IMG/VR virus record: IMGVR_UViG_3300025687_000169
Coordinates: 1 to 33,880 of that record
Length of the DNA stretch: 33,880 nucleotides
Strand: one strand, 5' to 3'
DNA from: a virus
Position 1 is the stretch's first letter. Each line of letters begins with the position of its first letter. Under the pieces are notes generated by a model. That model was not told the DNA's origin, did no database searches, and saw only the letters and a list, made by a program, of their open reading frames with translations. The translations under genes and the position numbers were made by a program. Positions 1-33,880 of the stretch are shown here, piece after piece.

Positions 1-696
1 TTCTCCCCAGGTAAGCCGCTTCGTAATGAACTTGATCTCATCAAGGCTCTTTCGGAAACAAGGCACCTTGACCTCTTTACAGCCGAACGCCTTCTAAACG
101 AGACAAAGGCAGAATATTCAAAGTTGAATAAGAAGCAAATCTTTAACGAGCAGTCCGCTATGATCAGCCGTATCAACAAGGTTCTTGGCACCGATGTCTT
201 TTCTAACTTTGTTCCAAATTACAAGCACCTCGCTACCATCCACCAGATCTTCTCCGAGAAGGTTCCTGTTAAGAGCCGCGTTCTACTTGAAAGAACCATC
301 ATCGGTTCACTAACATCCAAACCAAAAAACGCTGCGGTAAAGACAGAAATGCCACATATGGACAAGCTAGTTTACAAAAAGGTTATTGAGAATTTCAACA
401 CCAAGTATGACGGCGAACTCCTAGCCGAACAGAAGAACCTAATAAACAAGTTTATTGTTTGCACAGGCGACAGAGCAACCGAGTTCAAGGTTTACCTAAA
501 CGAAGAGATCGGTCGCCTCAAAGAAGAGGTGTCCGAGGCAAGAAATAAAGAGATCTTCCAAAACGACAACGAACTCTCTGAAAAGATGAACCTTGTGTCC
601 GAGGCACTAAACAAGTTCCAAACAAAGAAGATCGATCAAACCCTCGTTCATAAGGTTATGCAGATCCAGCAACTTGTCAAGGAGCTTGTTGACTAA
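1..696 (+). CDS. Conserved-looking phage protein of unknown role, 5' end outside window
   Basis: The reading frame is open from the first base, so the gene begins upstream. A TTG at 124 is a possible but unconvincing start because coding-like sequence continues before it. The visible part (231 residues) is almost entirely helix-forming, charged and without cysteines beyond one. Its C-terminal third (LNEEIGRLKEEVSEARN and onward) looks like a coiled coil. There is no signal peptide or membrane segment. The stop codon overlaps the ATG of the next gene (TAATG), so the two are probably co-translated. The position just ahead of the head module suggests a virion or head-assembly role, as with small genes between portal and protease in T4-like phages, but I recognise no family. 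Function unknown. Confidence 0.8.
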   Translation, partial: FSPGKPLRNELDLIKALSETRHLDLFTAERLLNETKAEYSKLNKKQIFNEQSAMISRINKVLGTDVFSNFVPNYKHLATIHQIFSEKVPVKSRVLLERTIIGSLTSKPKNAAVKTEMPHMDKLVYKKVIENFNTKYDGELLAEQKNLINKFIVCTGDRATEFKVYLNEEIGRLKEEVSEARNKEIFQNDNELSEKMNLVSEALNKFQTKKIDQTLVHKVMQIQQLVKELVD

Positions 697-1244
697 TGGC
701 CATTAAGATCACCATCGGTGGAGGAAAGAAAAAAGCCCCACCACAGCCCCCTCCAAAGGTTGCGGAGATCAAACTTAACATCTCCAAGACGGTCAATGGT
801 GATTATTACATCAAGGACCACTCCGACATTGACATCGTTATTATGGTAAAGAAGAACAAGGTTCTCGCTCTTTCCAAAGATCTAATGTCCGAGATGGTTT
901 ATGGAGCACAAGATCGACTATTCAGATTTCTAACAGAAAAGGGCCTCGTTGATCCAACAACAGTCCAGGGCGGTTCCGTCTATGGTTCTATGGAAGGGAT
1001 GCTTTTGAAGTCCGACGAACTCAATGTCCCAAACATGACTATTCTAAACATTTCAGAGTGGATCGATTCCGAGCGTCCTTACTTTGAGTTTGTTGAGAAG
1101 TTTGAGGAAATGGAGGTTGAGCATTTTGTTGATCCTAACGAAGAGGAGTCAACAGAGTTGGGTGAGGTTCCACACGAAGAAACAAAGGGAACACTCCGTC
1201 CAGGCTACACCTATGGTCCTTACTGGCAGTCCTACACTTACTAA
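696..1244 (+). CDS. Unknown phage protein, possible structural or assembly factor
   Basis: This 182-residue protein starts at an ATG that shares its A with the upstream TAA. The N-terminus is Gly/Lys then Pro-rich (KKKAPPQPPP near residues 11-20). It is followed by a mixed alpha/beta body (IKLNISKTVNGDYYIKDHSDIDI, split here only as a description of residues 25-47) and an acidic tail of about residues 135-165. The last residues are rich in Tyr, Gly and Pro (YTYGPYWQSYTY). No catalytic motif is visible. Translational coupling to the preceding gene and closeness to the protease suggest a head-assembly role. That is inference from position only, and I do not recognise the family. Confidence 0.8.
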   Translation: MAIKITIGGGKKKAPPQPPPKVAEIKLNISKTVNGDYYIKDHSDIDIVIMVKKNKVLALSKDLMSEMVYGAQDRLFRFLTEKGLVDPTTVQGGSVYGSMEGMLLKSDELNVPNMTILNISEWIDSERPYFEFVEKFEEMEVEHFVDPNEEESTELGEVPHEETKGTLRPGYTYGPYWQSYTY

Positions 1245-1253
1245 GGAGTTATT

Positions 1254-1574
1254 ATGGACTTACTTTGGTTTTCGCTTGCTTGCTATGGCTTGACTTACCT
1301 TGTCGTCTATGCAAGCATTTTTAATAGAATCCGCCCAAGCAAAGACTGGCTTTGGGGTTTTGGCAAGTTGTTTAACTGCACGCTTTGCTTTGGGTTCCAC
1401 GCCGGCTGGTTTTTGTTCAGCATAAACGCTTGGACGGAACTATTTACTTTTGACTACACCGTAGCAAACTTTTTTATTTGTGGCTGGATCGGCTCTGGCG
1501 TCTCTTATTTGCTTTCGATGGTGGTCAATGACGAAGGTCTCAGAATAACAAAAGGAGCAGACAATGCGTCGTAG
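1254..1574 (+). CDS. Small membrane protein with CxxC motif (DUF1360-like)
   Basis: A 106-residue hydrophobic protein with a Shine-Dalgarno AAGGAG just upstream of ATG 1254. Three or four membrane segments are visible, at about residues 3-23, 45-58, 68-80 and 76-92. The central motif NCTLCFGFHAGW (about residues 41-52) resembles the Cys-x2-Cys-x-Gly-Phe-Trp pattern of small DUF1360-type membrane proteins found in bacteria and phages. The C-terminus is a short polar tail. The gene sits between soluble late genes and is an odd neighbour for head genes. It could alter the host envelope during infection, but nothing in the sequence shows how. Family assignment is from motif memory and is moderate. 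Confidence 0.7.
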   Translation: MDLLWFSLACYGLTYLVVYASIFNRIRPSKDWLWGFGKLFNCTLCFGFHAGWFLFSINAWTELFTFDYTVANFFICGWIGSGVSYLLSMVVNDEGLRITKGADNAS

Positions 1575-1614
1575 AAACATTCCAGAAGTTCGCCGTTGTT
1601 GCAGCGGCTCTTAA
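1564..1614 (+). CDS. Possible 16-residue mini-ORF
   Basis: The ORF encodes MRRRNIPEVRRCCSGS and overlaps the end of the membrane-protein gene. A good Shine-Dalgarno, AAAGGAG at about 1551-1557, lies 6 bases before its ATG. That is the main reason to list it, because the site serves no other start. It is Arg-rich with an adjacent Cys pair. It is followed directly by a GC-rich hairpin. It may be a real micropeptide, a leader peptide for the protease gene, or chance. Confidence 0.3.
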   Translation: MRRRNIPEVRRCCSGS

Positions 1615-1618
1615 CTCG

Positions 1619-1635
1619 GGCGGGTTGCGCCCGCC
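1619..1635 (+). promoter_or_regulatory. GC-rich hairpin before the prohead protease gene
   Basis: GGCGGG and CCCGCC form a perfect 6-bp stem around a 5-base loop. No T-run follows, so it is not a standard intrinsic terminator. It lies 19 bases before the protease ATG and right after the mini-ORF. It could stabilise processed mRNA or modulate translation. Confidence 0.4.
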
Positions 1636-1654
1636 AAATACTTAGGAAACAACC

Positions 1655-2269
1655 ATGGGAAAAACACTTTTACGAGAATATTACGCCCTCTGTGATGGAG
1701 GCATTTGCCAAGACTTCTTAACCGAGGCAGAAAAGAAACTTGTTGCTGATGGCAAGAAGTTCTACATGACCGGTTGTATGCAGAAGTACGACACGCCAAA
1801 CGGCAACGGTCGTGTTTATTCCAAGAGAGTTCTCCAGCGTGAGATCGAAAACTATTGGAAACTCGTAAAAGAGCGTCGTGCCCTTGGGGAACTCGACCAC
1901 CCAGACGATTCCGTTATCAACTTAAAAAACGCCTCCCACCTCGTAACTGACATGTGGTGGGATGGTCCTGCTCTTATGGGCAAGGTTGAGATCCTTGACA
2001 CCCCATCGGGCAAGATTCTAAGAAACCTTGCAGAGTCCGGCGTCACCCTTGGCATTTCTTCACGCGGCCTTGGCTCCGTAAGAGAAGAGCGAGGCCGCAT
2101 TATGGTGGAAGACGACTTCCAACTTATTTGCTTTGACTTTGTTTCAGAGCCATCCACCCCAGGTGCTTTCATGCACACCAAGGGTGCGATGCACGAGGCA
2201 AAAGAGCCAAACATCTTTACAAGAGCGGACAAGATCAACCGCATCCTAAACGACATTTTGAGGGACTAA
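1655..2269 (+). CDS. 21: Prohead maturation protease, T4 gp21-like (peptidase S77/U9 type)
   Basis: This 204-residue protein matches T4 gp21 in length (about 212) and motifs. The catalytic His lies in GELDHP (His82) and the nucleophile Ser in GISSRGLG (Ser135 or Ser136). GNGRVYSKRVL (residues 50-60) is the typical N-terminal prohead-protease stretch. It cleaves scaffold and capsid N-termini after assembly of the prohead and then degrades itself; this is known for the family. ATG 1655 is preceded by AGGAAAC. The gene sits upstream of scaffold and capsid genes as in T4, but here about 2.6 kb separates them. Its stop overlaps the next ATG (TAATG), suggesting coupled translation with the 145-residue partner. 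Confidence 0.92.
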   Translation: MGKTLLREYYALCDGGICQDFLTEAEKKLVADGKKFYMTGCMQKYDTPNGNGRVYSKRVLQREIENYWKLVKERRALGELDHPDDSVINLKNASHLVTDMWWDGPALMGKVEILDTPSGKILRNLAESGVTLGISSRGLGSVREERGRIMVEDDFQLICFDFVSEPSTPGAFMHTKGAMHEAKEPNIFTRADKINRILNDILRD

Positions 2270-2706
2270 TGAAGCGTTCAGAACTAAAAAAGATTATTGA
2301 GCCCATCGTTAAGGAGTGTGTCCAAGACATCCTTCTTAAAGAAGGTTTGCTTTCCAACATCGTCTCCGAGGTTGCAAAGGGTATGGGAGGTCAAGTGATC
2401 CAAGAAAGCAGACCTGTTCCTTCCACAACAGCAAAGGCTCTTGGCATCACCCCGATGAGAGACGACCAAGCTCGCTTAGACGAGATCAAGGCAAGAAAGA
2501 GAAAGCTATTGGACGCTATCGGAAAAGACGCCTACAACGGCGTTGACATTTTCGAAGACACAAAACCTATTGTAGAAACAAAGAAGAGCAACATGGGTCC
2601 AGCAAACCCACTAACAGGGGACGGCAGAGCCCCAGACGATCCAGGCGTTGATATCACCGGCATCCTAAACATCGGTGGCAAAAACTGGAAAGCTTTGATG
2701 GGTTGA
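2269..2706 (+). CDS. Unknown head-module protein, translationally coupled to protease
   Basis: A 145-residue protein starting within the stop of the protease gene. The first 45 residues are helical and charged (ELKKIIEPIVKECVQDILLK). Residues 60-85 are again helical and basic, and the C-terminal 45 residues are Gly/Pro/Asp-rich, ending GGKNWKALMG. There are no membrane segments. In T4 the small core proteins gp67 and gp68 are encoded near gene 21, so a prohead-core role is plausible, but no sequence motif proves it. A late-promoter-like box begins two bases after its stop, so this gene ends a transcription unit. Confidence 0.75.
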   Translation: MKRSELKKIIEPIVKECVQDILLKEGLLSNIVSEVAKGMGGQVIQESRPVPSTTAKALGITPMRDDQARLDEIKARKRKLLDAIGKDAYNGVDIFEDTKPIVETKKSNMGPANPLTGDGRAPDDPGVDITGILNIGGKNWKALMG

Positions 2707-2707
2707 T

Positions 2708-2718
2708 ACTATTTATAG
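2708..2718 (+). promoter_or_regulatory. Late-promoter-like box ACTATTTATAG
   Basis: This is one of six intergenic copies of ACTATTTA(T/C) placed 17-46 bases before late genes. The reverse complement of this copy contains TATAAATA, the T4 late-promoter core. No -35-like element is obvious. It precedes the gene at 2735. A role as the -10-type element for a phage late sigma factor is inference from recurrence. Confidence 0.6.
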
Positions 2719-2734
2719 AAGCGAGGGACAATAA

Positions 2735-3193
2735 ATGCCAGAATTTACTTATACATCAGGTACCAGAAAGTTTACAAGAACAAGAAACTCACTAAACAAG
2801 TCTAGTTTTACTTTAACAAATGCGACAAGTGTTGGGGCTTCTTTTAGTTTGAGTAAGTATGGTTCCGTCCAGTTCAAGGCAGTAAGTGGTTCCGCCTACA
2901 TTAAACCAGAAATGCTTATTGTTCAATGTTCTAATACAGGAAGCACTCCAACTTCTCTCGTTGTAAGAATAACAAAAGACTCTGCCGGCGACGAGTGTAT
3001 TGTCCCAGATACTTCCGGTGCGCTTTCAGTTGGATTGACCAACGATCAAAATGTTACAGCCGTTTACCAAATCGGCCTTCCTTATGTAGATAAGACAACA
3101 CCAGCGGCTTCTTTCTACCTCTTCTTTAAGACGGACACAGGAACGGTTGACGTTGACTATGCAGACCTTTACACAACAGTAGAGACCTTCTAA
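2735..3193 (+). CDS. Beta-rich probable virion surface protein
   Basis: A 152-residue protein rich in Ser, Thr and Val with alternating hydrophobic residues throughout, typical of a beta-sandwich. It has one internal Cys pair, spread far apart. There is no signal peptide, catalytic motif or homologue I recognise. It heads a late unit (box at 2708) and is separated by one base from the larger repeat protein that follows, so the two are likely partners. A capsid decoration or head-fibre role would fit its place inside the head module. This is inference. Confidence 0.7.
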   Translation: MPEFTYTSGTRKFTRTRNSLNKSSFTLTNATSVGASFSLSKYGSVQFKAVSGSAYIKPEMLIVQCSNTGSTPTSLVVRITKDSAGDECIVPDTSGALSVGLTNDQNVTAVYQIGLPYVDKTTPAASFYLFFKTDTGTVDVDYADLYTTVETF

Positions 3194-3194
3194 A

Positions 3195-4502
3195 ATGGGA
3201 ATTGCAAGAGTAGCAGTAACCAGAGTAACAAGAGACTACGCTGTCGTTAGACCTCCGTTGCCAACAACAGACTTTCAGTCCTCAGGTGGCACTTTGGGCG
3301 CAAAGACATTTGATGCTTTCGTCGATCCAGAAAGAGTAATCGCAAGATACGAAGCGATCTTCAAAAAGAATTCTTCTTCAAGTGCCACAGTTTCTGGTTC
3401 CAAGCGAGGCCCATACACAATTTCCGGTGCTGCTGACGGAGATCAGGGCGTTCTTGCTATTAATGCCAAAGATAAAGACGGAAACACAGTAGCAACTGCT
3501 ATTCATGTTTGGGGCATTGCATCAGCAGGCGGCGGGGGGGACTCCATTGTAACTCCTCCATCTTCAACAACAAACTACGTCGCAGCAGACGCGACACTTT
3601 CTCAGAAAACATTCAGTGCCTTTACTGATGCTGATGGCATTATTGCTGGTTATTCTGCTTCTATCATCAGCAACCTTGGAAATGCTACGGTAAGCGGCTC
3701 AGGTCTTGGCGCTTACACAATTTCTAGCGCAGTAAACGGCGAGTTTGGTGTTCTCAAGCTAGACGCTAAGGACTCATCAAATAATATCGTAGCAACAGCA
3801 GTTCATGCATGGGGCATTACGAACGGTTATGCAACAGACGGATCCCAAGACTTCTCGCCTTGGAAACTTCTTAGCACAGCGGATATTATTGCCACAACGG
3901 ACACAGGGGCTCTTGAGACTTCAAAGGCTATGTCTGGTAATGAGATTCAATTTAGAGGCTCTGTACCAGTAACCGCAACCGACTATCACCCTGACAACGG
4001 TTGTCGTTATCGTTTCAACATGATCGATCCAAAAGACGACTCTACAATTTCAGCCGGCGGCGGAAGCATTATTGGTATTCAATACTACTTTAAGTTTGGA
4101 ACAAATGCCCCAAGCACAAATGCAAACTTCTTTTATTGTGGTTTATGGGATGGAACCACACAAGGATCTTTCGGAGGAGGCGTTTATTACAACGCAACGC
4201 GAATCGGAGCCGGCACATATACTGGTATAACAACAACTCCATACACGTTTCAAGCTGGAAATGTTTTTTTAGTAGATATTATGATGGCTGATGATGCCAA
4301 TGACACTTCTGGTGTTGCTGGGCTCCCGAGCATCAAGGCTTTTGATGATGACAGTACACCGGCTAGGGCTGCCAGTTTTGTTAGTAGCCAGCAAACCACA
4401 ACCATTTCTGCGACAGCTACTAGACCAACACTTAGTTTTTCAGGGGACATTGACGTAACCATTTATTACCGACTTGTCTATGCCCCAACCACTCCATTCT
4501 AA
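3195..4502 (+). CDS. Putative head fibre/adhesin with two tandem Ig-like repeats
   Basis: A 435-residue protein. Residues 23-109 and 125-209 form a tandem repeat with a period of about 100 residues. Both copies contain TLxxKTF-AF, ATVSGS, YTIS-A--G--GVL, AKD-----VATA-H-WGI. This resembles bacterial Ig-like or cadherin-like surface repeats. The remaining C-terminal half is beta-rich with aromatic and Gly residues, as in a receptor-binding or jelly-roll domain. A run of seven Gs (3534-3540) encodes the Gly linker between the repeats. Placement between protease and scaffold is unusual for T4-like genomes and suggests a head-associated fibre rather than a tail fibre. Receptor binding is inferred, not shown. 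Confidence 0.7.
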   Translation: MGIARVAVTRVTRDYAVVRPPLPTTDFQSSGGTLGAKTFDAFVDPERVIARYEAIFKKNSSSSATVSGSKRGPYTISGAADGDQGVLAINAKDKDGNTVATAIHVWGIASAGGGGDSIVTPPSSTTNYVAADATLSQKTFSAFTDADGIIAGYSASIISNLGNATVSGSGLGAYTISSAVNGEFGVLKLDAKDSSNNIVATAVHAWGITNGYATDGSQDFSPWKLLSTADIIATTDTGALETSKAMSGNEIQFRGSVPVTATDYHPDNGCRYRFNMIDPKDDSTISAGGGSIIGIQYYFKFGTNAPSTNANFFYCGLWDGTTQGSFGGGVYYNATRIGAGTYTGITTTPYTFQAGNVFLVDIMMADDANDTSGVAGLPSIKAFDDDSTPARAASFVSSQQTTTISATATRPTLSFSGDIDVTIYYRLVYAPTTPF

Positions 4503-4514
4503 TAAAGAGGAAAT

Positions 4515-4796
4515 ATGAGTTATAGAAGAAATAATAGAAGGAACCACAGAAGAAATAATCCAGATAAGAGGTTCTCAATAGGAAAGAAAACATCTCACGT
4601 CACAACCTACGCAAGAGATGACGAACACCCAGAAAGAACAATAAGACGGTTTCTAAAGAAGTGTAAGAAGGAACGAGTGATAGAACGTAGTAGAGAATAC
4701 GACTATTATGAGAAGCCTTCTGTAAAGAGGGCAAGAGCAAAAGCCCGACGAAAGGCACTAATAGAAAAAGCGAACAGAGAAAACCAGAACAAGTAA
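4515..4796 (+). CDS. rpsU-like: Phage-encoded ribosomal protein bS21-like protein
   Basis: This 93-residue, very basic protein has a core (about residues 36-87) that follows the bS21 pattern: RRFLKKCKKERVIERSRE, then YYEKPSVKRARAKARRKAL, which parallels the RRFKRSCEK and YEKPT-RKRAKA segments of bacterial bS21. bS21 sits on the 30S platform near the anti-Shine-Dalgarno end of 16S rRNA and assists initiation; phage copies are known from large and marine phages. Here the core carries an N-terminal extension of about 30 residues rich in Arg and Asn. Codons are mostly AGA and AAG. ATG 4515 follows AGAGGAAAT. It lies in the late head module, directly before scaffold and capsid. A role in steering ribosomes to late mRNA is inference. 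Confidence 0.8.
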   Translation: MSYRRNNRRNHRRNNPDKRFSIGKKTSHVTTYARDDEHPERTIRRFLKKCKKERVIERSREYDYYEKPSVKRARAKARRKALIEKANRENQNK

Positions 4797-4818
4797 AGGG
4801 TTTTTGTGTCAACGCTAT

Positions 4819-4829
4819 ACTATTTATTT
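4819..4829 (+). promoter_or_regulatory. Late-promoter-like box before scaffold gene
   Basis: ACTATTTATTT matches the box found at five other late units, here 43 bases before the scaffold ATG. It overlaps TATACT (4816-4821) and lies within a short inverted repeat, GCTAT (4814-4818) and ATAGC (4834-4838). No T-run follows the repeat, so a terminator is unlikely. Confidence 0.6.
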
Positions 4830-4872
4830 GTGAATAGCAAGAAGTGTTTCTACAGCACGAGGAATTATTAGT

Positions 4873-5922
4873 ATGCCAACACTCTTAGAGCAAGCCATCA
4901 TTGACGCCCAGGAACTCCGCGATGCAGCACTACGCAACGCGGAAACGACTATTCTTGAGAAGTACAACGCCGAGGTGCGTAATATGGTCGAGTCCCTCCT
5001 AGACGAGCAGGAAGAGGACAAGATGGGTATGGACATGGAGCCAGAGATGCCTGGCGACGAAGGCCCAATGGATGGTGTTGCCGATCAGCTTGAGTTTGGC
5101 GCTACTGCTGGTCAGCCAATGTGCCCTTGCCCAGATGATGAGGTTGTAATGACTCTAAACCTTGACGACCTAAGGGCGATGTCCGATGAACTAGAAGGGA
5201 CCGAGGCTATGGGCGAGCCGATGGACCAGGAAGAGCTTGCTGTTGATCTAGGTGTTGCCCCGGAAGAAGAGGAAGAAGAGGTTGACCTCACAGCCCTCGC
5301 CGAGAGCCTAGACGAAGAAATGGAAGTCGACGAGGAAGAAGAAGATATGGAGCTTGACGAAGCTGATATCAAGGGTCTCGTTGAGGAACTTATCGTGGAT
5401 ATGGCCGGCACGAAGTCTGGTTATCTAAACCGCCCTGCCGCCGAAATAAACTTTGAAGAGGAATTGGAGCTTGCACGTCGTTCGAGCACAGAGTATCAGG
5501 AGGAACTTGAGTCCCTTCGTACCGCTCACGACAAGGTTTCAATCCAAAAAGAAGCTTTGGTTAAGAAGAATAATCTTCTAACTGAAACCGTTTATGCATT
5601 GAAGGAGAGGCTCGAAGAGCTAAACCTTTCTAATGCTAAACTACTCTACTCGAATCAGGCATTGAATAGTGCCTCCTTGAATGAGCGACAAAAGTCAAAA
5701 ATTGTCGAGTCTATTCAAAAGGCTGATTCTGTTGAAGAGGCGAAGGTGATATACGAAACACTTCAAAGCACAGTGGGCGAGTCTCGTAATAGAACTCCAA
5801 AATCACTAAGCGAAGCTGTCAGTAGAAGACCTTCAACTATCATACCCAAGAGACGCAAAGAGCGTTCACGCCAAGAAGATCTTGTCCGTGATCGTTTCAG
5901 AGCCCTCGCAGGTATCAAGTAA
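4873..5922 (+). CDS. 22: Prohead core scaffold protein, T4 gp22-like
   Basis: A 349-residue protein with the composition of a T4-like scaffold. It has a helical N-terminus, a very acidic middle (runs of Glu at about residues 130-175), a long coiled coil (about residues 193-263), and a basic C-terminus (PKRRKERSRQEDLVRDRFR). The segment ALKERLEELNLSNAKLLYSN followed by SIQKADSVEEAKVIYETL is typical of scaffold C-domains in T4-like marine phages. The scaffold forms the inner core around which gp23 assembles and is then digested by the protease. It is longer than T4 gp22 (269). The capsid gene follows after 44 bases, as in T4. Its strongly acidic codons produce a false Ser-rich ORF on the reverse strand. 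Confidence 0.85.
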   Translation: MPTLLEQAIIDAQELRDAALRNAETTILEKYNAEVRNMVESLLDEQEEDKMGMDMEPEMPGDEGPMDGVADQLEFGATAGQPMCPCPDDEVVMTLNLDDLRAMSDELEGTEAMGEPMDQEELAVDLGVAPEEEEEEVDLTALAESLDEEMEVDEEEEDMELDEADIKGLVEELIVDMAGTKSGYLNRPAAEINFEEELELARRSSTEYQEELESLRTAHDKVSIQKEALVKKNNLLTETVYALKERLEELNLSNAKLLYSNQALNSASLNERQKSKIVESIQKADSVEEAKVIYETLQSTVGESRNRTPKSLSEAVSRRPSTIIPKRRKERSRQEDLVRDRFRALAGIK

Positions 5923-5950
5923 CAGAAACTCAAACAAAAATCCCTATATA

Positions 5951-5961
5951 AAGGAGGTGAT
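5951..5961 (+). promoter_or_regulatory. Near-perfect Shine-Dalgarno of the capsid gene
   Basis: AAGGAGGTGAT is complementary over 11 bases to the usual 3' end of bacterial 16S rRNA, with the capsid ATG 5 bases further on. It is the longest such match I see in the window and fits the very high expression needed for a major capsid protein. Confidence 0.85.
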
Positions 5962-5966
5962 ATATT

Positions 5967-7658
5967 ATGTCTATTTTAGAAAAGCTAACAGAAGGAATCG
6001 TTAACCGCGATCTCCGTGCAGAAGGCGATGCGCTTCTCTCTAAGTGGGAGAAGACTGGTCTTCTAGAGGGTCTCTCCGCAGACCATGAGCGCGCCGGCAT
6101 GGCTCGCTTGCTTGAGAACCAGGCCAAGCAGCTTCTTAAGGAAGCTTCTTCCATGGCCGCAGGCGACGTTGAGGGCTTTGCCTCAGTCGCTTTCCCGCTT
6201 GTTCGCCGCGTTTTCGGTGGTCTTTTGGCCAACGATATCGTCAGCGTCCAGCCAATGAGCCTTCCATCAGGTCTCATTTTCTTCCTCGACTTCACTTATG
6301 AGGACGCCAAGCTTGGCCTTGGCGCTGGCGAGTCTGTCTACGGTGGTGGTGTTGTCGGTTCAAAGATAACCGGTGGTGTCAGTGACCTTACCGAAGAAGG
6401 TGGTGGTCTTTACAACCTTCAGTCTGGTTACTCTTCAGCTACAGGTTCTGTAGCTGGTGTTGCTACTGCTCTAGGTAATACAACTTTTGAAGTTGGATTT
6501 TCTGCAACAACTGATAAGTTGATTCGCTTCGACCCAGATATTCCTTCTGGCAGCTACGCTCAGACGCTTACTATTGCTCTTTCTGCGCTTCCGCAGATTA
6601 ACACAGATCAGCTAGTTGACGTTAAGGTTACTTTGTCAGATGCTTCTGGTTCTGCACAGGTTCGTCGTCTCACCACACAGGATGGTACAAACCTCACTTG
6701 TGTGTTCACCAAGTCATCGCACTTCCCAGAGCTTGACGACTCAACTGCAACTGTTGAATACCCAATCACTGACAACTTTACTAACGCCAGCGCGATTGGT
6801 GCTGTTGTTGGTGTTGATACTTGGGGCCTTGAAGAGCCACTTGGTGGCACCGGTAATTTCGGTGACGCAACTGAGAAGAACGAGATCCCCGAGATCGACA
6901 TCAAGGTTGACTCCATCGCTGTCACGGCTCAGACCCGCAAGCTCAAGGCCAAGTGGTCCCCAGAGCTTGGTCAGGATCTCAACGCCTACCACAACCTCGA
7001 CGCCGAGGTTGAGCTAACCAGCATCCTCTCCGAGCAGATTGCTCTTGAGATCGATCGTGAGATTCTCAACGATCTCCTCAAGGGTGCTACGGCTGGCACA
7101 TACTACTGGAGCCGTTCACCGGGTCTATTCGTAAACCGCACCACCGGTGCTGAGGTTGGAGCCGGCGCGTCCGCCCCTGACTTCACCGGTACGGTTTCCG
7201 AGTGGTACGAGACTCTCATTGAGACAATCAATGATGTCTCCGCTCAGATCCACCGCAAGACTCTCCGTGGTGGTGCCAACTTCATCGTGACCTCACCTGA
7301 AGTTGCCAACATCCTTGAGTTCACCAGTGGCTTCCGTGCTTCCGTCACGGCTGATGCTGACACCGGCACCGTTGGTGCTGTCAACGTTGGTTCACTCTCC
7401 AAGAAGTTCGACGTTTACGTCGATCCTTACTTCCCACGCAACGTCGTTCTCGTCGGTCGCAAGGGCAGTGGCTTCCTTGAGAGCGGCTACGTTTACGCTC
7501 CATACGTTCCACTACAGGTCACGCCGACCATCTTCGGTACCGAGGACTTCATCCCCCGCAAGGGCGTGATGACTCGCTACGCGAAGAAGATGGTCCGTCC
7601 TGACATGTACGGTCTCGTCATCTGCCGTGGTCTCCTTGGTGAGACTGGCGGTAGCTGA
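5967..7658 (+). CDS. 23: Major capsid protein, T4 gp23-like
   Basis: A 563-residue protein (T4 gp23 has 521). The N-terminal part contains ANDIVSVQPMSLPSGLIFFL (residues about 89-108), a hallmark of gp23-type capsid proteins. The C-terminal IFGTEDFIPRKGVMTRYAKK and VRPDMYG are also diagnostic. The first 60 residues are helical and charged, matching the propeptide removed by the gp21 protease. LLKE-ASSM (cut after Glu59) fits the family's hydrophobic-x-Glu cleavage rule, as an inference. Codon use is biased to C-ending codons compared with its neighbours, which suits high expression. The gene has the strongest ribosome binding site in the window and is followed by a strong terminator. Confidence 0.95.
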   Translation: MSILEKLTEGIVNRDLRAEGDALLSKWEKTGLLEGLSADHERAGMARLLENQAKQLLKEASSMAAGDVEGFASVAFPLVRRVFGGLLANDIVSVQPMSLPSGLIFFLDFTYEDAKLGLGAGESVYGGGVVGSKITGGVSDLTEEGGGLYNLQSGYSSATGSVAGVATALGNTTFEVGFSATTDKLIRFDPDIPSGSYAQTLTIALSALPQINTDQLVDVKVTLSDASGSAQVRRLTTQDGTNLTCVFTKSSHFPELDDSTATVEYPITDNFTNASAIGAVVGVDTWGLEEPLGGTGNFGDATEKNEIPEIDIKVDSIAVTAQTRKLKAKWSPELGQDLNAYHNLDAEVELTSILSEQIALEIDREILNDLLKGATAGTYYWSRSPGLFVNRTTGAEVGAGASAPDFTGTVSEWYETLIETINDVSAQIHRKTLRGGANFIVTSPEVANILEFTSGFRASVTADADTGTVGAVNVGSLSKKFDVYVDPYFPRNVVLVGRKGSGFLESGYVYAPYVPLQVTPTIFGTEDFIPRKGVMTRYAKKMVRPDMYGLVICRGLLGETGGS

Positions 7659-7681
7659 TAACTAGCGCCTAAAGGCATTAC

Positions 7682-7719
7682 GCCCTCGTCGTCTTCGGAT
7701 GGCGAGGGCTTTTTGTTTT
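7682..7719 (+). terminator. Intrinsic terminator after the capsid gene
   Basis: A 12-bp stem (GCCCTCGTCGTC with GATGGCGAGGGC, two G-T wobbles) closes on a TTCG tetraloop and is followed by CTTTTTGTTTT. This is a textbook intrinsic terminator and should insulate the capsid unit from the neck unit. Confidence 0.93.
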
Positions 7720-7726
7720 AAGAACA

Positions 7727-7737
7727 ACTATTTATAG
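7727..7737 (+). promoter_or_regulatory. Late-promoter-like box ACTATTTATAG
   Basis: The box starts 8 bases after the terminator T-run and 26 bases before the ATG at 7753. The terminator-then-box arrangement strongly supports promoter function at this copy. Confidence 0.7.
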
Positions 7738-7752
7738 TAAAGGAGATTCGTT

Positions 7753-7992
7753 ATGAATATTCGTAAGAGAAAAGCACTAAGAGCAAAGGCCCTCGCCGAG
7801 CGCCAAGCCGCACAGGCTCCACAGCCTGCTCCCGCTCCAGTTGTTGAAGCACCAGCCCCAGCACCCGTTGTGGAGAGCGAGACGCCTGTCCTCGACGCTG
7901 TTGCAGAAGAGGTTGAGGTAGAGACAGCCCCAGAGCCAAAGCCTGTCAGAAAGGCAACCAAGAGCCGCAGAAAGACATTTACAAAAGACTAA
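7753..7992 (+). CDS. Small Ala/Pro/Glu-rich protein with basic ends
   Basis: A 79-residue protein with AAAGGAG 8 bases before its ATG. Residues 1-15 are strongly basic (NIRKRKALRAKALAE). The centre is low-complexity, with a repeated APAPVVE unit and then acidic residues. The last 17 residues are basic again (RKATKSRRKTF). It is likely disordered. It is the first gene of the neck unit and follows the capsid. It could be an internal head or DNA-binding protein, or an assembly linker. No family is recognised. Confidence 0.7.
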   Translation: MNIRKRKALRAKALAERQAAQAPQPAPAPVVEAPAPAPVVESETPVLDAVAEEVEVETAPEPKPVRKATKSRRKTFTKD

Positions 7993-8006
7993 GGGGGATC
8001 TATTGA

Positions 8007-9320
8007 ATGGCAAAGCCTACCCTAACACCAGTCAGTCAGACTAGTAAGGTTATTCTAACTTCAACCGGAAGCACAGCGACTACCGGTAATGGGGCAGGTT
8101 TAACTACACATTACCCTTTTGGTATTTATGTAGAGACCGATTCTCCTCTTTATGACACAAACTTTATTTCAGGTGCTGCCGATCAAGTTGCCTACACTTA
8201 CAAGAAGTTGGGTGGTGATGTCCTTGACATCGAACTTACGGTCGGCAACGTCTATGCTGCTTATGAAGAAGCGGTTTTAGAATACACCTACCACATCAAC
8301 AAACACCAAGCGAAGAATGTTCTTGGAAGTCTTTTAGGCTTTGCAACAGGAACATTTGATCACGACGGACAAATGACCGGAGGTGATGCTTCTGGTTCTG
8401 CCGTAAACCTGAAATACCCAACCTTCAAGGTTGGTTATGCTCGTCGTGTTGGTGAGGGCTTCTCCGAGGAAGCGGGCATCGGAGGCAACAACACTTTCTA
8501 TTCTGCTTCTTTTGCCCTAACTGCTGGTGTCCAAGACTACGACCTACAAAACATTATTTCCAGTTCAGCCGCCAATAACCTTGAACCAGCAACAAGCGGC
8601 TCAGTCCCCTACGCCAACTTGGTCGGCAACAAGAAAGTTAAGATCCACAGGGTCTTCTACAAAACGCCAGGTTCTATGTGGAGGTTTTATGGCTACTATG
8701 GTGGTCTAAATGTTGTCGGTAACCTAAACTATTATGGTCAGTATGCCGATGATACTACATTTGAAATCATCCCAACCTGGCAAAACAAACTCCAGGCTAT
8801 GGCTTATGAAGATCATCTTTGGACCCGACTTTCACATTACTCTTTTGAGTTGTTCAACAACAAATTGAGGATCACACCGATCCCAGAAGGTTTTGTAAGC
8901 CATATGTGGGTTCAGTTCACCATTGACCAAGATCCTTGGACAGAGGACTCGGATCGTAAGAACGGCACAGACGGCATTAACAATATGAACTCTTTGCCGT
9001 TTGACAACATTCCTTACCAAAACATCAACGCCATTGGTAAGCACTGGATTCGTCGTTATGCCCTTGCTCTTTCAAAAGAGATGCTGGGTCAGATCCGAGG
9101 CAAGTTCAGCGGCAATATTCCGATCCCAGGCGACAGCGTAACCCTCAACTCCAGCGATCTCCTAAGTCAAGCAAAAGACGAGCAAACTTCTTTGAAAGAA
9201 GAACTCGTCAAGATCTTGGACGAAATGACTTACAAGGCACTTGCGCAGCAGGACTCAGAACTTATTGCTGCTATTGACAAGGTAAACTCTAATATTCCAA
9301 TGATGATCTACCAGGGGTAA
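8007..9320 (+). CDS. 13: Neck protein, T4 gp13-like head-completion protein
   Basis: A 437-residue protein. After a Thr/Ser-rich N-terminus comes LGGDVLDIELTVGNVYAAYE then AVLEYTYHINKHQAKNVLGS (about residues 69-110), a helical connector-like pattern seen in neck proteins of T4-like marine phages. A C-terminal helical domain (WIRRYALALSKEMLGQIRGK, about residues 346-365, then NSSDLLSQAKDEQTSLKEEL) is also typical. In T4, gp13 with gp14 forms the neck after DNA packaging. This one is longer than T4 gp13 (309). The assignment rests on motif pattern and on being followed by gp14- and gp15-like genes, so it is probable rather than certain. Confidence 0.65.
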   Translation: MAKPTLTPVSQTSKVILTSTGSTATTGNGAGLTTHYPFGIYVETDSPLYDTNFISGAADQVAYTYKKLGGDVLDIELTVGNVYAAYEEAVLEYTYHINKHQAKNVLGSLLGFATGTFDHDGQMTGGDASGSAVNLKYPTFKVGYARRVGEGFSEEAGIGGNNTFYSASFALTAGVQDYDLQNIISSSAANNLEPATSGSVPYANLVGNKKVKIHRVFYKTPGSMWRFYGYYGGLNVVGNLNYYGQYADDTTFEIIPTWQNKLQAMAYEDHLWTRLSHYSFELFNNKLRITPIPEGFVSHMWVQFTIDQDPWTEDSDRKNGTDGINNMNSLPFDNIPYQNINAIGKHWIRRYALALSKEMLGQIRGKFSGNIPIPGDSVTLNSSDLLSQAKDEQTSLKEELVKILDEMTYKALAQQDSELIAAIDKVNSNIPMMIYQG

Positions 9321-9324
9321 CTAA

Positions 9325-9816
9325 ATGGCACAAAACAAGTGGACACAACCAGACGCCCCACCTCCTCCGCTTTTCACAGGAAAGAAGGAGCGAGATCTTG
9401 TAAAGCAAGTTAATGATGAACTTATTGAAAGGGTTATCGGCCAAACAGTTGCTTATTACCCAATAGACGACAAGACAACCAACTACCACCCGATCTATGG
9501 CGAGGCAATAAAAAAGAACTTTCTTCCTCCTGTAAGGGTTCACGCTCTTGTTGAGTGGGAAGGTATCCAAACAAAGTATCAGCAAAACATCGGACTTGAC
9601 AAAGACGCTTCCATCATCGTTCATTTCCACAAGAGGCGTTTAACCGAGGATCAAGACCTCTATGTAAGAGAAGGCGACTTTGTTCTTTATGGCGACACTT
9701 TCTATGAGATCGTCACTCTTTCAGAACCAAAACAACTTTATGGTCAGATCGACCACCTATTAGAGATTTCAGCCAAGTGCGTCAGAGCACGAGAGGATCT
9801 ATTCGATGGCACCTAA
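9325..9816 (+). CDS. 14: Neck protein, T4 gp14-like
   Basis: A 163-residue protein aligning by eye with the first two thirds of T4 gp14 (256 residues). ELIERVIGQTVAYYPID then YHPIYGEAIKKNF match the T4 regions ending in YYVPRE and IFGEDLKNKF. The later VREGDFVLYGDTFYEIV matches the EGDLIYFP-LFEI segment. With gp13 it forms the head-tail neck. The C-terminal T4 extension is absent. It starts 2 bases after the previous stop, and its end overlaps the gp15-like gene by 11 bases, so the three neck genes are one translational cluster. Confidence 0.75.
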   Translation: MAQNKWTQPDAPPPPLFTGKKERDLVKQVNDELIERVIGQTVAYYPIDDKTTNYHPIYGEAIKKNFLPPVRVHALVEWEGIQTKYQQNIGLDKDASIIVHFHKRRLTEDQDLYVREGDFVLYGDTFYEIVTLSEPKQLYGQIDHLLEISAKCVRAREDLFDGT

Positions 9817-10732
9817 ATACGATCACACAGGAATAGAAGGAGCAAACGAGAATCTAAAAGAGATCCCGTTTATGCCCTCTACTATTGAGAACATCGACAC
9901 AGCGATCTTCAACTATGTAAAAGATGAACTTGCTCTTCACACTGAAACAAACAAAGGCAATGTCCGTGTTCCTGTTCTTTGGGTTGCAGCCGAGCGCTCC
10001 CATCAAATAAAGAACAGCGATGATCAAAACATAAGAGACAAGAAGGGTGTATTCAAACTTCCTCTTATGACACTTGAAAGAGCGTCGATGACAAAAGATC
10101 CTGCTTTTAAAGGAACGTTCCAGGCTCATATGCCAGACTTTGGTAGAGCAATACATAAAACTCGTAGAGTCAATGTTCCAGCGGCAAGGCGAATAAACCA
10201 AGGTAAAACATCAAACTTTATGAACGCCTTCTCAAAGAGACAATATGGTGTTGGCAACAATGTAGGAAATGGACAACTAAACTTTCCAATCAAAATGAAG
10301 TCTGACAAAAGCCGTGTTATTACAGAAACTGTTTACATGCCTATTCCTATTTGGGTTAACGCAATGTACTCTCTTCGCATCAGAACTGAGTTCGTGCAAC
10401 AGATGAACGACCTAACCCAGCCTTTCTATTCCTTTACGGGACAGGCTAACTCTTTCTTTATCACAAACGAAGGTCATAGATACGAAGCCTTTGTTGAGGG
10501 CGACATTTCTTATAGCAACAACATAGCGGATCTCGGAGAAGAAGAAAGAACTTACATTACAGACATCAAGTTTAAAGTCCTTGGTTATCTAATGGGCGAA
10601 GGCAAGAATGATCCAAAGCCGAAGTTTACAACAATAGAAAACTATGTAGATGTAAAGATTCCAAGAGAAAGAGTAATCTTGGGAGACATAAACACCTTCC
10701 TAGATGACGACGAAGGTTTTTATAGAGAGTAA
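9806..10732 (+). CDS. 15: Tail terminator / sheath stabiliser, T4 gp15-like
   Basis: A 308-residue protein (T4 gp15 has 272). The segment NVRVPVLWVAAERSHQI (about residues 51-67) then GVFKLPLMTLERASMTKDPA corresponds to the T4 gp15 part with IRVPITYASKEH and LPRINLHL. PIPIWVNAMYSLRIRTEF and the later YITDIKFKVLGYLMGE correspond to the T4 segments YELSIFTRYEDD and WSLTFEVNGWMYPP. gp15 caps the tail tube and holds the sheath at the neck. ATG 9806 overlaps the gp14-like gene. The order 13-14-15 is conserved with T4-like genomes, though here it follows capsid rather than preceding terminase. Confidence 0.78.
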   Translation: MAPKYDHTGIEGANENLKEIPFMPSTIENIDTAIFNYVKDELALHTETNKGNVRVPVLWVAAERSHQIKNSDDQNIRDKKGVFKLPLMTLERASMTKDPAFKGTFQAHMPDFGRAIHKTRRVNVPAARRINQGKTSNFMNAFSKRQYGVGNNVGNGQLNFPIKMKSDKSRVITETVYMPIPIWVNAMYSLRIRTEFVQQMNDLTQPFYSFTGQANSFFITNEGHRYEAFVEGDISYSNNIADLGEEERTYITDIKFKVLGYLMGEGKNDPKPKFTTIENYVDVKIPRERVILGDINTFLDDDEGFYRE

Positions 10733-10753
10733 AGGTGGTTGCTTCTATAATAG

Positions 10754-10764
10754 ACTATTTATTA
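10754..10764 (+). promoter_or_regulatory. Late-promoter-like box before the tail sheath gene
   Basis: ACTATTTATTA lies in the 77-base gap between neck and sheath genes, 46 bases before the sheath ATG. A further AT-rich TATAATAG (10746-10753) directly precedes it and could serve as a sigma-70 -10. Confidence 0.6.
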
Positions 10765-10809
10765 TGAGAAACGCATTGTAGTATGAATGCTGCACAAGGA
10801 GACTAATAG

Positions 10810-13785
10810 ATGCCAGTTGACAAGTTTAGATTCGTTTCCCCAGGTATTTTCCTAAACGAAATCGATCAGTCCCAAATCCCAGCCCTACCCGAAAACGTCG
10901 GTCCCGTTATCGTTGGCCGCACTGAGAAGGGACCGGGTATGATCCCAACCAAGGTCCGCTCTTTTTCAGAGTTCGTTGAGATCTTCGGAAACCCTATTTC
11001 CGGTCTTGGCGGTGTAAGTGATGTCTGGCGTGAGGGCAACTATTCTTCTCCTACCTACGGTGCGTATGCAGCACAGGCTTACCTCCGCTCTGGCGTTGGA
11101 CCTGTCACATTTATTCGCCTTGTCGGAACACAGCACCCAGACGCTAACGCTGACGGTAAGGCTGGTTGGCAAACAGAGAAGGAACCAAGTACAGCACTTG
11201 GAACAAATGGTGGACCGTTTGGTTTGTTTGTTATTCCTTCCGGCTCAGATGCTGTTAGTACAACTGGAGCGCGCTCAATAGTGGTAGGAGCAAACACTGG
11301 GTCTCTTGCTGCTGTTTGGTACATGAACACTGGTTCTTGTCTAGTACTTTCTGGCGCCGCACCGGACGGAGCCTATATTGAAGGTGTTGCTACTGCTATA
11401 AGGGCAGATGCTAATGGTGAATTTAAGGTAAGAATTCTTCAAGGCACTGGCGCCGGTACTGAAATTGAAAATGTTACATTTTCGTTAAATGAGTCTAGCG
11501 ACAAGTTTATTAGAAAGGTCTTCAATACAAACCCACAACTCGTCAATACTACTATTGAGGGAACTACATACGATAAACCTTATTGGCTAGGCGAAACATT
11601 TGAAGGGTTTTTAAACGTCTCTGGCCTTACTCCGACTGGAACAGGTAGTATTGGCGTTATTCTCCCGCTTGTTTCTGGTTCCACAAACATTGGAAACCAC
11701 GAGAAGCGAATGGCTTACCGTGATGCTCACACTGGCTGGTTCTTTGGACAAAACCTTTCTGCCGACACCAGTAGTTACACCTATGATGGAATGCAAAAAC
11801 TATTTAAGTTTGTCGGCATCAACGGCTACGGTTCCTGGCTACAAGAGAATGTCAAGATCTCCATCGACAACATACGCGCTTCTGCAAATGAAAATGTTCC
11901 ATACGGTACTTTTGATGTCGTTCTTCGTAGAGCAAATGATAGCGATCTTCGCCCTGTTGTTTTAGAGCGTTTCTCCAACTGTAACTTAAACAAGAACTCT
12001 CCTAACTATGTTGCCGCAAAAATCGGCGATATGTCAATGGAATGGGATGCAGTAGAGAAGCGATACCGTGACTTTGGTGATTTTCCAAATGTTTCGCGCT
12101 ATGTCCGTGTTGTAATGGACCAGCAGTTTGATGCAGGTGCACCCAACGAAGCACTTCTACCATTCGGCGTCTATGGACCACCTGCTTTCCCTGACTGGTC
12201 TTATACTTCTGGTAGTACCACTGAAATTAATGCCTATGTTCGCGGATCTGGCTCGGTGCCAGATGCTCTGATCGATGCTAATGCAGATGGAAGAATTATT
12301 TATATTACAGCCGAGTTAGCTGAATTTAACATCACTTATCCACAGGTTGGTATTCGCGTAAGTGCGTCTACAGCCGCTGGTACCAATGTTGATGGTGCGG
12401 ATCCTACAACGAACGCCTACTTTGGTCTACAAACTACAAAGACATTAACATCTAATGTTTTTGATACAGGGTATGCTGACTACCTTAGAGCATTTGGTAA
12501 TGAAATTATTGCAGATAGCGATTGGGTTGATACATTTGGAAATGGCACCCTGCCTGGCGGCCTATCCCACCAGTGGATCTTCAGTTTAGACGAAATTATA
12601 GTTTCAAAAGGCACGAACTTTGATGACGCTACTCCAACCAGTAATATTGACAGCGCAGCCTGGTCGTCCGGCTCGATGGTTGCGGGTACCTCATGGACCG
12701 CTTCTGGCTCTGGCGGGTCTACATTAACTGCTGCTCGCTACCAAAATGTTCTTGACTCCAAGATCAACCGCTTCACTTCACCAATGTTCGGCGGCTTTGA
12801 CGGCCTAGACATTACAGAGCGTGACCCGTTCCGTAACTCTCTTATTAGCGAGAATCCGACAGAGCAGAGCAGCTATGTTTACTACACACTTCGTCGTGCA
12901 GTCGACACTGTTGCGGATCCAGAGGTTGCCGAAATGAATCTTCTAAGCATCCCAGGTATCACTGACGATCGAGTTACAGATCACATCATCCAGACTGCCG
13001 AGGGTCGCGCTGACACTCTCGCTGTCATCGATGTTGAGGGCGGTTTCAGGCCACGTCACGAAGCAGACGCTACACGCTCTGCTCGTAAGGGCAACCTAAG
13101 CACTGTTCTTTCTAACATCAAGGCAAGAAACCTAAACAACTCTTACGGTGCTGCTTACTACCCATGGGTTAAGGTCCGCGACACTGTTAACGGCGTTCTC
13201 CTTGATGTTCCGCCATCTGTTGTTGCTCTCGGTGTTCTAGCGAGTACAGAGCGCTCTGCTGATGTTTGGTTCGCTCCTGCCGGTTTCAACCGAGGTGGAC
13301 TATCCAACGGTGCTGGTGGCCTTCCGGTTGTCGGCGTTGAGACCAAGTTGACCTCACGCAACCGTGATGATCTCTACGACGTAAACATCAACCCGATTGC
13401 TTCTTTCCCAGCGGAAGGCATCGTGGTCTTCGGCCAGAAGACGCTTCAGGCTACGCCTTCGGCTCTCGACCGAATCAACGTTCGTCGCCTAATGATCTTC
13501 GTCAAGCGTGGCATCTCAAGAATCTCTGCTGGAACACTCTTCCAACCAAATGTTCAGGTCACTTGGAACAACTTCAAGTCCAGAGCAGAGAATTTCCTAA
13601 ACGATGTCAAGGTTCGTTTCGGCATCGACGACTTCCGCGTTGTCCTTGATGAAACAACAACAACTCCAGATCTTGTGGACAGAAATATTCTTTACGCAAA
13701 GATTTTCATTAAGCCGACACGCGCCATCGAGTTCATTGCCATTGACTTCATCATTACTCGCTCTGGTGCTTCTTTTGATGACTAA
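10810..13785 (+). CDS. 18: Tail sheath protein, T4 gp18-like
   Basis: A 991-residue protein, much longer than T4 gp18 (659). The N-terminus (FVSPGIFLNEIDQSQIPALP, residues 8-27) and GPVIVGRTEKGPG are the standard start of contractile sheath proteins. The C-terminal third from MFGGFDGLDITERDPFRN (about residues 658-675) through AIEFIAIDFIITRSG is the conserved contractile core with the end strand that links neighbouring subunits. The region between, about residues 130-640, is Ser/Thr/Gly-rich and beta-like, presumably extra surface domains. It polymerises around the tube and contracts at infection. The start has AAGGAG 11 bases upstream. Synonymous codon use drifts: conserved ends are C-rich, the middle is more AT-rich. 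Confidence 0.93.
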   Translation: MPVDKFRFVSPGIFLNEIDQSQIPALPENVGPVIVGRTEKGPGMIPTKVRSFSEFVEIFGNPISGLGGVSDVWREGNYSSPTYGAYAAQAYLRSGVGPVTFIRLVGTQHPDANADGKAGWQTEKEPSTALGTNGGPFGLFVIPSGSDAVSTTGARSIVVGANTGSLAAVWYMNTGSCLVLSGAAPDGAYIEGVATAIRADANGEFKVRILQGTGAGTEIENVTFSLNESSDKFIRKVFNTNPQLVNTTIEGTTYDKPYWLGETFEGFLNVSGLTPTGTGSIGVILPLVSGSTNIGNHEKRMAYRDAHTGWFFGQNLSADTSSYTYDGMQKLFKFVGINGYGSWLQENVKISIDNIRASANENVPYGTFDVVLRRANDSDLRPVVLERFSNCNLNKNSPNYVAAKIGDMSMEWDAVEKRYRDFGDFPNVSRYVRVVMDQQFDAGAPNEALLPFGVYGPPAFPDWSYTSGSTTEINAYVRGSGSVPDALIDANADGRIIYITAELAEFNITYPQVGIRVSASTAAGTNVDGADPTTNAYFGLQTTKTLTSNVFDTGYADYLRAFGNEIIADSDWVDTFGNGTLPGGLSHQWIFSLDEIIVSKGTNFDDATPTSNIDSAAWSSGSMVAGTSWTASGSGGSTLTAARYQNVLDSKINRFTSPMFGGFDGLDITERDPFRNSLISENPTEQSSYVYYTLRRAVDTVADPEVAEMNLLSIPGITDDRVTDHIIQTAEGRADTLAVIDVEGGFRPRHEADATRSARKGNLSTVLSNIKARNLNNSYGAAYYPWVKVRDTVNGVLLDVPPSVVALGVLASTERSADVWFAPAGFNRGGLSNGAGGLPVVGVETKLTSRNRDDLYDVNINPIASFPAEGIVVFGQKTLQATPSALDRINVRRLMIFVKRGISRISAGTLFQPNVQVTWNNFKSRAENFLNDVKVRFGIDDFRVVLDETTTTPDLVDRNILYAKIFIKPTRAIEFIAIDFIITRSGASFDD

Positions 13786-13797
13786 AACAAAATAACC

Positions 13798-13808
13798 ACT
13801 ATTTACTA
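13798..13808 (+). promoter_or_regulatory. Late-promoter-like box before the tail tube gene
   Basis: ACTATTTACTA lies 12 bases after the sheath stop and 20 bases before the tube ATG. It would allow tube protein to be made independently of the long sheath transcript. Confidence 0.58.
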
Positions 13809-13828
13809 TAAAGAGGAGATCAATTCTA

Positions 13829-14395
13829 ATGGCTGAAACAAATGGTTTTTGGACAACATCGGCAGCAAGAGACCCAAAGAGAGGTTTCAGGTTCAGAGTG
13901 ACTTTTGACACACTGGCCAGTCTTCAGGGTGTGGCTTGGTATGCTAAGAAGGCTACGAAGCCCTCTATTTCTTTCTCAGAGGCTTCACACAACTATCTAA
14001 ACCACACCTACTACTGGCCGGCGCGCACAGAGTGGAACGAAGTTGACATTACCTTTGTCGATCCAGTTGAGCCAGATCTTTGCGACGGCTTTACAACTTT
14101 GATTGAGGCTGTTGGTTATACGATCCCACGAGGTGGTTCTTTTGAGGATTCAGACTTTGCTTCCGTGTCAAAGGCTGCTTCTGTGGCTAACTTGGGTAAC
14201 ATTAGAATTGAACAGATCGACGAAGAGGGTAAAAGCCTTGAAGAGTGGACGCTCAACAATGGTTGGGTCAAGGAATTGACCTTCGGCGATCTCGACTATG
14301 GCTCAGACGATCTAACAGAAGTTTCTATGAAGATTCGTTATGACTGGGCTTCTGTCGGAATCAAGAACAGTTCTCTTCGCAAGTTCTCACTATAA
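13829..14395 (+). CDS. 19: Tail tube protein, T4 gp19-like
   Basis: A 188-residue protein near T4 gp19 length (163). The N-terminal DPKRGFRFRVTFDTL then KKATKPSISFSEASHNYLN, and the later DITFVDPVEPD, are typical of T4-like tube proteins. The C-terminal IRIEQIDEEGKSLEEWTLNN and LTFGDLDYGSDDLTEVSMKI regions are the conserved strands of the tube ring. It forms stacked hexameric rings through which DNA passes. It directly follows the sheath gene as in T4. AAAGAGGAG upstream provides the ribosome binding site. A second copy of the fold is encoded next door. Confidence 0.9.
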   Translation: MAETNGFWTTSAARDPKRGFRFRVTFDTLASLQGVAWYAKKATKPSISFSEASHNYLNHTYYWPARTEWNEVDITFVDPVEPDLCDGFTTLIEAVGYTIPRGGSFEDSDFASVSKAASVANLGNIRIEQIDEEGKSLEEWTLNNGWVKELTFGDLDYGSDDLTEVSMKIRYDWASVGIKNSSLRKFSL

Positions 14396-14405
14396 GGTAG
14401 CCTAG

Positions 14406-15587
14406 ATGGCCAACACTAAGCTAGAATCTAGAAGGGCCGAAAAACAAAGATCCCGATTCGACATAGATGGATCGCCCAGCGCCCCAGCGGCGCCTACAGC
14501 ACCCAGGCCCCCAGAAACTCCTGCTGACTTTGTTCCTCCACCGCGAGCAAGGACCAATAGCGATGCAGAAGCAATAGCTTCTCATGAAGCAAAAGCTCCC
14601 AGATTTTGGACAAACCAGTTTAATGCCGGCCTTGGCTTTAAAACCGATCCAAAGTTCAAGTATAGATTTCGTGTTATATTCCCTGGCCTTACAATAGAAG
14701 ATGACCGATCAGAAGACCCTTATCCTGGCGAAAGAGCAGGCGCGGACGACAATTTCTTCGACCGGAAGGCACAAAATGAGCCTTATGTTTGGTGGGTGAA
14801 AACTATATCAAAACCGAAGCTCGACTATCAAACAGAAGAAGAAAAGTATTCTACTGCACAAGATCTTTTATCAAAAAGAGTATCTGGTAGTCCTATCTTG
14901 AGGGACATCACGATGACGATGGTCGATCCTTCTTATCCAAATGCAACAAGAAAGTTAGCAAGAATTGTAAGAAGAACTGGCTATAATGAAAAGCAAGCAC
15001 AAGATATTATTAGAAAATACTACGACAATTCCAATACAAAATCTCACCTTGATATAATTAACGGTCGCGAGCGACAAGGTGTCCAAATCCACCAGCTTGA
15101 TGAATTTGGTAGAAAAATTGAAACTTGGACGCTTCATAATGCTTTCATCAAAAGTATAGACTTTGGCGAACTAGATTATTCAAGTGACGAATTGTTAGAA
15201 ATTAGCTTGACACTTGGTTATGAAGCTGTTAAGGTATTCTTTCCAGACTATGGTCGTGAAAAGGCGTACACTTATTTCAATGACGTAGAACTACTCCCAC
15301 AAGAGCCGCCGAACCTCCCCGACGAGAGGGACCGCTGCAACAAAGTATTTGCTGAGCAGAAGAAGAAAGGTGTTATTGCAGCAATATCTTTCGACGAATG
15401 GATTGAGACACTACCAGAAAGCAACCCGTGCAAGCGACTTGCTGAGGAACCAGAACCTGGCTCAACTGATAACCCAACAACGGATGCGACCGCGAACGAC
15501 TCCGAGTCGCCGTCGACGCCTGGAGCAGATGACGCGCCGCAGGTGACGGACGTAGATATGTCCAGCGCCGCCGGGCCGCCTGAATAA
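14406..15587 (+). CDS. Tail tube paralogue with disordered N- and C-terminal extensions
   Basis: This 393-residue protein repeats the tube fold of its upstream neighbour. PKFKYRFRVIFPGL (about residues 80-93), DITMTMVDPSYPN, VQIHQLDEFGRKIETWTLHN and IDFGELDYSSDELLEISLTL align with the same regions of gp19. It adds a Pro/Ala-rich N-terminal 70 residues, an insert in the core (about residues 95-125), and a C-terminal tail of about 110 residues, acidic and Ser/Thr/Pro-rich at the end. The tails are GC-rich compared with the AT-rich core. Likely roles are a special ring at the tube end, baseplate junction or neck. It is not a simple substitute for gp19. The tube-fold assignment is firm, its position in the virion inferred. 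Confidence 0.8.
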   Translation: MANTKLESRRAEKQRSRFDIDGSPSAPAAPTAPRPPETPADFVPPPRARTNSDAEAIASHEAKAPRFWTNQFNAGLGFKTDPKFKYRFRVIFPGLTIEDDRSEDPYPGERAGADDNFFDRKAQNEPYVWWVKTISKPKLDYQTEEEKYSTAQDLLSKRVSGSPILRDITMTMVDPSYPNATRKLARIVRRTGYNEKQAQDIIRKYYDNSNTKSHLDIINGRERQGVQIHQLDEFGRKIETWTLHNAFIKSIDFGELDYSSDELLEISLTLGYEAVKVFFPDYGREKAYTYFNDVELLPQEPPNLPDERDRCNKVFAEQKKKGVIAAISFDEWIETLPESNPCKRLAEEPEPGSTDNPTTDATANDSESPSTPGADDAPQVTDVDMSSAAGPPE

Positions 15588-15614
15588 ACCAACACAACTT
15601 AACAAGAGGTAATA

Positions 15615-16466
15615 ATGAGAGATAACAGCAAGCGTTTTGGATCGGGAGCAGAAGCCCCACCACAAACGCACGAGACGAGCGAGACAGACGAAAGACCAAC
15701 ATTTAACTTTGCAGTTCCTACTGAGTTGGTTGATCTTCCGTCAAGGGGACGCTTCTACCCAGAAGGCCATCCTCTTCATATGGCAGAGACCATTGAAATC
15801 AAATATATGACAGCAAAGGACGAAGATATCCTAACTTCACCTTCACTTCTTAAGAAGGGTGTTGCTATTGATCGGTTCTTAAAGAACATTATTGTTAGCA
15901 ACCAAGTCAATGTTCAGTCCCTTCTAACAGGCGATAAGAACGCTATTCTTGTTGCTTCCCGCATCAACGGCTTTGGACCGGACTACACAACGAAGGTTAC
16001 TTGCCCCAACTGCACAACGGTTTCAGAGAACACATTCGATCTTGACGCTGTTGAGGCTTACCACGGTGATGACCACGAGGGACACGACATTGTTCCAACC
16101 GATCGTGGAACCTTCACCATTCGTCTTCCAAAGACCAAGTTTGAGGTTGAGGTTCGTCTTTTGACAAACCGAGATGAGAACGAACTGGTTTCCAAGATGC
16201 AGTCAAAGAAGAAGGTTGCTTACGAGACGAACCTGACTGATCAACTTCGCAAGATCATCGTTTCAATAAACGGCGTAGAAGACCTACAGACCATCCACAG
16301 GGCCATTGAAGTTCTTCCCGCATATGACTCCCGTTATTTGCGTGCGGCCTATATGAAGGTCGTTCCAGGGCTCGATATGACCCAACACTTTGCTTGCCCT
16401 TCTTGCGGCTTCGAAAAGGAGGTGGACATACCTTTAACGGTAGATTTCTTTTGGTCTAGACAATAA
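15615..16466 (+). CDS. 26: T4 gp26-like baseplate/tail assembly protein with zinc-ribbon cysteines
   Basis: A 283-residue protein of the T4_baseplate (gp26-like) type. LVDLPSRGRFYPEGHPL (about residues 38-54) is a family hallmark. Two Cys pairs, CPNC (130-133) and CPSC (261-264), could bind one zinc, the second followed by the typical ending VDIPLTVDFFW. In T4 gp26 acts in hub assembly. Here the gene lies just upstream of the tape-measure region, the place where other phages encode tail assembly chaperones. The zero frame stops 4 codons after DFF, while the +1 frame carries conserved-looking sequence, so a longer frameshifted product is likely (see next entry). ATG 15615 follows AAGAGGT. Confidence 0.8.
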   Translation: MRDNSKRFGSGAEAPPQTHETSETDERPTFNFAVPTELVDLPSRGRFYPEGHPLHMAETIEIKYMTAKDEDILTSPSLLKKGVAIDRFLKNIIVSNQVNVQSLLTGDKNAILVASRINGFGPDYTTKVTCPNCTTVSENTFDLDAVEAYHGDDHEGHDIVPTDRGTFTIRLPKTKFEVEVRLLTNRDENELVSKMQSKKKVAYETNLTDQLRKIIVSINGVEDLQTIHRAIEVLPAYDSRYLRAAYMKVVPGLDMTQHFACPSCGFEKEVDIPLTVDFFWSRQ

Positions 16467-16653
16467 CTACATCCAGTCCGTGTATGAGGAGTTCTTTCTC
16501 CTAAAGTATCACGGTAACTGGTCTTTTGCCGAGGCTTACAATCTACCAATAACAATCCGCAGATGGTTCCTCCAGCGTCTCGCTGACCAAATCAAAAAGG
16601 AAAATGAGAAGACAGAGGAAGCAATGAAGAAGTCTAAGTCCGGTAGGCGTTAA
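16453..16653 (+). CDS. Frame +1 extension of the gp26-like protein (probable programmed frameshift)
   Basis: The +1 frame from 16453 encodes 66 residues starting GLDNNYIQSVYEEFFLLKYH and containing YNLPITIRRWFLQRL, then a charged helix to KSGRR. The coding-like sequence begins before any ATG; the first usable start is GTG 16480, which has no Shine-Dalgarno. At 16449-16452 the run TTTT lets Phe-tRNA slip from UUU to UUU with full re-pairing, replacing UGG by GGU. This would give a fusion of about 345 residues beside the 283-residue short form, like the short and long tail assembly chaperones of other phages. Alternatively this is a separate small gene starting at GTG 16480. Confidence 0.65.
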   Translation, partial: GLDNNYIQSVYEEFFLLKYHGNWSFAEAYNLPITIRRWFLQRLADQIKKENEKTEEAMKKSKSGRR

Positions 16654-16674
16654 GCCTTCGGGCTTTTTGCTTTT
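16652..16674 (+). terminator. Intrinsic terminator after the gp26-like region
   Basis: AAGCC and GGCTT form a 5-bp stem around a TTCG tetraloop, followed by TTTGCTTTT. It overlaps the stop codon of the +1-frame extension and sits just before another late box. Confidence 0.8.
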
Positions 16675-16678
16675 GGAA

Positions 16679-16689
16679 ACTATTTATAG
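16679..16689 (+). promoter_or_regulatory. Late-promoter-like box ACTATTTATAG
   Basis: The box starts 4 bases after the terminator and 21 bases before the next ATG. This is the second case of a terminator followed directly by this box, and its reverse complement carries TATAAATA. Confidence 0.7.
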
Positions 16690-16710
16690 GGAGAAGGGGA
16701 TTTATTGTAA

Positions 16711-18225
16711 ATGGATAACCTAAATGAAGAAATCGATCTTGTTCTAGCGGAGTCGCTACTAAAAGAAGAACTGATGCTTCTCCTAGAGGGCTTTGAAGAT
16801 GGACCCGGAAGACAAGCAATCGAAGCCATGGTCAATAATATTTTTGATTCTGATAAAATCTCAGATGACGAAAAGGGTGAGATTTTTGCTTCGATGAAAG
16901 AAGATCTTGAAGAAATATTAGAATATTTTCTTAACACATGGAATAAGCTTGAGCCTGACGAGAAAAGAATTTCTAAGGCTGGGACAGTTGCAGGAGAAGC
17001 CGAAGAAGATATTACTGATGCAATGTTAGATTTTATTGCAAAATACACTGCTAAAATGAATCCTCCCGGTGATGAAGAAAGATTTATGCAGATGATCATA
17101 GGTGAGCCAAAAGAAGGCACGCCTAGTGTATTATATCAGAAAAAACACATGCAGGCTGCGTTATGGGCTCTTAGATTTGTCAGGGATGCCGCTGACGCTA
17201 CAAAGCCTGAAGACGAGCCTGAAGACGAGCCTGAAGAGACAGAGCCGGACGAGCCAGAAACCGAAACCTCTGACGAAAAAGAAATAATCATACCAGACAT
17301 AGCCCCAGGTGGTGGTGCTCGCTTTGTTGGTGGCCTTCGTTATGTTGGAACACCATTTGACACAAACATGAGAAAGTTTGTTGAGAAAACACCACTTGGT
17401 AAGTATTCAACACAAATAGTAGGTCTTATGAGAACTTTTGCTACTCTTACTGTTGCTAATAGAGTTTTAAAAAGTTTTGAGAGTGCTGATACTAGGATCT
17501 TAGCCCCCGACGAAGAAGGGCGAATACAGGAGGAGAGACTAAGAAGTCAGGGATTGGTAGAAGAGTTGAGCCAAGATCAGCAAAACTTTATAAACGACTC
17601 TGCAAAAGAGTTTGAGAAAGTTCTTGACAAAATAAACGAACCATTTGATAAGCAAGATGCTAACACAGCAGAATCTGAAATGGTTGCTATTATTTCAGAA
17701 TACATTGAAACGCTCAAAAAACAGAAGAAAAAAGTAGAATCAAACAAAGAAACAAAAGATGCCTACTTCAAAAACAACTTTCTCCTTGAACCTCTCATGA
17801 GAGGTTATGCCACAGTTCTCGCCAATTACCAGTGGAGCGGCAAGGCAGAAGAAGCTGGTGATGGAACCGAAGAGGCTGGTGAAGAACCAACAGTGGTGAC
17901 CGAAGGCAAGCTAACAACAATAAAGGTAGATTTCAACGAACTCAGGGCTCAGTCTCTAAACGAAGGTTTCTTGGAAACATTTGGTGGCATTATTGAGCTT
18001 GTTCTTGGCGCTATGTTTGGGAACAAGAAACTTCCAATGGCATTTACGGGAAGCGAAGGAGACATCCACGCCTTTGCTGACACGATCGGAAGAGAAAAGC
18101 GTTACATGGATGCTGTAAGAAGATATGGTTTGGATCACCCAACAACTTATAAGAATAGAGCAAAACTGGGCAATTCTATTAAGTCTTTTGAAAGAGAGAC
18201 TGGCATCAAGTGGCCTTTCAAATAA
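16711..18225 (+). CDS. Unknown tail-module protein, acidic low-complexity centre
   Basis: A 504-residue protein heading the tape-measure unit. The N-terminal 160 residues are helical and acidic (starting MDNLNEEIDLVLAESLLKEE). Residues about 164-190 are a Pro/Glu/Asp repeat (EDEPEDEPEETEPDEPE). Residues 195-240 are Gly-rich (GGGARFVGGLRYVG). The remainder is helical, with a possible coiled coil near 285-345 and a short hydrophobic stretch (about 425-440). Late in the protein comes HPTTYKNRAKLGNSIKSFER. No enzyme motif is seen. Its place between chaperone-like gene and tape measure suggests a tail assembly or virion protein. No family is recognised. Confidence 0.75.
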   Translation: MDNLNEEIDLVLAESLLKEELMLLLEGFEDGPGRQAIEAMVNNIFDSDKISDDEKGEIFASMKEDLEEILEYFLNTWNKLEPDEKRISKAGTVAGEAEEDITDAMLDFIAKYTAKMNPPGDEERFMQMIIGEPKEGTPSVLYQKKHMQAALWALRFVRDAADATKPEDEPEDEPEETEPDEPETETSDEKEIIIPDIAPGGGARFVGGLRYVGTPFDTNMRKFVEKTPLGKYSTQIVGLMRTFATLTVANRVLKSFESADTRILAPDEEGRIQEERLRSQGLVEELSQDQQNFINDSAKEFEKVLDKINEPFDKQDANTAESEMVAIISEYIETLKKQKKKVESNKETKDAYFKNNFLLEPLMRGYATVLANYQWSGKAEEAGDGTEEAGEEPTVVTEGKLTTIKVDFNELRAQSLNEGFLETFGGIIELVLGAMFGNKKLPMAFTGSEGDIHAFADTIGREKRYMDAVRRYGLDHPTTYKNRAKLGNSIKSFERETGIKWPFK

Positions 18226-18238
18226 GGAAGTATAAACG

Positions 18239-20584
18239 ATGGCTTTAAGTGTTCAAGAAGCAGAAAGACTATTAGAACTACAAAGACTTCGTAGAGAAGA
18301 GAGTAGAGAGTTCAGCAATGAAGAAAAAGCTGAACTTGAATCTCTTTTGCAACTTCATAGAGAAAGAACTTCTACTGAGGAAGAGAGGTTAAAGAACCTT
18401 AATGATCAGCTAATACAACTTAACGAACAAAAGGAACTAGTTGAGGACTTAAAGAAAATCGGAGATTCCCTAATAGGGATAGACGAACTAAGGCTCAATA
18501 ATTCAATAAGACTTGCAGAAATTCAAAAAGAAGAAGAAAAGTTAGCAGAAAAGAAGGCTACCCTAACTGAAGAAGAGTATCAGGCTCAACTTAAGTTAAT
18601 TGCTGCTGAAAGGACAAAACTTGGTTTAGAGGAAGCCGGCCAAGAGGCCATGGGCAACCTGCTCAAAATAACCACCGGTATGACAGAGCAGTCTAAGCTT
18701 CTTGGCGAAAGGTTACTCAACCCAATGGCAGGTCTTACCGGGGCAATGGACAAACTGAAAGCAGTAAATCCGGCTATGGTTATCGGTGCTGTTGCTTCCA
18801 ACAGTTTGCAAATGGCAATCGCACAAGACCAAGCAGTTACTAGTTTTGTCAAAACAACAGGAGCAATTGACAAGTTTGATGATAACATTCGCGGACTAGA
18901 GCGTTCTCTTGCCAGGCAAGGTATTTCTTCTGCGGAAGCTGGGCAGTCTGTTCAGTCTCTCTTCTTGAATGTTTCTGATTTCACAGAGATGAGCGAACAA
19001 GAACAGCGTGTTCTTGGTGAAAATGTTGCTATTTTAAATGAATTGGGCATTGCTTCCGAAACAGCAGCAAAAAACATCCAGTTTGCTACAAAGGTTCTTG
19101 GACAGTCTACTGAAGAAGCTGCTGCCCTGCAAAGGGAACTATTTGTCTTTGCACAAGACTTGGGGGTTTCAGCGAGTCAAATAGCGGGTGACTTCCAACA
19201 AATGGCACCGCAAATCGCAGCAATGGGCAAGAATGGTGTTGATGCCTTCAAAAATCTTGAAGCACAGTCAAAGAGAACCGGACTTGCGATCAATGATATG
19301 ATGCAGCTTGTTAGCAAGTTTGACCGCTTTGATACGGCAGCCGAATCTGTCAGTTCTTTAAATGCAATTCTTGGTGGGCCATTCTTGAACTCGGTCGAAC
19401 TTGTTGCTGAAACTGATCTTTCAAAACGATTTCAAATTCTAAAAGATAGAGTTGACGACGCTGGCTTGTCTTTCGATCAGATGGAATACTACGAAAGGAA
19501 AGCGCTGGCCGCAGCGCTTGGGCTCAACGAGGCACAACTAGCGATGTTCATGAGAGGAAACCTAGATCAGATCTTACCAGAGCAAAAATCAGCAGATGAA
19601 TTGATCGCCTTACAAGAGCAGACGGCACAGTTTAATAATGTAATGGATGAACTAACACAAACAATGCAGGCGCTTGTAGTTTCTTTTGGCCCTCTCATTG
19701 GTGTTTTCAAGGACGTTTTGAACTTGGTTCAGTTCCTTGGACCAGTTATAAGTCAAGTGTTAATTCCCGCTCTTATTCAATGGTCCTTGCAGACAAAAAG
19801 GTTGGCCGCCGAGCATGCAAGACTTCTAATGCCACTGGTTATAATGTATCAAACTTATGTCTTGTTGACAGATGTTCTTGGACTTAGTGCTCCTGTTGCT
19901 ATGATCGCCGCGACAGCGCTGGGTGTCTTAACGGCTGCACTATACACAGCCGGTATGGCTTCTAACGTTGCTTTTGCGGGGCTGCCGGCACTCTTGGGAC
20001 TGCTTGGCACGCTCGCAACAGGCATTATGATAGGCTTTTCTCCATCCGTCTACGGCGCGCTCATGGCTCTTGGGGCAGCCTTCTTATTCCTCGCTCCTGT
20101 TATGCTACCAATACTTGGGCCGATCGCCGCTATTGTTGCTGGCTTCGCTGGTATGGCGCTCGTAGTAACAGGTTTGGTCGGGTTACTTAGTTCCCTTGGT
20201 GACGGAGGCTTAATAGACAACTTCAGGATCGTAGCCGAAGAAATAGCAAATATTGTTGAAAGCATTAACAAATTATCAGAAGAGAAGACAGTTAAGTTTA
20301 CAACCTCTATGACAGCAATGGCAGAAAGCTTCACAGGAAATGTAAGTTCTGCCGCTATGCAGTCTGTAAGTAATGGTGTAGCAATGGCTGCTGCTCCTGT
20401 TGCAGCAAATGTTCCACAGCAAACTAGTTATAATGGACCACCTCCAGAGTTTAATATAAACGTTAAGATTGGTGAGAAAGATTTTGCCAATGCTGTTACA
20501 AGCGTTGAACTTAAAGGTGGTATCAATGAAAATTTATCAAAGTCTATAACAGAACTTATGTTCAGTAGATTTTATAAAGGCTAA
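18239..20584 (+). CDS. 29: Tail tape measure protein (T4 gp29 counterpart)
   Basis: A 781-residue protein. The first 130 residues form a strong coiled coil (LNEQKELVEDLKKIGDSL and nearby). The middle (150-480) is helical with Ala/Gln-rich segments such as QVKSL-type repeats absent but SAEAGQSVQSLF and EEAAALQRELFVFAQDL present. Residues about 492-655 are very hydrophobic with several potential membrane helices. The C-terminus (last 60) is a small soluble domain ending SKSITELMFSRFYKG. This layout is typical of tape measures, which set tail length and later help DNA cross the membrane. At about 1.5 angstrom per residue the length predicts a tail near 115-120 nm, longer than T4 (590-residue gp29). 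The site just before tube-cap and LysM genes supports the call. Confidence 0.8.
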   Translation: MALSVQEAERLLELQRLRREESREFSNEEKAELESLLQLHRERTSTEEERLKNLNDQLIQLNEQKELVEDLKKIGDSLIGIDELRLNNSIRLAEIQKEEEKLAEKKATLTEEEYQAQLKLIAAERTKLGLEEAGQEAMGNLLKITTGMTEQSKLLGERLLNPMAGLTGAMDKLKAVNPAMVIGAVASNSLQMAIAQDQAVTSFVKTTGAIDKFDDNIRGLERSLARQGISSAEAGQSVQSLFLNVSDFTEMSEQEQRVLGENVAILNELGIASETAAKNIQFATKVLGQSTEEAAALQRELFVFAQDLGVSASQIAGDFQQMAPQIAAMGKNGVDAFKNLEAQSKRTGLAINDMMQLVSKFDRFDTAAESVSSLNAILGGPFLNSVELVAETDLSKRFQILKDRVDDAGLSFDQMEYYERKALAAALGLNEAQLAMFMRGNLDQILPEQKSADELIALQEQTAQFNNVMDELTQTMQALVVSFGPLIGVFKDVLNLVQFLGPVISQVLIPALIQWSLQTKRLAAEHARLLMPLVIMYQTYVLLTDVLGLSAPVAMIAATALGVLTAALYTAGMASNVAFAGLPALLGLLGTLATGIMIGFSPSVYGALMALGAAFLFLAPVMLPILGPIAAIVAGFAGMALVVTGLVGLLSSLGDGGLIDNFRIVAEEIANIVESINKLSEEKTVKFTTSMTAMAESFTGNVSSAAMQSVSNGVAMAAAPVAANVPQQTSYNGPPPEFNINVKIGEKDFANAVTSVELKGGINENLSKSITELMFSRFYKG

Positions 20585-20587
20585 ACA

Positions 20588-21199
20588 ATGGCTGAAACTT
20601 CAACTTTAACTTTACCAAATATAAAAATTTCTCCACTCTGGTCGAGACATAATAAATGGATCGCTGCGTCGGGGGAAGGAACTTATGCATTAACTGAATT
20701 TTCTGACAATTATACTAGCAATTATAATATGGTAAACACTTTTGGCAGAATGGATCCGCTAGTATCTTATTCGAACACATCTAGAGAAGTTAATTTTGGT
20801 CTTCTTTTTGAAGGCGATGAGGGGAGCAATGCAGAAATAGGAATAGACTTTGCACAAAAAATAGCTCGATTTCAATATCCAGAGTATCACAATTTAAATG
20901 ATTCTATACCAAATGCTTTGTTAATCAAAAGACCACCTCTGGTTTTTGTTAGCGCCCCAGGTTTATTGGCCGCAGATGCAGAAGGAGACCCTATTTTATG
21001 TGTTATGAAAAGCTTTGCTTTCACGCCAACTGTTGGTTTGACTCCTTTAACTGCGCCTGTAATTGGTTTAGACTTTAGAGGCAACAAGACTGTTAATTTT
21101 CAGTCGATCACGGTAAGATTTAGTTTTACAGTTCTTCACGCAGAGAGTAAAGGGTGGATCCTATCTGGTGATAAATATAGATTTTTAGGAGGTTTATAA
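20588..21199 (+). CDS. Probable tail tube cap/initiator, gp48/gp54-like
   Basis: A 203-residue beta-rich protein directly after the tape measure (3-base gap) and before the LysM protein. Features include NYTSNYNMVNTFGRMDPLV near residue 40, REVNFGLLFEGDEGSN and the closing strand VRFSFTVLHAESKGWILSGD. This order (tape measure, tube cap, LysM protein, hub) is the same as in contractile systems where a tube-initiator protein connects baseplate to tube. T4 gp54 (320) and gp48 (364) are longer. The call is based on order and beta-strand pattern rather than a clear motif. From here to about 25,000 the codons become markedly AT-rich. Confidence 0.5.
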   Translation: MAETSTLTLPNIKISPLWSRHNKWIAASGEGTYALTEFSDNYTSNYNMVNTFGRMDPLVSYSNTSREVNFGLLFEGDEGSNAEIGIDFAQKIARFQYPEYHNLNDSIPNALLIKRPPLVFVSAPGLLAADAEGDPILCVMKSFAFTPTVGLTPLTAPVIGLDFRGNKTVNFQSITVRFSFTVLHAESKGWILSGDKYRFLGGL

Positions 21200-21203
21200 A
21201 ATA

Positions 21204-21548
21204 ATGCCAAGACATGGACCAGAAATATTGATACAAAATACTAATGACTTTTATGAAGAATTTTTTGAAAAAAGAAATCTTACAAAAATTACTCATTATG
21301 CTACACCAAAACTTCCAAAAATGACAGCAGAAATTAGGTCTAACTTTGTTTCTGCTAGACATGTTTGGAAACAAGGTGATAAATTTTATAAACTTGCAAC
21401 TGAATATTATGGTGATCCTAAGCTTTGGTGGGTCATTGCTTGGTTTAATAAGGCTCCGAACGAAGGCATGATAAAGTCAGGAAAACTCCTTTTGATACCT
21501 CAACCGCTTACAAAGATATTAGATTACTTCAACTACGGGGTGTTGTAA
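21204..21548 (+). CDS. 53: LysM-domain baseplate protein, T4 gp53-like
   Basis: A 114-residue protein. Residues about 52-97 form a LysM-type domain: HVWKQGDKFYKLATEYYGDP then LWWVIAWFN, NEGMIKSGKLLLIP. T4 gp53 and the LysM proteins of contractile injection systems bind the hub and bridge baseplate wedges. The protein is shorter than T4 gp53 (196) and lacks a large N-terminal domain. It starts 4 bases after the cap gene stop and ends next to the hub gene. Peptidoglycan binding is not implied, since baseplate LysM domains act as assembly modules. Confidence 0.75.
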   Translation: MPRHGPEILIQNTNDFYEEFFEKRNLTKITHYATPKLPKMTAEIRSNFVSARHVWKQGDKFYKLATEYYGDPKLWWVIAWFNKAPNEGMIKSGKLLLIPQPLTKILDYFNYGVL

Positions 21549-21549
21549 G

Positions 21550-24500
21550 ATGGCTGATCCGAAAGAAACTCTTCAAAACCGGAACAAGAAAATAGAAGGG
21601 GAAGAGGAGGAGGCTGTCGAGAACAGGCTAGATAGCACACTGGGGGCGCTCGGCGCCGTGACCGACGCCGTTGCAGCGCCGCTTGCCCTGGCGGCTGAAG
21701 CTGGCGGCATCGCGATCGATGTGCTCACTGGAGGAACCCCGATCACCGAGGCTGTTGACCAATTTCAGCAACAAAGTATACAGTATATTGAAGAGATAGT
21801 AGGCGAGCAGGTTGCTGAGGCACTTGACTCCTTGCGAGAATTTGTAGATGAACGCATAGAAAGTTTATCTAACATTGCAAATGATGTATCCGAATATTTT
21901 GCAACAGCAAGTATACAAAGCGACACAAAAGTCATAAATCTTGCCCATCAGTGTTTTTTGGCATACAATGTAGATCAATTTTCTCTATTTCACAAAAATT
22001 TGTTAGCTAATGATGTTAGAGGGTTTGCGCCTGATTTTTATCGTGGATTGGATGGTAGGGATTTCATTGACACGAATGGGTATCGTGCAAAAGAAGGTGG
22101 AGTGACCCGAATTTATCTAACTTCTGATGATAATACTTCAAACTTTGTCAACAAAGTTGGTATTAAAAAACATGGTGAAAAATTTCTTAATCTAAAAACA
22201 CCAGAAATTGCTCAACTTATTCCAAGGTTAAGAATTTTTAAAGTTTATAGAGAAAAAGGAGAAGCCACCGAACGAAAAGTGGAGCTTGAATTTGCTGCTG
22301 GTACTAGTGCTGACCTTTTAAGGCAACCGCAAAAAACAGAAGTTTTTCCATCATCAACACCAGAGTTTGTTAGAGGCATGGATGTTGGAGTAGAGTCTTT
22401 TAATTGGAGGTTTATAGGTGGAGATAACTTTACCGCAACAAGAGAAATAGAGGCTGAATTAAAACTATCTGCACAAACAATGCAAGCGATTTTTTTTGAA
22501 AGAACCTCGAATAACGTATTCCCAAAAGAGTCTGAAAAAAACAAGTTTCGTTATCTAGACCTTGTTTTGATGCCAGACTGTAGAAGAGCAGAGACAGATA
22601 GGAGTATAAACTGGACATCATATTCGCCAGAGTGCTACGAAATTCAAATAGAAGTGGGATATAATGGAGGAGCAACCTCATTTGGCACATTCGATGAAGA
22701 CGCAGCACAGTTTAGGGAGGCGATTGAGGCACAAACAGAAACTTTAAGACTGACAACATATGAGCACAATTTTGAGTTCAAAGACGATGGTTCAGTTGGT
22801 TTAACTATTAAGATGAAAGGATTTTTGGAATCGTTTGCCAAAGATAAATCTATGAACATACTCCTTCCATATGCAGGAATGGCTTCTGGAAGAGTAAAAG
22901 TTAGCCTTAAAGGACTGAATAAAGACAAAATAATACCAAAGTACGGATCCGATCGATTTAAGAAAGCTTATTCAGATTATCCCGCATCGGACATTTGGCC
23001 TCTTGAATTGGTTGATGATCTTTTGCAAGCATTAAAGAATGTTGAAGAAAAAGAACAAGATGAATTAATAAAAAGTTCAATTGAAATAATAGAAAAACAA
23101 ATTTCTAAACTTTTTGTTGCTACGAAACAAGCGCTTGTGTCTCATATATTTAATCGTCTGGAAACTGGTGGTGCTATATACACTTATGTTTTGGGAGATC
23201 AAGAATTAAAAGACTTTACGTCAATGCAAACAGAAGACGGAGGCTATCCACAACACACAGACCTTTCAAAAATTGAAAATGGTGGGATCGGTACCTACGC
23301 CGGCGGTCCTGGGAGTGATAGGTTCGGTGCCTTCGTAGAAGAAGACATTGGACAATTAACAAGTTCTTTAAATACCTACGACGCAATAACTCAAGAAGAT
23401 CTTAATGCATTAATCAAGGGTAGTTTAGATAGTGCTTTTGCAGATTCTCGAATAAATAATTTAGTGGGTAAAAATAAGTTAATAAGCTACTTTTTCTTAG
23501 GTGATTTGATCGCTGTAATTCTTGATAGCATAACCGGAGACGACACCTTTGAATACACTTTATACAACTCAGCTTGGGACGAGGGCCTTTTAGCCGGCAC
23601 GGCCGTCGCGATCGGCAGTGCTCTCGGAGCCGATGTGGGCGGCGTTCAAATTAATTACGAAGGTTTTAGAAATTCAACTGTTTCACAAGTTTTAAAAAAA
23701 CTTAGAGTCATTCTAGGTGGAATCCCAATCAAGATAAAAGGAGACCCGGACACAAAAGTAGTAAATATTGCTCACATTCCAGTATCTGTTCAATCTTTTA
23801 ATCAGTTTATGATCGATAACGTTCTGTCAAAGGATATAAATAATTATCCATTTTTTGATTTTATTGATGATTTAATCAAATCGCTTGTAATTGATTTTCT
23901 GGGAACAAGGTGTTTTGGTGGACTAATAGAGAATAAACTAAAACCACAAGTGGGTGTCTATAATTCAAACAAAGAATTCGATATTGATGGTTCTAAAAAT
24001 GGCTATTTCGCCCCCTCCCCAAGTAACCAGTCTAATTACTGTGTTCTTGATTTAACAAAATTTAATTCTAAAAATCCCTTATTTGACACCAATAAAATTC
24101 AACAAGCAGATCTTATGTATTTTGTTTTTGGAGCTACTTCTTTAGATTTTGGCCAACTTCAAGGTAGCTATAAACAAGATTTAGAAAATGGTATTCTTTA
24201 TCTTGCTCATGGCATAAATTCGGGTCTTGTAAAGAGTATAAAGTTTGAAAAAGTTAATCAAGAATTCGTTGCGCAAGCAAGATTAGCTTCTGAGGGCGGA
24301 ACTATATTAAGTCAACTTTCAAACAAATTTGACGTAACAATTGAAATGGTAGGAAATAATTTGTTCAGAGTTGGACAATATGTCTATCTGGATGCAAGTT
24401 CTCTGGGTGCTGGACCTTCTTGGTATGATAGAGGGGATGGTGCTGATCGACAAAGATCTTGGTCCAATATTATGGGCTTAGGAGGGTATCATCTAATTAC

Positions 24501-24591
24501 TGCAATAGATAATTCTATTTCATCAGATGGAACATTTAACACTACTTTAAAAGCCAGATTTGAAACTGGTGGTAGGAGACCAAGACCATAA
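21550..24591 (+). CDS. Large baseplate protein, probable hub (gp27/VgrG-like ending)
   Basis: A 1013-residue protein, the largest in the window. The N-terminus is charged (EGEEEEAVENRLDSTL), followed by an Ala/Gly hydrophobic stretch at about residues 31-62. Residues 200-420 are beta-rich with several aromatic strands, including RIFKVYREKGE and YEIQIEVGYNGG. The C-terminal 110 residues (FDVTIEMVGNNLFRVGQYVY then YHLITAIDNSISSDGTFNTT) resemble the closing beta-domain of gp27/VgrG-type hub proteins. A second small hydrophobic segment, AGTAVAIGSALGADVGG, is at about 681-697. Both hydrophobic patches are encoded by GC-rich DNA within an AT-rich gene. Its stop overlaps the next ATG (TAATGG). No lysozyme domain is seen. 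The hub assignment is moderate. Confidence 0.5.
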   Translation: MADPKETLQNRNKKIEGEEEEAVENRLDSTLGALGAVTDAVAAPLALAAEAGGIAIDVLTGGTPITEAVDQFQQQSIQYIEEIVGEQVAEALDSLREFVDERIESLSNIANDVSEYFATASIQSDTKVINLAHQCFLAYNVDQFSLFHKNLLANDVRGFAPDFYRGLDGRDFIDTNGYRAKEGGVTRIYLTSDDNTSNFVNKVGIKKHGEKFLNLKTPEIAQLIPRLRIFKVYREKGEATERKVELEFAAGTSADLLRQPQKTEVFPSSTPEFVRGMDVGVESFNWRFIGGDNFTATREIEAELKLSAQTMQAIFFERTSNNVFPKESEKNKFRYLDLVLMPDCRRAETDRSINWTSYSPECYEIQIEVGYNGGATSFGTFDEDAAQFREAIEAQTETLRLTTYEHNFEFKDDGSVGLTIKMKGFLESFAKDKSMNILLPYAGMASGRVKVSLKGLNKDKIIPKYGSDRFKKAYSDYPASDIWPLELVDDLLQALKNVEEKEQDELIKSSIEIIEKQISKLFVATKQALVSHIFNRLETGGAIYTYVLGDQELKDFTSMQTEDGGYPQHTDLSKIENGGIGTYAGGPGSDRFGAFVEEDIGQLTSSLNTYDAITQEDLNALIKGSLDSAFADSRINNLVGKNKLISYFFLGDLIAVILDSITGDDTFEYTLYNSAWDEGLLAGTAVAIGSALGADVGGVQINYEGFRNSTVSQVLKKLRVILGGIPIKIKGDPDTKVVNIAHIPVSVQSFNQFMIDNVLSKDINNYPFFDFIDDLIKSLVIDFLGTRCFGGLIENKLKPQVGVYNSNKEFDIDGSKNGYFAPSPSNQSNYCVLDLTKFNSKNPLFDTNKIQQADLMYFVFGATSLDFGQLQGSYKQDLENGILYLAHGINSGLVKSIKFEKVNQEFVAQARLASEGGTILSQLSNKFDVTIEMVGNNLFRVGQYVYLDASSLGAGPSWYDRGDGADRQRSWSNIMGLGGYHLITAIDNSISSDGTFNTTLKARFETGGRRPRP

Positions 24592-25910
24592 TGGCAGCTA
24601 TTAATAACTTACCAGCAAGAGAAAGCATGGCTAAACGGGCGGACTATTCCGTCAATGCTATTCCCTTACTACCAGAAACAAACGAACCCACACTGGAAAC
24701 TAGACAACTAAAAGACTTTCTCTTAAACGAGAAGATCTTCATTGGTAGAGTAGACGGATCCTTTAATCCTGTCTTTGTAAATCAGAAAGAACTTGATAAC
24801 TTTGGACCAGACTCAAATACCAAAGTAGGACTCAGAGTTGTTACCGAAGCATACAAAGACATGAAAAGAAAGTATGATAGAGATTTTGCACAAGGGTACA
24901 TTAATAGAAATGCACCTGCTCTTAATGAGCTAAGTGTTAAGAAAGCATATATTAATCCTTTTGATAGTTATAAGAACAATCTAAGATCTAGAACAGAAGA
25001 TTTTCTAAATTATGTTAAGAACAATAGACTGATCAATAACATAGAAGACTTTGATTCCTTTGTCAATCCTTTTCTTCAGTATGTCGAAGACACTGGGAAA
25101 CAAAGGCCAATAACAAGATCTATGTATTTCCTAACCAGAAGATACTCTCCTCTTTCAACTGGTTTAGCATTTGAGGTAGATAATGCTCCTTACAGCGAAG
25201 ACCAGTACAAGATCGATGCTTATTACAGACAAAAGAACTTCCAGTATTTTAAGAACCTTGCATCTCGTTATGGTTTTGTGATCGACAAGAACATCCCCTG
25301 GCGTCTTGTGGCAGATCTAAACTCTCCGCAAATGACGCCCTACATTGAGAAAGCGTTTGGTTTCCCTGGTGGATCAAACTATGTTCTTGCCGTGGCCTAC
25401 ACGCAGACCTATGGAGACGACATCCCATCTATCATAAACCTGATGGTTCAGTTTTACAACAGAATAGCACAACATAGAGCAAGAACTGTAATCAAAGAGT
25501 CTGGCCCAACAGTTGGTGCTGGTGGAAGAACAGCGTTTAACATATGTGCCAAGCAGGGAAAGACAATTAGAAGGCGCCAAGTTGACCCAAGAAGAATACC
25601 AAATGCCTACCCAAATGAATTTTGGCTTGACAAGTATGTCAGGATCCGTAATATTGAAACAGGGCTGGACTACAGCGATGCTCAAGTTGAACAGATTTCA
25701 AAGAATGCAGGAAATATTGTCAAAAAACTTGACAGGGCCTCGGCGATGCGTTACGTTATCTCTAAGTTCGATAATGTGCAGCACTTCGAAGGCTCGCTGT
25801 TCTATGATACAACTCGATTGAACTTTGCTCGTCAAGGACTAGGCGACGAAGCCGATGTTGTTGAAACAGTTAAAAGAAGTGTTCAAGCATCAAACTTTGT
25901 GATATACTGA
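24591..25910 (+). CDS. Unknown baseplate or tail protein
   Basis: A 439-residue protein whose ATG shares its A with the stop of the hub gene, indicating coupled translation. It is helical, rich in Asn, Tyr, Arg and Lys, with no low complexity. Notable stretches are RQLKDFLLNEKIFIGRVDGS (about residues 39-58), RSMYFLTRRYSPLSTGLAFE (about 180-199), YRQKNFQYFKNLASRYGFVI and PYIEKAFGFPGGSNYVLAVA. It has two Cys residues at most, and no membrane segment. It closes the structural block, right before the polymerase. A baseplate role follows from context only. Two sigma-70-like promoters for the replication block lie inside its 3' end. Confidence 0.75.
   Translation: MAAINNLPARESMAKRADYSVNAIPLLPETNEPTLETRQLKDFLLNEKIFIGRVDGSFNPVFVNQKELDNFGPDSNTKVGLRVVTEAYKDMKRKYDRDFAQGYINRNAPALNELSVKKAYINPFDSYKNNLRSRTEDFLNYVKNNRLINNIEDFDSFVNPFLQYVEDTGKQRPITRSMYFLTRRYSPLSTGLAFEVDNAPYSEDQYKIDAYYRQKNFQYFKNLASRYGFVIDKNIPWRLVADLNSPQMTPYIEKAFGFPGGSNYVLAVAYTQTYGDDIPSIINLMVQFYNRIAQHRARTVIKESGPTVGAGGRTAFNICAKQGKTIRRRQVDPRRIPNAYPNEFWLDKYVRIRNIETGLDYSDAQVEQISKNAGNIVKKLDRASAMRYVISKFDNVQHFEGSLFYDTTRLNFARQGLGDEADVVETVKRSVQASNFVIY
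25627..25654 (+). promoter_or_regulatory. Sigma-70-like promoter upstream of the polymerase, inside a structural gene
   Basis: TTGACA, 16 bases, TAATAT. A full-consensus -35 with a five-of-six -10. It lies in the 3' end of the preceding CDS and would drive the replication block. Confidence 0.4.
25729..25757 (+). promoter_or_regulatory. Sigma-70-like promoter, second copy upstream of the polymerase
   Basis: TTGACA, 17 bases, TACGTT. It lies 170 bases before the polymerase ATG, within the end of the preceding CDS. Confidence 0.35.
25900..25908 (+). promoter_or_regulatory. Extended -10 promoter just before the polymerase gene
   Basis: TGATATACT is a TGn extended -10 with TATACT, 20 bases before the polymerase ATG. 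Its -35 region (TGTTCA at 17 bases) is weak, which is usual for extended -10 promoters. Confidence 0.45.
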
Positions 25911-25928
25911 AATAGACTTGGAGGGGTC

Positions 25929-27116
25929 ATGTATTTTCAGGCGCTCGACGACAAAGGCGAGTGTGTTGGGGTTTATAAGGACGGAGAACTGTATTTTGAA
26001 GAACTACCAAACAACTTGCAGAAGACATGGAAATATGCTGAGTTTCTCAGAGACCTTGACGTGGAGTATGCTAGTCTATACGCTCCCAATCAGTCTCTTG
26101 CTGACGTTTGCCCACCTCACCTCCTAGACAAGTGGCTAGAGGTTGAAGCAAAACTAAAAGCATTTTACCGTTCTTTCGTTCTTGGTAAGGTCGATCTGAA
26201 CGAAAACTGCTTTTTTGACCTCGTTCCAACCACTTTTCTCAAGGATTATTGTAAAATGAAAGACCAAATAACCCAGCACGTCTTCGAAAACTACGAAAGA
26301 CCTGCTAACTATGACTTTTTAGCTGATCTTACGAAGGTTTTGACGAAGATCCGCCGCCAAAAGGTCAACATCGACCAGTCTGCGCTCAACAGGCTGCGCA
26401 TTACAGACAAGGGCAAGCACCTAAACGCTCGTTTGGGATCCGTGTCTCCTTATTGTCATTATCGCATCAACGGAACCATCACAGGTCGCTTGTCCAGCGA
26501 GTTTGAAACCTTTCCGATTATGACACTAAACAAGGACTTTCGCCACATCATCCAACCAACTAACGACTGGTTCGTTGAACTGGACTTCAACGCAGCCGAA
26601 CTACGAACGCTAATGGCCCTGGGAGGCTCTACACCACCCCTAGAAGACATTCACGACTGGAATGCGCGTAATCTATTCAGCGAGGGCACGACACGCGGAG
26701 AAGCGAAGGTAGGGCTGCTTGCGTGGCTCTATGATGAAAACAAAACAAATGAAAGGTTTGCGTCTATTTATGATCGCGATGCCGTCCGTTCCAAGTTTTG
26801 GAAGAACGGCGAGGTAAAGACGATCTTTGACAGAACTATTCCTGCCGATCACTCTCACGCTCTAAACTACATCGTCCAAAGCACCACCGCCGATCTTGTT
26901 CTTCGCCAGGTCATCAAGGTAAACGAGGCGATGGAGGGCTTGGAAAGTTTTATTGCTTTCATCATCCACGACAGCATCGTCCTTGACATGAAGGAAGGCG
27001 AGAGACATAAGATCCCAGAGTTGTTAAAGGTTTTCAGCGACACTGATCTCGGCAAGTTCCTTGTCAATGTCCGCGCTGGCTTTAACTTTGGCGATATGAA
27101 AGAGATTAACCTGTGA
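25929..27116 (+). CDS. polA-like: Minimal family A DNA polymerase, no exonuclease domain
   Basis: A 395-residue polymerase with the palm and fingers motifs of family A. TGRLSS is at 185-190. Motif A, LDFNAAELR (Asp219, Glu224), replaces the usual DYSQIELR. Motif B is Arg256-x3-Lys260-x7-Tyr268. NYIVQSTTADL (313-323) matches the usual N-IQG-AAD stretch. Motif C is IIHDSIVLD, where the common HDE reads HDS (Asp348 retained). The O-helix Gly after Tyr is Asp. The N-terminal 130 residues show no 3'-5' exonuclease motifs, so proofreading, if any, must come from another protein. It opens the replication block with a GGAGGGG ribosome site. T4 itself uses a family B polymerase. Its TGA overlaps the ATG of the GC-rich ORF. 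Confidence 0.85.
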   Translation: MYFQALDDKGECVGVYKDGELYFEELPNNLQKTWKYAEFLRDLDVEYASLYAPNQSLADVCPPHLLDKWLEVEAKLKAFYRSFVLGKVDLNENCFFDLVPTTFLKDYCKMKDQITQHVFENYERPANYDFLADLTKVLTKIRRQKVNIDQSALNRLRITDKGKHLNARLGSVSPYCHYRINGTITGRLSSEFETFPIMTLNKDFRHIIQPTNDWFVELDFNAAELRTLMALGGSTPPLEDIHDWNARNLFSEGTTRGEAKVGLLAWLYDENKTNERFASIYDRDAVRSKFWKNGEVKTIFDRTIPADHSHALNYIVQSTTADLVLRQVIKVNEAMEGLESFIAFIIHDSIVLDMKEGERHKIPELLKVFSDTDLGKFLVNVRAGFNFGDMKEINL

Positions 27117-27478
27117 TGAATGAACTTGCACAACGAGCCGTCGCCTCGCCGCACTGGCGATGGATGCCGGGGATGCTCGTGCGCTACCCCACCGGATACA
27201 GCGAGCGCATCGAGGACGACACCGACGCAGCGGCACGGTTGGAGGACGACGGGTTCCCCGACCTCACCGACCCCGCCACGCTGGGATGCCTGCTCGCGCT
27301 GGTGCGGGAGGCGTGGGAGCCGCATCGGGGCTCTGACTACATCGCAAGCACGATGCATACCGGCTCCGGCTGGGGTGTCGGTGCTCGATACGGGTCTGAG
27401 GGGCTGGCGGCTATTGTGCTGCCCACCTACGACACCGAAGCCGCCGCCCTCGTGGCCGCGTTGGAGGCTGCGCCATGA
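27116..27478 (+). CDS. GC-rich accessory ORF of unknown function
   Basis: A 120-residue protein (GTG 27113 would add one residue). The DNA is roughly two-thirds G+C, far above its neighbours, with Gly, Ala and Asp codons ending in C or G. Its ATG overlaps the polymerase TGA and its TGA overlaps the ATG of the next gene, so it sits seamlessly between two host-phage genes. The sequence starts NELAQRAVASPHWRWMPGML, has a conserved-looking PDLTDPATLGCLLALVREAW (about residues 48-67), and ends with a small Ala-rich helix. From memory, proteins of this pattern occur in many unrelated phages without known function. This frame was chosen over two overlapping ORFs because of the start/stop overlaps and the ordered composition. 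Confidence 0.75.
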   Translation: MNELAQRAVASPHWRWMPGMLVRYPTGYSERIEDDTDAAARLEDDGFPDLTDPATLGCLLALVREAWEPHRGSDYIASTMHTGSGWGVGARYGSEGLAAIVLPTYDTEAAALVAALEAAP

Positions 27479-28308
27479 ACATCATTGGTCTTGGAAAGGC
27501 TGGCTGTGCTATTGCGGAGTGTTTTTCAAAATACCCGCAGTACAAAACCTTCTACATTGACCTTGACAGGCGAGGCGAGAACAGTTATACTATTGAAAAG
27601 CAACAAGGACCAGAGCAATACGAACAAAATGCACCTGACCTCAAAAAATTCCTTGACACAGCAGAGGGAGCGTGCTACATTGTAATAGGTGGATCGGGGG
27701 ACATTTCTGGTATGTCTCTCCGAGTAATGGAAGGAATAAAGGACAAGAAAGGAATAAGCGTCGTCTACATTCAACCTGACCGGTCGCTCCTAAGCGAGCG
27801 TAAGAAGAGGCATGAGCGCGTAACATTTAATGTGCTCCAGCAATACGCAAGGTCAGGCGCGATAGAACGCATTTACCTTATTTCAAACAACGCAGTTGAG
27901 GCCGTTATTGGCGAAGTTCCGATCATCGGCTATTATGACAAGTTGAACGAGATCATCGTTTCAACTCTCCACATGATAAATGTGTGCAAGAACCAAGAAC
28001 CAGTCATGGGCGGGCTTGAAGAGCCAGGAGAAACCCGCCGAATCTCCACAGTTGGGATTTATGACTTTGAAAAGGATGAAGAAAAGTTATTCTTTTCACT
28101 TGACACACCACGGGAAGCATGCTACATTTATTGTGTTGGGGGCAAGAGGTTGCGAGAGGATGGCTCTTTACACAAGACCATCGTTTCACAAATGACAGGA
28201 AAGATCACTGATGAAACAAAAACAGTTTCCTATGGTGTTTTTCCTACCAACTATGAGACGGACTACGGATACCTTTTGATCCACAGTCCAATGATACAGA
28301 ACCAGTAG
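27475..28308 (+). CDS. Divergent FtsZ/tubulin-like protein
   Basis: A 277-residue protein with the overall plan of the tubulin superfamily. Nucleotide loop T1 is IGLGKAGCAIAECF (residues 4-17), like the FtsZ IGVGGGG-NAV segment, followed by the strand YIDLD (27-31, FtsZ INTD). The glycine-rich loop T4 is IGGSGDISG (71-79, FtsZ GGGTGTG). Then come VVYIQPDRSLLSERKKRHER (97-116, FtsZ VVTKPF-FEG-R) and LISNN (135-139, FtsZ IPN). A C-terminal domain of alternating strands follows (ACYIYCVGG, TVSYGVFPTN, YGYLLIHS). The T7 catalytic NxDxxD motif is not visible, so GTP binding is plausible but hydrolysis on polymerisation is doubtful. It overlaps the GC-rich ORF by 4 bases and precedes gp32. It could be a phage cytoskeleton or an inhibitor of host FtsZ. 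Confidence 0.7.
   Translation: MNIIGLGKAGCAIAECFSKYPQYKTFYIDLDRRGENSYTIEKQQGPEQYEQNAPDLKKFLDTAEGACYIVIGGSGDISGMSLRVMEGIKDKKGISVVYIQPDRSLLSERKKRHERVTFNVLQQYARSGAIERIYLISNNAVEAVIGEVPIIGYYDKLNEIIVSTLHMINVCKNQEPVMGGLEEPGETRRISTVGIYDFEKDEEKLFFSLDTPREACYIYCVGGKRLREDGSLHKTIVSQMTGKITDETKTVSYGVFPTNYETDYGYLLIHSPMIQNQ
27563..27591 (+). promoter_or_regulatory. Near-consensus sigma-70 promoter inside the tubulin-like gene
   Basis: TTGACA, 17 bases, TATACT. The -35 is perfect and the -10 four or five of six. It lies about 90 bases into the CDS, so it would produce a truncated tubulin-like message and gp32. Confidence 0.45.
27653..27681 (+). promoter_or_regulatory. Sigma-70 promoter with TGCTACATT extended -10
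   Basis: TTGACA, 17 bases, TACATT, preceded by TGC. It shares GCTACATT with sites at 28100 and 32280. Confidence 0.45.
28100..28128 (+). promoter_or_regulatory. Sigma-70 promoter for gp32, TGCTACATT extended -10
   Basis: TTGACA, 17 bases, TACATT with TGC before it, 230 bases upstream of the gp32 ATG. gp32 is needed in quantity, which would fit a dedicated promoter. Confidence 0.5.
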
Positions 28309-28357
28309 GGCTGGGATATTTGCCAGTCTTTCTTTAAACAACAAGGAGAAAAGAAAA

Positions 28358-29110
28358 ATGGGTATCAATCTTGACAAGATGCGTGCAAAGCTTGACGCAC
28401 TTCACAACAAGGGCGGTAAGAAGGAGTCTCCCTTCTGGCGTCCCGAGGATGGTGAACAGACCATTCGTATCGTTCCAACCCCTGATGGCGATCCATTTAA
28501 GGAGTTTTGGTTCCACTACAACCTGGGTAAGAACCCTGGTTTCCTCAGCCCGAAGCGTAACTTTGGCATTGACGACCCACTAAACGACTTTGTTCGTCAG
28601 CTTTTCCAGGCAGGTGACGAGGCCAGCATCAAGCAGGCTAAGGATCTGATGGCAAAGCAGCGTTTCTTTGCTCCCGTTCTCGTCCGAGGCGAGGAGGAGA
28701 AGGGTGTTCGCATCTGGGGTTTTGGAAAGCGTGCTTACGAGCAGCTTCTCCAGCTTGTTCTCAACCCCGAGTATGGCGACATTACCGATGTTGAGTCAGG
28801 AACTGACCTCGTTATTACCTATGGAAAGCCGCCTGGAGCATCTTTCCCACAGACCGGCATTACTCCACGCCGTCGTTCAAGCCCTCTCTGCGATGATGCA
28901 GTTGGCGGCCCTGATCGATGCGCAGAGTTGCTCGACAGCATCCCTGATTTCGATGAGCTTTTCCCACGGAAGACTCCACAGGAAATTCAGGTTATGCTTG
29001 ACGAGTGGCTTGCAGGCGAGGACTCTGCTGGAGAGGATGTTGTGAAGTACGACAGTAACAACACCACTTCAAGCGTTGACAGCGCTTTTAATGACTTGAT
29101 GAGTGCATAA
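28358..29110 (+). CDS. 32: Single-stranded DNA-binding protein, T4 gp32-like
   Basis: A 250-residue protein (T4 gp32 has 301). The OB-fold core contains SPFWRPEDGEQTIRIVPTPD (about residues 24-43), EFWFHYNLG and FFAPVLVR with RIWGFGKRAYEQLLQL, the usual gp32 pattern of marine T4-like phages. The C-terminus is acidic and ends DSAFNDLMSA, the partner-binding tail. The stretch SPKRNFGIDDPLNDFV (64-79) stands where many gp32 proteins have CP-x-CPxC zinc ligands; none of the cysteines is present, so the zinc site seems lost. gp32 coats single-stranded DNA for the polymerase, UvsX and helicase, all encoded nearby. AAGGAG lies 9 bases before the ATG. Confidence 0.88.
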   Translation: MGINLDKMRAKLDALHNKGGKKESPFWRPEDGEQTIRIVPTPDGDPFKEFWFHYNLGKNPGFLSPKRNFGIDDPLNDFVRQLFQAGDEASIKQAKDLMAKQRFFAPVLVRGEEEKGVRIWGFGKRAYEQLLQLVLNPEYGDITDVESGTDLVITYGKPPGASFPQTGITPRRRSSPLCDDAVGGPDRCAELLDSIPDFDELFPRKTPQEIQVMLDEWLAGEDSAGEDVVKYDSNNTTSSVDSAFNDLMSA

Positions 29111-29126
29111 AAGGAGAAATTCATTC

Positions 29127-29360
29127 ATGTTCAGTAATCTATTTGGTCGCTTATGTGTTTCCGTGATGGGAGCACTACTACTTCTTGGCTGCGGGTCAGA
29201 CAAGGAGGACAGTGGCGACACCGGTTCAGAGACAACCACCACGGAGCCAACGGGGACTACGACTCCTCCAACAACTCCCCCCACCACGGTTCCCACGGGT
29301 TCCACTGGTGAGACAGGTGACACTGGCAGCGCGGACACTGGCGTTTCGACAGGCACCTGA
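29127..29360 (+). CDS. Small Thr/Gly-rich lipoprotein
   Basis: A 77-residue protein with a hydrophobic signal (residues 9-20) and lipobox LLGC, giving lipidated Cys22. Glycine at +2 suggests export past the inner membrane. The mature part is a flexible, Thr/Pro/Ser/Asp/Gly-rich tail (SGDTGSETTTTEPTG, then TPPTTPPTT). The start is ATG 29127 because AAGGAG lies 10 bases before it; an in-frame GTG at 29103 overlaps gp32 without a ribosome site. Such tails are common on lipoproteins of Myxococcota-like bacteria. Superinfection exclusion or envelope modification during infection is a typical role for phage lipoproteins; here it is inference. The DNA is more GC-rich than gp32. A terminator follows. 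Confidence 0.75.
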   Translation: MFSNLFGRLCVSVMGALLLLGCGSDKEDSGDTGSETTTTEPTGTTTPPTTPPTTVPTGSTGETGDTGSADTGVSTGT

Positions 29361-29379
29361 GTCCTGAACCAACCGCAGG

Positions 29380-29411
29380 GGGGCATGGGTTACAGATGCC
29401 CCGCATTTTTT
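29380..29411 (+). terminator. Intrinsic terminator after the lipoprotein gene
   Basis: GGGGCAT and ATGCCCC form a 7-bp perfect stem with a 9-base loop, followed by GC and ATTTTTT. It lies directly before the ribosome binding site (AAAGGAGG) of the next small gene. Confidence 0.8.
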
Positions 29412-29424
29412 AAAGGAGGAACTT

Positions 29425-29700
29425 ATGACAAACGAGAATAATTTTAGCAACAAGAACGTTGCCTTCGTAGCGGTTGCGGTTTTTGCCGTCTTTGCTGGTG
29501 TCACAAGCATGATGTTTATTAACACCGAGCCAACCGACGAAGATCGAACAAACAACATTGAGACCATCGAGGTCGTCGCCGAGCCAGCCGAGGAAGCTGA
29601 GCCGGAGGTTGTTGAGGTTGTTGAAGATGTTGAGGTCGAAGAGACCGAGCCCGTTTTTGACGAGGCCAATAACATTATGACCGACAACCACGAGCACTGA
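29425..29700 (+). CDS. Single-pass membrane protein with acidic exterior tail
   Basis: A 91-residue protein with AAAGGAGG 7 bases before its ATG. A polar N-terminus of 10 residues is followed by one membrane helix (about residues 11-31, VAFVAVAVFAVFAGVTSMMF). After it comes a highly acidic tail rich in Glu and Val (repeats of EVVE, EVEE), ending NHEH. The expected topology is N-terminus inside and tail in the periplasm. It has no cleavage site typical of a secreted protein. It stands between gp32 and UvsX, with a terminator before it. A superinfection-immunity or envelope role is possible; no family is recognised. Confidence 0.75.
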   Translation: MTNENNFSNKNVAFVAVAVFAVFAGVTSMMFINTEPTDEDRTNNIETIEVVAEPAEEAEPEVVEVVEDVEVEETEPVFDEANNIMTDNHEH

Positions 29701-29705
29701 AATAA

Positions 29706-30824
29706 ATGCCTAAGAGAACAAAGGCAAAGGCAGGAAAGCTTTCCATCGCTGAGATGCGAAAGCTTGTCAACAAGAAGGCAGGTGCAACAGTTGCCCACGA
29801 TCTGTCAGGGACAAACCCGACAGAGGTTACCGAGTGGATCCCAACTGGTTCCCGCTGGCTAAACTCCATCATTTGTCGTGGAAAGTACGCCGGTATTCCA
29901 GTAGGAAAGATCTCGGAGATCGCTGGTCTTTCTGCCTCTGGTAAGTCTTACATGGCTGCCCAGATCGCAGGCAACGCCCAGAAGATGGGCATTGATGTCG
30001 TCTATTTTGATTCAGAGTCAGCTATTGACCCTGACTTTCTGACAAACGCCGGCTGTGATGTAGATGATCTACTTTACATTCAAGCATCGTCAGTTGAGTT
30101 TGTTTTGGAAACTATTGAAGAACTCTTAGCAGGAAACGAGAACCGAATGCTGTTTATTTGGGACTCCCTTGCTATGACGCCTTCTACCACCGACATTGAA
30201 GGCGATTTTAACCCGCTTTCAAGCATGGCTGTCAAGCCACGCATCTTGTCAAAGGGTTTCGCAAAGCTAACCGTTCCTATTGCGAATTCGCAGTCCACGC
30301 TTCTTATTCTAAACCAGTTGAAGACGAACATTACCTCAAACATTGCGGAAGCAAGGTTGGAGCCATATTTCACCCCAGGCGGCAAGGCAGCCATTTATGC
30401 CTATTCTCTTCGCATCTGGCTGACTGCTCGTAAGGGCAAGTCAAGCTACATTTATGATGACAAGGGTTTCCGGGTTGGCACAGAGGTAAAGGCAAAGATT
30501 AAGAAGTCCCGTTTCGGTTCAGATGGTCGAGAATGCACGTTCAAGATCCTTTGGGCTGGGGATGATGTTAAAATCCAAGACGAAGAGTCGTGGCTTGAAG
30601 CTATTAAAAGTTCCAAGCACCTCACGAATGCAGGCGCTTGGTGGACTTTGCATTACGAAGATGGAAAAACCGAAAAGTTCCAGTCAGCTAACTGGTTGGA
30701 AAAGTTGCAGAACGACACATTCCGAGAAAGAGTTTTCAAGCTTATGGAAGAAGAAGTCATTCTCCGCTTTGACAACAAGGCAGTCGACGCCAAGGAGTTT
30801 TACGATATAGACGGCGAAGAATGA
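29706..30824 (+). CDS. uvsX: UvsX-type RecA-like recombinase
   Basis: A 372-residue protein (T4 UvsX has 391). Walker A is GLSASGKS (74-81), the T4-like variant of GPESSGKT. The catalytic Glu lies in FDSESAID (Glu104), and Walker B is MLFIWDS (148-154). QLKTNI (204-209) marks the DNA-binding loop region. It catalyses strand exchange for recombination-dependent replication and repair with gp32. ATG 29706 follows the 91-residue gene after 5 bases with no strong Shine-Dalgarno, so it may depend on coupling. It sits downstream of gp32 and upstream of the deaminase, exonuclease and helicase genes. Confidence 0.92.
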   Translation: MPKRTKAKAGKLSIAEMRKLVNKKAGATVAHDLSGTNPTEVTEWIPTGSRWLNSIICRGKYAGIPVGKISEIAGLSASGKSYMAAQIAGNAQKMGIDVVYFDSESAIDPDFLTNAGCDVDDLLYIQASSVEFVLETIEELLAGNENRMLFIWDSLAMTPSTTDIEGDFNPLSSMAVKPRILSKGFAKLTVPIANSQSTLLILNQLKTNITSNIAEARLEPYFTPGGKAAIYAYSLRIWLTARKGKSSYIYDDKGFRVGTEVKAKIKKSRFGSDGRECTFKILWAGDDVKIQDEESWLEAIKSSKHLTNAGAWWTLHYEDGKTEKFQSANWLEKLQNDTFRERVFKLMEEEVILRFDNKAVDAKEFYDIDGEE

Positions 30825-30837
30825 TAAAACATTCCGC

Positions 30838-30866
30838 TTGACTTTGATGCCCCAACACGCTACTAT
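30838..30866 (+). promoter_or_regulatory. Sigma-70 promoter for the deaminase gene
   Basis: TTGACT, 17 bases, TACTAT, followed by AAG. The -10 lies in the loop of the inverted repeat at 30847-30882. A start near 30873 would give a leader of about 16 bases before ATG 30889. Confidence 0.6.
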
Positions 30867-30882
30867 AAGAGTGTTGGGGCAT
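30847..30882 (+). promoter_or_regulatory. 12-bp perfect inverted repeat around the deaminase promoter -10
   Basis: ATGCCCCAACAC and GTGTTGGGGCAT are exact reverse complements with a 12-base spacer containing the -10. As RNA it forms a stable hairpin in transcripts from uvsX, covering the weak ribosome site (TTGGGG). Transcripts from the local promoter would start inside the right arm and be free of it. It may also be an operator or a weak terminator; the following bases (TTCTTGTAT) are not a strong T-run. Confidence 0.65.
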
Positions 30883-30888
30883 TCTTGT

Positions 30889-31284
30889 ATGAAGATCAAG
30901 GGACGCCATAGGCGCTATGTTGACCTGGCTCGTCGTCTTGCGGAGGGTTCTACCTATTCGCTACACAGGCACGGAGCCATTTTGGTAAAGGGCGGAAGCG
31001 TCCTAAACTGGTCGGCAAACCAAAACAAGGTTCAGAGGTGGGCACAACGCTTTCGGGCTCATGGCTGCGGACACGCAACCCACCACGCTGAACTTGGTGC
31101 TATTCTTGGCGTTGCGAGAGACAAAACCCGAGGGTCAGACATTTATGTTGTCAGGATCAGCAAGCAGGGTTCTCTTCTTCTTTCCAAGCCTTGTCCCATG
31201 TGTGAAGAGGTTCTTCGTCATGTTGGTGTCAAGAGGGTGTTCTACTCCATTGACGACCAGACGATCGAGTGTTATAAACTATAA
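30889..31284 (+). CDS. Zinc-dependent cytidine/deoxycytidylate deaminase-like protein
   Basis: A 131-residue protein with the deaminase zinc motifs: HAE (His66, Glu68 in ATHHAELGAI) and PCPMC (Cys102, Cys105). The strand order RRHGAILVKGG... then YVVRIS and VKRVFYS matches the cytidine deaminase fold. Upstream in-frame starts exist (ATG 30847), but they lie inside the hairpin and before the predicted transcription start, so ATG 30889 is preferred. Standing among replication genes and near a ribonucleotide reductase, it most likely acts on dCMP or a free nucleotide, supplying dUMP for dTTP. The substrate cannot be read from the motifs. It is shorter than T4 Cd (193). Confidence 0.8.
   Translation: MKIKGRHRRYVDLARRLAEGSTYSLHRHGAILVKGGSVLNWSANQNKVQRWAQRFRAHGCGHATHHAELGAILGVARDKTRGSDIYVVRISKQGSLLLSKPCPMCEEVLRHVGVKRVFYSIDDQTIECYKL
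31250..31278 (+). promoter_or_regulatory. Sigma-70 promoter before the exonuclease gene
   Basis: TTGACG, 17 bases, TATAAA, five of six matches at each element. It overlaps the end of the deaminase CDS and lies 25 bases before the exonuclease start. Confidence 0.5.
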
Positions 31285-31302
31285 ACAGAACTTGGAGGGA
31301 AA

Positions 31303-32283
31303 GTGGAAAATAAGAAGAAGCGAGTGGTTATTATTGACGCCCTTAACGCCTTTATAAGAAACTATATTGTAAATGGGATGATCTCTACTAATGGCAACCC
31401 TGTTGGTGGTGCCGTTGGTTTCCTAAACTCCATGAAGAAGATCATGCGAGAAGCAAATCCAGACCAAGTTATTATTGCTTGGGATGGTGCTGGTGGCTCA
31501 CAGAAGCGTCGTCAGACCGTCAAGGAGTACAAGCAGGGTCGTAAGCCTCTCCGTAAGAACTACGAGATCGAAGGTATGTCAGAGCAGTCCCAAAAGGAAA
31601 ATATGATCTGGCAGCAGCAGATCCTTATGGAAATGCTAAACGAAATGCCGATCATCCAGCTTGTGCTTGATAAGGTCGAGGCAGACGACATTATTGCTGC
31701 TGTCGTCCAGTCTCCTCGCTACAAGGGTTGGCAAAAGGTTATTGTGTCCTCCGACAAGGACTTCCTGCAACTCTTGGATAATGAGACTGTCCTTTACCGA
31801 CCTATTCAAAAGAAGGCTTGGACAAAGAAGACTGTCATTGACGAGTATGGCATTTCCCCAGAGAACTTTGTCATCGCCCGTGCTATTGCCGGCGACAAGT
31901 CCGATAACCTCGTCGGCATCCAGGGCGCAGGTCTGAAAACCATTTCCAAGCGCCTCGCGTTTCTTTGCGAAGACAAGATGCACACGCTTTCCGATGTAAG
32001 GCGGTTCTGCGAAGACACTAACGAAAAGGTCAAGTTTTATTCCAATGTTGTCGAAGGCTGGGACACAGTGGAGACTAATTACAAGGTCATGAACTTGACA
32101 CCACCCAGCATTTCGGTGCAGGGTCGTCATAAGATCAACCATGCTCTTGAAAACTTCTTGCTTGAACTAAATGCAACAGGTCTCAAGAAGGCATCGGTCA
32201 GTCATGGCTTTGGCTCTTACAATTGGACGGAACTGTTCACGATGTTCCGTGGCATGATCGAGAAGAGTAAGCAAAGTGCTTGA
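31303..32283 (+). CDS. rnh: 5'-3' exonuclease / RNase H, T4 Rnh-like (FEN family)
   Basis: A 326-residue protein (T4 RNase H has 305). The metal-binding acidic residues of the FEN family are in order: Asp12 (VVIIDALN), Asp61 (IIAWDGAG), Glu126, Asp128, Asp129 (VEADDIIA), Asp151, Asp153 (SSDKDFLQL), Asp198, Asp201 (GDKSDNLVG). The helix-hairpin-helix GIQGAGLKTI follows. It removes RNA primers and 5' flaps on the lagging strand. This supplies the 5'-nuclease that the short polymerase lacks. The start is GTG 31303 with GGAGGG 4 bases before it. Its stop overlaps the helicase reading frame by 8 bases. Confidence 0.88.
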   Translation: MENKKKRVVIIDALNAFIRNYIVNGMISTNGNPVGGAVGFLNSMKKIMREANPDQVIIAWDGAGGSQKRRQTVKEYKQGRKPLRKNYEIEGMSEQSQKENMIWQQQILMEMLNEMPIIQLVLDKVEADDIIAAVVQSPRYKGWQKVIVSSDKDFLQLLDNETVLYRPIQKKAWTKKTVIDEYGISPENFVIARAIAGDKSDNLVGIQGAGLKTISKRLAFLCEDKMHTLSDVRRFCEDTNEKVKFYSNVVEGWDTVETNYKVMNLTPPSISVQGRHKINHALENFLLELNATGLKKASVSHGFGSYNWTELFTMFRGMIEKSKQSA

Positions 32284-33709
32284 CAGGCGACCCAAGGTGG
32301 GCTACATTCAAAAGACGGGGGACAGTGATTTGGAGAAGAAGCAGAAGCCGAGTTTCAGCAAATTTGGCAAGGATTTTCAAGAAACTCTATGCCAGATGAT
32401 CTTGCTGGATCGTCCTTTTGCCGACCAGATCATGGAAGTTCTAGATATTAACTTTTTGGAACTCCACTACCTCCGTGTCTTTATTCGTAAGATCTTTGAG
32501 TACCGGGAGAAGTATAATGTTCACCCGACTTACAAGATCATGATTTCTATTATTCGTGCCGAGATCGAGGACGAGAACGCAGCAACCCAGCAGCAGTTGA
32601 GAAACTACTTTGCTCGCATTCACGATTCCGTCGTTAGCGGCTCCGAGTATGTAAAGAAGACAGCACTTGACTTTTGCCGAAAGCAAAAGTTGAAGGAAGC
32701 AATGATCAAGTCAGTCAAACTACTTGAACGCTCTTCATTTGACGAGATCTCCAAGATCATCAACGATGCAATCAAGTTGGGCGACTATTCTGATCATGGC
32801 TACGATTATGTAAAAGACTTTGAGAAGCGCTTTGAGATCAAGGCCCGAAACCCGATTACAACAGGGTGGAAGGAGATTGATGAAATTTGTAAGGGTGGTC
32901 TTGGTAAGGCAGAACTTGGCGTCGTTATTGCCCCCACAGGTGCCGGAAAGTCAATGGTTCTCGTTCACTTGGGAGCCCAGGCGATCAAACACGGCAAGAC
33001 AGTAGTTCATTACACACTTGAGCTTGCTGATACCGTCGTGGCTGGTCGTTATGACTCTTGTCTTACCAAGATCCCCCTTTCTCAAATGCATACTTTCAAG
33101 GAGGAGATCTATGAGAAAGTTCAGGATCTTGAGGGTGTGCTTCTCGTAAAGGAATATCCCACAAAGTCAGCATCTACGCGGACTCTGCGAACTCACCTTG
33201 AAAAGTTGAAGATGAAGGACATAGATCCTGATATGGTTATTGTTGACTATGCAGATCTTTTGCGTCCAGTTTCTTCTGGAAGAGAGAAAAGACATGAACT
33301 CGAATCTATTTATGAAGAGTTGCGTGGTCTGGCCAAAGAGTTCAATTGCTCTTTCTGGACTGCCTCTCAAACGAATAGGTCAGGACTCAATGCAGAAGTT
33401 ATCACAATGGAATCCATTTCCGAGGCATTCAACAAATGCTTTGTGTCTGACTTCATTTTCTCACTTTCGAGAACAGTAGAAGATAAGCAAAACAATACAG
33501 GAAGGTTTTTTGTTGCCAAGAACAGGAACGGACCTGATGGACTCGTATTCCCTGTTAAAATGCACACATCAAATGTAAGTATTGAAGTTATCAAGCCAAC
33601 GGACGAAGAAGCATCCACTATCTCTGTCAAGGACCAAAGTGAGATTCTGAAAGAAAAGTACAAGAAGTTTAGGAAAGAGCAGAAGGAACAAAAAGAAGGA
33701 GCAAAATAA
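32276..33709 (+). CDS. 41: Replicative DNA helicase, T4 gp41/DnaB-like
   Basis: A 477-residue protein (T4 gp41 has 475). It has a helical N-terminal domain, then a RecA-like ATPase: Walker A IAPTGAGKS (218-226), YTLELAD (about 246-252) with the catalytic Glu, Walker B MVIVDYADLL (about 320-329), and WTASQTNRSG (about 359-368) with the sensor Gln. It unwinds the fork ahead of the polymerase. The start is uncertain: GTG 32276 has no Shine-Dalgarno and overlaps the exonuclease gene, while in-frame TTG 32330 (19th codon onward, with GGGGGA upstream) fits the promoter at 32280. The C-terminus is a Lys/Glu tail (KEQKEQKEGAK), shared with ribosome-site sequence for the next gene. Confidence 0.9.
   Translation: MLDRRPKVGYIQKTGDSDLEKKQKPSFSKFGKDFQETLCQMILLDRPFADQIMEVLDINFLELHYLRVFIRKIFEYREKYNVHPTYKIMISIIRAEIEDENAATQQQLRNYFARIHDSVVSGSEYVKKTALDFCRKQKLKEAMIKSVKLLERSSFDEISKIINDAIKLGDYSDHGYDYVKDFEKRFEIKARNPITTGWKEIDEICKGGLGKAELGVVIAPTGAGKSMVLVHLGAQAIKHGKTVVHYTLELADTVVAGRYDSCLTKIPLSQMHTFKEEIYEKVQDLEGVLLVKEYPTKSASTRTLRTHLEKLKMKDIDPDMVIVDYADLLRPVSSGREKRHELESIYEELRGLAKEFNCSFWTASQTNRSGLNAEVITMESISEAFNKCFVSDFIFSLSRTVEDKQNNTGRFFVAKNRNGPDGLVFPVKMHTSNVSIEVIKPTDEEASTISVKDQSEILKEKYKKFRKEQKEQKEGAK
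32280..32308 (+). promoter_or_regulatory. Sigma-70 promoter overlapping the exonuclease/helicase junction
   Basis: TTGACA, 17 bases, TACATT, third copy of the GCTACATT form. If active, transcripts would start near 32315, after the annotated GTG of the helicase gene, which argues for a later helicase start. Confidence 0.45.
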
Positions 33710-33712
33710 ACT

Positions 33713-33880
33713 ATGGATCTATCAACAGAAATACTTTCAGACATCACCGTGCACATGAAGTATGCCAAGTATGTGCCAGAACTATATCGACGCGAAACCT
33801 TTAAGGAGATCGTAGATCGAAACAAGGCTATGCATGTAAAGAAATATCCTGCGCTTGAAGAAGAAATAAACGCAGCTTAT
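33713..33880 (+). CDS. Ribonucleotide reductase, probably class II (B12-dependent), 5' part only
   Basis: Only 56 residues are in the window; the frame is open at the end. ILSDITVHMKYAKYVPEL, then RRETFKEIVDRNKAMHVKKY, is a pattern I associate with adenosylcobalamin-dependent ribonucleotide reductases of phages and bacteria; NrdA-type enzymes start differently. It would make deoxynucleotides for replication. The catalytic cysteines are beyond the window, so class cannot be confirmed. ATG 33713 follows the helicase stop by 3 bases, with AAGGAG at about 33695 inside the helicase gene. Confidence 0.7.
   Translation, partial: MDLSTEILSDITVHMKYAKYVPELYRRETFKEIVDRNKAMHVKKYPALEEEINAAY

Follow-up and report, generated by a model that had tools for sequence, protein, structure and literature searches.

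A tubulin fold occurs in a common uncultured clade of T4-like phages with its catalytic interface stripped, under purifying selection, and fixed beside the genes for a family A DNA polymerase (polA) and a gp32-like single-strand DNA-binding protein; this suggests that virus DNA replication has a cytoskeleton-like component not recognised so far. The gene that represents it here lies on the + strand at 27475..28308 of the window (the whole 33,880-nucleotide stretch of DNA that was analysed) and encodes a protein of 277 amino acids. Its ATG start and the stop codon of the ORF before it share bases (ATGA at 27475-27478), a usual sign of translational coupling. The initial annotation had read this ORF as an FtsZ/tubulin relative from a handful of motifs, and all of them are there: IGLGKAGCAIAECF at residues 4-17, GGSGDISG at residues 72-79, VVYIQPDRSLLSERKKRHER at residues 96-115 and LISNN at residues 135-139 of the translation.

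Fold and family

The gene is real and under selection: relatives of 36-100% identity are found in hundreds of IMG/VR contigs, and between close ones most differences are synonymous (dN 0.018-0.065, dS 0.34-0.67; dN/dS ~0.04-0.12). A chance ORF is excluded by these two facts. One scan alone finds at least 589 IMG/VR stretches that carry the family, with further ones coming from other searches, and 240 full-length copies reduce to 183 unique proteins in the alignment, which are down to 36% identical to the 277-residue protein and down to 28% identical among themselves. Annotation by sequence alone thus overlooks a family of phage genes that counts its members in hundreds. Searched with the 277-residue protein, Pfam (best E 0.18), PHROGs and, by sequence, the PDB give no significant match, and all profile matches of the family in the PDB lie above E 0.8. 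A phmmer match to designed SAKe repeat proteins in the PDB was set aside as a sum of weak repeats, with no single stretch better than i-Evalue 3. No relative was found by tblastn in 50,697 records of cultured phages, or by scanning 85,000 prokaryote genomes (GTDB) twice for sequence patterns, the latter being a weak negative because such scans rely on exact short peptides; a profile built from all 36 members is too diverse for a genome scan. When the two most divergent sequences were used to look for basal members whose catalytic loops are intact, just one new contig came up. The open-access literature yielded no paper describing a tubulin-fold family between polA and gp32, nor one joining Far-T4 phages with tubulin or FtsZ; the Far-T4 phage paper itself mentions neither (PMC4360716).

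What sequence searches miss, structure prediction recovers with confidence. The AlphaFold2 (AF2) model made with 138 relatives (mean pLDDT 96.2, pTM 0.93) places a nucleotide-binding domain, a central helix H7 and a C-terminal domain in tubulin order, and in a Foldseek search of the PDB its top 50 matches are FtsZ and TubZ only (E 7e-14 to 5e-12; TM 0.66-0.74 normalised by query; 10-16% identity), with alignments that span both domains over 303-356 columns. A model made with 10 relatives, at a pLDDT of 66, already had FtsZ and TubZ only among its top 50. Among the eight best matches in a library of viral models are a PhuZ, two proteins annotated as tubulins and, from an uncultured phage, one annotated as FtsZ (TM 0.82). 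At the level of profiles, hhalign against nine FtsZ sequences aligns residues 2-166 collinearly through T1, T4, T6 and H7 (E 7e-4; an unrelated profile taken from these phages reaches E 0.16); against a single FtsZ sequence the match is too weak. By its predicted fold, then, the protein is a member of the FtsZ/tubulin superfamily, as the initial annotation had it. That it is some other Rossmann-type nucleotide-binding protein merely resembling FtsZ is extremely improbable: GxGxxG loops are common in Rossmann folds, and sub-threshold Pfam matches among 36 relatives are to TrkA_N in 10 (best E 3e-4) alongside Tubulin in 5, but no different Rossmann-type fold emerges from the structure search, where both domains align with FtsZ and TubZ only in the top 50, and the named viral models and the collinear profile match point the same way.

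Nucleotide-binding loops and lost catalytic elements

Conservation was counted over the 183 aligned unique proteins, with secondary structure taken from the AF2 model (DSSP); all the elements that follow are encoded on the + strand. The T1 nucleotide loop GLGKAGCAIA (residues 5-14, 27487..27516), collinear with the T1 of FtsZ by hhalign, has G5, G7 and G10 in every protein. On the guanine side, the T6 asparagine N138 (27886..27888) is kept in 178 proteins, and N158, near the start of helix H7 (residues 153-172, 27931..27990), in 181; D29 at T2 is present in 173, and position 154 is Y, F, W or H in 169. The elements that handle the rest of the nucleotide have fared otherwise. Not one of the 183 proteins has the FtsZ-type GAG loop at T3. 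The T4 region, GGSGDISG (residues 72-79, 27688..27711), is degenerate: the tubulin signature [SAG]GGTG[SAT]G occurs in 0/183, the threonine position is variable, and the glycine next to it is replaced by I or V. At the expected site of T7 and helix H8 (residues 173-189, 27991..28041) both are absent; NxDxxD, also when read as NxDxxE, is found in 0/183, and the model has no helix there. The first reading of this sequence had the nucleotide loops kept and the T7 motif lost. The loss of T7 holds throughout the family; the retention of the loops holds for T1 and, nearly always, for the T6/H7 guanine contacts, and fails for T3 and the T4 signature.

The span from residue 153 to residue 189 is exactly 37 residues long in 183/183 proteins, and thus leaves no room for H8. 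In the model this shortening removes helix H8 and probably H9 as well, at whose place there is a short strand (residues 202-205). The modelled chain ends six residues past its last strand, without the C-terminal helix H11 and tail. Many relatives (L060, L064, L084, L115 and others) differ from the 277-residue protein in carrying a short acidic tail (for example LLDDQDIS or RLDKEINL), which is preceded by an invariant glutamine (Q275, 183/183); these tails could mediate protein interactions in the way that the tails of single-strand DNA-binding proteins do.

The active site of FtsZ is composed of T2, T3, T5 and T7 residues of two subunits, and mutations in T2 or T7 impair assembly (PMC8936486). 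With the guanine side kept and the gamma-phosphate and catalytic side gone, canonical GTP hydrolysis by the 277-residue protein would, on the evidence of its sequence, be very unlikely. A further set of positions is near-invariant. R126-S127, at the C-terminal end of helix H5 (27850..27855; model helix 108-127), are invariant (183/183) and Q122 is nearly so; H166 (181), M167 (182) and N169 (177) lie near the end of H7, and R189 (179/183) follows. By fold topology, all of these lie towards the end of the domain opposite the nucleotide. Conservation at both domain ends would suit head-to-tail self-association; since T7, H8 and T3, which belong to the normal longitudinal interface, are missing, assembly of this kind would need a new interface.

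Replication block, inheritance and carrier phages

The initial annotation had placed the gene among replication genes of a T4-like phage, and both parts of that statement are borne out. Upstream lies polA (25929..27116, + strand, 395 aa; Pfam DNA_pol_A 9.9e-14), downstream the gp32-like single-strand DNA-binding protein (28358..29110, + strand, 250 aa; Pfam gp32 1.7e-10, PHROG 2.8e-22), and beyond it a UvsX/RecA recombinase (29706..30824, + strand, 372 aa; PHROG 97 UvsX-like 1.4e-52). A survey of the neighbourhoods of the 183 unique copies finds polA upstream on the same strand in 131/131 testable loci and gp32 downstream on the same strand in 149/150; these loci come from one clade in one collection and are phylogenetically related, so that the counts do not stand for independent events. 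UvsX is found within five genes downstream in 113 loci. The polA-tubulin-gp32 linkage spans proteins down to 28% identical and extends, in unchanged order, to L023, the most divergent of all. The block also contains, upstream, a 439-aa and a roughly 1000-aa protein and, downstream along with uvsX, an exonuclease and a helicase. The tubulin-fold gene is single-copy in 15/15 large contigs; the distances between its proteins are correlated with polA distances (r 0.90) and gp32 distances (r 0.88), and it evolves at the polA rate, which argues that it is inherited with the replication block. Searches for the T4 clamp and UvsY in 8 large contigs, made without a positive control, detected neither.

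Some neighbours deserve mention on their own account. Between polA and the tubulin-fold gene of the window, overlapping each by four bases, is a GC-rich ORF of 121 aa (27113-27478; ~66% GC, the surroundings having 44-50%). Neither Pfam nor PHROGs give a match to it, and most relatives lack it, so that it looks like a recent insertion into this slot. In 62 loci (L084, L231, L197, L161, L134, L154 and 56 others) the slot is occupied instead by a protein of ~105 aa that, by eye, looks like a MazG-type pyrophosphohydrolase (KLVRDRIPEII, then EEAADI.EIL). The 439-aa protein (24591-25910), which is of no recognised family, lies directly upstream of the 395-aa polymerase in 143 loci. RM378 reportedly has a separate 3'-5' exonuclease of a split polymerase, and by analogy the 439-aa protein could be such an exonuclease. 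A small ORF at 29103-29360 has the look of a lipoprotein (LLLGCGSDKEDSGDTG, then Thr/Pro/Gly-rich repeats); Asp-Thr-Gly-rich lipoproteins of this sort might give a clue to the host. No tRNA was found in the 33,880 nucleotides.

The carrier phages have T4-like head, sheath, tube and prohead protease genes (major head protein 1.2e-74), and contigs with the tubulin-fold gene reach 165-194 kb. The nearest named capsids are those of LR756508 (an uncultured phage), Microcystis phage Mel-JY01 and the Flavobacterium immuto phages, with RM378, the cultured member of the Far-T4 clade (PMC4360716), among the top ten. On the strength of these best capsid matches the carriers would be phages of Far-T4 type, and the tubulin-fold gene a core gene of their large uncultured clade. 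The immuto phages share the gene order (polA, gp32, recA, exonuclease, helicase) but lack the tubulin, which implies either a gain of the gene within the lineage studied or a loss outside it. In immuto-like phages and LR756508 other genes fill the slot, and tubulin and FtsZ profiles match nothing in 84 such loci. The 428-aa slot gene of Mel-JY01 (PP395634, L260:6598-7884), annotated as hypothetical and lying directly upstream of gp32, was considered as a larger tubulin and rejected: its product is S-AdoMet-lyase-like (Pfam S-AdoMet_lyase E 4.4e-10), an enzyme type known from phage anti-restriction. The photosystem gene psbA is absent from 20 contigs, and cyanobacterial hosts are therefore unsupported.

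Possible functions and relation to known cytoskeletal proteins

The explanation that we favour, with a confidence somewhat short of even, is that this divergent, catalytically stripped tubulin-fold protein belongs to the phage replication apparatus as a structural part and acts as a static oligomer or filament. A guanine nucleotide, if bound at all, would serve as a structural cofactor; the protein would self-associate through its two conserved ends; and the resulting static assembly would hold or organise polymerase, gp32 and DNA at the replication site. The confident fold, the loss of T3, the T4 signature and T7, the fixed linkage, the single copy, the inheritance with polA and gp32 and the near-invariant residues at both ends all lend support; on the other side, conserved gene order in phages may reflect co-regulation, so that physical contact with polymerase or gp32 is not implied by it. 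The more ambitious version, in which a widespread T4-like clade has built a hydrolysis-free tubulin into its core replication machinery as a static scaffold joining polymerase and gp32, is offered tentatively and is rather unlikely as it stands. A static tubulin scaffold of this description was found nowhere in the open-access literature. It is an unlikely alternative that the protein works in the replisome without polymerising, as an exapted monomer or dimer that loads or tethers gp32, polymerase or helicase and substitutes for T4 mediator or processivity factors. The position of the gene between polA and gp32, the lost T7/H8 interface and the undetected clamp and UvsY would all be in keeping with this, but near-invariant residues at both domain ends are what assembly would lead one to expect, and we know of no precedent for a tubulin-fold loader.

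The initial annotation had raised the thought that the protein caps or co-polymerises with host FtsZ, which would block the Z-ring during infection. Phage inhibitors of FtsZ exist, and the fold is that of FtsZ. Capping of one FtsZ face is also a known mode of inhibition, with a precedent in MciZ (PMC8936486). Such a role is nevertheless improbable: typical host-takeover genes are variable, whereas this one is single-copy, fixed in the replication block and inherited with it, and its product is only 10-16% identical to FtsZ, with one interface remodelled by the absence of its T7/H8 part. It is the fixed polA-tubulin-gp32 context, the single copy and the vertical inheritance that favour a replication component over an FtsZ poison; as far as gene context can tell, the other suggestion of the initial annotation, that of stable filaments near the replication site, would fit better than FtsZ capping, and so would an accessory factor of the replisome. 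Decidedly improbable, finally, is a phage tubulin that is active and dynamic by virtue of a newly evolved active site, in which R126, H166, N169 and R189 contributed by one subunit stand in for the T7 aspartates at the next, and GTP turnover positions DNA as in PhuZ or TubZ. These four residues are invariant or nearly so and lie topologically opposite the nucleotide, and the guanine contacts are kept; but the T3 loop and the T4 threonine and glycine positions are lost too, which makes gamma-phosphate binding doubtful. To return to the favoured structural role: if the protein assembles, the requirements of a tubulin for scaffolding are separable from those for motion; otherwise, a tubulin fold has been converted into a replisome subunit.

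The known phage tubulins, PhuZ and TubZ, are GTP-driven and occur in jumbo phages or plasmid-like prophages. TubZ proteins (~400 aa), the partition tubulins of plasmids and the c-st prophage, hydrolyse GTP actively and serve in segregation; the structural matches to them are strong (E 2e-13), but the protein described here has no T7 motif and adjoins polA and gp32. PhuZ and the phiKZ TubZ of nucleus-forming jumbo phages are likewise phage-encoded tubulin folds, with T7 catalysis, a C-terminal H11 and an acidic knuckle in about 315-345 aa (PMC3678025), as against 277 aa without T7 catalysis or C-terminal H11 and knuckle in T4-like phages of 165-194 kb. The branch is thus distinct from PhuZ and TubZ, in agreement with the first reading. 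With bacterial and archaeal FtsZ it shares the two-domain fold, the T1 loop, the T6 and H7 asparagines and the order of elements; it differs in lacking the T3 GAG loop, GGGTGTG, NxDxxD, H8 and probably H9, and in being a phage gene inside a replication block. Since the defining T4 signature and T7 catalysis are missing, the protein is not an FtsZ, a PhuZ or a TubZ, and by its sequence features (T3, T4 signature, T7/H8) the family falls outside the PF00091 GTPases. Strongly diverged branches visible by remote homology only have been seen before among cellular FtsZ-like proteins: FtsZl2 keeps T1, T4, T6, T7 and H7, and FtsZl1 is without a recognisable T6-H7 (PMC2875224), whereas here T6-H7 is kept and T3, the T4 signature, T7 and H8 are lost, in a viral protein of which no cellular copy was found.

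The nearest analogue in working is AlpC, the actin-like protein of prophage CGP3, which is needed for efficient phage DNA replication (PMC4446434): it is a phage cytoskeletal protein, but it has an actin fold, hydrolyses nucleotide actively and works as filaments together with an adaptor that binds DNA. Of all structural matches, the closest is A0A6J5RW92, annotated "FtsZ Cell division GTPase" in an uncultured Caudovirales phage (BFVD; TM 0.82 by query), which is closer to the 277-residue protein than any solved FtsZ; it is longer (452 aa) and, in a comparison by structure match and annotation alone, 16% identical. Phage FtsZ-like proteins may form a wider group.
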